64,000 nt of DNA from positions 3,968,001 through 4,032,000 of the forward strand of contig NZ_FXUY01000001.1 in the NCBI RefSeq assembly GCF_900182985.1. Direction: 5' to 3'. Positions within the stretch are counted from its first letter, which is position 1; every line of letters starts with the position of its first letter. The DNA is from Pseudomonas helmanticensis. Its GTDB lineage: Bacteria > Pseudomonadota > Gammaproteobacteria > Pseudomonadales > Pseudomonadaceae. This document shows, in pieces, positions 1 through 64,000 of the stretch. Position numbers and translations under genes: made by a program. The notes beneath the pieces are model-generated. The model was not told where the DNA came from and made no database searches. It worked only from the letters and a program-made list of their open reading frames with translations.

Positions 1-2
1 AA

Positions 3-137
3 AAAACCGAAAATCTGTATCTCTCCCTGCGCCGGGAAAATCGCCAGTATTTCCTCAGCCTTGGCGAACCACTTTCTGGCTCTACCTTGCGCGCCAACAC
101 CCTCTGGATGTCTTCCGGCACCAGAGCGCAAAACTGA
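3..137 (+). CDS. C-terminal fragment of an unknown protein (gene starts before the window)
   Basis: An open frame enters from the left edge (codons start at base 3) and stops at TGA 135-137. It encodes 44 residues beginning KTENLYLSLRREN and ending LWMSSGTRAQN. The composition looks like a genuine protein end: alternating hydrophobic residues, and Leu/Arg codons in host style. No family is recognised. The next 160 bases before the SbnA-like gene are AT-richer and carry no obvious terminator. Confidence 0.5.
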   Translation, partial: KTENLYLSLRRENRQYFLSLGEPLSGSTLRANTLWMSSGTRAQN

Positions 138-299
138 TTTTTTTAATAGATCGGCGTCCACCGCAAGGTCACCTCCCGTCCAGTTAAAAAATCCAAAAAC
201 CACCCAAACGGGCGAACGGCAACGACTGCTTTTCAAACACCCCAGGACTGATGCTGGCGACTGATTGCGCCCGGCATAAACGAGCGAAACGGACGACGT

Positions 300-1274
300 A
301 TGATCAAACAACTTATCAATGAAGATAGTTATGTGCAGATCGAGGATCTTTGCAGCGCAAGGATTCAATTGAAGATCGAAGGACTGAATCCTGCCGGATC
401 CATCAAGCTCAAAACCGCTCACGCGATCATCTCCGACCTGGAAGGTCGCGGATTGATCAGCCGCAATACCCGCCTGATCGAATCGTCATCAGGCAACCTC
501 GGCGTGGCGCTGGCCATGGTCTGCGCAGCCAAGGGCTACAAATTTGTCTGCGTGATCGATCCGAATATTTCTGCGCCGAACAGAAAGCTGATGCACGCCC
601 TCGGTGCCGAAATGCTCATGGTTGATCAGCGCGACGAAAACGGCGGGTACCTGAACTCGCGGATTCGTCTGATCGAGCAACTGGTCGCCGACAACGCCGA
701 CTACATCTGGCTCAATCAATACAAGAACCCGGTCAACCCGCTGGCGCACTACCAGGCCACGGCCAAGTCCATTGCCCACAAGTTTCCACACGTCGACTAC
801 CTCTTCGTCGGCGCTGGCACTACCGGCACGCTGATGGGCTGCAAGAACTACTTCGCCGAACATCACCCACGCACCAAAGTCATCGCCGTCGATACCGTCG
901 GTTCGGTCACTTTCGGCTTGCCTGGCGGTACACGCCATATTCCGGGGCTCGGCACCAGCCGCCGTCCGGAAATCTTCGAACCGGCCGGCATCCACGATTT
1001 CCTGTCCATCCCGGAGGAGCAGACGATCAAGATCTGCCGCTGGCTGGCGCAACGCTACGGCCTGCTTTTCGGTGGTTCCACCGGCACGGTCCTGGCCGGT
1101 GTTCAGCAATGGGCGCACCACATCCGTCCCGACGATGTGGTGGTGGCGATTTCACCGGACATGGGTGAGCGCTACCTCGAAACCATCTACTCCGACGACT
1201 GGGTCACCCAACGCATCGGCGCATCAGCATTGCAACCTCTCTTCCCAGAAATCGCTCTGGCACTTTCGGCGTAA
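300..1274 (+). CDS. SbnA-like PLP synthase (predicted ACEGA synthase for L-Dap formation)
   Basis: This is a 324-residue fold type II PLP enzyme of the cysteine synthase superfamily. Visible are the PLP lysine (NPAGSIK, about K36), the substrate loop SSSGNLG (about residues 62-68) and the phosphate-binding loop GAGTTGT near residue 172. Its short length, and an adjacent ornithine-cyclodeaminase-family gene 6 bases downstream, match the SbnA/SbnB pair of staphyloferrin B biosynthesis. In that pair SbnA joins O-phosphoserine and glutamate to N-(1-amino-1-carboxyethyl)-glutamate, and SbnB oxidatively splits this to L-2,3-diaminopropionate. The function here is inferred from family and pairing. 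An ordinary cysteine synthase is less likely because of the partner. It is the first gene of a run in which 2306-4707 overlap. Confidence 0.75.
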   Translation: MIKQLINEDSYVQIEDLCSARIQLKIEGLNPAGSIKLKTAHAIISDLEGRGLISRNTRLIESSSGNLGVALAMVCAAKGYKFVCVIDPNISAPNRKLMHALGAEMLMVDQRDENGGYLNSRIRLIEQLVADNADYIWLNQYKNPVNPLAHYQATAKSIAHKFPHVDYLFVGAGTTGTLMGCKNYFAEHHPRTKVIAVDTVGSVTFGLPGGTRHIPGLGTSRRPEIFEPAGIHDFLSIPEEQTIKICRWLAQRYGLLFGGSTGTVLAGVQQWAHHIRPDDVVVAISPDMGERYLETIYSDDWVTQRIGASALQPLFPEIALALSA

Positions 1275-1280
1275 TCCCTC

Positions 1281-2312
1281 ATGACCACACAATCATTGCT
1301 TCGACCATTCCACGTGATTCCTGGCGCCGCCATCAAGAACATCCTCGACGAACTTCGTCAGGAAGCCATCGAGATCGTTGCCCAGACCTACCTGACCCAC
1401 GAACGTGGCGAAACCGTTAACCCCGACAGCTACTTCCTGCGTTTCCCGGAACAGCCGGCGAACCGGATCATTGCCCTACCGGCGGCGATCATCGACAGCG
1501 AAGGCGATCAGTCAGTCTCCGGGATCAAGTGGATTGCCAGTTATCCGGACAACATCAAGTCGGGAATCCCGCGCGCGTCTGCGGTGCTGATTCTTAACGA
1601 TCCGGACACCGGATATCCGTACGCGCTGCTCGAAGGCGCGCTGATCAGTGCAGTCAGAACCGCCGCGTCCGCAGTGCTCGGCGCCTGGTGGCTGAACGGT
1701 CGGAACAAGCGCGCATCGCGGCTTTCGATCATTGGCGGCGGCGTGATTGCACGCAATATCCTCGAGACGTTCTTCAGCGATGACTGGTCGTTCGACCGAG
1801 TTGAAATCCACGACCTCAACGCTGACTCGGCTCAGGCGCTGGCGACATTCGGTGAACAACTCGGCTTGCCGGATGTACAACAGGTTTCACTGGAACAGGC
1901 GCTGAGCGCTGACGTCGTGGTTTTTGCCACCAGCGCCGGCGAACCCTACGTCAACGGCAAAGGCACATTCCGCCCGGGGCAGATCGTGCTGAACATCTCG
2001 CTACGGGATATCGGCGCGGAGATCATCGAGGAAAGTTACAACTACTTCGATGACATCACCCATTGCCTGAAAGCCAATACCTCGCCACATCTGGCGGAAC
2101 AGAAATACGGTCATCGTGATTTCGTCACCGGCACCGTTGCGCAGTTGATTCGCGGCGACCTGCAGGTCACTCGCGACAAGCCGTTGATCTATTCGCCGTT
2201 CGGCATGGGCATTCTTGATCTGGCAATCGGCCGGATGATTCATGACATCGCGGTCAACGAAGGCTCGGCTGTCGCCATTCCATCCTTCTTCGGGGAGGAG
2301 CGCAGATGGTGA
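1281..2312 (+). CDS. SbnB-like dehydrogenase (ornithine cyclodeaminase/mu-crystallin family)
   Basis: This 343-residue protein begins 6 bases after the SbnA-like gene and overlaps the next gene by 7 bases, so the three are probably co-translated. It shows an N-terminal dimerisation and substrate region (SYFLRFPEQPANRIIALPAAI), a Rossmann NAD-binding segment (RLSIIGGGVIARNILETF, about residue 146), and the family's C-terminal region (YSPFGMGILDLAIG). In the SbnB branch the enzyme performs NAD-dependent oxidative hydrolysis of the SbnA product, giving L-2,3-diaminopropionate and 2-oxoglutarate. That reaction is inferred from the pairing. An ornithine cyclodeaminase or imine reductase role is the main alternative. 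Confidence 0.75.
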   Translation: MTTQSLLRPFHVIPGAAIKNILDELRQEAIEIVAQTYLTHERGETVNPDSYFLRFPEQPANRIIALPAAIIDSEGDQSVSGIKWIASYPDNIKSGIPRASAVLILNDPDTGYPYALLEGALISAVRTAASAVLGAWWLNGRNKRASRLSIIGGGVIARNILETFFSDDWSFDRVEIHDLNADSAQALATFGEQLGLPDVQQVSLEQALSADVVVFATSAGEPYVNGKGTFRPGQIVLNISLRDIGAEIIEESYNYFDDITHCLKANTSPHLAEQKYGHRDFVTGTVAQLIRGDLQVTRDKPLIYSPFGMGILDLAIGRMIHDIAVNEGSAVAIPSFFGEERRW

Positions 2313-4096
2313 TGGCTCCTCTGCATATCGGCCTGGTCGGCTGTGGGTCACGCGGGCTGTCGATTTTCGAACGCCTGCTGAGCCTCGCCGAAGAGCGCCC
2401 GGATCAGCCGGTGATCATCGACATTTTTGATCCCAATGTACTCGGCAGCGGCGCGCACTGGCCGGATCAACCCGATTACCTGCTGCTCAATACCGTTGCC
2501 GGACAACTGGGTGTGTTCCCTGATGTGCCGGCGCTGGGAAATCTGCAGGATGCGCGCGAGCGGCCGGGTCCGGACTTCCTCGCCTGGTGCCTGCAGCAGC
2601 GCATCAAGGTCGATCCCGAGAGCGGCCTGCTGGCCCAAGAGGGACGAGACGTCGAGCCGCAGGATTTCCTCCCGCGACACTTGCTCGGCGCTTATCTGGC
2701 GGACGCCTTTGCGCAAATCCTCGCGACGGCGCCGCACTGGGTCAGCGTGCACCTGCATCATCAGGCCGTTACGGCGGTGGAGGCCCTTGAAGGCCATCAA
2801 TACGTGTTGCGCACGGCCTCTGGTAAGTCGGCGACCGTCGATCGACTGATCCTGACCGTCGGCCATACAGGCCGTGTGCGCCCCGCCGACCCAGAGCGCA
2901 TCGAAGACGTCTATCCGTTGCCCGGCAGCCTCACCAGCATCGAGCCGGGTGAAACCGTGCTGATCGAAGGCCTCGGCCTTGGCGCGATGGATACCTTGGC
3001 GGCGCTGACCGCCGGCCGGGGCGGTCAGTACAAGCAGATGGCAGACGCCAGTCACGTGTACCACCCCTCTGGCCAGGAGCCGGTGATCTACATTCAGTCA
3101 CGCGACGGGCTGCCATTTCGCACCCGGCCCAATGGTCTGATCGATTTTGCCCGGCATCAGGCGGTACTTCTGACGAGTGCGCGGATCGAAGACTTGCGCG
3201 TGCATGCAAAGAACCGTCAACTGGACTTCGAGCACGACATTCTGCCGATCATGCTGCTGGAGATGCGTGCCGCCGCAGTCGCCGTCCTGCACGCCAAATC
3301 AAAGCCCGAACAGCATCGCGAAGTACTCGACCGCCTCAGGGCTGTCAGCGTCCCGGGAAGCGCCGGCATAGCCGCTTGCGAAACGCTGCTGCGCGAATAC
3401 GAAGAGCACGCCGGTTCGATCAATCCGCAGGCGCTGATCTGGCATGCACTGCCCGACAGCGTGACGCCGCACAACTATCACTCGTGGATCTATCACGCGC
3501 TCGAAGCCGACTTGCACGAGGCGCGGCTTGGGCGCGGTGAATCAGCGATCAAGGCAGCCATTGAAGTCTGGCGCGATCTGCGCGACCGACTGCGTCAAGC
3601 CGTCGATTTCGACGGGCTGACCGACGCCTCGCACCGGCAGTTCTATGGCCGTTGGCACAAGGCGATCAACCGCTTGGTCGCCGGCCCGCAGAAGGAGCGT
3701 CACGCCGACCTGCTCGCACTGTGTGACGCCGGTCTGTTGACGTTTCTCAAGCCGGGCACACAACCCGCGACCGCGCATTACCGCCGCGTCGCCGGCTATG
3801 TCCAGGGCAGCGGGGTGAGCAACAGCGATTGCGCGCCGGTACGCGATCTGGCCCGCCTCGGTTTCATCCGCCCGCGCACCGATGAACCGGGCATCGACGG
3901 CATCGATGTCGACGCTGCCTGCCATCCAAAATCAAGTCAGGGTGAACCGGTACGCAACATCTGGGTACTCGGCCCGCTTGCCGAAGGCTCCTGCTACTAC
4001 AACCACTACGTCACTTCGGCCGGCGCGCCTTCGCGTCTGTTCATGGACGCACATCGAGCGGCCACCGCAATCCTTGAGGCAGGTACTCCAGCATGA
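2306..4096 (+). CDS. FAD/NAD(P)-binding protein of a biosynthetic cluster
   Basis: This is a 596-residue protein with an N-terminal dinucleotide-binding motif (IGLVGCGSRGLSIFERLL, residues about 7-24) and an acidic strand end (IIDIFDP). The conserved GSGAHWPDQPDYLLLNTVAGQ region follows. This pattern fits the FAD-NAD(P)-binding family PF13454, whose members are poorly characterised flavoproteins related to amine/N-hydroxylating enzymes. It overlaps both neighbours (7 bases upstream, 4 bases downstream). By position it probably modifies the diaminopropionate or a derivative, for example by N-oxidation. The reaction is not known. No signal peptide is visible, so it should be cytosolic. Confidence 0.65.
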   Translation: MVMAPLHIGLVGCGSRGLSIFERLLSLAEERPDQPVIIDIFDPNVLGSGAHWPDQPDYLLLNTVAGQLGVFPDVPALGNLQDARERPGPDFLAWCLQQRIKVDPESGLLAQEGRDVEPQDFLPRHLLGAYLADAFAQILATAPHWVSVHLHHQAVTAVEALEGHQYVLRTASGKSATVDRLILTVGHTGRVRPADPERIEDVYPLPGSLTSIEPGETVLIEGLGLGAMDTLAALTAGRGGQYKQMADASHVYHPSGQEPVIYIQSRDGLPFRTRPNGLIDFARHQAVLLTSARIEDLRVHAKNRQLDFEHDILPIMLLEMRAAAVAVLHAKSKPEQHREVLDRLRAVSVPGSAGIAACETLLREYEEHAGSINPQALIWHALPDSVTPHNYHSWIYHALEADLHEARLGRGESAIKAAIEVWRDLRDRLRQAVDFDGLTDASHRQFYGRWHKAINRLVAGPQKERHADLLALCDAGLLTFLKPGTQPATAHYRRVAGYVQGSGVSNSDCAPVRDLARLGFIRPRTDEPGIDGIDVDAACHPKSSQGEPVRNIWVLGPLAEGSCYYNHYVTSAGAPSRLFMDAHRAATAILEAGTPA

Positions 4097-4707
4097 AACT
4101 TTTCTACCAGACGCATTCGCCTTACGCCCGCAAGGTGCTGGTGCTCGCTCATGAACTCGGGATCGCTGCGGACCTTGAGGTGATACATCACGAGACCAGC
4201 CCGACCTCGCCAAACGCAGTGATCTACCAGGCCAACCCCTTGGGCAAGGTCCCGGTGCTGATCCTCCCCGACGAGACGGCACTGTTCGACTCCATCGTGA
4301 TTTGTGAATACCTCGACGACCTGAGCCAAGGGTCGAAATTCATCCCGCCAAGCGGCCCCGAACGCTACAAGGCTCTGCGTCTGCAGGCGTTGGCGCAGGG
4401 CATGTGCGATGTCGGCATCAAGCTGCGCTGGGAAGTCGAGCGTCGCCCGGAGGCCTTGCGCTATCCGGCCTACGCCGAGGGCCAGGCCTACAAACTCAAA
4501 GAGGCCTACCGCTTCATCGAAGAGCACGTCGACCTCAATGGCCCGATCACCATCGGCCACATCGCCTTGGCGACCGCACTCGACTGGATTGCCTTTCGCG
4601 AGCTGTCGGATTTTTCCGCGCAGCAGCGCCTGACCGAGTGGTATCAGACTTTTTGTGAGCGTGCGTCCATGCGGGCGACCGAATACAGCGGGCAGACTCA
4701 CGATTAA
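4093..4707 (+). CDS. Glutathione S-transferase-like protein
   Basis: This 204-residue protein has the two-domain GST layout. An N-terminal thioredoxin-like half (KLFYQTHSPYARKVLVLAHE, then NPLGKVPVLILPD with the conserved cis-Pro, and FDSIVICEYLDD) is followed by an all-helical C-terminal half. The ATG overlaps the stop of the flavoprotein gene as ATGA, so translation is coupled. The S-P-Y-A-R motif suggests a catalytic Ser rather than Tyr or Cys. GSTs inside biosynthetic operons often act in conjugation, isomerisation or self-protection. Which applies here cannot be read from the sequence. Confidence 0.75.
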   Translation: MKLFYQTHSPYARKVLVLAHELGIAADLEVIHHETSPTSPNAVIYQANPLGKVPVLILPDETALFDSIVICEYLDDLSQGSKFIPPSGPERYKALRLQALAQGMCDVGIKLRWEVERRPEALRYPAYAEGQAYKLKEAYRFIEEHVDLNGPITIGHIALATALDWIAFRELSDFSAQQRLTEWYQTFCERASMRATEYSGQTHD

Positions 4708-4724
4708 GTTAAGGAAAACTGTGT

Positions 4725-6149
4725 ATGACTTCGCTCTTGTTGCAAATGTCGCCGATCGGTCTGGTGATCGCGCTGATACTCATCGTCCGCCGGCCACCGG
4801 TACAAGCCGCGCTGGCGGGCGTGGCGCTGGTGTTCCTGTTATGGGCACTGGGCGCTGCCGGACCGGTGTCGGCAGCGATCACCACGGCTATTTTTCAGGA
4901 CACCACGATCCTGTTTCTCAGCACCGCCTGCGTGATCGTGCCGGGGCTGGCGTTCGTCATATTGGTTGAACGCGGTGGCGCACCTCAGGCCATCGGCGCC
5001 TGGGTCAAGGAGCTCGGCTGGACACCGCCGGCACAAGTCATCTTCATCGTCCTCGGCCTCGCGCCGCTGCTTGAAGCGATGACCGGTTTTGGCGTCTCGC
5101 TGATTGCCACAGTGCCGCTGTTGATGGGCCTGTTCACCCGTCAGTCGGGGATGAAAATCGCCCTCGCCGGCATGGTCATCATGCCGTGGGGCACGTTGGG
5201 CCTGGCGACGGTGATCGGTGCGTTGCTGGCGCATTTGCCGGCGGAAACACTTGGCAGCCACTCGGCGCTGATCAGCGCCCCGGTGTTCCTCTGCCTGGCC
5301 GCCATCGCTTTGTGGCAAGCCGGGATCCGCACCGTGGCTCCGTGGCTCGGGCTGATGGTGGTCACCGCGCTGTTCATCGCCGTGCTGTTTTCGATCAACC
5401 TGTGGATCGGGCCGGAAGTGTCCGGTGTGCTGGCCGGCCTTGCCGTGGCCTGCGTCGGCCTCGGCATTTCCTTTTCGCAGCGCAAAAAACTGGTGCGCTG
5501 GCCGAGCGCGGCGTGGCCGTATCTGGCCTTGCTGGGCGTCATCGTCGCCTCGCGCGGGCTGTTTGTGCTGTCGGGCTGGGATGCGCTGTGGGTCATCAAG
5601 GGCGAGCATGTTTCGTGGAAGCCTCTGGCGTCCCCGGGCTTGGCGTTGCTGATCGTCACCTTGCTGATGGCCGTCAGACAAGCCACGCCCACAGGTTTCC
5701 CATGGCGCGCACTGTTCAACCGGGCGAAGTTTCCGGTCACGACGATTTTCCTGTTTCTGCTGCTGTCGCAGGTGATGGTCAACGCCGGATTTCTGGTCGA
5801 GGCGCAACGCACTCTGCAATCGTTGTCGGGGATTTCCCTGGCGCCGACGATCGCCTTGCTGGCGGGTATTGCCGGTTATGTCACCGGGTCCAATGTCGGC
5901 GGCAACACCCTCGTCATGCCGTCGATTGCGGCACTGACCAGCGAGCACGGGCCATGGCTGGCCGCGATGGTCAACAGTGCGGCCGGGCATGGTGCGCTGG
6001 GGTCGTTATCGATTCTGTCGCTGATCACCGGGCTGGCGGGCGCCAACCGGCAGGAAGAAAACGGCCTGATTCGATTCGCTTTCGGCCTGGTTGCCCTGAA
6101 CATCGTCATTGTTGCTGCAACGGGGATGGTTTTACTCTATTTTCTCTGA
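4725..6149 (+). CDS. LctP-type (L-lactate permease family) transporter
   Basis: This is a 474-residue, highly hydrophobic protein with roughly 12-13 membrane segments. The LctP family signature region is present (LAPLLEAMTGFGVSLIATVP, about residues 110-130), as is the later GSNVGGNTLVMPSI segment. The start is preceded by AAGGAAAA at a suitable distance, 17 bases after the GST gene. Known LctP members move lactate or glycolate. In this setting the substrate may instead be a small carboxylate precursor or the cluster product. Direction and substrate are unknown. Confidence 0.7.
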   Translation: MTSLLLQMSPIGLVIALILIVRRPPVQAALAGVALVFLLWALGAAGPVSAAITTAIFQDTTILFLSTACVIVPGLAFVILVERGGAPQAIGAWVKELGWTPPAQVIFIVLGLAPLLEAMTGFGVSLIATVPLLMGLFTRQSGMKIALAGMVIMPWGTLGLATVIGALLAHLPAETLGSHSALISAPVFLCLAAIALWQAGIRTVAPWLGLMVVTALFIAVLFSINLWIGPEVSGVLAGLAVACVGLGISFSQRKKLVRWPSAAWPYLALLGVIVASRGLFVLSGWDALWVIKGEHVSWKPLASPGLALLIVTLLMAVRQATPTGFPWRALFNRAKFPVTTIFLFLLLSQVMVNAGFLVEAQRTLQSLSGISLAPTIALLAGIAGYVTGSNVGGNTLVMPSIAALTSEHGPWLAAMVNSAAGHGALGSLSILSLITGLAGANRQEENGLIRFAFGLVALNIVIVAATGMVLLYFL

Positions 6150-6178
6150 ATTGTTTCCAGGAATGACCAAGAGAACTT

Positions 6179-7657
6179 ATGGACAGGTTTGATCTACCGG
6201 ACAAGCGCTGGCGAATCGTCAAGGACTGGATTATTCGTCAGATCGAAAGTGGTGAATGGGCAGCTGAGTCCAAGCTGCCATCGATTCGGTCCCTGGCCCG
6301 AATGTTTGAAACCAGCATCACCACCGTCCAGCGTGCACTGGCTGACCTGGAAGCCGATGCCTATGTTTCCACCATCCCGCGCGTCGGCTATTTCGTGTCC
6401 ACAGCCGGTAAAGCCAAACCAGCCAACGGTTTCGACTTTTCCAGTGTCACCGTCAACGTCAATCACGCCGTGGTCGCGATGCTCTCCCAAGCAGCGTCGC
6501 GCACCACTGCATCATTGAGTTCAGCGGTGCTGCACAGCGATCTGACGCCGCACGTGTTATTGAACAAATGCCTTTCGGTAATGGCCGGCAAGGCCGACAA
6601 CTCGCTGACCGGCCTGGTGGCACCGCCCGGTCTTCCAGCACTACGTCGGCGCATTGCCGGGCTGATGCTGACGCGCGGGGTCGTCTGCGGCCCGGACGAT
6701 ATCCTCGTGACCTCGGGCGACACTGTCGCGCTTGAACTGGCACTCGAAGCCGTCGCGACCAAGGGCTCGACGGTGGCCATCGAGACGCCGACCTACTACG
6801 GCATCCTGCAGACCATCGAACGGCTGGGCATGCGCGCCTTGCCGATTCGCACCCACGGCGAACTGGGCATCGACGTCGATCACCTCGAAGAAGCCCTGAA
6901 GCAGAAAAAAGTCTCGGTGATTTTTCTCAATCCCACCCTGCAGAATCCACGTGGCTTCATCATGCCGGATGAGACCCGGGCCAGGCTTTCACAGATTGCT
7001 CGCGAAGCGGATGTGCCGATTATCGAGGACGATATTTTCTTCGATCTGGTACCTGAGGGAGAACGTCCGCGCGCGATCAAAAGCTACGACAGCAGCGGAC
7101 AGACGATTTACTGCTCATCATTTTCGAAAACGGTCGCGCCGGGTTACCGCGTCGGCTGGTGCGTCGCCGGCAGATACCGCGAGGCGATTCTTGCGCAAAT
7201 GTTCTCGCGCAATCTGGCCGTTTCCAGCCTCGCGCAAAATGTCCTCAACGAGTTCATCGGGCGCGGCTACATGGAGGAGCATTGCGCACGACTGAGGTCG
7301 CAATTGTCGTCGCTGGCGAACTTTGTCGAAACGCTGGTACGCACTGAGTTTCCCTTCGGAACGGTCTACGTGCCACCGCGCGGAGGATTCATCCACTGGA
7401 TCAAGTTACCCGCGCATACGGACATGCAAGCACTCGAACGGCTGGCCAGTGAACGCGGTTGCCACGTGGCCGGCAGTGGGATCTTTTTCGCCGATGGGCA
7501 GCCCTCCACCGGTCTGCGCATCTGCCTGGGTACCACGCTGTCACCGGGGGTGATGCAAATTTTGCAAGTGATTGCCGAATGCGCGCACCTCGCCGCAGGA
7601 CCCTCGAATGTGCGGCTGAAACTGGCGGACTCTCGCGAGGAGCCAGTGCTTCCCTAG
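6179..7657 (+). CDS. MocR-type regulator (GntR winged helix plus aminotransferase domain)
   Basis: This 492-residue protein has a GntR winged-helix domain (RWRIVKDWIIRQIESGEW...SKLPSIRSLARMF...TTVQRALADL, residues about 8-75). A fold type I aminotransferase-like domain follows, with the PLP lysine in SSFSKTVAPGYRVGW (about K317) and the aspartate region PIIEDDIFFDL. MocR regulators sense amino acids or PLP adducts and normally control adjacent genes. It lies 29 bases after the permease on the same strand and probably regulates the SbnAB-like cluster in response to an amino compound. That role is inference. Confidence 0.8.
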   Translation: MDRFDLPDKRWRIVKDWIIRQIESGEWAAESKLPSIRSLARMFETSITTVQRALADLEADAYVSTIPRVGYFVSTAGKAKPANGFDFSSVTVNVNHAVVAMLSQAASRTTASLSSAVLHSDLTPHVLLNKCLSVMAGKADNSLTGLVAPPGLPALRRRIAGLMLTRGVVCGPDDILVTSGDTVALELALEAVATKGSTVAIETPTYYGILQTIERLGMRALPIRTHGELGIDVDHLEEALKQKKVSVIFLNPTLQNPRGFIMPDETRARLSQIAREADVPIIEDDIFFDLVPEGERPRAIKSYDSSGQTIYCSSFSKTVAPGYRVGWCVAGRYREAILAQMFSRNLAVSSLAQNVLNEFIGRGYMEEHCARLRSQLSSLANFVETLVRTEFPFGTVYVPPRGGFIHWIKLPAHTDMQALERLASERGCHVAGSGIFFADGQPSTGLRICLGTTLSPGVMQILQVIAECAHLAAGPSNVRLKLADSREEPVLP

Positions 7658-7675
7658 CGGAAGTGGGTTAAACCT

Positions 7676-8026
7676 GTGATGAACCAGAAACGAACCCGCG
7701 TGCCCCTACCCCATCCGCCGCCGTATCGGCCAAGCCGCATGACTTACTGGCTGACCGTGCTCGTTGCCGTGCTGATCGCCTTCGCCATTGGCGCATCGAT
7801 CTGGATGCTGGTCGACAGCTGGATCACCGGCTCGATCACTACCAATAATCGCGGCCCGCGCAGCACCTACACCCTGGCCCTGCAACCTCGCCAGTTCAGG
7901 GCGGAGTTCATCAAGCAAAGCATCGGCACCGTGTTGATGCTGGTGATGGGGCTGTTCGGGCTTTGGATTTATCGCAATGTGCAGGAGCCAGTGAACAGCC
8001 CCAAAGGCAAGCGCACAAAGCGCTAG
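7676..8026 (+). CDS. Small two-span membrane protein, unknown function
   Basis: This 116-residue protein has two hydrophobic segments (about residues 23-43 and 82-100) separated by a polar region, with a basic C-terminus (SPKGKRTKR). The start has a modest upstream site and lies 18 bases after the MocR gene, so read-through is possible. No known domain is recognised. It is not an obvious part of the preceding pathway. Confidence 0.6.
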   Translation: MMNQKRTRVPLPHPPPYRPSRMTYWLTVLVAVLIAFAIGASIWMLVDSWITGSITTNNRGPRSTYTLALQPRQFRAEFIKQSIGTVLMLVMGLFGLWIYRNVQEPVNSPKGKRTKR

Positions 8027-8106
8027 GCAAGGGCGGAATTCAGAGGGTGTTGACGTAATCGACTGGCAGCAAGACCGTGTCCAGATCTGCTGCGACTGCA
8101 ATATCG

Positions 8107-8556
8107 CTATTGCTCGCCATCCCAATGAAACACCAGATTGCGTGCCGCGCCGCTGCCAACATCGGTCGTGTCGTGGCGGACTACGCCATTGCGTGTGGCT
8201 TGCACGGTGTATTTTCCCGGCGGCAGTTGCACGTAAACCAACGGCCCGGCCTGCGTCAGATTGAGAACGGGCTGACCCTGGACTTTTGCGATAACCACGT
8301 CTACATCGGGGATGTATTTGTTCTCCACACCGATGGAAAACGTCATGTGCAAGTTGTAGCCGGTGGTTTGCTGGATGGCTCTGGACTCATCTTCGCCGAT
8401 CCCGCCGGACAGATAACTGACACCGTTCTGTTGTTGCTGCTGAACTTGCACGCCCGCATTGTCGATCGGCTCAAGACTGGCTGCCTGCAACATCCCCGCA
8501 CACATCAAGGCAAATACAGCGGCGACGGGCAGCATGAAGGTTCGAACGCGTTTCAT
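8107..8556 (-). CDS. Secreted hypothetical protein
   Basis: The start is placed at the internal ATG encoding MKRVRTFMLPVAAVFALMCA rather than 19 codons upstream. That ATG has a GGGAG site about 8 bases before it and is followed by a clear Sec signal peptide ending near LQAAS. The mature part of about 125 residues has a Gln-rich stretch (VQVQQQQQNGVSYLSGGIG) and a beta-rich segment ending in LPPGKYTVQATRNG. That layout resembles small carboxypeptidase-regulatory-like beta folds. It is predicted to be periplasmic. No function is assigned. Confidence 0.65.
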   Translation of the reverse strand: MKRVRTFMLPVAAVFALMCAGMLQAASLEPIDNAGVQVQQQQQNGVSYLSGGIGEDESRAIQQTTGYNLHMTFSIGVENKYIPDVDVVIAKVQGQPVLNLTQAGPLVYVQLPPGKYTVQATRNGVVRHDTTDVGSGAARNLVFHWDGEQ

Positions 8557-8815
8557 GATCACGACTCCCGGGCTCTGGCAGAGCCCAACCGTTACTCCTT
8601 TTAGATTTTGCATATCGTGTCGGGTTTTAGATTGATTGGAAGTTGGCAGGAGTACGAAATGGACTACAGACCAATACCGTCAATTGCGTCTTTCATCGGC
8701 AACGTCCTGCAACACCCATCGCTGCTTCCTGCGAACTTTGCCGTCTGTCCCGACATACGCAAACGGCGACTCTTGGCATGCTTTTACGTCTGTTCCCAAT
8801 GACGCGGAAGTCCCG

Positions 8816-9874
8816 ATGAACCAGCTGAAACCTGCTGATACGCAAGACCCGAAAATTGATTCATTGCTGGGGGAGCTCGGCGAATTGATTCGTCAGGCGC
8901 GGCAAAAAGTGCTGCGAGCGGTTGATACGATTCAAGTGCAAACCTGCTGGCAGATTGGCAGGCATATCGTCGAGTTTGAGCAGAAAGGTGCCCAGCGTGC
9001 GGGCTATGGGAAGCAGCTGATTGGCCTATTGGCGAAGGATCTGACCGGGCAGTTCGGAAAAGGGTTCGATGATCGTAATCTGCGATACATGCGCAGCTTT
9101 TATCAGTTGTTTCCAATTTGGAACGCAGTGCGTTCCGAATTGAGCTGGACTCACTACCGTCGGCTGTTGGGAGTGAACAATGAAAAGGCGCGCCACTGGT
9201 ACATGGACGAATGCGCCACACTGAACTGGTCAAGCCGCGCCCTCGATCGCCAGATTCTCACGCTCTACTACGAGCGACTCCTCATGAGTCGAGACAAAGC
9301 CGATGTGATCGAAGAAGCCGCCACCAATATCGAAGCGCTGAAATGCAGCCCGCGCGAGTTCATTCGCGACCCGGTCATGCTCGAGTTTCTCGGCCTGCCC
9401 TCAGCCGGCAAGGTCAGGGAAAGCAGTCTCGAACAAGCCCTCATCGACCACCTGCAGGGATTTTTGCTCGAACTGGGCAAAGGCTTTTCCTTCGTCGCCC
9501 GCCAACAACGCATCAGTACCGACGGCGTCGATCTGTACATCGATCTGGTGTTCTACAACTACCTGCTCAAATGCTTCGTGATCATTGACCTTAAACGCGG
9601 CAAGCTCAGCGCCCGCGATGTCGGGCAGATGGACATGTATGTGCGCATGTACGACGAACTCATGCGCAGCGAGGGCGACCAGCCGACCGTCGGGATCATT
9701 CTGTGCGCGGAGAGCAGCGAGTCGGTGGCGCGCTACTCGATGCTCAAGGGCAACGAGCAACTGTTCGCCAGCAGCTACAAGACGATCTTGCCGAGTGAGG
9801 AAGAGTTGCGCGCAGAACTCAATCGCGAACAGGCCTTGATCGAGGAACGCCTGCTGACTGAATCCACTGAATAA
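8816..9874 (+). CDS. YhcG/DUF1016 family PD-(D/E)XK nuclease-fold protein
   Basis: The start is placed at ATG 8816 (MNQLKPADTQ), which has GGAAG five bases upstream. The longer open frame before it does not resemble the family. The 352-residue product has the DUF1016 N-terminal helical domain (SLLGELGELIRQARQKVLRAV, then GYGKQLIGLLAKDLTGQFGKGF). The C-terminal PD-(D/E)XK core is DLYIDLVFYNYLLKCFVIIDLK, with Asp and the D-x-K pair visible. Family members are linked to mobile DNA and defence, but no precise biochemical role is established. It is a single gene with no cognate restriction genes beside it. Confidence 0.8.
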   Translation: MNQLKPADTQDPKIDSLLGELGELIRQARQKVLRAVDTIQVQTCWQIGRHIVEFEQKGAQRAGYGKQLIGLLAKDLTGQFGKGFDDRNLRYMRSFYQLFPIWNAVRSELSWTHYRRLLGVNNEKARHWYMDECATLNWSSRALDRQILTLYYERLLMSRDKADVIEEAATNIEALKCSPREFIRDPVMLEFLGLPSAGKVRESSLEQALIDHLQGFLLELGKGFSFVARQQRISTDGVDLYIDLVFYNYLLKCFVIIDLKRGKLSARDVGQMDMYVRMYDELMRSEGDQPTVGIILCAESSESVARYSMLKGNEQLFASSYKTILPSEEELRAELNREQALIEERLLTESTE

Positions 9875-9942
9875 AATCTGTGGTTTGTTGCGGCTCGGCA
9901 CTGCGGCTATCGTTGGCAGCTTAACCGCCAAGGTCGAGTGCG

Positions 9943-10917
9943 ATGAGCTATCAGGACACGCCCGCAATGCAGAATATGCCGTCAAAGTCAGCGATTCTGA
10001 AGGCCATGTCAGGTGAACCCTTCAAGGAAGCCGCCGCCGACGGTTTTATCCTGGGTGGTTTCATCTGGCGCCATGCGTTGCCCGATCCCCAGCGTGCGGT
10101 GGTCATCATCAACGCTGCGACGTCTGTGCGCTGCCGCCACTACGGGCGATTCGCGGCTTATCTGTTCGCCAATGGCTTCGACGTCATCACCTATGACTAT
10201 CGCGGCATTGGCGAATCGCGATCCGCCTCGATCAAAGGGCTGGACGCGTCATGGACAGATTGGGGCGCCCTGGATTTCGAAGCGATGCTCAAGCGGGCGC
10301 AACGGCAGTTTCCCGGGCAGCCGATTGATGTGGTCGGTCACAGCTTTGGCGGTTGTGCGGCGGGACTGGGTGAGTCCGGGCGAGTTATCCGACGGTTGGT
10401 CACCGTCGGTGCGCAGTTCGCTTACTGGCGCGATTACGCCCCCGAACAGCGCTGGCGGATGTTCGGCAAATGGCATTTGCTGATGCCGTTGCTGACGCTG
10501 CTCTGCGGCTATTTTCCCGGAAAGCGTCTCGGCTGGCTGGAAGACACGCCAAGCGGCGTCGTGCGTGACTGGAGCAAGCCTGCCGCGCGTTATGAACAGC
10601 GCCCCAGCGGTCGCGCATTGCTGGAAAAAACCGGCGCCCTGCCCTTCGCCAACGTCGGCGCACAAACCCTCGCCATCAGCATCAGCGACGATCCCTACGG
10701 CACGATTGCGGCCATCGAACGCCTGCTCGGCTACTTCAGCAATGCGCAAAAAACCCACCTGCGCATCGCCCCACAGGACATTGGCGAACAACAAGTCGGA
10801 CATTTCGCCTTTTTTCGCAGCGCATACCAAGCCACACTATGGCCCATCGCTCTGACCTGGCTGCAAACCGGCGCACTGGCCCCCGACACACCCGGGCGGC
10901 AAGTCCCGCGCAGCTAA
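9943..10917 (+). CDS. Alpha/beta hydrolase
   Basis: This 324-residue alpha/beta hydrolase has the nucleophile elbow GHSFGG (VVGHSFGGCAAGL, about residue 131) and the strand-turn region YDYRGIGESR typical of serine-aminopeptidase-like hydrolases. The likely acid (SISDDPYG) and the terminal His (QQVGHFAFF) are visible, so the triad looks complete. It has no signal peptide. The substrate is unknown. It is followed after 29 bases by a small basic-N-terminus protein and may be co-transcribed with it. Confidence 0.75.
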   Translation: MSYQDTPAMQNMPSKSAILKAMSGEPFKEAAADGFILGGFIWRHALPDPQRAVVIINAATSVRCRHYGRFAAYLFANGFDVITYDYRGIGESRSASIKGLDASWTDWGALDFEAMLKRAQRQFPGQPIDVVGHSFGGCAAGLGESGRVIRRLVTVGAQFAYWRDYAPEQRWRMFGKWHLLMPLLTLLCGYFPGKRLGWLEDTPSGVVRDWSKPAARYEQRPSGRALLEKTGALPFANVGAQTLAISISDDPYGTIAAIERLLGYFSNAQKTHLRIAPQDIGEQQVGHFAFFRSAYQATLWPIALTWLQTGALAPDTPGRQVPRS

Positions 10918-10946
10918 GCCCCAATCAACGCACGACGGAACACATC

Positions 10947-11360
10947 ATGGCCTCCGCCAACAAGCAGCAAAAACGCGCCACCCGGGCCAAAGCCAAGGCC
11001 AAGCAGAACCGCACCAAACGCGCCGAAGCGCCGGTCGAGCTGGACCCGAACGACGATCGTATCGACTTCGAGTCGGTGGACCTCACCGAACTGTTCAAGA
11101 AAATGATCGACGCCGAAAAGATCAGCCAGCAAGCCCTGTGCAGCGCCTTCCTCGAAGACCCGCTGCTGGAACTGGTCTATGAGCAGGAAGGCGAAGAAGG
11201 CGCAATGGATTTCATCCTCGCCGCCCTGATCGAGTATCGCCAGTGGTCGCAGGAAACCGACGAGGCCGGCGCGCTGGCGTGGATCGAATCACCGGCCTTC
11301 CAGGCCGACTATGTGGCGGCGTCCGACGCGATCGCCGCAAACACCCAACAGAAGAACTGA
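10947..11360 (+). CDS. Conserved hypothetical with Lys/Arg/Ala-rich N-terminus (paralogue 1)
   Basis: The start is placed at ATG 10947 (MASANKQQKRATRAKAKAKQ) because this N-terminus matches the next gene. Longer in-frame starts would lie inside the hydrolase gene. The 137-residue product has a strongly basic first 25 residues and then an acidic helical domain (LTELFKKMIDAEKISQQ... ALIEYRQWSQETDEAGALAWIESPAF). It is homologous over its length to the product of 11367-11819, six bases downstream, so the pair is a tandem duplication. The basic tail could bind RNA or DNA; this is a guess. Confidence 0.7.
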   Translation: MASANKQQKRATRAKAKAKQNRTKRAEAPVELDPNDDRIDFESVDLTELFKKMIDAEKISQQALCSAFLEDPLLELVYEQEGEEGAMDFILAALIEYRQWSQETDEAGALAWIESPAFQADYVAASDAIAANTQQKN

Positions 11361-11366
11361 ACTCCC

Positions 11367-11819
11367 ATGGCATCCCTGAACAAGCAACAGAAACGCGCCA
11401 AGCGCGCCAAGGCCAAAGCCAAGCAAATCCGTATGGTCGGCCGCAAGCCGCTGGAGCAGGACGAAGACCTCGACCACCTCGCCGAGCCGATCCCGGAATA
11501 CACCCTGGCGATGTTCAGCAAAATGCGCGACGCCGAAGCCATCAGCCGCAACGAAATGCTGCTGACGCTGCTGCGCGAACTGGCGTTCGTCATCGTTGAT
11601 CATCCAGAACTGCTGGACATGGAAAACGCCGATGACGAAGGCATGGCCGCCACCCACCTGGCCGCCGACATGTTGATCGACTACCGCATGTGGGCTGAAG
11701 GCGTAACGATCGAAGAAGCCCAGGCCTGGCTGAGCGAGCCACAGTTCATCACCGATTTCGGGGTTGCGCTGGATGCTTATGGCAAGTCGGTGGAAGCGCA
11801 GGAAGACAAGAGCGAATAA
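11367..11819 (+). CDS. Conserved hypothetical with Lys/Arg/Ala-rich N-terminus (paralogue 2)
   Basis: This 150-residue protein begins MASLNKQQKRAKRAKAKAKQ, nearly identical to the N-terminus of the gene just upstream. The rest is more diverged but keeps the same helical pattern: FSKMRDAEAISRNEM, DMLIDYRMWAEGVTIEEAQAWLSEPQF. A bidirectional terminator follows directly (11824-11872). No known domain is recognised. The pair looks like a translation- or nucleoid-associated accessory protein family, but the sequence shows only the basic tail and acidic body. Confidence 0.7.
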   Translation: MASLNKQQKRAKRAKAKAKQIRMVGRKPLEQDEDLDHLAEPIPEYTLAMFSKMRDAEAISRNEMLLTLLRELAFVIVDHPELLDMENADDEGMAATHLAADMLIDYRMWAEGVTIEEAQAWLSEPQFITDFGVALDAYGKSVEAQEDKSE

Positions 11820-11823
11820 ACCC

Positions 11824-11872
11824 CGCTCACAAACAAAAACGGCCGCTCGTCATCACTGACAGCGGCCGTTTT
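11824..11872. terminator. Bidirectional terminator, copy 1 of a 49-bp direct repeat
   Basis: The hairpin arms AACGGCCGCT and AGCGGCCGTT flank a short loop, with an A-run before and a T-run after, so it can end transcription from both sides. An identical 49-base copy lies at 12626-12674, and vapBC sits exactly between them. Confidence 0.85.
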
Positions 11873-11920
11873 TGTTTGGATGGCTTGGTCACCCTTTGTC
11901 CGATGACAATGTATATCCCA

Positions 11921-11948
11921 TTGACATATCCCAAGCGCAGCCTATCCT
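11921..11948 (+). promoter_or_regulatory. Likely sigma-70 promoter of vapBC
   Basis: A perfect -35 TTGACA (11921-11926) and a -10-like TATCCT (11943-11948) are 16 bases apart. They lie about 35 bases before the VapB start. The sequence ATATCCCA is repeated at and just before the -35 box and may be part of a VapB operator. Confidence 0.6.
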
Positions 11949-11983
11949 GAGCTCATCGCAGGAGCAGACCTTGGAGGTCAAAT

Positions 11984-12214
11984 ATGGAACAGACCACAAT
12001 TTTCATGAGCAATAGAAGTCAGGCAGTTCGACTGCCAAAGGCAGTTGCGATGCCCGGCGACGTTAAACGAGTGGAAGTCATCGCGATTGGCAGAACACGC
12101 GTCATTACGCCTGCTGGAGAAAGCTGGGATAGCTGGTTTGATGGCGACAGCGTCACACCTGATTTCATGGCTGACCGTGAGCAACCTGCTGATCAGGAGC
12201 GCGAGTCGTTCTGA
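11984..12214 (+). CDS. vapB: VapB-type antitoxin (AbrB-like)
   Basis: This 76-residue protein begins with a swapped-hairpin AbrB/SpoVT-like DNA-binding domain (MSNRSQAVRLPK signature, residues 8-19). An acidic, flexible C-terminus (SWDSWFDGDS...) follows and should wrap the toxin. A strong GGAGG site precedes the ATG, and its stop overlaps the toxin start by one base (TGATG), as is usual for vapBC pairs. It should neutralise VapC and repress the promoter at 11921-11948. Confidence 0.9.
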   Translation: MEQTTIFMSNRSQAVRLPKAVAMPGDVKRVEVIAIGRTRVITPAGESWDSWFDGDSVTPDFMADREQPADQERESF

Positions 12215-12621
12215 TGATCAAATACATGCTGGATACCAACATCTGCATCTTCACCATCAAAAACAAACCACAAATTGTCCGGGAGGCCTTCAATCAACAT
12301 TCCGGGCAGTTGTGCATAAGCGTTATCACGCTTATGGAGCTTATTTACGGCGCTGAAAAGTCGGCGTCCCCTGAAAAGAATCTAGCGATTGTCGAAGGAT
12401 TCGTTGCGCGATTGGAGGTCTTGCCTTTCGACAATGACGCCGCAGCACAGGCCGGGATGATCCGGTCTGAACTGGCGAAAGCTGGAACACCGATTGGGCC
12501 GTACGACCAAATGATAGCAGGCCACGCGCGGTCGCTTGGACTTATTGTAGTCACGAACAATGTGCGGGAATTTGAACGTGTTTCCGGATTGCGTATTGAG
12601 GATTGGGTTCATCCCGTTTGA
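12214..12621 (+). CDS. vapC: VapC-type PIN-domain toxin ribonuclease
   Basis: This 135-residue PIN domain has its acidic residues in place: MLDTN (N-terminal Asp), VITLMELIYG (Glu), GPYDQMIAGHARS (Asp) and TNNVREF near the end. The site therefore looks intact, giving a Mg-dependent RNase that in this family often cuts tRNA or rRNA. It is translationally coupled to VapB. The module is bounded by 49-bp repeats, which suggests recent insertion between the paralogue gene and the gabP-like gene. Confidence 0.9.
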   Translation: MIKYMLDTNICIFTIKNKPQIVREAFNQHSGQLCISVITLMELIYGAEKSASPEKNLAIVEGFVARLEVLPFDNDAAAQAGMIRSELAKAGTPIGPYDQMIAGHARSLGLIVVTNNVREFERVSGLRIEDWVHPV

Positions 12622-12625
12622 GCAG

Positions 12626-12674
12626 CGCTCACAAACAAAAACGGCCGCTCGTCATCACTGACAGCGGCCGTTTT
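12626..12674. repeat. Terminator, copy 2 of the 49-bp direct repeat
   Basis: It is identical to 11824-11872 over all 49 bases and begins five bases after the vapC stop. It should terminate vapBC on one strand and the permease gene on the other. The repeat unit (terminator plus vapBC) is 802 bases long. Confidence 0.9.
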
Positions 12675-12691
12675 GCATTACGCGTTGCGGA

Positions 12692-14083
12692 TCAGTTCAA
12701 CACCACCGCGCCACGTTTTTCCAGCTTGCGACGGCGTGCCACCAGCAAACCGGCAGCCACCACCATCAGGCTCAGCAGGCCAGTCGCGAGAATCTCCACG
12801 CGATGCGCTTCCTGGAACAGCATGATGGTCAGGGCCGCGACGATGAAGATGATCACCGCGTAGGTCAGGCCCGGGAACAGCCACATGCTGAATTCGATTT
12901 TCTCGCCACGCGCCACGCGTTGTTTGCGCATGCGCAATTGCGAGAAGGCGATTACCAGGTAAACCAGCAGCGCAATGGCGCCGGAGCTGGCCAGCAGGAA
13001 TTCGAACACCGCAGCTGGGGCCACGTAGTTGGCGAAAGTGCAGAGGAACGCTGCGCCGGTCGACAGCATCACCGCCCAGTAAGGCGTGCCGCTTTTATTG
13101 GTGCGGGTCGACATGGCCGGGGCATCGCCACGTTTGCCGAGGGAGAAGAGCATGCGCGACGAGGTGTATAGCGCCGAATTCAGGCAGCTGGTTACCGCGA
13201 CCAGCACCACGATGTCGACGATCATTTTCGCGTTAGGAATGCCCATGCGCTCAAGCACGGTCTGGTAGGAACCGAGGTTGGCCAGCGTAGGATCGTTCCA
13301 AGGCACCAGGGCCACAACGATGAAGATCGACACGAGGTAGAACAAGCCGATCCGCCAGATCACCGAGTTGGTTGCTTTGGAGATTTGCTTGCCCGGGTTT
13401 TTCGATTCCGCGGCCGCGATGGTCACGATCTCGGTACCCATGAAGGAGAACATGGTGGTCAGGATTGCACCCAGTACCGCGCCCATGCCGTTTGGCAGGA
13501 AGCCGCCGCTGTCGAAAAGGTGCGACACACCGCTGACCTGGCTGTTCGGCAAGTAGCCGAAGATCGCTGCAAGACCGAGGGCGATGAAGCCGATGATCGC
13601 CAGCACTTTGATCAGGGCAAACCAGAATTCGAACTCGCCGTAATTCTTCACGCTGAACAGGTTGGTGACGGTCAGCAACAGGGTGATGATCAGCGCGAAA
13701 GCCCAGATGCCTACGCCCGGGAACCATGCATGGAGGATGGTCGCGGCGGCGTTGGCTTCCAGTGGAATCACCAATACCCAGAACCACCAGTACAACCAGC
13801 CGATGGTGAAACCGGCCCAATGGCCGATGGCACGGTCGGCGTAAGTCGAAAACGAACCGGTATCCGGCGAGGCAACAGCCATTTCGCCGAGCATGCGCAT
13901 CACCAAGACCACCAGAGTACCGGCGGCGGCATAAGCCAGCAGCACGGCAGGACCGGCCGCAGCGATGGCGTGGCCGGAGCCAACGAACAGACCGGCGCCG
14001 ATCACACCGGCGATCGACAACATGGTCACATGACGCGGTTTGAGCCCTTGTTCAAGGCCATTGGAGCTTGGGGTACTGCTCAT
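12692..14083 (-). CDS. gabP: Amino acid permease, GABA permease-like (APC family)
   Basis: The start is taken at ATG 14083 (MSSTPSSNGLEQGLKPRHV), which fits the family N-terminus and has an AAAGG site. A longer frame extends 62 codons upstream. The 463-residue product has about 12 membrane segments and APC motifs: HVTMLSIAGVIGAGLFVGSG, the GEMAVASPDTGSFSTYA loop and FSFMGTEIVTIAAAESKNP. Length and N-terminus agree with GabP-type GABA/proton symporters. Related amino acids such as proline or aromatic ones cannot be excluded. Confidence 0.8.
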   Translation of the reverse strand: MSSTPSSNGLEQGLKPRHVTMLSIAGVIGAGLFVGSGHAIAAAGPAVLLAYAAAGTLVVLVMRMLGEMAVASPDTGSFSTYADRAIGHWAGFTIGWLYWWFWVLVIPLEANAAATILHAWFPGVGIWAFALIITLLLTVTNLFSVKNYGEFEFWFALIKVLAIIGFIALGLAAIFGYLPNSQVSGVSHLFDSGGFLPNGMGAVLGAILTTMFSFMGTEIVTIAAAESKNPGKQISKATNSVIWRIGLFYLVSIFIVVALVPWNDPTLANLGSYQTVLERMGIPNAKMIVDIVVLVAVTSCLNSALYTSSRMLFSLGKRGDAPAMSTRTNKSGTPYWAVMLSTGAAFLCTFANYVAPAAVFEFLLASSGAIALLVYLVIAFSQLRMRKQRVARGEKIEFSMWLFPGLTYAVIIFIVAALTIMLFQEAHRVEILATGLLSLMVVAAGLLVARRRKLEKRGAVVLN

Positions 14084-14635
14084 CGAAACTACCTTTGCGA
14101 GGAAAGCGATTGCGTCCGGCCCGTCTGGCATTTCTTTCTCGTAAAAAGAATCCAACGGGGCGTTCCTTATTCTGCACGCAATAAATGCGCCAAAATGTTT
14201 CAAAGTCTTCTGCATCGCGGCTTTGCGCGCGACCGGACGGTCATCGCAAGTCTTTGAGATCAATGGCAATTCGCCAGAGCGTTACCCTGCGACTCACTTT
14301 CAAGACGAATCAGCGCACCAGAAACACACTGAAAAAGTGTGGGATGCACAATAAAAGGGCGAATCGTGTACGTTCGGCCGGATAGCGCTTCCAACACCCC
14401 GCCAAAGCTGGCAACATCGCGCCTTTTTTTACGCGACACCCCGGGTTTGCACGATCAAACACCCGTTCGGTTGTTGATGGGGCGACAGTCTGCTGTGCCG
14501 ATGCGACAACCTGCCACACGCCACCCGTTTACCGCTCGCAGCGCTGTTGGCTGCCATTGAAACGCTATGCTAGCTTGGCCGCCTCGCCAGGAAGGCCATC
14601 CAACAGCTGGAGCGCAACATATATGAGGAACGCAC
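14084..14635. other. Intergenic region between permease and ABC operon
   Basis: This 552-base stretch lies between divergent genes. It should hold promoters for both the permease (minus) and the ABC transporter operon (plus). I see no convincing conserved boxes, RNA gene or coding sequence in it. Confidence 0.4.
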
Positions 14636-15409
14636 ATGGCTGAGGCCACGCCCGCGCTTGAAATTCGCAACCTGCACAAACGCTACGGACAGCTTGAGGT
14701 GCTCAAAGGCATCTCGCTGACCGCCCGCGACGGCGATGTGATCTCGATCCTCGGTTCCTCCGGTTCCGGCAAGTCCACGTTCCTGCGTTGCATCAACCTG
14801 CTGGAAAACCCGCACCAGGGCCAGATCCTCGTGGCCGGTGAAGAACTCAAGCTCAAGGCCGCGAAGAATGGCGAACTGGTTGCCGCCGACGGCAAACAGA
14901 TCAACCGCCTGCGCTCCGAGATTGGTTTTGTGTTTCAAAACTTTAATCTGTGGCCGCACATGAGCATCCTCGACAACATCATCGAGGCGCCGCGTCGCGT
15001 GCTCGGCCAGAGCAAGGCCGAGGCCATCGAAGTCGCCGAAGCGCTGCTGGCCAAGGTCGGCATCGCCGACAAGCGCCACGCCTATCCGGCGCAATTGTCG
15101 GGTGGTCAGCAACAACGCGCGGCGATTGCCCGCACGCTGGCGATGCAGCCGAAGGTGATTCTGTTCGACGAGCCCACCTCCGCGCTTGACCCGGAAATGG
15201 TTCAGGAAGTACTTAGTGTCATCCGCGCATTGGCCGAAGAAGGCCGCACCATGCTGCTCGTGACCCACGAAATGGGTTTCGCCCGTCAGGTCTCCAGCGA
15301 AGTGGTGTTCCTTCACCAAGGCCTGATAGAAGAGCAAGGATCGCCTCAGCAGGTGTTCGAAAACCCGCTTTCGGCGCGCTGCAAACAATTCATGTCCAGC
15401 AACCGCTAA
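14636..15409 (+). CDS. hisP: Amino acid ABC transporter ATPase, HisP-like
   Basis: This 257-residue ABC ATPase has Walker A (GSSGSGKSTF, about residues 38-47), the Q-loop (VFQNFNLWPHMSILDN), signature LSGGQQQR, Walker B with D-loop (VILFDEPTSALDPE) and the H-loop (LLVTHEMGFA). The insert between Walker A and the Q-loop (AAKNGELVAADGKQINRLRSEIG) is typical of HisP. It heads an operon with the binding protein and two permeases, so it powers uptake of histidine, arginine or related basic amino acids. The exact substrate is inferred from family. Confidence 0.88.
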   Translation: MAEATPALEIRNLHKRYGQLEVLKGISLTARDGDVISILGSSGSGKSTFLRCINLLENPHQGQILVAGEELKLKAAKNGELVAADGKQINRLRSEIGFVFQNFNLWPHMSILDNIIEAPRRVLGQSKAEAIEVAEALLAKVGIADKRHAYPAQLSGGQQQRAAIARTLAMQPKVILFDEPTSALDPEMVQEVLSVIRALAEEGRTMLLVTHEMGFARQVSSEVVFLHQGLIEEQGSPQQVFENPLSARCKQFMSSNR

Positions 15410-15422
15410 CGGAGCAACATGC

Positions 15423-16172
15423 ATGCAGAATTTCAAGAAGGTCTTCCTGGCCGCCGCCGTCACCCTCGCGTTCAGCGCCGGTGCCATGGCTGAAACCCTG
15501 AAGATGGGCATCGAAGCGGCTTACCCGCCGTTCAACAATAAAGACGCCAGCGGCAACGTGGTCGGCTTCGACAAAGACATCGGCGACGCCCTCTGCGCGA
15601 AGATGAAAGTCGAGTGCACCGTGGTCACTTCCGACTGGGACGGCATCATTCCGGCCCTGAACGCGAAGAAGTTCGACTTCCTGATCTCCTCGCTGTCGAT
15701 CACCGAAGAGCGCAAAGGCGCGGTCGACTTCACCGACCCGTACTACTCGAACAAACTGCAGTTCATCGCACCGAAAAACGTCGACTTCAAAACCGACAAG
15801 GACTCGCTCAAGGGCAAGACCATCGGTACCCAGCGTGCGACCCTGGCCGGTACCTGGCTGGAAGACACCTACGCCGATGACATCAAAGTCAGCCTCTACG
15901 ACACCCAGGAAAACGCCTACCTCGACCTGACTTCCGGTCGTGTCGACGCGATCCTCGCGGACAAGTACGCCAACTATGACTGGCTGAAAAGCGACGCCGG
16001 CAAGAACTACGAGTTCAAGGGTGATCCGGTCGTAGAAAGCGACAAGATCGGCATCGCTGTGCGTAAAGGCGACCCGCTGCGCGAGAAGCTGAACGCTGCT
16101 CTGAAGGAAATCGTCGCCGACGGTACCTACAAGAAGATCAACGACAAGTACTTCCCGTTCAGCATCTACTGA
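15423..16172 (+). CDS. Periplasmic binding protein for basic amino acids (HisJ/ArgT-like)
   Basis: This 249-residue protein has a Sec signal peptide (MQNFKKVFLAAAVTLAFSAGAMA) and family motifs: MGIEAAYPPFNNKDASGNVVG, DWDGIIPALNAKKFDFLISS and the hinge region GKTIGTQRATLAGTWLED. It captures the amino acid for the HisQM-HisP-like complex. It begins 13 bases after the ATPase gene. A stable hairpin just after its stop separates it from the permease genes. Confidence 0.88.
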   Translation: MQNFKKVFLAAAVTLAFSAGAMAETLKMGIEAAYPPFNNKDASGNVVGFDKDIGDALCAKMKVECTVVTSDWDGIIPALNAKKFDFLISSLSITEERKGAVDFTDPYYSNKLQFIAPKNVDFKTDKDSLKGKTIGTQRATLAGTWLEDTYADDIKVSLYDTQENAYLDLTSGRVDAILADKYANYDWLKSDAGKNYEFKGDPVVESDKIGIAVRKGDPLREKLNAALKEIVADGTYKKINDKYFPFSIY

Positions 16173-16189
16173 TCCTGACCTGTGGGACT

Positions 16190-16211
16190 GGCGCCGTAAT
16201 TGAACGGCGCC
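16190..16211 (+). promoter_or_regulatory. Intercistronic hairpin after the binding-protein gene
   Basis: A perfect 8-bp stem (GGCGCCGT / ACGGCGCC) with a 6-base loop lies 17 bases after the binding-protein stop. It has no T-run. Such hairpins can block 3' exonucleases and raise binding-protein mRNA relative to the downstream permeases. Confidence 0.55.
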
Positions 16212-16250
16212 GGCTCCCGACTTTGCCTGCCGCAATTTGAACAGAACTCC

Positions 16251-16943
16251 ATGATTATCGACCTCTACGGATTCGGCCCGGCCCTCGCTGCCGGCGCGCT
16301 GATGACCGTCCAACTGGCCCTCACGGCCCTGTGCCTGGGACTGGTGCTCGGTCTGCTCGGCGCCTTGGCCAAGACTTCCCCGTACAAGCCGTTGCAATGG
16401 CTTGGCGGCACGTATTCGACCCTGGTGCGTGGCGTTCCGGAATTGCTCTGGGTGCTGTTGATCTACTTCGGTACGGTCAACCTGATGCGCGCCCTCGGTG
16501 AATACTTCGGCAACCCCGACCTGCAACTCAATGCCTTCGCTGCCGGTGTGATCGCCTTGGGCCTGTGCTTCGGCGCCTACGCCACGGAAGTGTTTCGTGG
16601 TGCGATCCTCGCCATTCCCAAAGGCCACCGTGAGGCCGGCGAGGCCCTGGGCCTGTCGAAATGGCGGATCTTCACCCGGCTGATCATGCCGCAGATGTGG
16701 CGTATCGCCCTGCCCGGCCTGGGCAATCTGTTCATGATCCTGATGAAAGACACCGCACTGGTCTCGGTGATCGGTCTTGAAGAAATCATGCGTCACGCGC
16801 AAATCGGCGTGACCGTGTCGAAACAACCGTTCACCTTTTATATGGTCGCCGCGATCATGTACCTGGGCCTGACCGTGCTGGCGATGTCTGGCATGCACTT
16901 TCTGGAAAAACGCGCCGCCCGCGGCTTTGCGAGGAGCGCTTAA
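16251..16943 (+). CDS. hisQ: Amino acid ABC transporter permease, HisQ-like
   Basis: The start is placed at ATG 16251 (MIIDLYGFGPALAAG), 17 codons inside the longest frame. The upstream codons overlap the hairpin and do not resemble the family. The 230-residue membrane protein has about five spans and the EAA loop that contacts the ATPase (AILAIPKGHREAGEALGLSKW). It pairs with the HisM-like permease, whose ATG overlaps its stop. Confidence 0.85.
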   Translation: MIIDLYGFGPALAAGALMTVQLALTALCLGLVLGLLGALAKTSPYKPLQWLGGTYSTLVRGVPELLWVLLIYFGTVNLMRALGEYFGNPDLQLNAFAAGVIALGLCFGAYATEVFRGAILAIPKGHREAGEALGLSKWRIFTRLIMPQMWRIALPGLGNLFMILMKDTALVSVIGLEEIMRHAQIGVTVSKQPFTFYMVAAIMYLGLTVLAMSGMHFLEKRAARGFARSA

Positions 16944-17632
16944 TGAACTGGGAAGTGATCATCAAGTGGCTGCCGAAACTGGCACAGGGCGCGACCCTGA
17001 CCCTGGAACTGGTGGCCATCGCGGTGATTGCCGGTCTGCTGCTGGCAATTCCGCTGGGCATCGCCCGCTCCTCGAAGCTGTGGTACGTGCGCTCGTTGCC
17101 CTACGCCTACATCTTCTTTTTCCGTGGCACGCCGTTGCTGGTTCAACTGTTCCTGGTTTATTACGGCCTGGCACAGTTCGACGCGGTGCGTGAAAGTGCG
17201 TTGTGGCCATACCTGCGCGATCCGTTCTGGTGCGCGACTGTGACCATGACCCTGCACACGGCGGCGTACATCGCCGAGATTCTGCGCGGGGCGATTCAGG
17301 CGATTCCTCCGGGCGAGATCGAAGCGGCGCGGGCCTTGGGCATGTCCAGGCCCAAGGCGATGTTCTACATCATCCTGCCGCGTGCCGCGCGCATCGGCCT
17401 GCCGGCCTACAGCAACGAAGTGATCCTGATGCTCAAGGCCAGCGCGCTGGCCAGCACCGTGACTTTGCTGGAACTGACCGGCATGGCCCGCACGATCATT
17501 GCCCGCACCTATCTGCCGGTGGAGATTTTCTTCGCGGCAGGCATGTTCTATCTGTTGATGGCATACGTGCTGGTGCGCGGCTTCAAGCTGCTGGAGCGCT
17601 GGCTGCGCGTCGATGCCTGCCAAGGGCGTTGA
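16943..17632 (+). CDS. hisM: Amino acid ABC transporter permease, HisM-like
   Basis: This 229-residue membrane protein has the family N-terminus (MNWEVIIKWLPKLAQGATLTLEL) and an EAA loop (AIQAIPPGEIEAARALGMSR). It overlaps the HisQ-like gene by one base and the downstream methyltransferase gene by about 20 bases. It forms the translocation heterodimer with HisQ. Confidence 0.87.
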   Translation: MNWEVIIKWLPKLAQGATLTLELVAIAVIAGLLLAIPLGIARSSKLWYVRSLPYAYIFFFRGTPLLVQLFLVYYGLAQFDAVRESALWPYLRDPFWCATVTMTLHTAAYIAEILRGAIQAIPPGEIEAARALGMSRPKAMFYIILPRAARIGLPAYSNEVILMLKASALASTVTLLELTGMARTIIARTYLPVEIFFAAGMFYLLMAYVLVRGFKLLERWLRVDACQGR

Positions 17633-18848
17633 TTCTTCCCACGTGCTGACGGGCGAGGACTTACTCGCCCGCTTCACCGCGCTGGATGTTTTTCTCACAA
17701 CGCATCAGGCGCTGTGGAAACCTCGACCGTTCACTCATCTTTCGCTTGCCTGGGAAGCGTCCTACCCGGAACTGGCCTTGTGGCTGCGCGGGAGGTCGCT
17801 GGAAGACGCGGAAAACGCTCACAACCAACCAGCTGATCTTGTTGATGCGCCGGAGCCGTTTGCTTCATTGGCGGCGTTGTCGGCTGAGCTGAGTGCGGTC
17901 GGTGAGTTGCCGGGCCATGCGCTGGAATCTGCGGGGCATCGCTTGAATGTCGATGTACCGGGGCGTAAATGGCAGCAGATCGAAGCATTCGCCAGTCGTT
18001 TGTCCTTTGCTGCGCAGCCAACGCATTGGCTGGACTGGTGCTCCGGCAAAGGACACCTGGGACGGCGGTTACTGGCCACCGGGCAACAGCTGACTTGCGT
18101 TGAGTACGATCCGGCATTGGTCGCCAGCGGCCAGGCATTGAGTCAGCGTCATCATTTACACGCCCTGCATGTCGAACAGGACGTGTTGGCGGCTGACGCC
18201 TCAGCCGTATTGAGCGCTGCTCACACGCCCGTCGCCCTCCACGCTTGCGGTGACCTGCATGTACGCTTGATGCAACTGGCCAGCGCTATCGGTTGCCAAC
18301 ACATGGCGATCGCTCCTTGCTGCTACAACCGCACCGCCCACCACGAATATCAGCCATTGTCCTCGGCCGGATCGGGAACCCTCCTACGTCTCTCGCTGGA
18401 AGATCTGGCGCTGCCGATGAGCGAAACCGTCACCGCTGGTGCACGCGTCCGACGTCAACGTGACACTTCGATGGCTCGTCGCCTGGCCTTCGACTTGCTG
18501 CAACGGCAGGTGCGCGGTGTTGACGAGTACTTGCCGACGCCATCGTTGCCCAGCGCCTGGCTGGAAAAACCCTTTGACGATTACTGCCGCAACCTGGCCG
18601 CGCTCAAAGAGTTATCCACAGTCGGCTCGCAAAAGTGGGATGAAATAGAGACCACCGGTTGGCAGCGTTTGGCCGAAGTTCGCAACCTTGAATTGCTCCG
18701 CGGACTTTTCCGACGACCATTGGAGCTTTGGCTGAATCTGGATCGGGCACTTTTCCTTGCCGAACAGGGATACCTCGTCCGGCTCGGCACCCTTTGCGCA
18801 GCGCCGCTGACCCCACGTAATTTGCTCCTGCTGGCCGAGCGTCAATAA
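17613..18848 (+). CDS. SAM-dependent methyltransferase
   Basis: This 411-residue protein has a class I methyltransferase motif (HWLDWCSGKGHLGRRLLATG, about residues 134-153) followed by an acidic strand end (LTCVEYDP). An MTase-like Cys-rich segment comes next (ALHACGDLHVRLMQ... IAPCCYNR). The layout fits the Methyltransf_32-type family. It overlaps hisM by 20 bases and is probably expressed with the transporter operon, although no functional link is evident. The substrate is unknown. Confidence 0.75.
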   Translation: MPAKGVDSSHVLTGEDLLARFTALDVFLTTHQALWKPRPFTHLSLAWEASYPELALWLRGRSLEDAENAHNQPADLVDAPEPFASLAALSAELSAVGELPGHALESAGHRLNVDVPGRKWQQIEAFASRLSFAAQPTHWLDWCSGKGHLGRRLLATGQQLTCVEYDPALVASGQALSQRHHLHALHVEQDVLAADASAVLSAAHTPVALHACGDLHVRLMQLASAIGCQHMAIAPCCYNRTAHHEYQPLSSAGSGTLLRLSLEDLALPMSETVTAGARVRRQRDTSMARRLAFDLLQRQVRGVDEYLPTPSLPSAWLEKPFDDYCRNLAALKELSTVGSQKWDEIETTGWQRLAEVRNLELLRGLFRRPLELWLNLDRALFLAEQGYLVRLGTLCAAPLTPRNLLLLAERQ

Positions 18849-19191
18849 CTCGCGACCACCTGTGGATAACTCTGTTGATGGTTTTTCCATGGATCCAATA
18901 TCCACGCCTGTTTCGACCACTTAACACTGCTGGTCATTTTTTGTTCACATGAATAAAAAACCTGTAAAACAGGGATTTGCGAACAAAATGAGAATGCGTT
19001 CACAAAATCTCGTCCAAACCAGTCCTTGCCCCTCGCCGTTGTGCATAAGCTGCCAATCAAAACGACATAAACGCCGAATAAAGCCCTCGCCGAGCGAATA
19101 ATTGCGGCCTCCGTCCAGCCTTGCTATACAGGGGCACAACGCGCCGACAGGCACGCACGAACAAGAAAAATCAGACCGACAGGAAGCGACC
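18849..19191. other. Intergenic region
   Basis: This 343-base, AT-richer stretch holds a small inverted repeat (CCTGT aaa ACAGG near 18960) and presumably the promoter of the FkbM-family gene. Nothing else is supportable. Confidence 0.35.
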
Positions 19192-20028
19192 GTGACGTTC
19201 ATTTCTTACGCGCAGAACTTTGAAGATGTTCGCCTGTGGCGCGCACTCAAGCAGTTTGAACACGGTTTCTACATCGACGTCGGCGCCAACGATCCGAGCC
19301 ACGACTCGGTCACCAGAGCCTTCTACGATCACGGCTGGCGCGGCGTCAATGTCGAGCCGATGCAGAATTACTACGACGCGCTCTGCCAGCAGCGCCCACG
19401 CGACGCCACCGTGCAATGTGTCGCCAGCGACCAACCCGGCGAAATGACCTTCTACGGCATTCCCGGCACCGGCCTTTCCACCGCCGACCCGGCCGTCGCC
19501 CAGCAACGCAAAGACCTCGGCATGGACGTGCGCAGCCTCACCGTCAAAGCCCGCACCCTGACTTCGATCTGCGAACAATATGCTGCCGATCGGCCAATCC
19601 ATTTTTTGAAGATCGACGTCGAAGGCCACGAAGAAACCGTCCTGCGCGGGATGGACTTCAGTCGCTTCCGCCCATGGATCATCGTCATCGAAACCCCATG
19701 GCAACGCGACCACACGTGGGAACACCTGGTCACCGACGCCGGCTATCAGTCGATCCTGTTCGACGGCCTCAACACCTGGTTCCTCGCCGACGAACACCTG
19801 AGCCTCAAACCCGCATTCGACATCCCACCGTGCAACCTCGACAACTTCCAACTGTGCCAGGGCCACGCCTTCGCCCACCCATTGAGCCCTAACGAACTCG
19901 ACACCGCACAACAACTCGCCGACGCTCTGCACCGCGCCGAACAGGCCGAAGCGCAACTGTTTGCCCTGCAAAACAGCCGCACCGTGCGGGCAGTGCAAAC
20001 GCTGCGGAATGTACTGCGCAGGGCCTGA
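19192..20028 (+). CDS. FkbM family methyltransferase
   Basis: The start is placed at GTG 19192, which has AGGA eight bases upstream. An in-frame ATG at 19102 lacks a site and adds unrelated residues. The 278-residue product has the FkbM core: FYIDVGANDPSHDSVTRAFYDHGWRGVNVEP, then FLKIDVEGHEETVLRGMDF. A short Ala/Glu/Gln-rich helix lies at the C-terminus. FkbM enzymes O-methylate sugars or polyketides. A surface glycan target is plausible but cannot be read from the context. Confidence 0.82.
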   Translation: MTFISYAQNFEDVRLWRALKQFEHGFYIDVGANDPSHDSVTRAFYDHGWRGVNVEPMQNYYDALCQQRPRDATVQCVASDQPGEMTFYGIPGTGLSTADPAVAQQRKDLGMDVRSLTVKARTLTSICEQYAADRPIHFLKIDVEGHEETVLRGMDFSRFRPWIIVIETPWQRDHTWEHLVTDAGYQSILFDGLNTWFLADEHLSLKPAFDIPPCNLDNFQLCQGHAFAHPLSPNELDTAQQLADALHRAEQAEAQLFALQNSRTVRAVQTLRNVLRRA

Positions 20029-20103
20029 TTTGCAGCGATGCAAAAATAGTCTGAATTCAGGGGTTTACAGAAATTATCCAGTCGCTATAATCGTCGCCCA
20101 CAC

Positions 20104-20164
<61 letters not shown>

Positions 20165-20179
<15 letters not shown>

Positions 20180-20225
20180 TACAAAACGAAGCCCCTGCAG
20201 AAATGCAGGGGCTTTGTTGTTTCTG
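20165..20225 (+). repeat. attL-like repeat: tRNA-Thr 3' end plus terminator
   Basis: The sequence runs from CTGGTGCCGGCACCA through the hairpin GCCCCTGCA gaaa TGCAGGGGC (20191-20212) and the tail TTTGTTGTTTCTG. It recurs nearly unchanged at 30905-30962 and in decayed form at 29563-29609. It marks the left boundary of the integrated region. Confidence 0.85.
20191..20222 (+). terminator. Terminator of tRNA-Thr
   Basis: A perfect 9-bp GC-rich stem (GCCCCTGCA / TGCAGGGGC) with a GAAA loop is followed by TTTGTTGTTT. Confidence 0.85.
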
Positions 20226-20334
20226 GAGTGTTCATATTTGGCAGCGTTTCTGCCTCAGTAGAAATAGGGCCTCTCCTCCCCTCACACTTCCCCCATTAGC
20301 CACACTTCCTCTTACACACTTCGAAAGTACGGAC

Positions 20335-20353
20335 TATGAACCAACGGTTCATA
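20335..20353. promoter_or_regulatory. Perfect inverted repeat upstream of the island ATPase gene
   Basis: TATGAACC aac GGTTCATA is an 8-bp perfect palindrome 68 bases before the ATPase ATG, in an AT-rich promoter-like region. It may be an operator; the downstream protein has a C-terminal winged-helix-like segment. Confidence 0.5.
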
Positions 20354-20420
20354 TTTTCGTCTTTATGCTAAATTATGAAATGGCAATAATTATGGTGTAC
20401 ACATAAAAAGGTGTAATCGT

Positions 20421-21578
20421 ATGAGCAGCATTTTTCAGCGCCCTGAACTGGCTGAGTCAATGGCAAACCAGCTTCTCAATCCAGGCGTACTCGATGAAGG
20501 TCTGCGATCAGGTCTATTTCTATCTGGCCTGCGTCGCACAGGTAAAACGACTTTTTTGAGAAATGACCTCATCCCTGCCTTGGAAGCAGCAGGTGCTTTA
20601 GTCATTTATGTCGACTTATGGAGCGACACCCTGGCCAACCCGGCAACGCTCGTGCACAACGCCATCCAGAAAACCCTGAAAGACCTGCAAACGCCGGGCT
20701 CCTCTGCCCTGGGAACATTCAAGCGCGTCAGCAATGTTGAAATCGGCGCCGCAGGATTCAAGTTCGGTTTCAAACTCGACAGCATTGGCAGCGCCGACGG
20801 CCCGACACTGGCCCAAGCACTCACCGAAGTTGTAGATCAAGCCAAGACTGATCTGGTGTTAATCATTGACGAAGTGCAGCACGCCATTTCCTCCGACGAC
20901 GGCAACCAGCTTCTCTTGGCGCTCAAGGCCACCCGCGATGCAATCAATCCTCGTCCGAATACGCCGGGATACTTTCTTTTCATCGGAACCGGTTCCCACA
21001 GGGCGCAAGTCAGCGAACTAACCGCCAAACGCAACCACGCGTTTTCTGGCGCCACGTCAGCAGCCTATCCATTGCTGAAAGGCGACTACGTTGAATTCCT
21101 GCTCAACCGACTCGCAATGACCGTGAAGAAGGCCAAACTGCCGTCCCTCGAAGCCGCTATCGAGGCGTTCGACACTTTGGGCAATCGACCTGAAGAAATG
21201 CTGAAGGCCCTACGCCAACTCTTACAGCAAGAGGGCGAGCCCGATGTGTTCCTACCAGTAATCGCAAGCACACTACGCTCGGCGGCGGCGAGCATCGAGC
21301 TGGAAAAAGTCGAGCAACTGGGTAGCCTGGCTCAAGCCATTTTCAACAAGATCGCGTCTACAGAAGGTGATGCTCGCGGAATTTTTTCCACTGACGCAGC
21401 GGCCGAGTATTCAAAGTCAGTCGGGCGAGAGGTGCGGGTCGAAGAGATTCAACCGGTAGTGATTGCGCTGGTTGCCGAGAACATCATCATGCGACGCGGG
21501 CATGGGATCTACGCCATTACAGATCAGTTTGTTCAAGAGATCTGGCTGGAAGAGCGGGCTTTGATAGAAGGGAGTTAG
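20421..21578 (+). CDS. AAA/STAND-like ATPase, first gene of the island
   Basis: This 385-residue protein has a P-loop (GLRRTGKTTFLRN, about residues 35-47) and Walker B with a following Glu (LVLIIDEVQHAI, about 149-160). A sensor-like FIGTGSH region follows. The C-terminal segment (VEEIQPVVIALVAENIIMRRGHGIYAI) resembles a winged helix. This fits the ORC/Cdc6-like or archaeal-type ATPase group often found on mobile elements. It is a single-gene unit directly after tRNA-Thr. A role in defence or element maintenance is inferred only from the location. Confidence 0.7.
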   Translation: MSSIFQRPELAESMANQLLNPGVLDEGLRSGLFLSGLRRTGKTTFLRNDLIPALEAAGALVIYVDLWSDTLANPATLVHNAIQKTLKDLQTPGSSALGTFKRVSNVEIGAAGFKFGFKLDSIGSADGPTLAQALTEVVDQAKTDLVLIIDEVQHAISSDDGNQLLLALKATRDAINPRPNTPGYFLFIGTGSHRAQVSELTAKRNHAFSGATSAAYPLLKGDYVEFLLNRLAMTVKKAKLPSLEAAIEAFDTLGNRPEEMLKALRQLLQQEGEPDVFLPVIASTLRSAAASIELEKVEQLGSLAQAIFNKIASTEGDARGIFSTDAAAEYSKSVGREVRVEEIQPVVIALVAENIIMRRGHGIYAITDQFVQEIWLEERALIEGS

Positions 21579-22397
21579 GCTGCGGGCTGATTTTTTCAGT
21601 GACGGCATTTCTGCCGTCCAGTTAACGCAATCATCTCAGTGAGCCAGTTCGGGGCGAACGTCACTCCACCAAGATCAAGATGACGAACTATCCACAGGCG
21701 TAGAAAAGATCGGGCAAAGCGCTGTCGTTGACAGCAACCCAAGTAGCCAGAACCTTTAAGGCTACGCCACACAGTGATGGTTCTCCCAAAGTGCGATTAG
21801 CGTCCGGCGGCTCGCACGGTCACAGCGATGTGATGGATGCCTACTTTACCAGAGTGCCCACTGCGGCAACTCACACCACTTTATAGCGGCCCTGCAGCAA
21901 CCTATCCGCTTGGCCATTTCCTTGCGCCAACTTGCGCCCGTCTCTTTCTCCCGGAAAGAGACGGGCGCTCCTACCGCTGCTGCAGCCCAACTCGTACAAG
22001 GCTTTGCGGCATTCCCTCTCGTGACAATCGGCGTGACAAACACCGAAGTCACCAGCAACAGCGATGCAGATGATGGTGCCGCAGCCCAAGGAATGGACTG
22101 CACCTGACTGACAGTCAGGCATGCCCCGGTCACCGCATCACTACCTTCACTCGACTCAGGATCTCGCGGCATTGGTCTCGTCAGCCAGTGCAGCCTCCAC
22201 CCGCCCACTTCTTTGGAAGTGTTCAGGAGGCCAGATCATGAGATGCCCAAGCTTCCGGTCGTAAGGAGCCGTCAGTCCCGCGTTAGTGGACAACCCTCAC
22301 AGGTCGCAGGGGCCTTGATCCCTGATAACACTCAACATTCTTGGCGGGATGACGTGGGGAAAGTTTTAAAAGTTTTGGCTTCGAGAGGAGTTCGATC
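21579..22397. other. Non-coding stretch of the island
   Basis: About 820 bases lie here without a credible gene. Small open frames inside lack family resemblance and ribosome sites. It contains a hairpin GACGGCA tttc TGCCGTC at 21601-21618 and a stronger one at 21936-21966. The last 20 bases carry GAGAGGAG, the ribosome site of the integrase-like gene. Confidence 0.4.
21936..21966. repeat. Perfect 12-bp inverted repeat
   Basis: GCCCGTCTCTTT, a 7-base loop, then AAAGAGACGGGC. There is no T-run on either side, so it is not a classical terminator. It could be a mobile-element end or a protein-binding hairpin. Confidence 0.6.
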
Positions 22398-23378
22398 ATG
22401 GCACTGGTGGGCAGGCGAGATGGACGCAATTTTGGCTACGGCCGACAACTGAGTTATGCCGGGCCGCAGGCGCTGAAAGATCTATTTGGCGGCGGGCATT
22501 ACGGCACGGTCAAGGCGCACAGTGATCGCTGGCAGGCATTTGTACGTTGGTGCCGCTCGGAGAATGGGCCGGGGTTTAACGATGCGCGGCAGATTGATCG
22601 GCGGACCTTGTTGGACTACGCCGGACATCTGCGCCAACAAGTTGAAAAAGGTGAGCTGGCCATCGCCACTGCGCAAAACCGGTTGTCCAGTGTGAATCGG
22701 ACCATGGCCGCGCTTCGCGGTGATCAATATGTGAAAGTGCCGAGTCCAAGCAAGGCGTTGGGAATGCGGCGCACCAGTGTTCGTTGCTCGGTTTCGCAAG
22801 GCCAAGACCGCGAACAGGTAAAACGGATCGTCGACGTGCTTTGCGAACATCAGCAGCCGCGCGCCGCAGCCATCGTGCAGTTAGCGCGAACCACCGGCAT
22901 GCGCATGCGCGAGGCCATTTTGGCCGACCTGTCCCGATTGCAACGTGAAGCAGAGCAACTTGGCAGAATCAACATCCAGGATGGCACCAAAGGTGGCCGC
23001 TCAGGTGCATCGGCACCTCGATGGATTACGGTAGATGATCATGTTCGTGACGCACTTAGGTTTGCCGAACAGGCCTCGCCCGACGCTAGCCGCAACCTGC
23101 TTGCTCCGAACGAAAGCTACCAGGACTTTCTGCGGGACACCGTCCGCCCCGCACGGGACATCATCCATAAGCACGACCTCAAAGGCTTCCACGAATTACG
23201 GGCAGCCTATGCGTGCGAACGCTATGAACAAATCACCCACCATCCCGCCCCCATCAACGGTGGCCATTGCTATCAACTCGACCGACGCCTAGATCAGGAT
23301 GCCCGAGTACAAATCAGCTATGAGCTGAGGCACGGCCGTATCGTCGTGGTGGTCGCTTACATTGGTGGTCAAGCATGA
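22398..23378 (+). CDS. Tyrosine-recombinase-like integrase domain protein
   Basis: The ATG at 22398 has AGGAG seven bases upstream. The 326-residue product has an N-terminal SAM-like core-binding domain (TVKAHSDRWQAFVRWCRSENG, residues about 36-56). The catalytic half has a box I Arg in TTGMRMREAILADL (about residues 168-181), a box II HxxR in FHELRAAYACERY, and a C-terminal segment with candidate Tyr residues (ISYELRHGRIVVVVAYIGG). This fits the two-part 'integrase domain' family found on Pseudomonas islands. It is probably the recombinase, or a remnant, of the element in tRNA-Thr. Confidence 0.75.
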   Translation: MALVGRRDGRNFGYGRQLSYAGPQALKDLFGGGHYGTVKAHSDRWQAFVRWCRSENGPGFNDARQIDRRTLLDYAGHLRQQVEKGELAIATAQNRLSSVNRTMAALRGDQYVKVPSPSKALGMRRTSVRCSVSQGQDREQVKRIVDVLCEHQQPRAAAIVQLARTTGMRMREAILADLSRLQREAEQLGRINIQDGTKGGRSGASAPRWITVDDHVRDALRFAEQASPDASRNLLAPNESYQDFLRDTVRPARDIIHKHDLKGFHELRAAYACERYEQITHHPAPINGGHCYQLDRRLDQDARVQISYELRHGRIVVVVAYIGGQA

Positions 23379-23650
23379 GCACGGCATTCGATATGAATCG
23401 GTTCCTGGCGGGTGTCCTGACCGGGTCGCTTACCACCCGCCAACGCCACCTCCGTCAGGCGAAGGCTATCCAAACAGCTATCGCTGAACGCTGGCACCGA
23501 GACAACCCATAGACTTGGCAGCAAAAGCATCTCGCATGGTTTCTAAATCACCACGTGAACCAGCACGCTGAATCGACGCGCTATTACTATCTGCTCACCA
23601 TACATTTACTCACTCTTCGCTTAGGAAAATCCTGGCAGTTCGAGCGTTAG
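23375..23650 (+). pseudogene. Small gene after the integrase, interrupted by an in-frame TAG
   Basis: The ATG overlaps the integrase stop (ATGA). The frame runs 45 codons (MSTAFDMNRFLAGVLTGSLT... ending RWHRDNP) to TAG at 23510-23512. It then continues in the same frame for 45 more sensible codons (TWQQKHLAWFLNHHVNQH... to LGKSWQFER) and ends at TAG 23648-23650. The continuity, and Trp/His/Arg-rich composition on both sides, indicate one protein of about 91 residues broken by a nonsense change. The homologue's function is unknown. It may assist the integrase. Confidence 0.65.
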
Positions 23651-23813
23651 GCTGAGGCCATCAACTGGCCAGATTATGACGATCAGACCCAAAGAGGGTC
23701 TTGAGTCTTGGTGGCGACTTACCGAAACCCTTCCTCAATCCTGCGGTGCATGGCAAATTGACATCGACCTCCAAAAAAATCCGAGCACGTGCCCCAGAGA
23801 AAAAGGAGTTTCC

Positions 23814-26462
23814 ATGTCGATATTGCAGGAAATACTGAGCTGGACCCAGGGACTACCCACCTGGCAAAGCGATTGCGTTGCACGTTTGTTAGCAAAACAG
23901 ACTCTTACAGCAGAGGATTTGGGTGACTTACTAGCTTTGCTCAAGAGTGCTCATGGTATTCCTGACCCGAAAGGCCGAACGCCAAGCCCGCTTGCATCCA
24001 ATCAGATCCCCGCTCCGCTGAAGTCATCGATGCATGTCGAGTTGCGGGCAATGAAAAACTTACTAAATGTTAATGCCATTGCCGAAAACCACAGCCTGTC
24101 TTTCGCTCCTTCGGGCTTGACCGTTATTTACGGCGGTAATGGTTCGGGCAAATCGGGCTACTCCCGTGTGCTAAAGCGCGCATGTCGCGCGCGCGATCAA
24201 GCTGAAGTCATTTATCCCAACGCCAACCGACCCGTGGACAAAGCCGCTTCGGCTGAAGCCATCTTCGAAATCGGTGTTAACGGTACGATACAAGACGTGC
24301 ACTGGGTAAATGACGGAGCTGCACCCGTTGAGCTATCAGCTCTCTCCATTTTCGACTCACGCTGCGCCAATGCTTATCTTGTAAATGAAGACGATTTTTC
24401 GTACGTACCTCAGGGACTCGATGTTTTTGAACGACTAGCAAGTGTCCATCAGCAATTGAAGAGCGCGATTGAGGCGGAGCAGAGACAATATGCCGTTGAC
24501 CTGACTGCGTTTGTTCCGTTGCACGGCGACACGATTGTCGGAGCATTAATTGCAACACTGTCTGCCAAGACTTCTCCGGCCCAAATTGAAGCACTGGCCA
24601 CGTTGGCCCCTGAAGAACTGAGCCTGCACACAGATTTAGGCAAAAGCCTAAAAGAAAATAATCCCAGGGAAAAAGCTAACCAACTGAGGTTACTCGCTCG
24701 CCGAGTTGGCGGCGTTGCAACGATTGCTACCAACAAGGCGACGTTGGTGGATCAAGCAATCGTGACCAAGCTGCGCGACCTGTCGAGGACCTACCTTACC
24801 GCCAAAGCAGCTGCGGAGCTGGCTGCAAATCAGTTCAAGGAACAAGAAGGTTTACTGCCAGGAACAGGAGGCGAAGCTTGGCGTGAGCTATTCGAAGCCG
24901 CACGCAAATTTTCCTCTGAGTCCCACCCGGATGAAACCTTTCCTGCATTGGGAAGCGATGCATCCTGTCCCCTGTGTCAGCAACCGCTCATGGAAGGGGC
25001 TAATCGCTTGGCTCACTTTGAAGCCTTCATTCAACAAGAGGCAGAAAAAACTTCTCAGGCTCGCCGTGCTGAATTGGTTGCCCAGTATAAACCTCTAAGT
25101 ACGCATGATCTGACTCTAGGTTTGGACGACGCTACGCTCAGCGAAATTCAAACACTCGATTCTCAACTTGCGGCAGATTCTGCTGCCTTCGAGCAAGTTC
25201 TGACAGCTCGTCGAGAAGCCATCAAGGCAGCGGTGACTACACAAATTTGGGAAGGGGCCGAACAAGCATTGGTCAATCCAGCCCCACGGCTCCAGTCTCT
25301 CGCAGACAAGCTAAATGCCGAGGCTGTAAATCTGGATAAAGCATCCGATGAACAGGCTCGAGCAAAGTTGCAGAAGCAGCTGGATGAGCTTGATGCAAGA
25401 GTAAAATTGGGCCAAGTCAAAGATGCTGTCATTGCGGCTGTCTCACGGCTGAGTCATCAGGCAAAGCTGACAAAGTGCTTACCGGCGCTCAGGACGAACG
25501 CTATTTCCTTGAAGTCATCTGAGTTGGCAGAAAGCATCATTTCAAAGGGGCTTGCGGATGCACTTAATGCTGAGTTCAAGGCACTAGGGGTTGGAGGACT
25601 TCGTGTCACCCTGCAAAGCCGCTCCGGGAAAGGCAAAGTACTGCATAAGCTAAAGCTGGAGTTACCGCAAAGCCGTAGCCCCCGAGATCTATTGAGCGAA
25701 GGCGAGCAAAGAGCTGTTGCATTAGCTTCATTTTTAGCTGAAGTGAAGCTTAGTGATAGCACTGGCGGTATTATTTTCGACGATCCAGTATCGTCCCTAG
25801 ATCACCGACGGCGTGAACGTGTTGCTGCGCGACTCGTAGACGAAGCCGCGCGGCGCCAAGTGATTGTGTTCACCCATGACATCTACTTTCTTTGCATTTT
25901 GGCTGAGGAAGCGGAGTCCGCAGGTATCACCGTTCTTACACAAAGTCTGTCGAGGCGAGCCGAAGGCTTCGGAGTTTCCAATCCAGAGTTACCATTCGAG
26001 GGAAAAAATACAACAAAACGCATTGGGGCGCTTAAGGCTCAGCAGCAAATCATTGCAAGATTGTATAAAGACGGCGAGGAAGATGCGCACCGTAGACAGA
26101 CAGGCGAAGCTTATTTTTTCCTGAGGATGGCTTGGGAGCGTGCTGTTGAGGAAGTGCTGCTACGCCGAGTAGTTCTACGTTTTCGTAAAGGCATCGAAAC
26201 CCAGCGATTGTCAGAGGTGATCGTTGATGATAACGATTATGCACAAGTAAATGCCGGGATGAGCAAGTGCTCGAACTATGCACACGACAAAGCCATAGAG
26301 GGAGGCGTTGCTGTGCCAGAACCCGATGAGTTACTCGCTGATATCATGGCTCTTGAAACTTGGCGTGACCAAATTGAGCGCCGCAGCAAGAGTACGAGCC
26401 AAAACCGTAAATCAGGATTGCCTACATCTCCTTTTCCCTCCGCTGCCACAGCCACTCCGTAG
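23814..26462 (+). CDS. RloC/PrrC-like ABC-type ATPase with zinc-hook motif
   Basis: The start is placed at ATG 23814 (MSILQEILSWTQGLP), which has AAGGAG upstream. A longer frame adds 46 unlikely residues. The 882-residue product has Walker A (YGGNGSGKSGYS, about 106-117), a coiled-coil insert with a zinc-hook-like CPLC (C385, C388), signature LLSEGEQR (about 627), Walker B FDDPVSSLD and H-loop FTHD. The C-terminal 130 residues contain R-x3-E (RMAWE, about 770) and a later YAHD, which recalls the anticodon-nuclease domain of PrrC/RloC. Nuclease activity is inference. An SMC-like DNA-binding ATPase is the alternative. Confidence 0.7.
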   Translation: MSILQEILSWTQGLPTWQSDCVARLLAKQTLTAEDLGDLLALLKSAHGIPDPKGRTPSPLASNQIPAPLKSSMHVELRAMKNLLNVNAIAENHSLSFAPSGLTVIYGGNGSGKSGYSRVLKRACRARDQAEVIYPNANRPVDKAASAEAIFEIGVNGTIQDVHWVNDGAAPVELSALSIFDSRCANAYLVNEDDFSYVPQGLDVFERLASVHQQLKSAIEAEQRQYAVDLTAFVPLHGDTIVGALIATLSAKTSPAQIEALATLAPEELSLHTDLGKSLKENNPREKANQLRLLARRVGGVATIATNKATLVDQAIVTKLRDLSRTYLTAKAAAELAANQFKEQEGLLPGTGGEAWRELFEAARKFSSESHPDETFPALGSDASCPLCQQPLMEGANRLAHFEAFIQQEAEKTSQARRAELVAQYKPLSTHDLTLGLDDATLSEIQTLDSQLAADSAAFEQVLTARREAIKAAVTTQIWEGAEQALVNPAPRLQSLADKLNAEAVNLDKASDEQARAKLQKQLDELDARVKLGQVKDAVIAAVSRLSHQAKLTKCLPALRTNAISLKSSELAESIISKGLADALNAEFKALGVGGLRVTLQSRSGKGKVLHKLKLELPQSRSPRDLLSEGEQRAVALASFLAEVKLSDSTGGIIFDDPVSSLDHRRRERVAARLVDEAARRQVIVFTHDIYFLCILAEEAESAGITVLTQSLSRRAEGFGVSNPELPFEGKNTTKRIGALKAQQQIIARLYKDGEEDAHRRQTGEAYFFLRMAWERAVEEVLLRRVVLRFRKGIETQRLSEVIVDDNDYAQVNAGMSKCSNYAHDKAIEGGVAVPEPDELLADIMALETWRDQIERRSKSTSQNRKSGLPTSPFPSAATATP

Positions 26463-26734
26463 GCGTGCCGCATGAGGTAGTGAGCCGTCAGGCGTAAGAT
26501 GCATGAGCTACCTGCATTCGACACAGTCTGTGTGAAGACTCGCTGGGCACGTTAAACACCGAAGCTACGCAGTTCACCTGAGGAACTGGCAAAAACAGTA
26601 CACGATTGGCCACACAGACTGCTCATACCGGTATGTGGCTGCCAGGGCCATCAGGGGCTCTGGTCAGTCGCAAGAGTTCACCTACAGCTACTAACTTTTG
26701 AAATTGTAAAACCAATTAAATATTAGGAGACCCC
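26463..26734. other. Gap between the ATPase and HNH genes
   Basis: These 272 bases contain no credible gene. The last 40 bases are AT-rich and end in TTAGGAGACCCC before the HNH-protein ATG, so that gene may have its own promoter. Confidence 0.4.
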
Positions 26735-27691
26735 ATGGAAAATCCTTCAAAGGCAAGAAAAAAAATACCGAAACAACTCGAAAGTCTCTTGCTCTACAAT
26801 GCCGCCAAAACTTGCTGTGTATGCCGAGTTCCGCGTGCACCAGTTGAAATTCACCATATCGATGAAAACCCTGCCAATAATATTGAAGACAACCTCGTGG
26901 TGATTTGCAAAAACTGCCACGAGGAGGCTCATACCAAACGGCCGCTTTCAAAGAGTTTGACTGCCGGTCGACTTATAGATTTCAAAATCCGTTGGCAAGA
27001 TGAGGTGAAAAATCGCTCGGCGAATGCAATGCTGCCAAGCTCCAACCTTGATCAAGCAATGTGGACATATATAAACCATCAAAGACTACCAGTATTGATG
27101 AAGGCATTTGATGTGAAATTTGACGCAGGCCTGTTATATTTTCTTGCAAAGAGAAAAGTAGTCGATAGAAATGGAATTCCAATTTTCCAGCTAGAATGCA
27201 AGGATCGTGATAACAGCCTAACAACTATATATGAACGATTCGAATGGGATGACTCGCAGAGACTTCACGACCTCTATATGGATGCAGTTGACAAACTAAT
27301 ACAAAAGACACACCCAATTGAGCTCGGTGCAATTTGGACAAAGACAGAAATAAAAACAATCCTCAAACCAGGCTCGATTTGTTTCTGTATGAGAGGCTTT
27401 CACTTCAGAGGCGGGGAGCGAAAAAATGGAGAGGAAGACAGATTTGTATACGCAAGAGCAAAGAACATTGAAGTTCAGCTCCTTGCCAACACAAGGCATA
27501 TGTATGGGAACTCTGCTCTTTACACAAATTTTGCAGGTAGCAGGTTCGCGGCCATTCTGATGATCATCAAAGAGGTGGTAAATGAAGAGGGTGTTCTTGT
27601 AGTGAGAGCAACTCCTTTAGCAATGGGCGCAGGTTTTATCCCCAGTGAATACGAAACACCACATAAACTCCGTTATGGCTGGGCAGTATAG
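26735..27691 (+). CDS. HNH endonuclease-domain protein with an unknown C-terminal domain
   Basis: This 318-residue protein has an N-terminal HNH module: CxxC (C27/C28-C30), the HH of EIHHIDENPANN (H40-H41), N53 and the second knuckle CKNCHEEAH (C58-C61). All core residues are therefore present. The remaining 240 residues (from about AMLPSSNLDQAMWTY) match nothing I recognise and contain charged, aromatic-rich segments. The gene is AT-rich compared with host genes and has a good TAGGAG site. It lies 272 bases after the RloC-like ATPase. The two may act together as an ATPase plus HNH pair, as in Septu-type systems, but this is inference. Confidence 0.75.
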   Translation: MENPSKARKKIPKQLESLLLYNAAKTCCVCRVPRAPVEIHHIDENPANNIEDNLVVICKNCHEEAHTKRPLSKSLTAGRLIDFKIRWQDEVKNRSANAMLPSSNLDQAMWTYINHQRLPVLMKAFDVKFDAGLLYFLAKRKVVDRNGIPIFQLECKDRDNSLTTIYERFEWDDSQRLHDLYMDAVDKLIQKTHPIELGAIWTKTEIKTILKPGSICFCMRGFHFRGGERKNGEEDRFVYARAKNIEVQLLANTRHMYGNSALYTNFAGSRFAAILMIIKEVVNEEGVLVVRATPLAMGAGFIPSEYETPHKLRYGWAV

Positions 27692-27721
27692 TTGCTCGCG
27701 GTAGGAATGGCAGTCATCTGC

Positions 27722-28322
27722 CCCCGCACAGATCCGTACGTACAGAATTACCGCATACGGCTCCTGCTTTGGGTTTTAACGCCGAAGCTGATTATGGGAT
27801 AAGGATCCATAGGTAGTTCGCGTGTATAGGGGATAAGCAATCGGGCCCGCGCAGTCATGCGTTCCCAATTCAGTCGGTGTCGCTGACTCCCCCCGTTTAA
27901 GGGCATGCCTCCAAGCTCCGATAATTTCCCGGCAAAAAGCATCCAGCCGCCGTGTATTACCGGACACGTGGTGATAATTTCAATAGCATCTAAACAACCG
28001 AGTCAACCACTGCCCAATCACTGGGACAGGCTTTTGCCTGCGCTTATGTAACCGCGATCATATTTCCTTGAGTGTTGCTCTCATACGTTTGCTGATGGTC
28101 ACGCGCCCCACCTCGAACATCCCATTCTTGGCTTGACCACAGAGATGCGTTAACCCAAAAAAGTCGAATGTTTCTGGCATCCCTTCGCCACGTTTCCTGC
28201 GATCTTCAACCGCGAACCAGCCAAACCGCAGCGGACGTGTTTTCTCTGTGTGTAAAGTCAGGTTGAACTGAGCGAGTCGAGCGGTAATACCCCCTAATCT
28301 CTGTCGCCATCCAAACGTGTCG
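27722..28322 (-). pseudogene. Decayed group II intron maturase/reverse transcriptase, C-terminal part
   Basis: Reading the minus strand in pieces gives recognisable LtrA-type maturase sequence. First comes LTLHTEKTRPLRFGWFA near 28230-28270. Next is GMPETFDFFGLTHLCG near 28150-28180. A later frame gives NTRRLDAFCREIIGAWRHAL near 27890-27960. The 3' end gives EPYAV and VRICAG near 27730. Several stops and frameshifts separate these. The usual reverse transcriptase half is missing, so this is an inactive 3' fragment of an intron-encoded protein. Confidence 0.75.
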
Positions 28323-28451
28323 GCAACCAGCCCTAACGTTCACTTGGGCAGCCGGTCATGATAACTTCTTGCTCCATGAGGCGCTGGACCGTCCAAGCAG
28401 ACTCTTTCTCCATCACCCCTAACGATCTGAGCCGCTAAGGAAGCCCACTGA

Positions 28452-29465
28452 ATGAGTGAACATACATTTCCACAGTTAACATCCTCCAAACTCAAGGGCA
28501 GTATCGGGCAGACATTTTTCGCTAATTTTGTCCATCAATTGCTGAATTTCAGTTATCGGCCAGTTCCACAAGATTCAGATTTCGGTATTGACGGATATAT
28601 CGATATCGTCATCGGAGAAAACGTGACGGGTCGTACGTTGGCAGTTCAAATAAAATGCGGCGATTCCTATTACGCTCCCAACACCGAAGGCGACATAAAG
28701 TACAATGGAGAAAACAAGCATTTAAACTTCTATCTAAACACAACCACCCCTATCATATTAGTTGTATTAAATAGCACCTGTACTAAAGGGTGCTGGGTGC
28801 AATTCAAGAAAGAAATCATAATGCCTTCGACCAATGGATGGCACATAGAAATGCCAAGCCGAAACGTACTCTCCAAAGACATTATTGAAACATGGACGAG
28901 AATCGCGGGGCCTGCGATCGACCATACAGAGGCTATCCGGCATTCTTGGAAACTTAATGATTCACTTGACGCCGCCGGCTTCCAGTTTTTCCAAGTTGAG
29001 AAGGATGAAATTTTAGATTTATCCTTTAAATCCATTGAGGAGCTGATAGAGCGGTCAAGCAGAAGCCGCCAATCGCTGATCAAAAACCAAGGGAAAGTCG
29101 AGCTGTTTATCGACGGTTTCAACGAGGATCCTCGAGAAATTTACGAGATCCCAGAAATCCGTAATTGGTACGCAAAAAGCCTGGAGCTTGGCATCCCTTG
29201 GCTATATTTTCTTTCCACAAAATTGGACGCCATGGACTTGCTACATTGTTTGATGGCGATGTGCGATGTCACAGCGAAGCCGCACTTCGACGGTACCAAG
29301 CACATTACGTTCGATCGCCCAGAGCAAATAGGATTTTGGCTAATCCGAAACTTGGAGAACCTTTTACAATTTACTGCGCGTCATAACCTCCCCAGTGAAA
29401 CTAGCCAAGAAATATACGAAAACACCATGAAGTTCATCCGAACAACTACTGGGTTTTCGAGGTAG
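28452..29465 (+). CDS. DUF4365-type PD-(D/E)XK-like nuclease-fold protein
   Basis: This 337-residue protein begins MSEHTFPQLTSSKLKG and has the DUF4365 core (VPQDSDFGIDGYIDIV, about residues 37-52, then TLAVQIKCGDSYY, about 63-75). That gives the D...QxK pattern of PD-(D/E)XK folds. The rest is helical without a recognised domain. GGAAG lies nine bases before the ATG. The gene is AT-rich and bounded by an intron fossil upstream and an att-like repeat downstream. DUF4365 proteins are common in defence islands and as fusions to effector domains. The role here is unknown. Confidence 0.75.
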   Translation: MSEHTFPQLTSSKLKGSIGQTFFANFVHQLLNFSYRPVPQDSDFGIDGYIDIVIGENVTGRTLAVQIKCGDSYYAPNTEGDIKYNGENKHLNFYLNTTTPIILVVLNSTCTKGCWVQFKKEIIMPSTNGWHIEMPSRNVLSKDIIETWTRIAGPAIDHTEAIRHSWKLNDSLDAAGFQFFQVEKDEILDLSFKSIEELIERSSRSRQSLIKNQGKVELFIDGFNEDPREIYEIPEIRNWYAKSLELGIPWLYFLSTKLDAMDLLHCLMAMCDVTAKPHFDGTKHITFDRPEQIGFWLIRNLENLLQFTARHNLPSETSQEIYENTMKFIRTTTGFSR

Positions 29466-29500
29466 AAACGAGCTGCTAATCGATCCAGCCTTTTTAAGAA

Positions 29501-29549
29501 CCGTCCGAAATGGAGAGTTTCTCAAAGGAGAAGCGAAGTTTTCGGACGG
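29501..29549. repeat. Two-tier inverted repeat after the DUF4365 gene
   Basis: The outer arms CCGTCCGAAA (29501-29510) and TTTCGGACGG (29540-29549) pair perfectly. The inner sequence can pair again (TTTCTC with GAGAA around AAAG). It could be the end of an mRNA, a small structured RNA, or a recombination substrate, since it sits 14 bases before the decayed att copy. Confidence 0.55.
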
Positions 29550-29562
29550 GCTAAATCGATAC

Positions 29563-29609
29563 ACACAGAAAACAAGGCTCGCAGAAATTCGGGCCTTTGT
29601 TGTTTCTGG
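29563..29609 (+). repeat. Decayed internal att-like copy
   Basis: GAAAACAAGGC...GCAGAAATTCGGGCCTTTGTTGTTTCTGG matches the tRNA-Thr terminator region with several substitutions and lacks the tRNA 3' end. It suggests two successive integrations at the same site, with the caspase-like gene alone in the distal piece. Confidence 0.6.
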
Positions 29610-29691
29610 CTTCCAAAAATCAAACTTCCCCCCTGTGGGAGCCGCCGAAATTTTGCTAATATTATTTTCGATTATTTTTTTGGAAGCTAGT

Positions 29692-30573
29692 ATGGCAGAT
29701 TTCACGTTCGACAGGGTTGTGGTGTTTCAGTCTCTTCAGCCTCATGAATTCAAATCCGGCACAGAGTTGAAATTATATTTAGAGGGATTGTCCGAAGATT
29801 CATCTCATCCTATCCCTATTGAATTATATGAATTTTCTGATTTGATCGGTTTTAAGCAGCAGCTTCTTGTATTGTGTAACTCCATTGAATTAGGTCAGCA
29901 TCCAATACTTCACTTGGAAATGCACGGACTTGCGGATGCTTCTGGGTTAGTGCTTTCGGACAATTCAAAAATAACCTGGTCGGATTTGCAGCCAATTCTT
30001 GCTGAACTGAATATGGCCAGTGGATTCAATCTTTTAGTCTGTGTCGCAACGTGTTTTGGTGGGCACTCATTATCTATGGTCAATCCGATAAGGCCTTCCC
30101 CTTGCTTCGCAATAATTGGGCCTATCAAGTCAATATCCGGACCAGACTTATTACAGGCTTTTCGCGGATTTTACAGGATATTGTTTGAAAGCTTAGATGC
30201 AAAACTAGCATTTAAAGATCTATTGGGAAGCAGGATTGTAGGAAGTGGATTTATTGGCAGAAGTTCTGAAGAATGGTATTTATATTTGGCAAAACGGTTC
30301 CTAGAGGGCTATTGTAAAAATTATGAAGCCGGACAAGAATTGGATGCCGCTGACTCTGACAAGGAAGATTTAAATGCCCTTGGTTTTTGGGGGGGGAGAG
30401 ACCAGCTAAATCGAGAAAAATATCGAAATTTCACCTCGCAGATATTTAATAGATTTTTTATGGTTGATGATATTCCGGATTGTGCCCAACGATTTGAATC
30501 GACACGCCTAGAAGCGGAAAGGCTGGGGCAACAATTTTTCTTAACTCATTCAGAGGTCGCTGCTCCGGACTAA
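29692..30573 (+). CDS. Stand-alone caspase-like (CHAT-type) protease candidate
   Basis: The start is placed at ATG 29692 (MADFTFDRVVVFQSLQ), with GGAAG upstream. The 293-residue product has a caspase-fold arrangement: a beta strand ending in His-Gly (ILHLEMHGLADASGLVLSD, H about 82), then a strand ending in Cys (NLLVCVATCFGGHS, C about 123), 41 residues later. This His...Cys dyad spacing fits CHAT/caspase-like peptidases. There is no fused sensor or effector domain; the C-terminal part is helical. The gene is clearly AT-rich relative to host genes. In bacteria such proteases often act in abortive defence. Partner and target are unknown. Confidence 0.6.
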   Translation: MADFTFDRVVVFQSLQPHEFKSGTELKLYLEGLSEDSSHPIPIELYEFSDLIGFKQQLLVLCNSIELGQHPILHLEMHGLADASGLVLSDNSKITWSDLQPILAELNMASGFNLLVCVATCFGGHSLSMVNPIRPSPCFAIIGPIKSISGPDLLQAFRGFYRILFESLDAKLAFKDLLGSRIVGSGFIGRSSEEWYLYLAKRFLEGYCKNYEAGQELDAADSDKEDLNALGFWGGRDQLNREKYRNFTSQIFNRFFMVDDIPDCAQRFESTRLEAERLGQQFFLTHSEVAAPD

Positions 30574-30904
30574 ATTGCGTGTTTGGCGCATGAGGTTGGC
30601 TTCGCAGTTGTAGTAGGACTGAACGTAAACAAGGGCGCCGAATGACCGTTTTTGGCGGACTTCTGCCTACTCTCTACGGAGGGGATGATCGACAACGATC
30701 GAATTCAGGAGGCTTTCCATTCCGTATGCGGCTCTGAATTACTTACAGACCGACAATGTGCTCACATCTAAAAAATCCCGAATTCGATTCCACCGAGCGC
30801 CATAACTAGCTGATTTATTTATATTTACTAGTTGGGGTACGCCGAATTTTCCAGCGAACTCCAGATGCCCGAAAAACCTACTCTCGCCGAAACATACCGT
30901 TCGT
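30574..30904. other. Non-coding end of the island
   Basis: About 330 bases lie between the caspase-like gene and the right att repeat. I see no gene here. Short AT-rich runs occur near 30770-30840. Confidence 0.35.
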
Positions 30905-30962
30905 CTGGTGCCGCACCACAAAACGAAGCCCCTGCAGAACTGCAGGGGCTTTGTTGTTTCTG
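30905..30962 (+). repeat. attR-like repeat with its terminator hairpin
   Basis: CTGGTGCCGCACCA followed by CAAAACGAAGCCCCTGCAG and the TTTGTTGTTTCTG tail repeats 20165-20225, with one G and a TA missing and one loop change. It marks the right boundary of a region of about 10.7 kb integrated in tRNA-Thr. Confidence 0.85.
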
Positions 30963-30990
30963 AGGTTTGTTTTTCCATCCCGAATGAAAA

Positions 30991-31022
30991 GCCCCCGACA
31001 GCAATCGCTGTCGGGGGCTTTC
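30991..31022. terminator. Bidirectional terminator between the island and hicAB
   Basis: A perfect 12-bp stem (GCCCCCGACAGC / GCTGTCGGGGGC) with AATC loop is flanked by AAAA and TTT. It lies eight bases beyond the hicB stop and should end the hicAB transcript. Confidence 0.85.
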
Positions 31023-31029
31023 TACAATC

Positions 31030-31455
31030 CTACGCAGCCTCAACCGAAAGCAAAATCCGACGCCCAAGCTGCTGCAAAGCACGCTCGACATTCTCGATCT
31101 TGGAGTGATGCAGGAAATCGACTAACCGATCTACCTGAGGCCGTTGTACACCCAAGCGTCGTGCCAGTTCAGCTTTGCTGACCCCAGACTCCAGAAGCGT
31201 ATTCCACAACGCAACCTTTGCCGCAGTCAGTGCAGGCAGCCGCAACACCGCGTCACTTTCCTGCTCCCCCGCATCACCTGTCGGAATCAATCGACGATCA
31301 TCGACGTAGATCGACAGGGCGGTCTCGATGGCATCGATAGCACTGTCGAGCGCCTGTTCAAGGGTGTCGCCAACGGCGTGCATCTCTGGAATTTCTGCGC
31401 AGGACAACCAGACACTGTCCGGCTCTTCGTGAACTTCCAACGCATATTCGAACAT
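31030..31455 (-). CDS. hicB: HicB-type antitoxin
   Basis: The start is taken at ATG 31455 (MFEYALEVHEEPDSVWLSC). The 141-residue product has the HicB partial RNase H fold (ALEVHEEPDSVWLSCAEIPEMHAVGDTLEQALDSAIDAIETAL) and a C-terminal helix-turn-helix (GVSKAELARRLGVQRPQVDRLVDF). It should bind HicA and repress the promoter upstream of hicA. It is transcribed after hicA with a 31-base gap. Confidence 0.88.
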   Translation of the reverse strand: MFEYALEVHEEPDSVWLSCAEIPEMHAVGDTLEQALDSAIDAIETALSIYVDDRRLIPTGDAGEQESDAVLRLPALTAAKVALWNTLLESGVSKAELARRLGVQRPQVDRLVDFLHHSKIENVERALQQLGRRILLSVEAA

Positions 31456-31486
31456 CACGATTCCTCTCATGGGGTACAACTGGGTC

Positions 31487-31669
31487 TCAATCCTTGAGGC
31501 CCAGCTGTTTGATTATCGATTTTCTCAACCCTTCGCCCATTTCCTTGGCTCCGTGGTCGGGAAACACAGTTGATTTGCCGTTCAAGGAAACCTTGAAGTG
31601 GCTACCCTTGCCGTTTTGGAACTCTACGCCTTGGGCTTTCAACCATCGCCGAAACTCGCTGTACTTCAT
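31487..31669 (-). CDS. hicA: HicA-type mRNA interferase toxin
   Basis: The start is placed at ATG 31669 (MKYSEFRRWLKAQG). An alternative ATG lies two codons upstream, and a longer frame runs through the operator. The 60-residue dsRBD-like fold has the catalytic His in GKGSHFKVSLNGK, followed by FPDHGAKEMGEGLRKSIIKQLGL. It cleaves translated mRNA and is neutralised by HicB. Confidence 0.88.
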   Translation of the reverse strand: MKYSEFRRWLKAQGVEFQNGKGSHFKVSLNGKSTVFPDHGAKEMGEGLRKSIIKQLGLKD

Positions 31670-31700
31670 GTGCATCACTCGCCGTTTCGGTAAAGCGAAT

Positions 31701-31739
31701 GTGCAACATATTTGCTGCACATGCAACATAAGTGTTGCA
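31701..31739. promoter_or_regulatory. Candidate HicB operator
   Basis: Two overlapping palindromes lie just before hicA: GTGCA...TGCAC (31701-31720) and TGCAAC ATAAGT GTTGCA (31722-31739). The word TGCAACATA is repeated 20 bases apart, about two helical turns. This is a plausible HicAB autoregulation site. Confidence 0.6.
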
Positions 31740-32052
31740 CTGCAAAGAAACACCAGCAGCCACCACCTGGCCACGATTGCGCATCCGTCCTCCCCAAGCT
31801 ACCGTCAAACCCGTCGCTGCCAATTCAGCGACCGGGCCTGAGAACCCGCGTAAGATGCAGGCGCACCAGCGCCCCAAACCACGATTGCCGACGCTTTTTT
31901 AGTGTCAGCGTTCACGTGCAATGGCGGCTGTGCGTGGGAGACCTTCGGGCCTGCCGGGTTCCTGTATCTCCGGTTTCTCAGCCTGCGCATAGCTGCCACC
32001 CTTTCGCCTGAGAATGAAATGGCAGCTCTCATTTGATACAGGGAGTTAACAA

Positions 32053-32127
32053 ATGAAAGCCATTGATCCGTCAGCACACAGGTCACTTCACGCCCGTCCA
32101 TCTCGAACGGCAGGTGAAGCTAAATGA
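32053..32127 (+). CDS. 24-residue upstream ORF coupled to the DUF3077 gene
   Basis: The ORF has an excellent GGGAG site six bases before its ATG and encodes MKAIDPSAHRSLHARPSRTA followed by GEAK. It ends in TGA overlapping the ATG of the next gene (ATGA). It is probably a leader peptide or a true small protein expressed with the DUF3077 protein. Confidence 0.5.
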   Translation: MKAIDPSAHRSLHARPSRTAGEAK

Positions 32128-32405
32128 CCCACTCTCAAGATCTGAAAACCCTCGGCCTCACCCACTTTTCCTTTCAATCCAATCAGGCAATGTTCCGCAC
32201 CAACCGTGGTGTGCCGGTGATAGCCGCCCTTTCCCACGCATCCCACTTGCTTCACATTTCACGACTGCTCACTGCGGACACTTCAATCTCGCGAGATCCT
32301 GATCTTCACGCTTATGCCTCGCAGTATTTGCAGGACTTGAGCAAAGCGCTGATCGATGATGTAGTGAAAGTGATGGATGCGCCGCCGGACAAGCCGTTGA
32401 TGTAA
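32124..32405 (+). CDS. DUF3077 family protein
   Basis: This 93-residue protein has the DUF3077 pattern (LTHFSFQSNQAMFRTNRGVPVIAALSHASHLLHISRLLT). The C-terminal helical part is LHAYASQYLQDLSKALIDDVVKVMD. The family is common and small in Pseudomonas and has no known function. It starts by overlap with the short ORF upstream and ends just before a strong terminator. Confidence 0.75.
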   Translation: MTHSQDLKTLGLTHFSFQSNQAMFRTNRGVPVIAALSHASHLLHISRLLTADTSISRDPDLHAYASQYLQDLSKALIDDVVKVMDAPPDKPLM

Positions 32406-32418
32406 CCACCGTTGTAAG

Positions 32419-32443
32419 GCCCTCGCTGATGCGAGGGCTTTTT
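32419..32443 (+). terminator. Terminator of the DUF3077 gene
   Basis: A perfect 8-bp stem GCCCTCGC TGAT GCGAGGGC is followed by TTTTT. Confidence 0.9.
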
Positions 32444-32448
32444 GCGTT

Positions 32449-33129
32449 TCAGACCTGACTGATCTCAAGCACAAACGAAATCTTCTGCTGACTCGCACTC
32501 CACACATAGCGCAAATGCTTGCCCTGCTTCGGAATCGATACCGCTGGCGGCCGGAATGCGGCAACGCATTCATGACCGGGCAGGCGAACGCTGTTGTAGA
32601 GCAGTCCCCACGACTCGGTTTCGCGCAGTTGTCGGGCGAATAGCTGAGACGGCCCATAAGCGTCCGGATCCGGATTGTGCATTTCTGGGTGATCGTGACG
32701 AATGTTGTGTAACGGTTTAACCACCCGATTAACGTAAGTCCGCATGGTCAACTCAAGATCCGGCTCCTGAGTCGCGGCGAGAAATCGCTCCTGGTGATAA
32801 CAGGTCTCGGCGATGGCAGCAGCCTGACTGCTGGCGGCGTAGTAAACGCCGAAGGTGCCATCGCAGAAACGACTGCGTTTGCCGATGTGGGTAAACGCAG
32901 CCATCACCGGAGTCGAGCCGGGACCGGAGAGTCGGTCTTCGATTCTCACTCGGGCGAGAACGCCGGCCTGTTCGATCAGCCGATCATTGGTCAGCGCTTC
33001 AATCGCGTAGGCAACTTCCAGGTCTTCGGGATCGAGCACATCTTCGAACAGCGCAATCGGCGGGAAGCTGCTGTTGACGATCCGGTAGGCTCGCGGCCAT
33101 GCCACATCTACCAACTCTGGCGCTTTCAA
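32449..33129 (-). CDS. RES-domain toxin (NAD+ phosphorylase type)
   Basis: The start is placed at TTG 33129, which overlaps the antitoxin stop (TTGA). No ATG of suitable position exists, and a longer frame runs through the antitoxin gene. The 226-residue product has the RES pattern: YRIVNSSFPP (conserved Arg), RFCDGTFGVYYAASSQAAAIAET (the R...Y...E core) and a Ser-containing GLLYNSVRLPGHECVAAF region. RES toxins degrade NAD+ in the cell and are blocked by the adjacent Xre-family antitoxin. Confidence 0.85.
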   Translation of the reverse strand: MKAPELVDVAWPRAYRIVNSSFPPIALFEDVLDPEDLEVAYAIEALTNDRLIEQAGVLARVRIEDRLSGPGSTPVMAAFTHIGKRSRFCDGTFGVYYAASSQAAAIAETCYHQERFLAATQEPDLELTMRTYVNRVVKPLHNIRHDHPEMHNPDPDAYGPSQLFARQLRETESWGLLYNSVRLPGHECVAAFRPPAVSIPKQGKHLRYVWSASQQKISFVLEISQV

Positions 33130-33533
33130 CCGCGCACCCCGTCGAGGTAGCGGCGTACATCGGCAATGTCGACCACGCGGCCGGCGAGCATGTAATCCAG
33201 CGCTGTTTGTCCATTGAACGGCGCCGCCGTGTTCGGGCTGCTGACCCACGTGTAGGCGCGCTCGCGGCTATTGCTGAAGATGATGCTCAACGCCTTGTGA
33301 ATGCCCATCAGGTAGGAGATGCGCTCAAGGGTGTCGTTAGGCAGACGGACATTCGGCAGGTGTTTGTATTTGTAGAACGTGGTGTTGCCGACGCCACCGA
33401 GCAATATGCGTTGCTGCTCGGCGCTGCAGCCCCAGCGCTCCATGAGGTTAAAGAAGAACTTCAGCGCGACGCGACCGGCTTCGGGGGCGTCGAGTTGTTC
33501 GCGTGGGGTTACGGCCTGCGATGAGGTGGTCAT
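33126..33533 (-). CDS. Xre/MbcA/ParS-type antitoxin (DUF2384)
   Basis: This 135-residue protein has an N-terminal helical DNA-binding part (ALKFFFNLMERWGCSAEQQRILLGGVGNTTFYKYKHLP). The C-terminal DUF2384 part (LMGIHKALSIIFSNSRERAYTWVSSPNTAAPFNGQTALDYML) includes the G-x-T-x-L-D motif and plugs the RES active site. It comes first in the operon and overlaps the toxin. Repeats upstream may be its operator. Confidence 0.87.
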   Translation of the reverse strand: MTTSSQAVTPREQLDAPEAGRVALKFFFNLMERWGCSAEQQRILLGGVGNTTFYKYKHLPNVRLPNDTLERISYLMGIHKALSIIFSNSRERAYTWVSSPNTAAPFNGQTALDYMLAGRVVDIADVRRYLDGVRG

Positions 33534-33573
33534 GTGGCCGCCTCCTTGATTAGAAACCTGAATATGAGCCTAG

Positions 33574-33615
33574 TACAGATACGGATAGATATTAATATTT
33601 AATACAGAAACGAAT
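33574..33615. promoter_or_regulatory. Direct repeats upstream of the Xre antitoxin gene
   Basis: TACAGATACGGAT (33574-33586) and TACAGAAACGAAT (33603-33615) are 29 bases apart, in an AT-rich stretch (ATTAATATTTAAT between them) that should contain the res-xre promoter. They are likely antitoxin binding sites. Confidence 0.5.
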
Positions 33616-33867
33616 TAGATTTTCGCCAAAAACCTTCGACAAAAACCCATCTCACGCACCAAAACCACGCACTTTTTTTGACCCTCATCACCCCCATACC
33701 CCCAAAAACCCCGATCCTGTGTCAGCTTCCAGCCATCGGCAGGGACATCAATTCGCTACTAAACCCGCGACAACTATGCTCAGGTGCAGGAATATACCCA
33801 GCATATGGCCGCCGGACCGGCGGTCTCGTAAACAACAATACCCAGCCCACTTTAGAGGGCATTACCC
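33616..33867. other. Intergenic region before the LysR gene
   Basis: The stretch holds a GC-rich inverted repeat (CCGCCGG a CCGGCGG, 33809-33823) and the AGAGGG ribosome site of the LysR gene. No gene is visible. Confidence 0.35.
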
Positions 33868-34794
33868 ATGGATAGCAGAACCTTACGCAACCTCATGCGC
33901 ATCGTGCAGACCGGCTCTTTGTCGGCCGCAGCCGAGCATTCGTGCCTGACTGTGCAGGCGTTGGCCGCGCAGTTGAACAAGGTCGAAGAGCAGTTCGGTT
34001 TCCGCTTGTTTCGACGTTCCAACAAAGGTCTGACGCTGACGCCGCAAGGTACCGAGCTCACGCCTTATATGGACAAAGTGCTGATTGCCACGCGACAGAT
34101 GGAAGAAAAGGTCGAGGCGCTGAAGGTGCCGGGCCAGCGGACGTTGAAGGTTGCGCTGAACAACACGTTGTCGACTGACTTCAACCGGCGAATGATCGGA
34201 CGCCTGATCGAGGTATTTCCCGATTATCAGATGGAATTCAGTTATGCCGAGTCGATGGAAAACCTCAGCAAGCTGAAGAACGAAGACTTTGATCTTGCGG
34301 TGCTGATCGGGCCGCAACGGCCGGGTTTGCCGAGCATCGTTTTGCCGGACGTGCAGGTGCAGGTGGTCGGTGCGCATTGCGGTCAGGAAAACGATCCACT
34401 GACGTTGCTGGGCAACAAGTTTCAGGTACGTCCTGCGGAAGATTGTCCGTATTCCCACAGCTTTTTGCGTTTTCTCGACGCCGGGCTGGGCAATCACGAG
34501 AATGGTCAGCGCATGGTCTATTCGTGCAGCGAAACGCTGACGTTGTCGTTGATCACGCAGATGGACGCGGTCGGCATGGTTTCGCGTGAGGCTGCGCAGA
34601 AAAACGGCCTGACGATTTTCCCGGGTTTCGAGGACTTCCTCGAAGTGCGCCTGGCGGTGAACAACTCGGAGTTGTCGCGCCAGGCACTCAGCGATGTTGT
34701 CGATCTGCCGTTACATGAACGAGCCGAGCGCAATGTACGCAGCCGTCCCAACCGCCACACTGAGAAAGAGGTTTTTGCTGAAATACGCACATAA
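33868..34794 (+). CDS. LysR-family regulator
   Basis: This 308-residue protein has an N-terminal winged helix (LMRIVQTGSLSAAAEHSCLTVQALAAQLNKVEEQFGFRLFRR) and a periplasmic-binding-like sensor domain (TLKVALNNTLSTDFNRRMIG onward). It faces the AzlCD operon and overlaps the 3' end of azlD by 84 bases. The last 28 residues are therefore antisense to azlD codons and unlike a normal LysR tail, suggesting the native end was lost. It probably regulates the facing operon. Confidence 0.78.
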   Translation: MDSRTLRNLMRIVQTGSLSAAAEHSCLTVQALAAQLNKVEEQFGFRLFRRSNKGLTLTPQGTELTPYMDKVLIATRQMEEKVEALKVPGQRTLKVALNNTLSTDFNRRMIGRLIEVFPDYQMEFSYAESMENLSKLKNEDFDLAVLIGPQRPGLPSIVLPDVQVQVVGAHCGQENDPLTLLGNKFQVRPAEDCPYSHSFLRFLDAGLGNHENGQRMVYSCSETLTLSLITQMDAVGMVSREAAQKNGLTIFPGFEDFLEVRLAVNNSELSRQALSDVVDLPLHERAERNVRSRPNRHTEKEVFAEIRT

Positions 34795-35028
34795 CAACGT
34801 CGGAATCGCGGCATAGAATTCCGGGCGATCGAGCTGTATGTGCTGATCCTTGATCAACAAGGGAGTCAGGCTGATAGCAGCGACGATCGCCACCGGCAGG
34901 TATTCCAGCGCCCGCGCGACAAATGGCGGCCAGTGCTCGGTATTGATTTGCAGTGGCAAGGCGCGTGGCAGGAAGGTCACGGCCATCATCAGCACCACTA
35001 CCAGAATCAGGAACGTTTGGTCAGGCAT
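34711..35028 (-). CDS. azlD: AzlD-type exporter subunit
   Basis: This 105-residue protein has about four membrane spans (ILVVVLMMAVTFLPRALPL, FVARALEYLPVAIVAAISL). It is the small partner of AzlC; together they export branched-chain amino acids or related analogues. It overlaps azlC by 22 bases. Confidence 0.82.
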   Translation of the reverse strand: MPDQTFLILVVVLMMAVTFLPRALPLQINTEHWPPFVARALEYLPVAIVAAISLTPLLIKDQHIQLDRPEFYAAIPTLLCAYFSKNLFLSVAVGTAAYIALGSFM

Positions 35029-35723
35029 ACACCCACTCCGCAGCCCACAAACGTGGCGATAAACACATTAAACGGCGAGCTGCCGACCAGGCTCAGGGCG
35101 CCCATGCAGATCACCGCTGCCGCGGCGGCGATCAGTTTGTTGCGCGTGTTGCACAGTGACACCAGCACGTAGAGCATCATCGCCGTCAGTGCGTAGTCGA
35201 GCTGATATTTGATCAGGTGTGCCGCGTACTGTGCGCACACCGCGCCGAGCAATCCGCCGAGCACCCACGAGGTGTGGCAGAACAGGTTGAAACCGATCAG
35301 ATAGCGCACGTTGACCGGCGCACCGGTGCCGAGTTTCACACTGTGGAAGGCAAAGGATTCATCGGTCAGGCCACCGGCGTAAGCCCAACGTTCCATGCGG
35401 CTCAAACCGAGCGCGCGCAGGGCTTTGGCCATATAGACCGACATCAACATGTGCCGCGCGTTGATCAGGAACGTGGTCAGCACAATGGTGGTCAGCGATG
35501 CACCGCTGGAGATCAGCGCCAGCGCAGCGAATTGCGAAGCGCCGGCATAGACGAACAAGCACATCGCCACCGGCAGCCACATTGGCAACCCGGCGTTGAC
35601 GGCCATCAGCCCGAACACGAATGACACCGTGAAGTACCCGGCGACCACCGGGCTGGCTTCGGCAAACGTGCGCGACGGCTGATGGTTGACCATCAACGGC
35701 GCACTGCCGGACGTTTCATTCAT
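35007..35723 (-). CDS. azlC: AzlC-type branched-chain amino acid exporter subunit
   Basis: This 238-residue membrane protein has the AzlC pattern: VAGYFTVSFVFGLMAVNAGL, YAGASQFAALALIS, and NARHMLMSVYMAKALR with the conserved N-x-R-H. The ATG overlaps the acetyltransferase stop, so it is in the same operon. The upstream dioxygenase suggests the exported substrate could be a hydroxylated amino acid. Confidence 0.85.
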   Translation of the reverse strand: MNETSGSAPLMVNHQPSRTFAEASPVVAGYFTVSFVFGLMAVNAGLPMWLPVAMCLFVYAGASQFAALALISSGASLTTIVLTTFLINARHMLMSVYMAKALRALGLSRMERWAYAGGLTDESFAFHSVKLGTGAPVNVRYLIGFNLFCHTSWVLGGLLGAVCAQYAAHLIKYQLDYALTAMMLYVLVSLCNTRNKLIAAAAAVICMGALSLVGSSPFNVFIATFVGCGVGVCLTKRS

Positions 35724-36187
35724 AGATCCCTCTCAAATGTCCGTTCGCCATGGGGCTCGCAAAAACCCTGGGCAGTCCAAAAACGCTTGCCCGCGAGGTT
35801 AGCATCGTCGACGAACAGAAACATCCGCAACACGCCGACGCGTTTCATGTCGGACGAAGCCGCTTCCACCAGACGCTGGCCGACGCCCTGGCTGCGATAG
35901 CGTGGGCTGACCGCCAGATGATTGATCGTGCCGCGACTGCCGAGCATGCCGCCGAGTACCGCACCGACGATTTCGCCAGCGACGTCGAAGGCGAGATACG
36001 ACGTGGTGGTTTTCTGAATCAACACGCCGCGCAGGCATTTGGCGTCCTGCCATTCGCAGAAGGACACTTCGTCGAACTGGCGGAAGAAGCGCTCCATGCG
36101 CTGCGCATCCTTGGCCGTGGCGCGTCGCAGCACCACTGGCGTCGAGCATTCGACGCCATCGATTGGGGTGATCTGATTAGCGAACAA
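35720..36187 (-). CDS. GNAT-family acetyltransferase
   Basis: The product is a GNAT protein. Visible are the N-terminal strand VVLRRATAKDAQRMERFF, the central strand INHLAVSPRYRSQGVGQRLVEAA with the acetyl-CoA loop (R-x-x-G-V-G-Q), and the C-terminal KRFWTAQGFCEPHGE. I place the start at TTG 36187, just before the dioxygenase stop. An ATG at 36250 would overlap the dioxygenase gene by 74 bases and has no ribosome site. The start remains uncertain. It may acetylate the hydroxylated amino acid made upstream. Confidence 0.7.
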   Translation of the reverse strand: MFANQITPIDGVECSTPVVLRRATAKDAQRMERFFRQFDEVSFCEWQDAKCLRGVLIQKTTTSYLAFDVAGEIVGAVLGGMLGSRGTINHLAVSPRYRSQGVGQRLVEAASSDMKRVGVLRMFLFVDDANLAGKRFWTAQGFCEPHGERTFERDL

Positions 36188-36929
36188 TGTCGAAAGCGGT
36201 CCCGGGCCGCGAGAAGGAAATCGCCAGAATCTGCCGGTACGCCATCGCATGCGTGTGCGTGTTGCGGGCCGGGGTCACGTAGTGACGCATGTCGCGATCG
36301 AGGAAGTAGGTGGTATCGAGAATTTCCTGGTAAGTGGTCGACGCCAGTTGATGCTCGTGGATGTCGTACAGACGACTCTCCGCACCGTCGACATTGTTAC
36401 GGCCCCAAAAGTGCACGCCGCTGAACGGGTAACCGTCGCAGTGAATGCCTTCAGGGGTGATTTCCAGTTGCTTGCCCGGTTTGATCTCGATGCGGATCTG
36501 ATGGATCTGGCATTGCCAGATTTCATCGTGCAGCTCTTCCGGCAACACGCTTTTGTACACTTCGAAATCGGTGTCGATCAGGCTGCGCATCACCGGCGAT
36601 GTGATCACTTCATCGGAGAAGTCCTGGAAGTGCCGCACCAGGCCGCCGACATAGGCGTTGTTCTCTTTCGATTGCACGTACGCGCGATGCTCAAGTTGCG
36701 TCAGCTCGCGGGTTTTCGGGTTGTACTCGAAGTCGCTGTAACGACGGTAACGCATGCCGGCTTCGGCCTGACCGTAGTAACTGTCAGGCTCCATGTTTTC
36801 CCAACTTTTGGTCAGTCTGACGAAGTCGGCAAAATGACCGTAGAGATTGAAGTCACCACCCTGGACGTTGACATATTTGTCGCGCCGTAGCGATTCGCCC
36901 ACTTCTCTGTTCAAAACGATCATTACCAA
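36177..36929 (-). CDS. 2-oxoglutarate/Fe(II) dioxygenase, isoleucine-dioxygenase-like family
   Basis: This 250-residue protein has the features of the 2OG-Fe_Oxy_2 family. The HxD iron ligands are in EGIHCDGYPFSG. A distal His lies in DRDMRHYVTPA, and an Arg region near YRQILAISF can bind 2-oxoglutarate. N-terminal strands include YVNVQGGDFNLYGHFADF. Members of this family hydroxylate free L-isoleucine, leucine, methionine and similar amino acids. It heads an operon with GNAT and AzlCD. The substrate is inferred, not shown. Confidence 0.72.
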   Translation of the reverse strand: MVMIVLNREVGESLRRDKYVNVQGGDFNLYGHFADFVRLTKSWENMEPDSYYGQAEAGMRYRRYSDFEYNPKTRELTQLEHRAYVQSKENNAYVGGLVRHFQDFSDEVITSPVMRSLIDTDFEVYKSVLPEELHDEIWQCQIHQIRIEIKPGKQLEITPEGIHCDGYPFSGVHFWGRNNVDGAESRLYDIHEHQLASTTYQEILDTTYFLDRDMRHYVTPARNTHTHAMAYRQILAISFSRPGTAFDIVR

Positions 36930-37101
36930 ATTCTCCGCTGCGTTGAGCGGCCTAATCTATTAGGTGGAGAATTTGCGTCCATGAGAAAGAATTTCAGGCA
37001 TTTGAAGCATTGTTTGAAACGGCGTTTACAGCAGCTCAAAAACAACTTTTACATGACAAAAACACGGGTTTTTTGGGGTTTTCATCAAAAAATCGTCAAA
37101 A

Positions 37102-37128
37102 AAAAACCCCGAACCTGTCGGGGTTTTT
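37102..37128 (-). terminator. Terminator of the OprD-family porin gene
   Basis: CCCCGA acctg TCGGGG is flanked by A- and T-runs. On the minus strand it is followed by a long T stretch and lies 28 bases past the porin stop. Confidence 0.85.
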
Positions 37129-37155
37129 CTCATGTTTCTTACACTCGATCGATCA

Positions 37156-38442
37156 TCAGAAGATGTTGATCGGGTAATCGACGAATACACGCAGCTCGTT
37201 GCCGCTGACGTTGTACTCGCTGGACTTCTGCGACACGCGCAGGATCGAGCTACGCAGTTTCACGCTGAGGTCTTTGGCCGGGCCAGATTGCACGACGTAT
37301 TTGAACTGGTTGAAGATCTCGCGCTCGGTGCCGCCTTCGCTGGTAGAGGTGGTGATGTTGTCGCCACGCACGTAAGCGAAGTTGTAGCTCAGACCCGGTA
37401 CGCCGAAGGCCCCGAAGTCGAGGCCGTAGCCCAGCTGCCAGCTGCGTTCGTCTTCAGCGTTGAAGTCGGACCAGTAGGAGTTGGCCAGGTAGATGGTGTT
37501 GCCACCGTCGCCGACACGACCTTGTTCTTTCTGGTAGCCGCCGTAGGCGTAACCCAGGTTGCTGTCGCCGGTGGAGCGCTGATGCGCCACGGTGAACGAG
37601 TGCGGGCCAGTGGCGAAAGTGGCTGCCAGGCTCCAGATCTTGTTGTCATCACCGGTCGCACCGCTTTCGCGGACATAGGAATTGTCCAGCTTGGTGCGGT
37701 AGCCGTTGAAGTCCAGGGTCAGCGACTGATCCTTGTCGATCGGGTACACGTAGTTGGCGTTTACGTATTGCTTCTTCAGCACGTCTTCAACGTCGGAAGC
37801 GTACAGCGCGCCCTTGAAGTGTTCGGTGAACTGGTAGCTACCGCCCAACACGTTGATCGACTTCAGACCACCGCTGTCACGGCCTTCAGCGCTCTTGCGC
37901 GATTCGGCAGTGAAACGACCGGCGTTCAATTCGAGGCCTTTGATCTCTTTGGAAGTGATCAAGGTACCGGTGTAGCTTTCCGGCAGCAGACGCGAGTTGT
38001 CGTAGTTCAGCACCGGCAGGGCCGGCATCTGGTCACCGTAAGTCAGGGTGGTGCTGGACAGACGGAACTTGACCGCCGCGCCGCCCTTGGACAGGTCATT
38101 GGCCGGCTTGCCGCTGTCGCCACGCTTGAAGAAGTCGATACCACCGGCACCGCTGCGATCTTCGCTGCGCTCCAGGTTCAATGCATACAGACCGAACGCA
38201 TCAACACCGACACCGATGGTGCCTTGAGTGAAACCGGACGAGAACGTACCGATGGCCGCTTGGCCCCATTCCGACTTGTCGGCGTTGCCGTCTTTGTAGT
38301 CACGATTGATGTAGGCATTGCGCAGCAGCACTTTGAGGCTGCTGTCTTCAACAAAACCCTTGGACTCGGCCTGGTCGTTAGCCATGGCCTGAGTGGCGCT
38401 CAACATCCCCAATGCGATCAGACTGATCCGCTTGTTCAACAT
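37156..38442 (-). CDS. OprD-family outer membrane porin
   Basis: The start is placed at ATG 38442 (MLNKRISLIALGMLSATQAMA), with TAAGGAAAA upstream. A longer frame adds 25 codons without a site. The 428-residue product has a signal peptide cut near AMA-NDQ, the OprD N-terminal strand (GFVEDSSLKVLLRNAYINRDY), repeated amphipathic strands and the C-terminal YPINIF ending in Phe. It forms an 18-strand substrate-specific channel for small carboxylates or amino acids. Which substrate is not determined. Confidence 0.88.
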   Translation of the reverse strand: MLNKRISLIALGMLSATQAMANDQAESKGFVEDSSLKVLLRNAYINRDYKDGNADKSEWGQAAIGTFSSGFTQGTIGVGVDAFGLYALNLERSEDRSGAGGIDFFKRGDSGKPANDLSKGGAAVKFRLSSTTLTYGDQMPALPVLNYDNSRLLPESYTGTLITSKEIKGLELNAGRFTAESRKSAEGRDSGGLKSINVLGGSYQFTEHFKGALYASDVEDVLKKQYVNANYVYPIDKDQSLTLDFNGYRTKLDNSYVRESGATGDDNKIWSLAATFATGPHSFTVAHQRSTGDSNLGYAYGGYQKEQGRVGDGGNTIYLANSYWSDFNAEDERSWQLGYGLDFGAFGVPGLSYNFAYVRGDNITTSTSEGGTEREIFNQFKYVVQSGPAKDLSVKLRSSILRVSQKSSEYNVSGNELRVFVDYPINIF

Positions 38443-38530
38443 TTTGTTTTCCTTATTACGGGTTGAAACGCGCTGTGTCGAACGGCTGAAACGGCGCTTT
38501 TGCACTCTTCTTTTCACCCCGAAATAAAAC

Positions 38531-38576
38531 GGCTCGCCAAAGCCAGACTTTGGCGAGCCCTTTCATTTTTTTGAGT
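38531..38576. terminator. Strong hairpin in the leader of the porin gene / end of the DsbA-like gene
   Basis: A 12-bp perfect stem GGCTCGCCAAAG / CTTTGGCGAGCC has a 5-base loop, with T-runs on the plus side and a weaker T-rich tail on the minus side. It can end the DsbA-like transcript 150 bases upstream, and it may also sit inside the porin leader. Confidence 0.6.
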
Positions 38577-38728
38577 CATGGCGGTTGGCCACAGGCGTTG
38601 GGCCGAATCGTAGCCGCGCCCTCAATAATGTGTCAATTTCAAGAATCGTCTTTAAATAGGTAAAAATCGTCTAAGAAATGTAATTTTTGCGATATCGGCT
38701 TGCCCGGAAATGCCGTCAGCCAGTGATT

Positions 38729-39406
38729 TCAGCGAACATCGGCGCAGCCGTCGATGCCACAAAATACAGCCCCTTCACCGGTTTCTTCGGCTGTGAGCGC
38801 CTCGTTCAACCAGTCGGCAAAAGCCTGCGGTTTGCCCAGCCATGGACTGATATCCACCAGCGTGAACTGACCGTTGTCTTCCAGCGCAAATGTTGGAAAA
38901 CCTTGTCCGCCCAGTTGAGCCAACAGCGCACGACTGGCTTTTACATGCTGCTCGGTATCCACGGAACTGAGCGCAGCCTGAAAGCTTTCGACGGCGTAAC
39001 CCATCTGCACGGCGAGATCCAGCAGTACCGATTCATCAGCAATCCGTCGCCCTTCCAGGTAGTGCGCCGTCTGCACATGCCCAAGCAATTCAAGACCACG
39101 CCCATCAATTTGATCCGCCGCCATGACGGCGGCAATCGGCGGCGTCGAATCGAATACCGCCGAGTGATCGCGCAGCAAGCCTTCAAAGTAGGCCTCGCCG
39201 AAAGGCTGCCCGGTGTATTCAGCGATGCGCCGATCATGCGGGATTACATAACTGCGCAGCTGCGCCGAAACGTTCTGGCGATTGGCACCGCTCATCATGC
39301 CCCCCGCATGCGCGATGACTGGCATTAATTGCTGCGCCGCCTGAACCAGCGGTTTGGCGCCGTAGCACCAGCCGCACAATGGGTCGTAAATGTAGTGAAG
39401 GATCAT
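38729..39406 (-). CDS. DsbA-family (FrnE-like) cytoplasmic oxidoreductase
   Basis: The start is taken at ATG 39406 (MILHYIYDPLCGWCYGAKP), five codons inside the longest frame. The 225-residue product has the redox pair CGWC (C11-C14), a large helical insert and the cis-Pro region GGQGFPTFALEDNG. It has no signal peptide, so it is a cytosolic DsbA/FrnE-like thiol oxidoreductase or isomerase. It may act in thiol stress. The target is unknown. Confidence 0.82.
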   Translation of the reverse strand: MILHYIYDPLCGWCYGAKPLVQAAQQLMPVIAHAGGMMSGANRQNVSAQLRSYVIPHDRRIAEYTGQPFGEAYFEGLLRDHSAVFDSTPPIAAVMAADQIDGRGLELLGHVQTAHYLEGRRIADESVLLDLAVQMGYAVESFQAALSSVDTEQHVKASRALLAQLGGQGFPTFALEDNGQFTLVDISPWLGKPQAFADWLNEALTAEETGEGAVFCGIDGCADVR

Positions 39407-39598
39407 CAGAAATACCGGCAAGAAAGTAGAAAAATTCGATGCCGGCAGACTAAACCCGGAGGCATTGCGGAAAAACGCCAGAATGACTTTCAGTCTGTTG
39501 CTTGAACCGGTCGAATGCCCGACTACGCCATTTGTATCGATCTCGACATAAATTGAAACAATGAACCTGGGGAACTTCTCAAGAATAAATTACGGAAG

Positions 39599-39620
39599 CA
39601 AATGCAAAGCATTACCATTC
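39599..39620. promoter_or_regulatory. Possible Fur box before the siderophore receptor gene
   Basis: GCAAATGCAAAGCATTACCATT lies 29 bases before the receptor start. It contains the palindrome AATGC AAA GCATT and agrees partly with the Fur 19-mer. Iron repression is expected for the receptor, which supports the call. Confidence 0.45.
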
Positions 39621-39648
39621 GCGCGCTCGAATTCCTCTACCCTTTCGG

Positions 39649-41754
39649 ATGCGCTTTTCAATGCCTGCCCCGTTCCGTCTTACGCCCGTCACCCTTGGGC
39701 TTTCTGCCTTTCTGTCCAGCGGTTTTGCCTATTCGGCAACTGAATTACCTGCCACCGCGATCAACGCCGAAGCGCAAGCCGATGATCCACGCGTCAAGGC
39801 CAGCACTACCGCAACCCGCACCTCCACGCCGGTGCGCTATGTGCCGCAGGCGATCGATTCGATCAAGACCGCAAACGTTGCCAGCTATGGCACCAACGAT
39901 ATCGGCGATGCCTTGAGTGGTATGCCCAACGTCAGCAGCAGCGCCGACACCCGTTTCGACAGCCTGCGCATTCGCGGCTTCGATGCCAGCAACGACTTCT
40001 ATCTGGACGGCATTCGCGACGACAGCCAATACAAGCGCGACCTGCACAACATCGAACGCGTCGAAGTCCTCAAAGGCCCCGCCGCCGTGTTGTACGGCCG
40101 TGGCAGTCAGGGCGGGATCGTCAACCGCGTCAGCAAGATGCCGGAATTCGGCCGCCGCTCGACCATCGAAGCGCAAGGCGGCAGCGAAGATTTGCGCAGC
40201 CTTTACGCTGACCTCAGCACCGACCCGAGCGACAACCTCAGCCTGCGCCTGAACATGGGCAACATGGATGAAAACAGTTTCCGCGACGGCGTCAGCGGCA
40301 ATCGCCAACTGTTCGCGCCGTCGATGAGCTGGCAACTGACACCCGACCTGAACTGGTTGGTGCAGTACGAATACAGCCGTTACAACCGCACACCGGATCG
40401 CGGGATTCCCGGGGTCAACGGGCGTCCCGCCGATGTCGGTCGCGACACCACCTACGGTAACGATCACGACTTCATCGACGACAAGACGCAATCGCTGCGC
40501 TCCAGACTCACCTACGAAATCAATGACAGCTGGCAACTGCGCCAGACCCTCGGGGTGTTCAAGCTCGACAGTGATTTCGATAACACTTACCTGTCAGGTT
40601 TCGACAGTAAAACCAACAAGGTCACGCGTCAGCACTGGCAGCAGGATCTGACCACCCGCAACATCTACAACAACCTCGAACTGGAAGGCAGTTTCGATAC
40701 GTTCGGTCTTGAGCATCGCCTGCTCACCGGCGTCGAGACCGGCAGCCAGCGCCGCGATCCAACGCTGTACAACGCCGCCACCGGCAGAACGCCTGGCGCA
40801 CGTCCCGTACCGTCGCTCGACCTCTACAGCCCCAACCGCGACCTGCGCCATACCGGCAGCATGCAAGTCTCCAGCAACAGCCACACGGAAGTCGAAAGCC
40901 GCGCAGTGTACGTGCAGGATCAACTGCGCCTGAACGATCAATGGCAACTGCTCGGCGGTCTGCGCTACGACACCTTCGATATCGAGTCGACCAACAAGCT
41001 GCGCAACATTTCCGAAGATCGCGACAGCCACAGCACCAGCCCGCGCGTCGGTCTGGTCTGGACGCCGCTGCAGAACCACTCGTTCTACGCCTCGTGGTCG
41101 AAGACCTTCTCTCCGGTCGGCGGCGGTCTGATCGGCATCACGCCGGGAGCGGCCGGCAACAGCAACGACCTCAGCCCCGAACTGACCAAGCAGAAAGAAA
41201 TCGGCGTGAAGAGCGATTGGCTCGACGATCGTCTGAGTACCACGCTGGCGATCTACGACCTGGAACTGTACAACCGCCGCACCAGCGATCCTAACGACCC
41301 GACGCTGACGGTAATGTCCGGTCTGCAACGCTCACGCGGGATCGAGTTGACTGCCACCGGCAATATCGTCGGTAACTGGTACGTCCGCGGTGGCGTCGGC
41401 GTGCAGGACGCCACCATCGAGAAGGACAACAACGGCCTCGAAGGCAAACGCATCAACAACGTCGCCAAGCACAACGCCAGCCTGTTCCTGACCTGGAAAC
41501 CGGAAATGGGCTGGTATGGCGAAACCGGTCTGACCCTGGTCGGCCAGCGTTACGCCGATAATGCCAACACCACCGTATTGCCGGGTTATGGCCGTTGGGA
41601 TGCGCTGATGGGTTACCGCATGAAGGATTGGGATTTGCGGGCGGCGCTGAACAACATCACCGATCGTGACTATTACGCATCGGCGACCAGCCAGTATCAG
41701 ATTCAGCCCGGGGCACCGCGCAGCGTTGTGATGACCGGAACTTATAGCTTCTAA
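39649..41754 (+). CDS. TonB-dependent siderophore receptor
   Basis: This 701-residue outer membrane receptor has a signal peptide (MRFSMPAPFRLTPVTLGLSA, cut near SYSATE; ATG 39661 is an alternative start). A plug domain follows (PQAIDSIKTANVASYGTNDIGDALSGMP, then SLRIRGFDASNDFYLDGIRDD and VEVLKGPAAVLYGRGSQGGIVN). The beta-barrel ends in TYSF, the usual C-terminal Phe. There is no N-terminal signalling domain, so it does not drive a sigma/anti-sigma pair. The pattern is that of ferric-siderophore receptors of the FhuA/Fiu type. The ligand is unknown. Confidence 0.87.
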   Translation: MRFSMPAPFRLTPVTLGLSAFLSSGFAYSATELPATAINAEAQADDPRVKASTTATRTSTPVRYVPQAIDSIKTANVASYGTNDIGDALSGMPNVSSSADTRFDSLRIRGFDASNDFYLDGIRDDSQYKRDLHNIERVEVLKGPAAVLYGRGSQGGIVNRVSKMPEFGRRSTIEAQGGSEDLRSLYADLSTDPSDNLSLRLNMGNMDENSFRDGVSGNRQLFAPSMSWQLTPDLNWLVQYEYSRYNRTPDRGIPGVNGRPADVGRDTTYGNDHDFIDDKTQSLRSRLTYEINDSWQLRQTLGVFKLDSDFDNTYLSGFDSKTNKVTRQHWQQDLTTRNIYNNLELEGSFDTFGLEHRLLTGVETGSQRRDPTLYNAATGRTPGARPVPSLDLYSPNRDLRHTGSMQVSSNSHTEVESRAVYVQDQLRLNDQWQLLGGLRYDTFDIESTNKLRNISEDRDSHSTSPRVGLVWTPLQNHSFYASWSKTFSPVGGGLIGITPGAAGNSNDLSPELTKQKEIGVKSDWLDDRLSTTLAIYDLELYNRRTSDPNDPTLTVMSGLQRSRGIELTATGNIVGNWYVRGGVGVQDATIEKDNNGLEGKRINNVAKHNASLFLTWKPEMGWYGETGLTLVGQRYADNANTTVLPGYGRWDALMGYRMKDWDLRAALNNITDRDYYASATSQYQIQPGAPRSVVMTGTYSF

Positions 41755-41761
41755 GAAACAA

Positions 41762-41843
41762 GATCAAAAGATCGCAGCCTGCGGCAGCTCCTACATTGGA
41801 ATGTGTGATTCCCTGTAGGAGCTGCCGCAGGCTGCGATCTTTT
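41762..41843. repeat. REP pair, convergent
   Basis: Two inverted copies of the motif GTAGGAGCTGCCGCAGGCTG, with the GATCTTTT tail, flank a 20-base spacer just after the receptor stop. The structure can fold as a long hairpin and end or stabilise the receptor mRNA. Confidence 0.9.
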
Positions 41844-41905
41844 CTTTCGTGCATAAAAAAGCGCCGCCATCCCGGCAGCGCTTTTACCAATCCCTGTTGT
41901 TGTTC

Positions 41906-42118
41906 TTATCCTTCCATCACAGCCCACAACGCTTCCAGTTCGGCCTCGCTGAACAGATCAGCGGGGTATCGCTCGATCATCATCCGGCGCGGATCAGGTT
42001 CCCTGATCTGACGCGTTCCATTGGACTTCAACCAGTGCGCGACAATCTGCAGCGATTCGCCGTTTACGGCCATGGGGTGCAACGTCCGCTCGCTGACTAC
42101 GTTCACTTCGGCGTTCAT
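41906..42118 (-). CDS. Small conserved hypothetical protein
   Basis: The start is placed at ATG 42118 (MNAEVNVVSERTLHPM), which has GGGGAGAG nine bases upstream. The 70-residue product contains MAVNGESLQIVAHWLKSNGTRQIREPDPRRMMIERYPADLFSEAELEALWAVMEG-like elements: a basic RR core and an acidic helix at the end. No domain is recognised and no operon partner is seen. Confidence 0.6.
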   Translation of the reverse strand: MNAEVNVVSERTLHPMAVNGESLQIVAHWLKSNGTRQIREPDPRRMMIERYPADLFSEAELEALWAVMEG

Positions 42119-42266
42119 TTCAGCGCTCTCTCCCCGTACGTGAGCGGCTAACTTATCCAAGGTTTATGACAGAACTGTTGAAGTTCTCCTCCCTCCCTAG
42201 TGCACGGGTGATGGATACAAGAGCTATGCCAATGTTTCTCAGTTGTCGACAAGTGGATACAAAGAA

Positions 42267-42292
42267 GCCCGCAGTCCTGACGGGCTGCGGGC
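42267..42292 (-). terminator. Terminator of the agmatine deiminase gene
   Basis: GCCCGCAG ... CTGCGGGC forms an 8-bp stem. On the minus strand it is followed by TTCTTTGT. It lies about 73 bases past the stop of the deiminase gene. Confidence 0.65.
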
Positions 42293-42364
42293 CTGTGTTG
42301 ATGCTTAGCGAGCTAAACATTGCCTGACCGATTTATGAATCAACTCAAGCTGTTACGTCTCGCC

Positions 42365-43471
42365 TCACTCTTTGTGCGGCGCGGGTTGCTGCTGGGTAAG
42401 GCAGTGGATATTGCCGCCACCGAGTAACAGTTCGCGGCCCGGCACCATTACCACTTCGTGCTGCGGGAACAGGTTCTGCAGAATCTCTTTTGCCGGCGCG
42501 TCCATTGGATCATCGAAACTTGGCGCGATGATGCCGCCGTTGACGATCAGGAAGTTCACGTAGGAACCGGCCAGGCGCACGGACGGATTGCGCTCTTGCG
42601 TGCCGTCCACCGGATCGACCCCGGCGCACTCTTCTTCGGTCGCGTACAGCGGCCCCGGAATCGGCATCTTGTGCACCGTGAACGGGCGCCCCTTGGCGTC
42701 GGTGCTGCTTTGCAGCACGTGCATTGCCGCCTGGCAGCGCGGGTAGTTCGGATCCTGCGGATCGTCGGTCCACGCCAGCAGCACTTCGCCCGGGCGCACG
42801 TAGCAGCAGAAGTTATCCACATGGCCATCGGTTTCGTCGTTGAACAAACCGTCCGGCAGCCAGATGATTTTATCCACAGACAGATTGGCGCTGAGCACCG
42901 CTTCGATTTCTTCGCGGCCCAGATGCGGGTTGCGATTGCGGTTGAGCAGGCATTCTTCGGTGGTGATCAGCGTGCCTTCGCCGTCGACGTGAATCGAACC
43001 GCCCTCCAGCACAAAACCTTCAGTGCGGTAACGCGAGCTGCGCTCGATCTCGAGGATCTTGCCGCCGACCTGCGAATCCCGGTTCCACGGCGAATACAGG
43101 CCGCCGTCAAAACCGCCCCAGGCGTTGAAGTCCCAGTTCACACCGCGCACTTCGCCACTGTTGTTGATGACGAACGTCGGGCCGCTGTCGCGCACCCAGG
43201 CGTCATCGCTGGACATCTCGACCACGCGGATATTCGGCACGTCGAGACGCGCGCGGGCGTTTTCGTACTGGCCGGCGGACACTGCCACGGTGACCGGTTC
43301 GAAACGGGCGATGGCCTTCGCCACTGCGGCGTGGGCGGCTTGTGCCGGTTTGCCACCCAGACGCCAGTTGTCCGGGCGCTCGGGCCAGATCATCCAGGTC
43401 TGAGTCTGCGGCGCCCACTCCGCCGGCATGTGGAAGCCATCGGCGCGCGGGGTACTTTTCAAAGTGGTCAT
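42365..43471 (-). CDS. aguA: Agmatine deiminase
   Basis: This 368-residue protein matches the agmatine deiminase family. It starts [20 protein letters not shown] and [10 protein letters not shown], contains the guanidino-site elements [13 protein letters not shown] and NWDFNAWGG, a central His region ([15 protein letters not shown]), and the catalytic Cys in [13 protein letters not shown] (about C357). It converts agmatine to N-carbamoylputrescine in putrescine formation from arginine. No aguB partner lies beside it in this window. Confidence 0.92.
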
Positions 43472-43623
43472 GGGGATCAGGACTCCTGGGAACTGTCGAA
43501 GGCTTAAAAAGCGATGGCGACTTTATAACCGATAAATATCGTATTTAGAATCGCAAAAAATGTATTCCGTCTAAAATTTCCTAATTAAACCCGATACAAA
43601 TCGAACTACTCGCACGAATTCAA

Positions 43624-43715
43624 GTGTGGGAGCGAGCCTGCTCGCGAAGCGGTTTCTCCTTCAACAGCAGTGCTGACTGAACCGACGCTTTCGCGAGCAG
43701 GCTCGCTCCTACAGG
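43624..43715. repeat. Second REP-type repeat (GAGCGAGCCTGCTCGCGAA family)
   Basis: GGGAGCGAGCCTGCTCGCGA and an inverted CGCGAGCAGGCTCGCTCC copy flank a 40-base spacer. The same motif appears at 59606-59682 and as a single copy at 63152-63176. It lies between the deiminase gene and the end of the kinase-aminotransferase gene. Confidence 0.85.
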
Positions 43716-43729
43716 GGATATGCGGATGA

Positions 43730-46642
43730 CTAGAGACCCTCTTCAAGCACCCGATCGAGCATATCGACAAAAAAATCGACGCTGCGTCGCGACGTCACCA
43801 TCGGTGGCTTGATCTTCAGAATGTTCAGGTCATCGCCGGTCGGCTGCATGAAGATTCCCAGTTCACGCAGGCGATCACACAGCAGCGCGGTTTCCTCGGT
43901 CGCCGGTTCGAGTGTCTCGCGGTTGCGGATCAATTCCAGTCCCAGGTAGAAGCCGGAACCATGCACGGCGCCCACCAGCGGATGTTTATCGATCAACGCT
44001 TCGAGCCGCGCCTTGAAGTGGCCACCGACCACTTGCGCGTTCTCCCAGAGCTTTTCTTCCGCCATGACGTCGAGCACCGCCATGCCGATCTGGCAGCTCA
44101 CCGGACTACCGCCCGCCGAGGAGAAGAAATAGCCCTCGGCCTCCAGCGCTTCGGCGATTTCCCGGCGCGTGATCACCGCGCCGAGCGGCTGGCCGTTGCC
44201 CATGCCTTTGGCCATGGTAATGATGTCCGGCACCACGCCTTGATCCTCAAAACCCCAAAAGAATTTGCCCATGCGCCCGTATCCCACCTGCACTTCATCG
44301 GCGATGCACACGCCGCCCTGTGCACGCACCAGCGCGTAGACCTGCTTCAGATAATTCGGCGGCAGGGAAATGCCACCGGCATTGCCGTACACCGGTTCAC
44401 AGATGAAACCTGCGAGTTGGCGTTTCTGCTCAGCGATTTTCTGCAGTTGATGTTCAACACTGCGCACGTAGTCCGGTGCTGAATCCTGGCCACGGAATTG
44501 ACCGCGATAAATATTCGGCGCGGTCACCGGATGCACCCAGTCCGGGCGGCTTTCCAGCGCCTTCGGGTTATCGGCAATCGAGGTCGAGACCGCGTCAGCG
44601 CCGACGGTCCAGCCGTGATAGGCCTCAAGCACGCTGAGCATGTCGCGGCCGCCGCTGTAGGCCCAGGCCAAGCGGATCGCCAGATCGTTGGCCTCGCTGC
44701 CACTGTTGACCAGGAACACCCGATCCATGCCCTCCGGCGCCAGTTTCAGCAAGCGCTCGGAGAACTCCGCGACTGCCGCATAGTTGAACCGCGAGTTGGT
44801 GTTGAGCAGTGACCATTGGCGTGCGGCGACGGCAGCCATGCGCGGATGACCGTGACCGAGCACCGCGACGTTGTTGAGCATGTCGAGGTACGAACGCCCC
44901 TGCATGTCGATCAGGTGATTGCGCCAGCCCCGTTCGATGCGCGGCGGATCGACGTAATAGTGTTTTTGCGTGCGGGCGAAACTGGCGTCGCGACGTTCCA
45001 GCAGGGTCTGTGCATCCAACTCCGGTGCGGCATCACAGGCCAGCCCCAGTAACACTGCCGGCGACGGACACAAAGCCTGCCAAGCCGGCGCCTGGGTCGG
45101 TGTGCAAAACAGCGGCGCATGCAGTTGCGCGCCTCGGCTCAATTGCACGATCAACGGTCCGCTGACCGCGCCCAACACCTGACCTTTGACCAGCGCTGCG
45201 CCAGCGTGCAGCGAAGGTGTCACGCCGCGCAGACAAACGCTCAGCTGCGGCCCATCCAGTTGTACCGCGCCGTCCGCCGCCAGATGCAGTACACCGGCAA
45301 ACGGCGCTTCCACGGCAGTGCCGTTGGGCACGCGCAACTCAACGTGCAGTGGAAAAGTCTCCGGCTCATCGGCGCAATCGGGCCGGGTACGCGACAAACG
45401 ATACTGACCATAGCGACTCGCCGCCAAACCATGCGCCGCTGCGGCTTCCGTCAGCAGACGCTGATCAATGCCCTCCTGCTCCCAGTTGCCGGCCTCGAAA
45501 TGTGGACTCAATACGCCGAGGTCGATCAGCGCAAACTCACGTCCGACCAGACTCGGTAACAACGGCGCAAAACCTGCGCCATTGATTGCCGGCAAGCTCT
45601 GACCGACAGCGGTAAGAATCGCTGCCTCCATCAGCGCCAAAGGCACCGACGCAGCGACGCGGAATATTTCCCACTCGTGGCTGAGGTTGTCGCGGCTGTA
45701 CGTATTGTTCGGGTCGATGCTGACCTGCTGCTCGCCACTGAGCACCAACACCGCCGCACGCGCCACGATCAATGGCCACAATGCCTGCAACTCTTCGTGC
45801 TGCAACGGATTGACCGCGTGATAAGCCCGCACCGCCGGCAGGATGACAAAGGGATCGCCAGCGGCGTGATGCAGCAACGCCGCGCAGGTGACCGACAGAT
45901 CGGTGATGCGCCAGGTGCGCACCAGATCGCCGAAATCGATCACGCCTTGCAGTTGCCAACGACGCTGGGCGTCACGCGCCCAAACGGCGTTGTCATCGGT
46001 AATGTCCATATGGATCGCCTGCACCGGCAATTTGTCCAGCAATGGCTGCAAACGACGCTCGGCCTGTTCGGCGGTATCAGCGATCAACAGGCGTTGCCGC
46101 TCGTCCTTGATCACCGGCAATAAATGGCGGATCAACGCGCTGGCATGCCGAGCATCCCACTGCAACGTGCGCTCAAGGCCCGGATGGTCGAAACCCGCCA
46201 GTGCCAGATCCATTTCGCCGCAGAGCCGGCCAAACCCGGCCACCACTTCCTCGCCCAGATGATCGAGATCGGTCAGCGGCTGGCCTTCGATGTAATCGAG
46301 CAGGCGCACATGCACCGCTTCGCCGCCCGCTTGCAGCGACAACAGGTCCTGACCATTGTTGGCCGCAATCACCCGAGGCACGGGCACATGGGCATTCTCA
46401 GCCAGATATTTAAGCCCGGCGTGTTGGGCTTGCAACTCAACCAGGGCGTAATCGCCGCGGCAGATTTTCAGCACAAAGCGTCCGCGGGCACTGTCGACGC
46501 GGTAATTGAGGTCCTGCTGGCTGCCAAGCGCTTGCAAGGTGCCGCTGAGCCCGTAATGTTCTGCCAGCCATTGCAGCGCCTGCTCCTGGGAGACCTGCGG
46601 GCTGGGCAAACTGGCGCGATGAATCAACGTGGCGAGCGGCAT
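43730..46642 (-). CDS. Fusion of APH-type kinase, M23-like linker domain and class III aminotransferase/phospho-lyase
   Basis: This is a 970-residue protein with three parts. Residues about 1-350 form an aminoglycoside-phosphotransferase-fold kinase (Brenner-type IHMDITDDNAV, metal site VIDFGD). A beta-rich middle follows (LHVELRVPNGTAVEAPFAGVLH, about 450-560). The last 400 residues are a class III aminotransferase with the PLP lysine in TMAKGMGNGQPLGA and IADEVQVGYGRMG before it. The kinase should phosphorylate a hydroxyl-amine substrate, and the PLP domain then remove phosphate and ammonia, as in the human hydroxylysine kinase and phospho-lyase pair. Substrate here is inference. Confidence 0.8.
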   Translation of the reverse strand: MPLATLIHRASLPSPQVSQEQALQWLAEHYGLSGTLQALGSQQDLNYRVDSARGRFVLKICRGDYALVELQAQHAGLKYLAENAHVPVPRVIAANNGQDLLSLQAGGEAVHVRLLDYIEGQPLTDLDHLGEEVVAGFGRLCGEMDLALAGFDHPGLERTLQWDARHASALIRHLLPVIKDERQRLLIADTAEQAERRLQPLLDKLPVQAIHMDITDDNAVWARDAQRRWQLQGVIDFGDLVRTWRITDLSVTCAALLHHAAGDPFVILPAVRAYHAVNPLQHEELQALWPLIVARAAVLVLSGEQQVSIDPNNTYSRDNLSHEWEIFRVAASVPLALMEAAILTAVGQSLPAINGAGFAPLLPSLVGREFALIDLGVLSPHFEAGNWEQEGIDQRLLTEAAAAHGLAASRYGQYRLSRTRPDCADEPETFPLHVELRVPNGTAVEAPFAGVLHLAADGAVQLDGPQLSVCLRGVTPSLHAGAALVKGQVLGAVSGPLIVQLSRGAQLHAPLFCTPTQAPAWQALCPSPAVLLGLACDAAPELDAQTLLERRDASFARTQKHYYVDPPRIERGWRNHLIDMQGRSYLDMLNNVAVLGHGHPRMAAVAARQWSLLNTNSRFNYAAVAEFSERLLKLAPEGMDRVFLVNSGSEANDLAIRLAWAYSGGRDMLSVLEAYHGWTVGADAVSTSIADNPKALESRPDWVHPVTAPNIYRGQFRGQDSAPDYVRSVEHQLQKIAEQKRQLAGFICEPVYGNAGGISLPPNYLKQVYALVRAQGGVCIADEVQVGYGRMGKFFWGFEDQGVVPDIITMAKGMGNGQPLGAVITRREIAEALEAEGYFFSSAGGSPVSCQIGMAVLDVMAEEKLWENAQVVGGHFKARLEALIDKHPLVGAVHGSGFYLGLELIRNRETLEPATEETALLCDRLRELGIFMQPTGDDLNILKIKPPMVTSRRSVDFFVDMLDRVLEEGL

Positions 46643-46810
46643 GAAACGACCCCTGAAATTTTATTAGGCGCCTATATCGCCATTGCTTCCAAGGATGCGC
46701 AACCCCTAACCGTCGTGACACGGGTAGCCGCTATTTACATTCGAACACTCGCGCCCTCCGGCACTTTGCGCAAGAATGTCGGCTATTCACACTTATCTTT
46801 GGAAATCCTC

Positions 46811-47356
46811 ATGAATGTAATCACCACCGATCTGCCCGGTGTTCTGATCATCGAACCAAAGGTTTTCGGTGACGAGCGCGGTTTCTTCTACGAGAGTTTC
46901 AATGCCAAGGCGTTTCAGGACGCGACCGGCCTGGATACGCAATTCGTGCAGGACAACCATTCGCGCTCGCAAAAAGGCGTGCTGCGTGGCCTGCATTACC
47001 AACTGGAAAACACTCAGGGCAAACTGGTCCGCGTGACTGTCGGCGAAGTGCTTGATGTTGCCGTGGACATTCGTCGTAGCTCGCCGCATTTCGGCAAATG
47101 GGTGGCGGTGCGCCTGTCGGCGGAAAACCACCGTCAACTGTGGGTACCGGAAGGCTTCGCCCACGGTTTCGTGGTGCTGAGCGAATTCGCCGAATTCCTC
47201 TACAAGACCACTGATTACTACACGCCGTCGGCGGAGCGCAGCATTCGCTGGGACGATCCGGATCTGGGCATCGACTGGCAGCTGGACGAGGCGCCGAAGC
47301 TGTCCGCCAAGGATCAGGTTGCAGCGCTGTTCAAGGACGCTGACGTCTTCGCCTGA
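46811..47356 (+). CDS. rmlC: dTDP-4-dehydrorhamnose 3,5-epimerase
   Basis: The start is at ATG 46811 (MNVITTDLPGVLIIEPKVFGDERGFFYESFN). The 181-residue product has the RmlC cupin pattern: FVQDNHSRSQKGVLRGLHYQ with the catalytic His, EVLDVAVDIRRSSPHFGKW and VPEGFAHGFVVLSEFAEFLYKTTDYY. It makes dTDP-4-dehydro-L-rhamnose in rhamnose synthesis for surface glycans. The other rml genes are not in this window. Confidence 0.93.
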   Translation: MNVITTDLPGVLIIEPKVFGDERGFFYESFNAKAFQDATGLDTQFVQDNHSRSQKGVLRGLHYQLENTQGKLVRVTVGEVLDVAVDIRRSSPHFGKWVAVRLSAENHRQLWVPEGFAHGFVVLSEFAEFLYKTTDYYTPSAERSIRWDDPDLGIDWQLDEAPKLSAKDQVAALFKDADVFA

Positions 47357-47398
47357 GCCTAGGCATAATGCGCCTGTCCCTACAGGCGCATCCGGCTT

Positions 47399-49207
47399 AT
47401 GAAACCAACCCTTCCCCGCAGGCCCCGCTGGCGCAGTCTCGCCCTGCTGGCCCTGTGTCTGGCGCCGCTGCTATGGCCGCTGGAACATCTGGCCGAGCGC
47501 TATTACCGCAGCGAACTGGCCGGGCAGAATCGCCAGACCCTCGACCTCTACGTCGCCAACCTGCTGGGCACCCTGCACCGCTACGAAGTGCTGCCGCAAA
47601 TTCTTGGCGACCTGCCGGCCCTGCGTGCGGTGCTCGGCGCGCCTGACGATGGCGTGACCCAAGGCAACGCCAATCGCCTGCTGAAGAACATCGCCGCGCA
47701 GACCGGCGCCGAAGTCATGTACCTGATGGACACCAGCGGGCAAACGCTGGCCGCGTCGAACTGGGACAAGCACGACAGTTTCGTCGGCCGTAACTTTTCC
47801 TTCCGCCCGTATTTCAGCGAAGCCATGGCCGGTCGCCTCGGGCGCTTTTTCGGGCTTGGCACCACGTCGGCCAAACGCGGTTACTTCTTCGCCGCCGCCG
47901 TGCGCAATGGCGAAAAGATCATCGGCGTGCTGGTGATCAAGGTCGACCTCGACCATACCGAAAGCCTGTGGGGCAAAACCCCGGAACAACTGCTGGTGAC
48001 CGACCACAACGGCGTGGTCATTCTCACCTCGCGCCCGGAATGGCGCTTTCGCTCGACGCGAGTGTTGAGCGATAGCGAACGCTCGGCCATCACCGCGATC
48101 CAGCCTTACCCGACCCGTGAGCCACGGCCACTGAACCTCAGCCCAACTGCGTGGCTGATCCAGACCCACGACATCGCCGAAACAGGCTGGAGCGTCAGCA
48201 TTCTCGCCCCGCGCACCCTGATTGACCGCCCGGTACGCACGGTGGTCGCCATCGGCGGCGCGGCGTTGCTGGTGGTGATGCTGTTGCTCGGCCTGATGAT
48301 GCAGCGCCGCCGCCACTATCTGGAGCGCATCGCGTTTGAAGCCAAGGCGCGCCGTGAACTGGAAGGCCGGGTCGCCGAACGCACCAGCGATCTTGAAGGC
48401 CTCAACCGCCGCTTGAAGCAGGAAGTGCTCGAACGCGAGCAGGCGCAGCAAGAGCTTGTCCGCGCGCAGGACGACCTGGTCCAGGCCGGTAAACTGTCGG
48501 CGCTGGGGACGATGTCGGCGAGCATCAGCCACGAACTCAATCAGCCGCTGGCGGCAATCCGCAGTTACGCCGAGAACGCCGAAGTATTGCTCGATCATCA
48601 GCGCACCGACGATGCGCGCGGCAATCTCAAGCTGATCAGCGAACTGACCGGACGCATGGCCTCGATCATCGCCCACCTGCGCGCCTTTGCCCGCCGCGAC
48701 CGCCATGCCCCGGAAAGCGTCGCCCTGCAACCGGCACTGGACGATGCCCTGGCGCTGCTGGCCAAACGTCGGCGCAGCATGGAAGTCGAGCTGATTCGCG
48801 ACCTGCCGGCCGCCACTCTATGGGTCGAGGCCGGCGAAACCCGCCTGCGCCAGGTGCTCGGCAATCTGTTGGCCAACGCTCTCGATGCGCTGACCGAGAA
48901 AGGCCCGCCGCGCAAACTCTGGCTGAGTGCCGAATCCACCACCGAGGGCGTCAATCTGTACATTCGCGACAACGGCCCGGGGTTTTGCATGGAAGCCCTC
49001 GGCCGCGCCAGCGAGCCCTTCTACACCACCAAGACCCGCACCCAGGGCCTCGGTCTGGGGCTGGCTATCTGTGAAACGCTGATGCGCGCCTTCGGCGGTG
49101 AACTGTCGTTCGCCAACCACAAGCAAGGCGGCGCCTTGATTACCCTGCGGCTGCGCGCCGGTGCGCCCGGGGTCAGCCTGCAACCGTCCGAGGATCGAAG
49201 TGCATGA
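47399..49207 (+). CDS. dctB: DctB-type C4-dicarboxylate sensor kinase
   Basis: This 602-residue protein has an N-terminal membrane span (about 12-30) and a periplasmic double-PAS-like sensor (DKHDSFVGRNFSFRPYFSEAMAG, about 120-145). A second span (TVVAIGGAALLVVMLLLGLMM, about 280-300) and a coiled-coil with a DHp domain follow (MSASISHELNQPLAAIRSYAEN). The ATPase domain shows DNGPGF and GLGLGLAICE. This matches DctB, which senses succinate, fumarate or malate. Its stop overlaps the DctD start (ATGA). Confidence 0.9.
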   Translation: MKPTLPRRPRWRSLALLALCLAPLLWPLEHLAERYYRSELAGQNRQTLDLYVANLLGTLHRYEVLPQILGDLPALRAVLGAPDDGVTQGNANRLLKNIAAQTGAEVMYLMDTSGQTLAASNWDKHDSFVGRNFSFRPYFSEAMAGRLGRFFGLGTTSAKRGYFFAAAVRNGEKIIGVLVIKVDLDHTESLWGKTPEQLLVTDHNGVVILTSRPEWRFRSTRVLSDSERSAITAIQPYPTREPRPLNLSPTAWLIQTHDIAETGWSVSILAPRTLIDRPVRTVVAIGGAALLVVMLLLGLMMQRRRHYLERIAFEAKARRELEGRVAERTSDLEGLNRRLKQEVLEREQAQQELVRAQDDLVQAGKLSALGTMSASISHELNQPLAAIRSYAENAEVLLDHQRTDDARGNLKLISELTGRMASIIAHLRAFARRDRHAPESVALQPALDDALALLAKRRRSMEVELIRDLPAATLWVEAGETRLRQVLGNLLANALDALTEKGPPRKLWLSAESTTEGVNLYIRDNGPGFCMEALGRASEPFYTTKTRTQGLGLGLAICETLMRAFGGELSFANHKQGGALITLRLRAGAPGVSLQPSEDRSA

Positions 49208-50589
49208 CCATCGACAATCGCATTCAGGTGGTGTTGATCGACGACGATCCGCACCTGCGTCAGGCCCTCGGCCAGACGCTGGATCTGGCCGGCCTGAAAA
49301 TATTGCCGCTGTCCGAAGCCAAGGGTCTGGCCGCACAACTTGAGCGCGATTGGCCGGGCGTAGTGGTCAGCGACATCCGCATGCCGGGCATGGATGGCCT
49401 GGAGTTGCTGAGTGAATTGCATGCCCAGGATCCCGAGCTGCCGGTGCTGCTGATCACCGGCCATGGCGACGTGCCGCTGGCAGTGCAGGCGATGCGTGCC
49501 GGTGCCTATGACTTTCTCGAAAAACCGTTCGCCAGCGATGCTCTGCTCGACAGCGTGCGCCGCGCTTTGGCCTTGCGCCGATTGGTATTGGATAACCGCA
49601 GCCTGCGCCTGGCCTTGAGTGATCGCAACGAACTGAGCGCGCGACTGGTCGGCCATTCAGCGCCGATGCTGCGCCTGCGCGAGCAGATCGGAGCACTGGC
49701 GGCGACCAAGGCTGACGTATTGATCCTCGGCGAAACCGGGGCCGGCAAAGAGGTCGTCGCCCGCGCTCTGCATGATCTGTCGAGCCGGCGTAACGGCCCG
49801 TTCGTGGCGATCAACGCCGGCGCACTGGCCGAGTCGGTGGTGGAAAGCGAACTGTTCGGCCATGAGCCCGGCGCGTTCACCGGCGCGCAGAAACGCCGAA
49901 TCGGCAAATTCGAATTCGCCAACGGCGGCACATTGTTTCTCGATGAAATCGAGAGCATGAGCATGGATGTGCAGGTGAAGTTGCTGCGCATGCTGCAAGA
50001 ACGCGTGGTCGAACGCTTGGGCGGCAATCAGCTGATCCCGCTGGACATCCGCGTCATCGCCGCGACCAAGGAAGACCTGCGCCAAGCCGCCGATCAGGGA
50101 CGCTTCCGCGCCGACTTGTATTACCGTCTCAATGTCGCGCCGCTGCGCATTCCGCCGCTGCGTGAACGTGGCGAAGATGCGCTGGTGCTGTTCCAGCATT
50201 ACGCCGATGAAGCCAGTGCCCGCCACGGTTTGCCGCCGCATGAACTGCAACCGGCACAGCGTGCCTTGCTGCTGCGGCACACCTGGCCCGGCAACGTACG
50301 CGAATTGCAAAATGCTGCCGAACGTTTCGCTCTCGGTCTGGAGTTGGCGCTGGACAACAATGCCGTCGAAGGCAGCGGCGTGACCACTGTCGAAGTCATT
50401 AACGGCGGGCTCAGCGAGCAAGTGGAAAACTTCGAGAAGTCATTGATCGCCGCTGAACTGGCGCGCTCACACAGCTCGGTGCGCAGCCTCGCCGAAGCTC
50501 TGGGTGTACCGCGCAAGACCCTGCACGACAAACTGCGCAAGCACGGCCTGAATTTCGGCGACAGCAGTCATGGGGACGAAAACGAATGA
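49204..50589 (+). CDS. dctD: DctD-type sigma-54-dependent response regulator
   Basis: This 461-residue protein has an N-terminal receiver domain (LIDDDPHLRQALG, VVVSDIRMPGMDG with the phospho-Asp). The central AAA+ domain has Walker A GETGAGKEVVARALH, the sigma-54 contact loop GAFTGAQ and Walker B GGTLFLDEIESM. A Fis-type helix-turn-helix at the C-terminus is SVRSLAEALGVPRKTLHDKL. It activates dicarboxylate uptake genes with DctB. The transporter gene is not in this window. Confidence 0.92.
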   Translation: MTIDNRIQVVLIDDDPHLRQALGQTLDLAGLKILPLSEAKGLAAQLERDWPGVVVSDIRMPGMDGLELLSELHAQDPELPVLLITGHGDVPLAVQAMRAGAYDFLEKPFASDALLDSVRRALALRRLVLDNRSLRLALSDRNELSARLVGHSAPMLRLREQIGALAATKADVLILGETGAGKEVVARALHDLSSRRNGPFVAINAGALAESVVESELFGHEPGAFTGAQKRRIGKFEFANGGTLFLDEIESMSMDVQVKLLRMLQERVVERLGGNQLIPLDIRVIAATKEDLRQAADQGRFRADLYYRLNVAPLRIPPLRERGEDALVLFQHYADEASARHGLPPHELQPAQRALLLRHTWPGNVRELQNAAERFALGLELALDNNAVEGSGVTTVEVINGGLSEQVENFEKSLIAAELARSHSSVRSLAEALGVPRKTLHDKLRKHGLNFGDSSHGDENE

Positions 50590-51041
50590 GCAACAACCGC
50601 GCCTATCTAGAATCGGTCCTGCATCACGACATCCCCCTGACTCGAGACATGGGCCTCAAGGTGCTCGACTGGCGGGAACAACAGCTGAGCCTGTATTTGC
50701 CGCTGGATCGCAACGTCAATCACAAGAGCACCATGTTCGGCGGCAGCCTTTACTGCGGCGCGGTGCTGGCCGGTTGGGGCTGGTTGCATTTGCGTCTGAA
50801 AGAAGAAGGCATCACCGACGGGCACATTGTGATTCAGGAAGGGCAGATCAGTTATCCACTGCCGGTGACCGGCGATGCCGTGGCGATTTGTCCGGCGCCT
50901 GAAGCGAAGGCGTGGAAGAAGTTTCTGGCGATGTATCAGCGTTATGGGCGGGCGCGGTTGACGCTCGATACGCGGATCGTCAATCAGGGCAGCGAAGAAG
51001 ACGCCGTGACATTTACCGGGCAGTACGTTTTGCACCGCTGA
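50586..51041 (+). CDS. Thioesterase-fold (YiiD C-terminal-like) protein
   Basis: This 151-residue protein of the YiiD_C thioesterase-like family contains GLKVLDWREQQLSLYLPLDRNVNHKSTMFGGSLYCGAVLAG with the conserved NHKSTMFGG hot-dog element. The ATG overlaps the dctD stop (ATGA), so it is co-translated with the regulator pair. The biochemical role is unknown. A hydrolase of an acyl thioester is the family expectation. Confidence 0.8.
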   Translation: MSNNRAYLESVLHHDIPLTRDMGLKVLDWREQQLSLYLPLDRNVNHKSTMFGGSLYCGAVLAGWGWLHLRLKEEGITDGHIVIQEGQISYPLPVTGDAVAICPAPEAKAWKKFLAMYQRYGRARLTLDTRIVNQGSEEDAVTFTGQYVLHR

Positions 51042-51050
51042 AGATCAACA

Positions 51051-51230
51051 ACCCCTCACCCTAGCCCACTCCCCGAGGGAGAGGGGACTGACCGAGGTGT
51101 CTTGCGTTGTACATCGACCTGAAAGATCGCAGCGATTATGGATTCAGCAAACCTCGACCAAGTCAGCGCTGCTTTCCAATATCCCTCGGCTCCCTCTCCT
51201 GGGGGAGAGGGCTGGGGTGAGGGCGATTGC
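51051..51230. repeat. Pair of CCCTCACCC-type repeats facing each other
   Basis: CCCTCACCCTAGCCCACTCC (about 51054-51073) and the inverse GAGAGGGCTGGGGTGAGGG (about 51205-51223) bracket a 130-base spacer between the thioesterase-fold and cysQ genes. This is a common dispersed hairpin-forming repeat in Pseudomonas. It should separate two converging transcripts. Confidence 0.7.
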
Positions 51231-51242
51231 CGATCAGCCCAC

Positions 51243-52085
51243 TTAACCCCGGGCCAACTCCAACAACCTTTGCCGCCAGGCCGCCTTCGCCGGCAGCGCC
51301 AAAAAGAACTCGTTCAGCAACGATTCCCGCGCCGGATAGCAGAACGCCTCACCGCGCAAATCCAGCACCTCACCGCCCGCCCCTTCCAGCACGCCCTGCG
51401 CCGCCGCCGTGTCCCACTGCGACGTCGGCGCCAGGCGCGGATAACAATCCGCCGCGCCTTCCGCCAACAGGCAAAACTTCAGCGAGCTGCCAATGTTCGC
51501 CAACTGCAACTCGCCCAGGCTGGCACTCAACCCGGCCAGCAGGCGCTCTTGTTCAGGACTGGAATGCCGACGGCTGGCAACCACGGTAAACGCCTCACCC
51601 GGCCCCGGGACATCACGCACCTGAATCGCAACCGGCGTGCCGCCCTGGTCACACCGCCAGGCGCCAAGTCCGGCCCCGCCGACGTAGTAACGACCATTGG
51701 TCGGCATCGACACCACGCCAAACACCACGCGTCCATTCTCGATCAACGCAATGTTGACGGTAAATTCTTCACTGCCGCTGATGAACTCCTTGGTGCCATC
51801 CAGCGGATCGACCAGCCACCAGCGCTGCCAACCGGCACGTACGCTCTGCGCAATGTTGGCGTCTTCTTCGGACAACACCGGAATGCTCGGATCCAGCGCC
51901 GTCAGCCCCGCAACGATAACGTGGTGCGCGGCCAGATCCGCTGCGGTCACCGGCGAGTCATCGGCCTTGGCCGTGACTTCAACGCCAGCGCGCCAGAACG
52001 GCAGGATCGCCTCGCCAGCCTGCAATGCCAGTTCAACCACTGGCGCCATCAACGGATGGGGAAAACTCATCGGCATCTCACTCAT
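51243..52085 (-). CDS. cysQ: 3'(2'),5'-bisphosphate nucleotidase
   Basis: This 280-residue inositol-monophosphatase-fold protein has the metal motifs DSPVTAADLAAHHVI, VLSEEDAN and WWLVDPLDGTKEFISGSEEFTVNIAL (the DPLDGT motif). The C-terminal region QWDTAAAQGVLEGAGG is also present. It hydrolyses PAP to AMP in sulfate assimilation. It overlaps the nudE stop by four bases. Confidence 0.92.
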   Translation of the reverse strand: MSEMPMSFPHPLMAPVVELALQAGEAILPFWRAGVEVTAKADDSPVTAADLAAHHVIVAGLTALDPSIPVLSEEDANIAQSVRAGWQRWWLVDPLDGTKEFISGSEEFTVNIALIENGRVVFGVVSMPTNGRYYVGGAGLGAWRCDQGGTPVAIQVRDVPGPGEAFTVVASRRHSSPEQERLLAGLSASLGELQLANIGSSLKFCLLAEGAADCYPRLAPTSQWDTAAAQGVLEGAGGEVLDLRGEAFCYPARESLLNEFFLALPAKAAWRQRLLELARG

Positions 52086-52648
52086 GACGGGAAGAACCCA
52101 CGCTGGCTCAGCAGGTCACGGGTCAGATACAGCGCCGCCAGTGCGCGGCCCTCGGAGAATTGCGGGTTCTGCGCCAGCGTCGACAGGTCACGCAGGTTGA
52201 TCTTGTCGACCCGCATCGGCTCAGGCTCGTCGCCCTCCAGTCGCTCTTCATACAAATCCGTGGCCAACACCACCTGAATTTTCTGGCTCATGTAACCGGG
52301 CGACAGCGACAGCTCGGTCAGATGTTCCAATTGCCGCGCGCCAAACCCGGCCTCTTCCTTGAGTTCACGCTCGGCTGCCGCCAGCACGTCTTCACCTGGC
52401 TCGATCAAGCCTTTGGGCAGAGACAATTCGTATTCGTCGGTGCCGCCGCAATACTCCTCAATCAACACCGCGTGTTCAGCGTCGAGCATCGCCACGATCA
52501 TCACCGCGCCATAACCCGCGCCCTTGCCAACCAGACGCTCGTAGGTGCGCTCCACGCCATTGGAAAAACGCAGCTTGAGTTCTTCGACGCAAAACAGGCG
52601 ACTGGTGGCGACGATTTCGCGGGCAAGTACGGTGGGTTTCTGGCGCAT
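52082..52648 (-). CDS. nudE: ADP compounds hydrolase (Nudix)
   Basis: This 188-residue protein has a complete Nudix box: GLIEPGEDVLAAAERELKEEAGF, with LSLSPGYMSQKIQVVLATDL after it. The family hydrolyses ADP-ribose, Ap3A and NADH. It precedes cysQ in one operon and is divergent from the yrfG gene. Confidence 0.92.
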   Translation of the reverse strand: MRQKPTVLAREIVATSRLFCVEELKLRFSNGVERTYERLVGKGAGYGAVMIVAMLDAEHAVLIEEYCGGTDEYELSLPKGLIEPGEDVLAAAERELKEEAGFGARQLEHLTELSLSPGYMSQKIQVVLATDLYEERLEGDEPEPMRVDKINLRDLSTLAQNPQFSEGRALAALYLTRDLLSQRGFFPS

Positions 52649-52736
52649 GCAAAGCTCCTTGGCGTGAACGCGCTACTATAACGCGGCTTTCCCGATTGTT
52701 TACGTCGGATATCTTTCTACCGCTCGAGACGTTGCC

Positions 52737-53399
52737 ATGCCTTCATTACCGTGGTCCGACATCGATACCGTTCTGCTCGACATGGACGGCACGCTGCTGG
52801 ATCTGCACTTCGACAATCATTTCTGGCTGGAACACCTGCCCCAGCGCTACGCCGAGCTGCACGGGGTGAGCCGGGCCATGGCCGAGATGGAATTGCAGCC
52901 GCTGTTCGAACGCCATGCCGGCCAGTTGCAGTGGTACTGCCTGGATTTCTGGAGCGCCGAGTTGAAGCTGTCGGTACGCGAGTTGAAACAGGAAACCGCG
53001 CACCTGATTGCCTTGCGTCCGGATGCTGATACCTTTCTGGAGGCGCTCAAGCGCGCTGGCAAGCGGGTGATCATGATCACCAATGCACATCGCGATTCGC
53101 TGTCACTGAAGCTTGAGCGAATTGAACTGGCACCGTATTTCGAGCGGCTGATCAGCTCCCACGATTACGGCTACCCGAAAGAGAACCCGCAGTTCTGGGA
53201 TGCCTTGCAGGCGGATATCGGCTTTGAACCGGCGCGTAGCCTGTTCATCGACGACACCTTGCCGATTCTGCGCAGTGCGCGAGATTTTGGCGTAGCGCAT
53301 TTGTTGGCGGTAAAGGAGCCGGACAGTCGCAAGGGACCGAGGGACACCGCCGAGTTTGCCGCCGTCGAAGATTACCGCAGCCTGATCGCCAACCTCTGA
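52737..53399 (+). CDS. yrfG: GMP/IMP nucleotidase, HAD family
   Basis: This 220-residue HAD phosphatase has motif I DTVLLDMDGTLLDL, motif II MITNAHRD, the Lys of motif III (GYPKENPQFW) and motif IV SLFIDDTLPILRSA. Its position next to nudE-cysQ supports the yrfG assignment. It dephosphorylates purine nucleotides. Confidence 0.9.
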   Translation: MPSLPWSDIDTVLLDMDGTLLDLHFDNHFWLEHLPQRYAELHGVSRAMAEMELQPLFERHAGQLQWYCLDFWSAELKLSVRELKQETAHLIALRPDADTFLEALKRAGKRVIMITNAHRDSLSLKLERIELAPYFERLISSHDYGYPKENPQFWDALQADIGFEPARSLFIDDTLPILRSARDFGVAHLLAVKEPDSRKGPRDTAEFAAVEDYRSLIANL

Positions 53400-53404
53400 T
53401 CCAC

Positions 53405-53486
53405 TGTAGGAGCTGCCGCAGGCTGCGATCTTTTGATCCTCAAAACGCAAGATCAAAAGATCGCAGCCTGCGGCAGCTCCTATAGG
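53405..53486. repeat. REP pair
   Basis: GTAGGAGCTGCCGCAGGCTG and its inverse copy flank a short GATC/AAAA-rich centre between converging yrfG and lysM-domain genes. It can act as a shared terminator. Confidence 0.9.
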
Positions 53487-53491
53487 GCGGT

Positions 53492-53941
53492 TTATTCAGG
53501 GATACGCAGTGTCTGGCCTGGATAGATTTTGTTCACATCCTTGAGCAGTGGTTTGTTGGCGTCGAAGATTTTCTGATACTTGTTGGCATCGCCATACACG
53601 CGCAGAGAAATCGCGCTGAGGGTGTCGCCCGACTTGACCACGACAAATTGCGCGGCAGTGACAACCGGCCCGCTTACGGTGATCTGATCATCCACACCGC
53701 TGACACCTGCAACGTTACCCAGCGCCAAAAGAATTTTTTCCTTCTCTTCCTGGCTCGAGGCTTCACCGGTGGCGATGACTTTTTCGCCTTCGACCTTTAC
53801 CTGAATCTTCGAGGTATCAATCCCCGACAACGCGTCCTGCACGTGCTTGGTCAGCGCCTCACCGTTTGCCTGGGCCTTGTCAGGCGTCAGTGCATCGAGG
53901 ATTTTCTCACCGGCATCTTTGATAAAGCTGAATAGGCTCAT
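53492..53941 (-). CDS. lysM: BON-LysM domain protein (LysM/YgaU-type)
   Basis: This 149-residue protein has an N-terminal helix (MSLFSFIKDAGEKILDAL), a BON domain (residues about 25-85, IQVKVEGEKVIATGEASSQEEKEKILLALGNVAGVSGVDDQI) and a LysM domain (FVVVKSGDTLSAISLRVYGDANKYQKIFDANKPLL...GQTLRIPE). It matches YgaU/Kbp, a potassium-binding protein with a peptidoglycan-binding fold. It has no signal peptide. Confidence 0.88.
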   Translation of the reverse strand: MSLFSFIKDAGEKILDALTPDKAQANGEALTKHVQDALSGIDTSKIQVKVEGEKVIATGEASSQEEKEKILLALGNVAGVSGVDDQITVSGPVVTAAQFVVVKSGDTLSAISLRVYGDANKYQKIFDANKPLLKDVNKIYPGQTLRIPE

Positions 53942-54081
53942 CGTGTTCTCTCCATGGAATAAAGGGTCAGTCGTCCAAGCCTAGACCACCGCGGACAAAC
54001 CCGGTTCCAAGCCGACCAATGACCCTGTCCCCGCCCAAGCGGTAGAATCGCGCACCCCGCCAACAACCCTTCGGAGCGAAG

Positions 54082-54969
54082 ATGGACATCAAGCAGCTGA
54101 AATTCCTCATCGCCCTCGACGAAACCCGCCACTTCGGCCAGGCCGCCGCGCGTTGCCACATCACTCAGCCAACCCTGTCGATGCGCCTGCGCAATCTCGA
54201 AGAAGAGCTCGATCTGCCACTGGTCAACCGTGGCCAGCGCTTCGAAGGTTTTACCGCACCGGGCGAGCGCGTGCTGGCGTGGGCACGGTCGGTGATGGCG
54301 GCTTATGACGGCTTGCACGCGGAAGCCGCGGCCTGTCGCGGTAACCTCATCGGCACGCTGCGGCTGGGCGTGGTGCCGCTGTCGAGCTTCGATCCGCTGC
54401 CACTGATGCAACGCCTGCATGCTGCGCACCCGAACCTGCGTTTCGAAATGTCGGCTCTAAGCTCCGAGCAAATTCTTGAGCACCTGGCAAACAACCGCAT
54501 CGACCTTGGCGTGTCCTACCTGGATCGCCTGGACAATGAGCGCTTCGAATCGCTGGCTTTCAGCGAAACGCGCATGGGCCTGCTTTACGACCAGCGCACT
54601 TTTACCTTCGGCGAAGCGCCGTTGAGCTGGGAATCGCTGATTGAACTGCCGCTGGGCATGCTCACCAGCGGCATGCATTTTCGGCAGTCCATCGACCATA
54701 ACTTCCACAGCCGTGGCCTGAGCCCGCAGCCGTTGCTGCAAACCGATGCCGTCCATCAATTGTTACAAGCTGTGCACGGCGGCTTTTGCTGCGCGATCAT
54801 GCCGCTCGACGGCGGCCTCGAAAAATTAACCGATCACCTGCGCCTGCAACCGCTCGAAAACGCCCGGACCCTTGCCCCGCTTGGCTTGATCATGCGTCGC
54901 GGCGCCCCGCGTTCAGCGTTGGCCGAGGCCTGTTTCGCGTTGTATCGGGAATCGCCAATGGCTTCTTGA
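54082..54969 (+). CDS. LysR-family regulator near fdhD
   Basis: This 295-residue protein has an N-terminal winged helix (MDIKQLKFLIALDETRHFGQAAARCHITQPTLSMRLRNLEEELDL). An effector domain follows (LIGTLRLGVVPLSSFDPLPLMQRL). It lies 92 bases upstream of the fdhD-fdhF pair on the same strand and may control it. No clear inverted repeat is seen between them beyond general GC-rich symmetry. Confidence 0.82.
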   Translation: MDIKQLKFLIALDETRHFGQAAARCHITQPTLSMRLRNLEEELDLPLVNRGQRFEGFTAPGERVLAWARSVMAAYDGLHAEAAACRGNLIGTLRLGVVPLSSFDPLPLMQRLHAAHPNLRFEMSALSSEQILEHLANNRIDLGVSYLDRLDNERFESLAFSETRMGLLYDQRTFTFGEAPLSWESLIELPLGMLTSGMHFRQSIDHNFHSRGLSPQPLLQTDAVHQLLQAVHGGFCCAIMPLDGGLEKLTDHLRLQPLENARTLAPLGLIMRRGAPRSALAEACFALYRESPMAS

Positions 54970-55061
54970 TCGACGGCATCTATCGATAGATCGACAGTAG
55001 CGATTAGACGCGACATCTTGCCGCGCCTAGTCTTAACGTTGATCAATCCGTCGGTGATGCC

Positions 55062-55901
55062 ATGAACGCCAAGCGCCCAGCCTGCGCGGCGCCTGCACTC
55101 GAAACGCCTGCGCCAGCCGCCAGCCAGACTTACAGTTACAGCGATCTACCCCGCGAAGAATCGGCCAGCACCGCGCTGGCCGAGGAAGTCGCGTTGGCGA
55201 TTGCCTACAACGGCATCAGTCAGGCAGTGATGCTGGTGACGCCGACCGACCTTGAAGACTTCATCGTCGGCTTCAGCCTCGGCAGCGGCATCATCATCGA
55301 CGCCACCGACATTTATGACCTGCAATTGACTGGCGCCGGTTCTGCGCAATACGCGCAAGTGACCATCGCCAATCGCGCCTTCTGGAACCTCAAGCAGCAG
55401 CGCCGGCAATTGGCGGGCACCAGCGGTTGCGGACTGTGCGGTGTTGAAGCGGTCGAGCAGGCCTTGCCTGATCTGAAAGTCCTGGCCGGTGCGCCGTTGC
55501 CACCGATCGCATGGCTCGACGGCCTGCGCCAGCGCATCAGTGCGTTTCAACCTTTAGGCCAGTACTGCGGCGCGGTACACGCCGCCGTGTTCATGGATGC
55601 CAGCGGCGAGTTGCTGCTCGGGCGCGAAGACATTGGCCGGCACAACGCCCTCGACAAACTGATCGGCGGGCTGATCCGGCAAAAGATATCCACAGAGGGC
55701 GGACTGGCGATTGTCACCAGCCGTTGCAGTCTCGAATTGATCCAGAAAGTCTTGCGCGCCGGCATCCAGACCCTGGTCAGCCTGTCTGCGCCCACGGGCC
55801 TTGCCGTGCAATGGGCCCGTCGACACAACCTCAATCTCATCCACCTGCCGCAGAAAAGTGCGCCGCGGGTGTATAGCCCCGCGATGGAGAATCAAGCGTG
55901 A
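55062..55901 (+). CDS. fdhD: Formate dehydrogenase sulfurtransferase accessory protein
   Basis: This 279-residue protein has the FdhD core: VALAIAYNGISQAVMLVTPTDLEDFIVGFSLG, the Cys pair loop GTSGCGLCGVEAVEQ, and DIGRHNALDKLIGGLI. It transfers sulfur to the Mo-bis-MGD enzyme encoded next. The downstream gene starts with GTG overlapping its stop, so synthesis is coupled. Confidence 0.92.
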   Translation: MNAKRPACAAPALETPAPAASQTYSYSDLPREESASTALAEEVALAIAYNGISQAVMLVTPTDLEDFIVGFSLGSGIIIDATDIYDLQLTGAGSAQYAQVTIANRAFWNLKQQRRQLAGTSGCGLCGVEAVEQALPDLKVLAGAPLPPIAWLDGLRQRISAFQPLGQYCGAVHAAVFMDASGELLLGREDIGRHNALDKLIGGLIRQKISTEGGLAIVTSRCSLELIQKVLRAGIQTLVSLSAPTGLAVQWARRHNLNLIHLPQKSAPRVYSPAMENQA

Positions 55902-58246
55902 GCCAACATCATCAAGCCGACCAGAAACCTGTCCCGCGCTACAAGCCTTACAAAGGCGCCGCCGGCGGCTGGGGTGCCCTGATCAGTGTGGCCCAGGCCT
56001 GGTTGACCAGCGACAACGCCCTGAAAAACCTGCGCATGATGCTCAAGACCAACCAGAACGGCGGCTTCGACTGCCCGGGTTGCGCGTGGGGCGATTCGCC
56101 GGAAAGCGGCATGGTCAAGTTCTGCGAGAACGGCGCGAAAGCGGTGAACTGGGAGGCGACCAAGCGTCGCGTCGATGCCAAGTTCTTCGCCAAGCACAGC
56201 GTGACCTCGCTGCTGGAGCAGAGCGACTACTGGCTGGAATATCAGGGTCGCCTGACCGAGCCGATGGTCTACGACGCCGAAACCGATCGCTACAAACCGA
56301 TCAGTTGGGAGGATGCCTACGCGTTGATCGCCCGGCACCTGCAAAGCCTGCCGAGCCCGGACCTGGCCGAGTTCTACACCTCGGGTCGCGCCAGTAACGA
56401 AGCGGCGTACCTGTACCAACTGTTCGTCCGCGCCTTTGGTACCAACAACTTCCCTGACTGCTCGAACATGTGCCACGAGGCCAGCGGTGTTGCACTGGCG
56501 CAAAGCGTTGGTGTCGGTAAAGGCACTGTGACCTTCGACGACTTCGAACACGCCGATGCAATTTTCGTCTGGGGCCAGAACCCCGGCACCAACCACCCGC
56601 GGATGCTTGAGCCGCTGCGTGAAGCGGTAAAGCGCGGCGCCCAAGTGGTGTGCGTAAATCCGCTGAAAGAACGCGGCCTGGAGCGCTTCCAGCACCCGCA
56701 GCACCCGATCGAAATGCTCACCAACGGCGACAAGCCGACCAACACCGCGTATTTCCGCCCGGCACTTGGCGGCGACATGGCGGTGCTGCGCGGCATGGCC
56801 AAGTTCCTCCTGCAATGGGAACGCGATGCGCAGAAGGCTGGCGCGCCGGCGGTGTTTGATCACGACTTCCTCAATGAACACAGCGCCAATGTGCTGGAGT
56901 ACCTCGGCGTCGTCGACGACACACCGTGGGAGCAGATTGTCGCGCAGTCCGGCCTGACGCTCGTCGAGATCGAGCAAGCCGCGCGGATGTACGCCAAAGG
57001 CAAGAACGTGATCATGTGCTGGGCGATGGGCATTACCCAGCATCGCCATTCGGTACCGACCATCCAGGAAATCGCCAACCTGATGTTGCTGCGCGGCAAC
57101 ATCGGCAGACCGGGCGCGGGCCTGTGCCCGGTGCGCGGTCACAGTAACGTGCAGGGCGACCGGACGATGGGCATCAACGAGCGTCCGCCGGTAGCGTTCC
57201 TCGATTCGCTGGAGCGTCGCTTCCAGTTCAAGGTGCCGCGCCACAATGGCCACAACGTGGTCGAGGCGATCCATGCGATGGCCGAGGGCCGCGCCAAGGT
57301 CTTCATCGGTCTGGGTGGCAACTTTGCCCAGGCCACACCGGACAGCCCGCGCACGTTTGAAGCACTGAGTAATTGCGACCTGACGGTGCAGATCAGCACC
57401 AAGCTCAACCGCAGCCACCTGGCTCACGGTAAAGACGCGCTGATCCTGCCGTGCCTCGGTCGTACCGACATCGATATCCAGACTGAAGGCGCGCAAGCCG
57501 TCACTGTCGAAGACTCGTTCAGCATGGTTCACGCCTCCAACGGCCAGTTGCAGCCGCTGTCGAACCAGATGCGTTCGGAGCCGTCGATCATCGCCGGCAT
57601 CGCGGCCGCGACACTGGGCAGCAAACCGGTGGACTGGAACTGGCTGGTAGCCGATTACGGGCGCATTCGCGAGCTGATCGCCGACACCATTCCGGGCTTC
57701 AAGGACTTCGCCGAAAAGGTCAAGAACCCGGGTGGGTTCTATCTGGGTAACAGCGCCGGCGCACGCAAGTGGAACACCCCTTCGGGCCGCGCCAATTTCC
57801 GTGCGAACCTGCTGCCCAAGGATCTGGTGCACGAACGCACCCGCGCCACCGGGCAACTGCCGGACCTGATCCTGCAATCGATGCGCTCCCACGATCAGTA
57901 CAACACGACGATTTATGGGCTGGACGATCGCTATCGTGGCGTCAAAGGTCAGCGTGATGTGTTGTTCGCCAACGAGGCCGACATCATTCGCCTGGGTTTC
58001 CGTCCGGGGCAGAAGGCTGACATCGTCTCGCTGTGGGACGATGGCCGTGAGCGTCGGGTGAAAGGCTTCACCTTGCTGGCGTTTGATATTCCGGCGGGGC
58101 AAGCCGCGGCTTACTACCCGGAAGTGAATCCGCTGGTGCCGTTGGAAAGCACCGGGGATGGCAGCCATACGCCGACATCGAAGTTCATTGCGATTCGGTT
58201 GGAAGCGGCGAGCGAGACTGGTTTGATCATGGCCAAGTCTGCTTAA
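55898..58246 (+). CDS. fdhF: FdhF/YdeP-type molybdopterin oxidoreductase
   Basis: This 782-residue protein of the FdhF/YdeP family starts with GTG overlapping the fdhD stop. Visible are the CPGC-type region (GGFDCPGCAWGDSPESGMVKFCENG), ASNEAAYLYQLFVRAFGTNNFPDCSNMCHEASG, and molybdopterin-binding segments (VWGQNPGTNHPRML, VRGHSNVQGDRTMGI, SMRSHDQYNTTIYGLDDRYRG). It is cytosolic, with no Tat signal. The true substrate of these enzymes is often uncertain; formate is the usual name. Confidence 0.88.
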   Translation: MSQHHQADQKPVPRYKPYKGAAGGWGALISVAQAWLTSDNALKNLRMMLKTNQNGGFDCPGCAWGDSPESGMVKFCENGAKAVNWEATKRRVDAKFFAKHSVTSLLEQSDYWLEYQGRLTEPMVYDAETDRYKPISWEDAYALIARHLQSLPSPDLAEFYTSGRASNEAAYLYQLFVRAFGTNNFPDCSNMCHEASGVALAQSVGVGKGTVTFDDFEHADAIFVWGQNPGTNHPRMLEPLREAVKRGAQVVCVNPLKERGLERFQHPQHPIEMLTNGDKPTNTAYFRPALGGDMAVLRGMAKFLLQWERDAQKAGAPAVFDHDFLNEHSANVLEYLGVVDDTPWEQIVAQSGLTLVEIEQAARMYAKGKNVIMCWAMGITQHRHSVPTIQEIANLMLLRGNIGRPGAGLCPVRGHSNVQGDRTMGINERPPVAFLDSLERRFQFKVPRHNGHNVVEAIHAMAEGRAKVFIGLGGNFAQATPDSPRTFEALSNCDLTVQISTKLNRSHLAHGKDALILPCLGRTDIDIQTEGAQAVTVEDSFSMVHASNGQLQPLSNQMRSEPSIIAGIAAATLGSKPVDWNWLVADYGRIRELIADTIPGFKDFAEKVKNPGGFYLGNSAGARKWNTPSGRANFRANLLPKDLVHERTRATGQLPDLILQSMRSHDQYNTTIYGLDDRYRGVKGQRDVLFANEADIIRLGFRPGQKADIVSLWDDGRERRVKGFTLLAFDIPAGQAAAYYPEVNPLVPLESTGDGSHTPTSKFIAIRLEAASETGLIMAKSA

Positions 58247-58253
58247 GCCAAGG

Positions 58254-58323
58254 TCAAAAGATCGCAGCCTTCGGCAGCTCCTGCACCGATCCCGGTAGGA
58301 GCTGCCGAAGGCTGCGATCTTTT
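58254..58323. repeat. REP pair (variant with TTCGGCAGC)
   Basis: Two inverse copies of the REP motif, with GCCGAAGGCTGCGATC in place of GCCGCAGGCTG, follow directly after the fdhF stop. Confidence 0.85.
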
Positions 58324-58350
58324 CGCTTTTGCCTTACAAACGCCCACAAA

Positions 58351-58380
58351 AAAGGCCGCTTTTTCACAAAAGCGGCCTGT
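58351..58380. terminator. Hairpin terminator downstream of fdhF
   Basis: AGGCCGCTTTT tcac AAAAGCGGCCT forms a long stem with A/T-rich ends, flanked by AAA on the left. It lies just past the REP pair and should end transcripts on either strand. Confidence 0.65.
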
Positions 58381-58536
58381 CCGAAGTAGCTAAAGACCGG
58401 CGAAAATCGGTTAAGTTCCGCATATAAAACAGCAACTTGCGAAATTGTATACAAGTCGTGCTATTCGTCGGATTTCGATTGTCACGCTTGTTACACAGCC
58501 TCAGGATCGGCGCCGTCATCCCTTTGAGGCTCCTCT

Positions 58537-59019
58537 ATGAAGTTCTCCCAGATTCTCTTGTTGTCCCTTGGCCTGGTCAGTGGTTTTGCGTCTGCAGGCG
58601 GCACCACCGAAGCAGGTGTGGGCGGCGCATTGGGCGGGGTTCTTGGCTCGGTCGTCGGTCAGTCTTTAGGCGGCAGCACAGGTTCAACCATTGGCGCAGC
58701 CTTGGGCGGCGCGGGTGGTAGCGCAGTCGGCGCCAACAAACACAGCCGTGGCGAAGCGGCCATTGGCGGCGCATTGGGCGCAGCCGGCGGTAACGTGGTT
58801 GGCCGCAGCATGGGCGGCACCACCGGCAGCCTGATCGGTGCCGCAGCAGGTGGCGGCGCCGGTGGCGCGCTGGGCAACTACATGGGCAACAAGAGCAATG
58901 ACGATGATCGTCATTACGATCGCGGTCGTGATAACCGTCGCTACTACCGCGACGACCACCGTGGTCGTGGCCACGCCTATGGCCATCGCAAGCATCACAA
59001 CTACTATCGCCACCGCTGA
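58537..59019 (+). CDS. Glycine-zipper secreted protein
   Basis: This 160-residue protein has a signal peptide (MKFSQILLLSLGLVSGFASAG) followed by about 90 residues of repeated GxxxG elements (GGALGGVLGSVVGQSLGGSTGS, GAAGGNVVGRSMGG and the like). The tail is Asp/Arg/His/Tyr-rich (RHYDRGRDNRRYYRDDHRG...HHNYYRHR). Glycine zippers associate with membranes or self-assemble. It may be an outer membrane or periplasmic protein. Function is unknown. Confidence 0.78.
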   Translation: MKFSQILLLSLGLVSGFASAGGTTEAGVGGALGGVLGSVVGQSLGGSTGSTIGAALGGAGGSAVGANKHSRGEAAIGGALGAAGGNVVGRSMGGTTGSLIGAAAGGGAGGALGNYMGNKSNDDDRHYDRGRDNRRYYRDDHRGRGHAYGHRKHHNYYRHR

Positions 59020-59040
59020 TTGCTGAATCGCGGCAGGTCG

Positions 59041-59112
59041 ATCAAAAGATCGCAGCCTGTGGCAGCTCCTACACAAATCAATGTAGGAGCTGCCGCAGGC
59101 TGCGATCTTTTT
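59041..59112. repeat. REP pair
   Basis: Inverse copies of GATCGCAGCCTG(T/C)GGCAGCTCCTAC flank an 8-base spacer between the glycine-zipper gene and the converging thioesterase gene. Confidence 0.9.
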
Positions 59113-59116
59113 TGCT

Positions 59117-59551
59117 TTAAGCCACCACCAGACGCTCCAGAGCCTGCCGTAATTGACCTGGAATCGGCACCGGCTGATTGCTCGCCCGGTCAACGAACAC
59201 ATGCACGAATCGCCCGGCGGCACAGGCTTCGCTTTCGCCGACCTTGAACACCGCCAGCTCATATTGCACCGAACTGTTGCCCAGTTTGCCGACCCGCAAG
59301 CCGATCTCGATCAGATCCGGGAAGGCGATCGACGCAAAGTAATCGCACGCCGAACTGACCACAAACCCCACCACCTCACCGTCATGAATATCCAGTCCAC
59401 CGACCTGGATCAGGTAGGTGTTCACCGCCGTATCGAAGAAGCTGTAATAGGTGACGTTGTTGACGTGACCGTAAGCGTCGTTGTCGTGCCAGCGCGTGGT
59501 GATCGGCTGGAAGTGTGGGTAGTCAGTGCGTTGTGGCATCGGGTTGGACAT
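59117..59551 (-). CDS. Acyl-CoA thioesterase (4-hydroxybenzoyl-CoA thioesterase type)
   Basis: This 144-residue hot-dog protein has the signature TRWHDNDAYGHVNNVTYYSFFDTAVN with the catalytic Asp, and a beta-rich second half (FPDLIEIGLRVGKLGNSSVQYELAVF). It hydrolyses acyl-CoA thioesters, substrate unknown. It lies downstream of the 3-hydroxyacyl-CoA dehydrogenase on the same strand, separated by 149 bases that hold a repeat. Confidence 0.88.
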   Translation of the reverse strand: MSNPMPQRTDYPHFQPITTRWHDNDAYGHVNNVTYYSFFDTAVNTYLIQVGGLDIHDGEVVGFVVSSACDYFASIAFPDLIEIGLRVGKLGNSSVQYELAVFKVGESEACAAGRFVHVFVDRASNQPVPIPGQLRQALERLVVA

Positions 59552-59605
59552 TGATCAGCAATCCCTGAAGGTATTTTTTGCGAGTCTAATTTAAAACCGA
59601 GGCGC

Positions 59606-59682
59606 GACCTTCGCGAGCAAGCCCGCTCCCACATTCGGAACGCATTTCAAGCGTGAGAGTGGGCTTGCTCGCGAAGGCGTCA
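59606..59682. repeat. Second REP-type repeat copy
   Basis: CTTCGCGAGCAAGCCCGCTCCCAC and the inverse GTGGGCTTGCTCGCGAAGG bracket a 30-base centre. It is the same family as 43624-43715. Confidence 0.85.
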
Positions 59683-59700
59683 CCACAGGCACCAAATCAC

Positions 59701-60924
59701 TCAGTGCTCGGCAAACCCCTTCCCCTGCGCCGCCAGCTCGCCAATCAACCGCGCCGGTTTCCATTGATCACCCTGCCGCGTCTCCAGCGCCAGCAAGCGC
59801 TGATGAATATCCGCCAGCCCCTGCTGATCCGCCCAGGCCATCGGCCCGCCTTTGTCTGCCGGGAAGCCATAACCGTTCAGATACACCAGATCTATGTCAT
59901 GCGCCGACTCGGCAATACCTTCCTGGAGAATCTTTGCCCCCTCGTTGACCAACGCCAGCAGGCAACGCTCGAGAATTTCCTCCGGGCCGATCTCACGACG
60001 CTGGAAGCCCAACTCCTCACTGACGCGCAACACCAGCGCATCGACCTCTGGGTCATGCTCAGCCTGACGGCTGCCCGGCTCGTAATGGTAATAACCGTTG
60101 CCGGACTTCTGGCCAAATCGGCCCAGCTCGCACAATCGGTTATCCACTTGAACCTCCGGCGCGTCCTGCCCGATGCCAGCCAGCTCACGAGCCCGCCATT
60201 CGAGATCGATGCCGACCACGTCGTACATGCGAAACGGCCCCATGGCGAAACCAAAACCCTGCAACGCCGCATCGACCTGCTGTGGATAGGCGCCTTCGAG
60301 CAGCATCTTGCGCGCCTCCAGCACGTACGGATGCAACATTCGATTACCGATAAAGCCGTGACAGTTGCCCGACACCACGCTGACCTTGCCCATGCGCTGG
60401 CCGAGCATCAGTGCCGCCTCCAGCGCCGCCGGCGAAGTCTGCGCACCGCGGACGATTTCCAGCAGTTTCATGATGTGCGCCGGGCTGAAGAAATGCAGGC
60501 CCAGCACCTGCGCTGGACGCCGGGTAGCCGCAGCAATCGCATCGATATCCAGCGCTGACGTGTTACTCGCCAACAGCGCCTCGGGCTTGAGCAAGCCATC
60601 CAGCTCGCGGAAGATTTTCTGCTTGAGTTCAAGATTTTCGTACACCGCTTCGATCACCAGATCGACATCACGAATCGCCGCATAATCCGCCGCCGCACTC
60701 ACCCGGGCGAGACGTGCATCGGCCTCGGCCTGATCAATCCGGCCCTGCCGCACGTTGTGTGCATATGTGTCGGCAACCGTAGCAAGTGCCTGCTCAAGCA
60801 TCTGTGGATTGTTATCCACCCATTGCACGCTCACACCGGCGTTGGCCAGGCACATGACGATGCCCCGGCCCATGGTGCCCGCGCCGATCACGGCGGCCTG
60901 CTGAATATCGAATGTCTGGCTCAT
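59701..60924 (-). CDS. 3-hydroxyacyl-CoA dehydrogenase
   Basis: This 407-residue protein has an N-terminal NAD-binding motif (AAVIGAGTMGRGIVMCLANAG), the Glu/Asn region (LVIEAVYENLELKQKIF, LASNTSALDI) and the catalytic His element NCHGFIGNRMLHPYVLEA. Two C-terminal helical repeats follow. It oxidises L-3-hydroxyacyl-CoA with NAD. It has only the dehydrogenase part, not the hydratase of FadJ-type proteins. It may act with the downstream thioesterase. Confidence 0.88.
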   Translation of the reverse strand: MSQTFDIQQAAVIGAGTMGRGIVMCLANAGVSVQWVDNNPQMLEQALATVADTYAHNVRQGRIDQAEADARLARVSAAADYAAIRDVDLVIEAVYENLELKQKIFRELDGLLKPEALLASNTSALDIDAIAAATRRPAQVLGLHFFSPAHIMKLLEIVRGAQTSPAALEAALMLGQRMGKVSVVSGNCHGFIGNRMLHPYVLEARKMLLEGAYPQQVDAALQGFGFAMGPFRMYDVVGIDLEWRARELAGIGQDAPEVQVDNRLCELGRFGQKSGNGYYHYEPGSRQAEHDPEVDALVLRVSEELGFQRREIGPEEILERCLLALVNEGAKILQEGIAESAHDIDLVYLNGYGFPADKGGPMAWADQQGLADIHQRLLALETRQGDQWKPARLIGELAAQGKGFAEH

Positions 60925-61038
60925 GTTGTTCTCTTATTGGCGATCCGAAGACAGACACCAACCATAGTCAGCCGGCCAGGGTTTTTGAAGTTTATTACCG
61001 TGATGATCGACATTCAGCGGATGGATACAACTCGCGAT

Positions 61039-61103
61039 GCTGCGATTTTTTGATCTTGAAAAATCAACGATCAAAAGATCGCAGCCTGCGGCAGCTCCTA
61101 CAC
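61039..61103. repeat. Partial REP element
   Basis: GATCAAAAGATCGCAGCCTG and a CGGCAGCTCCTAC tail, preceded by a shortened inverse piece (GCTGCGATTTTTTGATC). It lies between the recQ stop and the dehydrogenase start. Confidence 0.75.
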
Positions 61104-63035
61104 GGATTGCAGGTGTTGTCGGGACCACTCGCGGACTTCGGCGTAGGGGTATTCTTCCAGCGCTGCATAGCCGGAAATTGTCCGCGCCTTGAGCTTGGTG
61201 AACAACGGCACGCTGATCCCGCATAGAAATCGCGTCAACCGCTCTGCTGTCGGCACGCTGCCGGTGTGTTGTTCATGCCTGTGGATAAAATCACTGCACA
61301 GCGCCGCGAAATTGTTATCCACAAGCGCTGGCAACTCGGGCGGTGCCGGTAATCGCGCGATATGCCCATGACACACGGAACAATGCCCGCAGCGCTCGGG
61401 AGCGTTGTGGTCGCCGAAGTATTCGGCCAGGCGATAACCCAGACAACGTTCGGTGGCGAACACCTCGAGCATCGCGTGAATCCGTGCAACTTCGGCCTGC
61501 TCATGCCGGGTGAAATAATCGTGCAACTCAGCGCTCAGGACGTCGCTGTCGAAATCACTGTGCAGCAGGCTGTAGACCTCGGTCATCTGCTTGCTTTCAA
61601 GCTCGACCCAGCCCTTCTCCTGGAAGTAATCCAGCGCCTTTACCACACGATTGCGTTCCGCCGCGTACTGCGTGTACATCGCCTCGAAACTCACCGTGGC
61701 CCACGTACGTGCGCGGCTTGAGGTCTGAATGATCGCAGCGACAAAATCCTTGCGCTCGCCTTCGAAGCGCTCAAGCAAGGCGTCAGGCTCCAGCAAATAT
61801 TTGAAGCGGTATTCGGCGTAATACGCATAGCGCGGCGCGATCAGGCCACGCAGTTCCAACTGCACCAGCAAGGTCTTCAGCGGCAACGAGCGAATGTTGC
61901 TTTGATCCGCCAGCGGTCCGAGCAAAAACTCCCACTGCCCTTCCGGCACCGACGCTTTCAATTCTTCGAGCACATGGCGAATGCCGTCGCGCTCCGGTGT
62001 GTCGCCGTAGACGAAGTTTTCCAGCACGTTGAGGCTGTCACGGTTGGCCAGCACCAGACAGTCCGATGGCTGCCCGTCCCGCCCCGCGCGACCGATTTCC
62101 TGACTGTAGTTTTCGATGGACTTGGGCAGGTCGAAATGCACCACATTACGGATGTCGCTTTTATCGATGCCCATGCCGAAAGCGATGGTGGCGACGATGC
62201 AATTGGACTGCCCGGCCATAAAGCGCTTCTGGATACCCTCGCGCTTTTCGTGAGGCAAACCGGCGTGATAAGCCTCGGCCTGAATGCCGTTGCGCTCGAG
62301 GTGTTCGGCGATATGTTCGGCGGTTTTCTGCAAGGTCACGTAGACAATGCTTGGCTGGTTCGCACGCTCGGCCATCCACTCCACCAGGCGCCGACGCTTG
62401 TCCGCACCACGCACCGGCTCGACCAGCAGATTGAGGTTGGGCCGGTAGAAACCGGTGGTCACCACATCGTCGGCGGCGATGGCGAATTTGGCCTGCATGT
62501 CAGCGATGACTTTCGGTGTCGCCGTGGCCGTCAGCAACAAGGTTTGCGGGATGTTGAACTGACGCTGGTAGTCCGGCAGCTTCAAGTAATCGGGGCGGAA
62601 GTTATGGCCCCACTCCGAGATACAGTGCGCCTCGTCCACCACCAGCAACGAGATCGGTACCTGCTGCAAAAAGTTGCGGAAGCGTTCGTTCTTCAAACGC
62701 TCGACGGAAATCATCAGGATCTTCAGCTCACCCGAACGGGCACGCGCCATGACGTCATTGGCGTCTTCGCGGCTCTGTGCCGAATCGATGCTGCCCGCCG
62801 AAATTCCGTGGCGTTGCAGGAATGCCAGTTGATCCTGCATCAACGCCAGCAATGGCGAGACCACCAGTGTCAGGTGTGGCAGCAACAGCGCCGGCACCTG
62901 ATAGCAAATCGATTTGCCGGAACCTGTCGGAAAAATCGCCGCTGCCGAACGCCCGGCCAGCACTGCGCCGATCGCAGCCTCTTGTCCGGGTCGAAACTGT
63001 GGAAAACCAAAAACCTGTTCCAGGGTGTTGTGCAT
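61098..63035 (-). CDS. recQ: RecQ-type ATP-dependent DNA helicase
   Basis: This 645-residue SF2 helicase has Walker A FPTGSGKSICYQVPALL, the DEAH box region VVDEAHCISEWGHNFRPDY, motif VI QEIGRAGRDGQPSD and the RQC zinc cysteines (CLGYRLAEYF, ERCGHCSVCHGH). A winged-helix region is expected; a typical HRDC end is not clearly seen. It unwinds DNA 3'-5' in recombination and fork repair. Confidence 0.88.
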   Translation of the reverse strand: MHNTLEQVFGFPQFRPGQEAAIGAVLAGRSAAAIFPTGSGKSICYQVPALLLPHLTLVVSPLLALMQDQLAFLQRHGISAGSIDSAQSREDANDVMARARSGELKILMISVERLKNERFRNFLQQVPISLLVVDEAHCISEWGHNFRPDYLKLPDYQRQFNIPQTLLLTATATPKVIADMQAKFAIAADDVVTTGFYRPNLNLLVEPVRGADKRRRLVEWMAERANQPSIVYVTLQKTAEHIAEHLERNGIQAEAYHAGLPHEKREGIQKRFMAGQSNCIVATIAFGMGIDKSDIRNVVHFDLPKSIENYSQEIGRAGRDGQPSDCLVLANRDSLNVLENFVYGDTPERDGIRHVLEELKASVPEGQWEFLLGPLADQSNIRSLPLKTLLVQLELRGLIAPRYAYYAEYRFKYLLEPDALLERFEGERKDFVAAIIQTSSRARTWATVSFEAMYTQYAAERNRVVKALDYFQEKGWVELESKQMTEVYSLLHSDFDSDVLSAELHDYFTRHEQAEVARIHAMLEVFATERCLGYRLAEYFGDHNAPERCGHCSVCHGHIARLPAPPELPALVDNNFAALCSDFIHRHEQHTGSVPTAERLTRFLCGISVPLFTKLKARTISGYAALEEYPYAEVREWSRQHLQSV

Positions 63036-63151
63036 TCGCTGTCACTCCGTTGACCGCTGTCATGCCAACAGCCTAGCGGGCGATCGCAGCGAGTCGAGAA
63101 AAAGGTCAGGGCCAAATCGATTCGCAATGATACAGAGGATCCACCAACCTT

Positions 63152-63176
63152 GGTGGCCGCGAGCCTGCTCGCCAAG
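63152..63176. repeat. Single REP-type repeat copy
   Basis: GTGGCCGCGAGCCTGCTCGC is an unpaired copy of the family at 43624-43715 and 59606-59682. It lies just before the secreted hypothetical gene ends. Confidence 0.6.
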
Positions 63177-63200
63177 AGGCCGATCGAGCCGACACGAGAC

Positions 63201-63704
63201 TCACGGTTGCAACACGGCCACCCGCAGTTGCTCGTCGAGCACCCGCCCATGCAGATCCAGGCTTTTGCTCGCCCACAACGCGTGTTCCGGGCTGATATCG
63301 CCGGTAAATGCTGCCGATAACTGACGCAGATCGGCAACACTGCGCACCCGCGGACAAAATGGCTGCCCGTCACAGTCCTGACTGGCGTGGCGATAGGTAA
63401 CGAGCAAGCGATCCCACAGATTGTCACGCACATGCCTGACCGATTTGAGCTGTACGTGCGAAACGCCCAAACGTTGCTCAAGCCCGGACTCGTCCAGCGC
63501 TTCGCTGGCCAGCAAGGCTTTGCCGAACATCAACACTTCGGCGCGAGAGGCGGTGTCGACATTGGTCTGGCTGGCGAGTGTTTCTGGCCAACCGGTGCGG
63601 TCGAGATGATTGAGCACCAGCGCATTGCCGGCTTCCGCGGCGACCGTCATGCGGCAACCACTGGCCCATAGCAACACAATCGAGGCCATTCGTAGCCATT
63701 GCAT
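63201..63704 (-). CDS. Secreted hypothetical protein
   Basis: This 167-residue protein has a Sec signal peptide (MQWLRMASIVLLWASGCRMTVAA). The mature part is a helical body with RVSHVQLKSVRHVRDNLWD-like elements and a Cys pair (DCDGQPFCPRVRS) that could form a disulfide. It should be periplasmic. No family is recognised. Confidence 0.6.
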   Translation of the reverse strand: MQWLRMASIVLLWASGCRMTVAAEAGNALVLNHLDRTGWPETLASQTNVDTASRAEVLMFGKALLASEALDESGLEQRLGVSHVQLKSVRHVRDNLWDRLLVTYRHASQDCDGQPFCPRVRSVADLRQLSAAFTGDISPEHALWASKSLDLHGRVLDEQLRVAVLQP

Positions 63705-63799
63705 ACCTAATTCCCTTTAAGTGTGTATCGGACGTTTGGAAACGTCCCACAGATTCTGGCGCGCACCATACAGAGGTTTACCGCGAAACGCCTGACAAA

Positions 63800-63890
63800 C
63801 CCGTAGGAAATTTTACGCGTAGGGGTTTTGCCTGAAAAACCCCATGAATACGCGTAGGGCAAATGCCCGCACCACGGAAAAACCCCTACG
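63800..63890. promoter_or_regulatory. Cluster of CGTAGG boxes (candidate operator)
   Basis: Direct repeats TACGCGTAGGG start at 63814 and 63849. Another CGTAGG starts at 63802, and the inverted CCCCTACG lies at 63883-63890. Near-symmetric GGGGTTTT / AAAAACCCC sequences lie among them. A multi-site regulator binding region is the simplest reading. Confidence 0.5.
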
Positions 63891-63913
63891 AATTCTGTCC
63901 ACTTCGGCGGTCT

Positions 63914-63943
63914 TGTTCGCCCGCTTAACGCTCTTCTATAGTG
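63914..63943 (+). promoter_or_regulatory. Sigma-70-like promoter near the right edge
   Basis: TTGTTC (63914-63919) and TATAGT (near 63938-63943) are about 18 bases apart. They lie downstream of the CGTAGG cluster and upstream of the next, unseen gene. Confidence 0.45.
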
Positions 63944-64000
63944 GCCGGCGCGGCTGAAATACCCCACCGGCGCGAACGAGCGCCTTTGTAAAGGACCCGC

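Follow-up and report, generated by a model that had tools for sequence, protein, structure and literature searches.

The window, a stretch of 64,000 nucleotides from Pseudomonas helmanticensis (contig NZ_FXUY01000001.1), opens with part of a putative operator followed by six genes, whose coordinates were confirmed by an ORF check of the window. The features are as follows.

1-21, + strand: putative MocR operator, right-hand part (two repeats, 23-bp period)
300-1274, + strand: SbnA-type enzyme, first step to L-2,3-diaminopropionate (TIGR03945; PDB 5d84-5d87)
1281-2312, + strand: SbnB-type enzyme, second step to L-2,3-diaminopropionate (TIGR03944; PDB 4m54)
2306-4096, + strand: flavoprotein of the L-aspartate N-hydroxylase (FzmM/CreE) kind, proposed diaminopropionate N-oxygenase (gene 3)
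4093-4707, + strand: glutathione S-transferase (GST)-fold protein, YibF-like (gene 4; Pfam GST_N; PDB 4ibp)
4725-6149, + strand: LctP-type permease (gene 5; PF02652)
6179-7657, + strand: MocR-type regulator with GntR and aminotransferase domains (gene 6; PF00392, PF00155)

The layout agreed with that described in the initial annotation: all six genes lie on one strand, the SbnA and SbnB genes are 6 bases apart, and the flavoprotein gene overlaps both neighbours, SbnB by 7 bases and the GST gene by 4 (ATGA). The remaining gaps are 17 bases (GST-LctP) and 29 bases (LctP-MocR).

Proteins encoded by the block

The SbnA protein scored 420.7 bits against TIGR03945 (cut-off, 349.95) versus 217.2 bits against the best cysteine-synthase model (cut-off, 344.15), and the SbnB protein scored 405.8 bits against TIGR03944 (cut-off, 326.9), with the next-best model at 80.2. 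Both members of the diaminopropionate synthase pair thus passed the curated equivalog cut-offs, which bears out their earlier naming, and identities as cysteine synthase or ornithine cyclodeaminase were rejected because the models for these enzymes scored far under their own cut-offs. The best PDB matches of SbnA were 5d84-5d87, which are named SbnA; that of SbnB was 4m54, which is entered as a putative ornithine cyclodeaminase and which we take to be Staphylococcus aureus SbnB. Judging from family membership, the pair would convert O-phosphoserine and glutamate to L-2,3-diaminopropionate. SbnA and SbnB are mostly known for their part in making siderophores and antibiotics. The likeness to the staphyloferrin B enzymes lies in these equivalog scores, whereas the window genome has no siderophore synthetase gene and an N-oxygenase comes next instead: no IucA/IucC match was found in the whole genome, and its 29 condensation-domain matches are all either over 1.7 Mb distant on C1 or on the other contig. 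A siderophore-synthetase reading was rejected on this basis.

The domain assignments of the other four genes also held. Gene 3 scored 123.8 bits against PF13454 (cut-off, 21.8). Gene 4 has GST N-terminal domains in Pfam, and its closest PDB entry, 4ibp, is the GST-like YibF. The permease exceeded the gathering score of PF02652 only barely (29.6 versus 27 bits, the best stretch covering less than half of the model) and was assigned to no NCBIfam family at E 1e-5. In the regulator, PF00392 (53.4 bits, residues 14-73) and PF00155 (Aminotran_1_2; 110.5 bits, residues 139-454) give the combination of a GntR-type HTH with a fold-type I aminotransferase domain that marks MocR/GabR proteins; the best NCBIfam model was PdxR (249 bits, under the cut-off of 320), and no MocR-type model shown reached its cut-off. 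A search of the leader (L007:17900-18320) gave no Rfam match, and a simple scan gave no sigma-70-like promoter 5' of SbnA.

Conservation of the block and the putative operator

With gene 3 as the query, 15 named Pseudomonas loci were found, and all of them keep the order of the six genes, although one (L040, strain UYIF39) carries internal deletions in SbnA and SbnB; the block is thus kept together in other strains. The closest named contigs (gene 3 identity, 96-98%) were those of Pseudomonas sp. DTU12.3 and RIT-PI-r. In comparisons of six loci with the window, dN/dS was 0.05-0.21 for all six genes, which are under purifying selection. The flanking genes vary between groups of loci, with at least three neighbourhoods recognised by ORF clustering, so the block behaves as a unit. 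Note that a tRNA-Phe gene lies upstream in the deletion locus L093 and in four of the fluorescens-type loci, L007, L038, L041, and L043, that were scanned for tRNAs; no such gene was found in the six other cluster loci scanned.

Within the genus sample, SbnA and SbnB adjoin the gene 3 relative in 25 of the 28 genomes that have such a relative, and 24 of the 25 genomes with SbnA over the cut-off contain one. In the tree, a single branch (99/96) held 27 SbnAB-linked flavoproteins and 9 whose context is not known, and no SbnAB-free row; L082 was included without context, and ORF calling resolved the contexts of L087 and L091 poorly. Matches to gene 3 were found in 3 of 369 genomes in the class sampling and in 4 of 398 in the phylum sampling (the window's genome among them in both), and 11 of the 52 plasmid records with a match were fetched; thus the contexts outside Pseudomonas rest on few loci. 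Five phage records contain relatives of 26-29% identity over at most 77% of the query.

The moving and sensing part was also found by itself. LctP relatives of at least 78% identity occur in 17 of 199 genus genomes: seven in which the block is intact, one (G178) in which SbnA/SbnB are broken, and nine without gene 3. MocR adjoins LctP in all eight of the gene-3-free genomes that were fetched; the ninth (G127) has a partial LctP gene at a contig edge. In two of these (G098 and G051), the GST gene is reduced to a 3' piece. Around the block, G098 and the P. chlororaphis EA105 locus are colinear, but G098 has extra upstream sequence and no counterpart of a stretch of about 4.2 kb, from just before SbnA to inside the GST gene (L051:7928-12168). 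Its LctP and MocR genes have no stops, and their dN/dS against the window is 0.07-0.09, a value that pools the time before and after the deletion. No GST remnant was found at the stand-alone pairs of G102, G104, G110, G170, G174, and G190, and no MocR match was found beside the LctP relatives of 52-54% identity in the three fetched of seven. The block is better described as two separable halves, one for making and one for moving and sensing, than as one six-gene unit, and the stand-alone LctP-MocR pairs suggest uptake, sensing, or resistance.

A direct repeat, CTGTATT...CTGTATC (23-bp period), lies upstream of the stand-alone LctP genes. In the clusters, a form of it is located about 235-310 bp before SbnA, and it is retained before LctP in both deletion loci; in the window genome, the putative 29-bp operator occupies C1:3967993-3968021 (window -7 to 21). 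The pattern TGTAYTGRAAA-N(9-13)-CTGTATC matched once in the window genome; of the 199 genus genomes it matched 16, with one copy in each and a gap of always 11 bases, and the reversed control pattern gave no match. Apart from G178, which has no match, these are the same genomes as the 17 with LctP, and the site precedes SbnA in 14 of the 15 named loci (exception, L040). Some of these loci served to build the pattern, which in part explains its presence in them; its absence from the remaining 182 genomes has no such explanation. From this distribution, we regard the repeat as a putative MocR operator. Another candidate regulator site, TTGAT-N11-ATCAA, was rejected, as its 19 palindromic places in the genome include none close to the block.

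Flavoprotein family and substrate pocket

The flavoprotein is kin to the L-aspartate N-hydroxylase of 8cp2/8cp5 in both sequence and full-length fold, and its closest characterised relative acts on aspartate. The V2 enzyme holds aspartate with Arg13, Arg276, Asn413, Arg416, and Arg577, and its N413E exchange abolished hydroxylation (PMC10404684). The window flavoprotein belongs to the FzmM/CreE family by sequence and fold but does not have the aspartate-binding Asn413 and Arg577. In our residue table, it keeps Arg13, Asn62, Arg266, Arg409, Arg412, and Arg416, with Asp at position 413 and His in place of Trp51; in the printed alignment, Ser571 is the equivalent of Arg577. The table covers proteins of at least 500 aa and locus ORFs of at least 450 aa; several genes were entered twice (short and long fetch), so that rows do not equal genomes, and the Arg276 column, misaligned in most rows, was not used. 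Asn413 is kept in 8cp2 and in three Streptomyces homologues that adjoin a CreD-type lyase; profile searches found no such lyase among the six genes of the block. Relatives that lack SbnAB can have Asp or Glu at 413 as well (for example, L080, L085, L087, and L089-L092), and the SbnAB-linked L068 keeps Asn413 but is missing Arg13 and Arg416; thus the residue change does not single out diaminopropionate. As far as the sequences can tell, aspartate is unlikely to be the substrate, because the block has no lyase, and diaminopropionate is a likely one in view of the near-constant partnership with SbnAB.

In 17 of the 199 genomes, the SbnA-SbnB-flavoprotein trio lies inside a larger cluster, and this second group often has Glu at position 413. 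Family searches of one such locus (L061) identified methionyl-tRNA-synthetase-like, cupin, DAO-type FAD oxidase, and Lys/Orn N-hydroxylase-like proteins; by ORF clustering, the first and last of these genes were present in 16 of the 17 loci, the 17th (L067) being obscured by antisense ORFs. SbnA and SbnB share one long reading frame in eight of the 17, and the one fused frame tested (L056:6738-8936) exceeded the cut-offs of both equivalog models. According to PMC11705231, the additional genes are parts of hydrazine synthetase pathways, and the por cluster of P. orientalis is catalogued there with an unknown product. The second group has the same trio together with hydrazine-synthetase-like genes, and por is likely to hold the trio too; the window block differs in having no methionyl-tRNA-synthetase-like, cupin, DAO, or Lys/Orn N-hydroxylase gene.

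Two other known systems are comparable. The aspartate-nitrosuccinate pathway (FzmM/CreE with FzmL/CreD) uses the same flavoprotein family and full-length fold, but the window flavoprotein forms a separate branch with a changed aspartate pocket, and its block has a diaminopropionate synthase and no CreD-type lyase. The L-alanosine clusters (aln/ala), as reviewed, also combine diaminopropionate with a CreE homologue; in these, the diaminopropionate is attached to a carrier, its proposed hydroxylase is an acyl-CoA-dehydrogenase-like enzyme, and CreD homologues are present, whereas the window block has none of the three.

A GST of the window type is present in 15 of 15 named loci, and a GST of another kind lies directly 3' of the flavoprotein in 4 of 16 SbnAB-free contexts (L070, L072, L085, L089), which fall into two branches of the tree. 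None was seen in the second-group clusters, so the link is not universal. The recurrence hints at thiol chemistry on the oxidised product. Thiohydroximate formation, following the logic of glucosinolates and phosphonocystoximate, is one option only, for which support was looked for and not found.

Proposed pathway and alternatives

The probable product of the operon is a small oxidised amino acid, derived from diaminopropionate with no assembly-line enzyme. In the proposed pathway, the flavoprotein, with NADPH and O2, would take one of the amino groups of diaminopropionate, more probably that in the beta position, to the oxidation level of a hydroxylamine, an oxime, or a nitro group. The carboxylate of diaminopropionate would sit where the side-chain carboxylate of aspartate does, with the alpha-ammonium near Asp413; in such a geometry, the beta nitrogen would point towards the flavin, leaving Arg577 without a partner. 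The GST may then conjugate, reduce, or detoxify a reactive product with glutathione, which is the weakest of the enzymatic steps. LctP proteins are known as uptake symporters, and the permease would accordingly carry the product through the membrane, with import more likely than export. MocR proteins, which use PLP, are sensors of amino compounds, a property that fits a free amino acid as the product; bound to the direct repeat 5' of SbnA, the regulator would control the operon in response to an amino-acid ligand. The suggestion that the product is possibly N-oxidised has gained support from the kinship of the flavoprotein to L-aspartate N-hydroxylase, and the product itself stays a proposal. 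Taken as a whole, this reading sees the operon as a short route to an N-oxidised diaminopropionate that needs no carrier protein or ligase and comes with a sensor and a permease of its own; we put its chances at about even.

Three alternatives were weighed. If the flavoprotein were an ordinary aspartate N-hydroxylase, like its closest characterised relative, nitrite or 3-nitropropionate would be formed, with diaminopropionate as acceptor. The product, a diazeniumdiolate or diazo amino acid, would bear some resemblance to L-alanosine, whose clusters pair diaminopropionate with CreE/CreD homologues. We consider this improbable: Asn413 and Arg577 are not kept, N413E abolished the reaction in the V2 enzyme (PMC10404684) and Glu is frequent at this position in the second group, and the lyase that adjoins each of the three Asn413 Streptomyces homologues is not in the block. 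Diaminopropionate could instead be supplied as a monomer for a peptide or siderophore whose assembly is encoded elsewhere in the genome, with the flavoprotein and GST only modifying or protecting it. The usual pathways of SbnA/SbnB and the condensation-domain matches favour this, but with IucA/IucC absent, the NRPS genes distant, the trio intact in differing settings in Pseudomonas, Rhizobium, and Deefgea, and LctP-MocR kept without the making genes, it is the least probable of the three. A small antimetabolite, with LctP and MocR (perhaps also the GST) conferring immunity or resistance and retained by non-producers that meet producers, would explain the persistence of LctP-MocR where the making genes are missing, and the presence of a GST gene in the operon is in keeping with a product that is reactive; the role of LctP proteins in uptake, the loss of most of the GST gene in both deletion strains, and the failure to recognise a target or resistance gene make it unlikely, if somewhat less so than the other two.

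To return to the N-oxidised diaminopropionate, this compound, or a similar one, is probably of consequence to non-producing cells, which may take it up, listen to it, or resist it, since the operator, LctP, and MocR are kept where the making genes are absent. More tentatively, it is conceivable that such a compound, for which N3-hydroxy-diaminopropionate, the oxime of the latter, or 3-nitroalanine would be examples, is diffusible and serves as a shared signal or public good in Pseudomonas, that producers have the complete operon, that species with only the operator, LctP, and MocR take it up or listen to it, and that the trio is a general module for amino-acid N-oxidation, also used in hydrazine-type clusters. 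This gene set, N-hydroxy-diaminopropionate, and relevant work on nitroalanine were not found in searches of the open literature (subscription papers were outside the scope). If the proposal is true, diaminopropionate would join the substrates of the nitrosuccinate-synthase kind of flavoprotein, the trio in the hydrazine-type clusters of Pseudomonas would gain a role, and uptake, sensing, and resistance could be separated experimentally in a system of producers and non-producers, each genome having one likely operator.

As for the setting in Deefgea, plasmid NZ_CP054144 of Deefgea piscis likewise has SbnA, SbnB, and the flavoprotein (42% identical to that of the window) followed by an L-lactate permease, but it has ThrH and a DinB-family protein, the GST is absent, and MocR is not listed. 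Its LctP is 51% identical to that of the window, no closer than LctPs from unrelated contexts, and so may be a separate recruitment.

Apparent fusion of SbnA and SbnB and other flavoprotein contexts

In the second group (the SbnA-SbnB-flavoprotein trio inside larger hydrazine-type clusters), a single long reading frame spans SbnA and SbnB in 8 of the 17 loci. The family models were applied to L056 among these eight loci, and the long frame is apparently a fused diaminopropionate synthase.

L056:6738-8936, long frame spanning SbnA and SbnB (similar frames in L053, L055, L057, L059, L065, L066 and L069)

As for the pairing of SbnA with the flavoprotein gene (gene 3 of the block), G183 was the sole exception among 25 genomes; two SbnA genes above the TIGR03945 cut-off were present there (C1:4940120 and C1:2657611, on contig C1), and a gene-3 match was absent.

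The flavoprotein of L068 (genome G095), a divergent member on a long branch whose trio is accompanied by hydrazine-type genes, has retained Asn413 but neither Arg13 nor Arg416, three of the five aspartate-holding residues of the characterised L-aspartate N-hydroxylase. In L070 (G114) and L072 (G100), the flavoprotein-GST pair has three neighbours: an MFS transporter, a protein like asparagine synthase, and one of 457 aa for which Pfam gave no match; the family search covered L070. These two loci represent a further, unassigned cluster with a flavoprotein of this kind.

Leader and neighbouring genes

The distance from the end of the putative operator (29-bp direct-repeat site) to the SbnA start codon was about 235-290 bases in the clusters (leader, window 1-299), versus about 70 bases to LctP in the stand-alone LctP-MocR pairs. 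Rfam gave no match in this leader. The stand-alone pairs of L095-L100 have a second MocR-type gene nearby, which is only distantly similar (24-25% identity). The following genes lie around the block.

L007:17808-17883, tRNA-Phe gene, outside the window on its upstream side, some 0.4 kb before SbnA
window 10839-11360 and 11367-11819, two adjacent small genes
window 12214-12621, 135-aa protein

A tRNA-Phe gene is a usual place of genomic-island insertion. The two small genes, of which the N-termini are alike by eye, are apparently a tandem duplication, as judged in the same way. On inspection by eye, the 135-aa protein resembles the VapC-type PIN toxin of a toxin-antitoxin pair.
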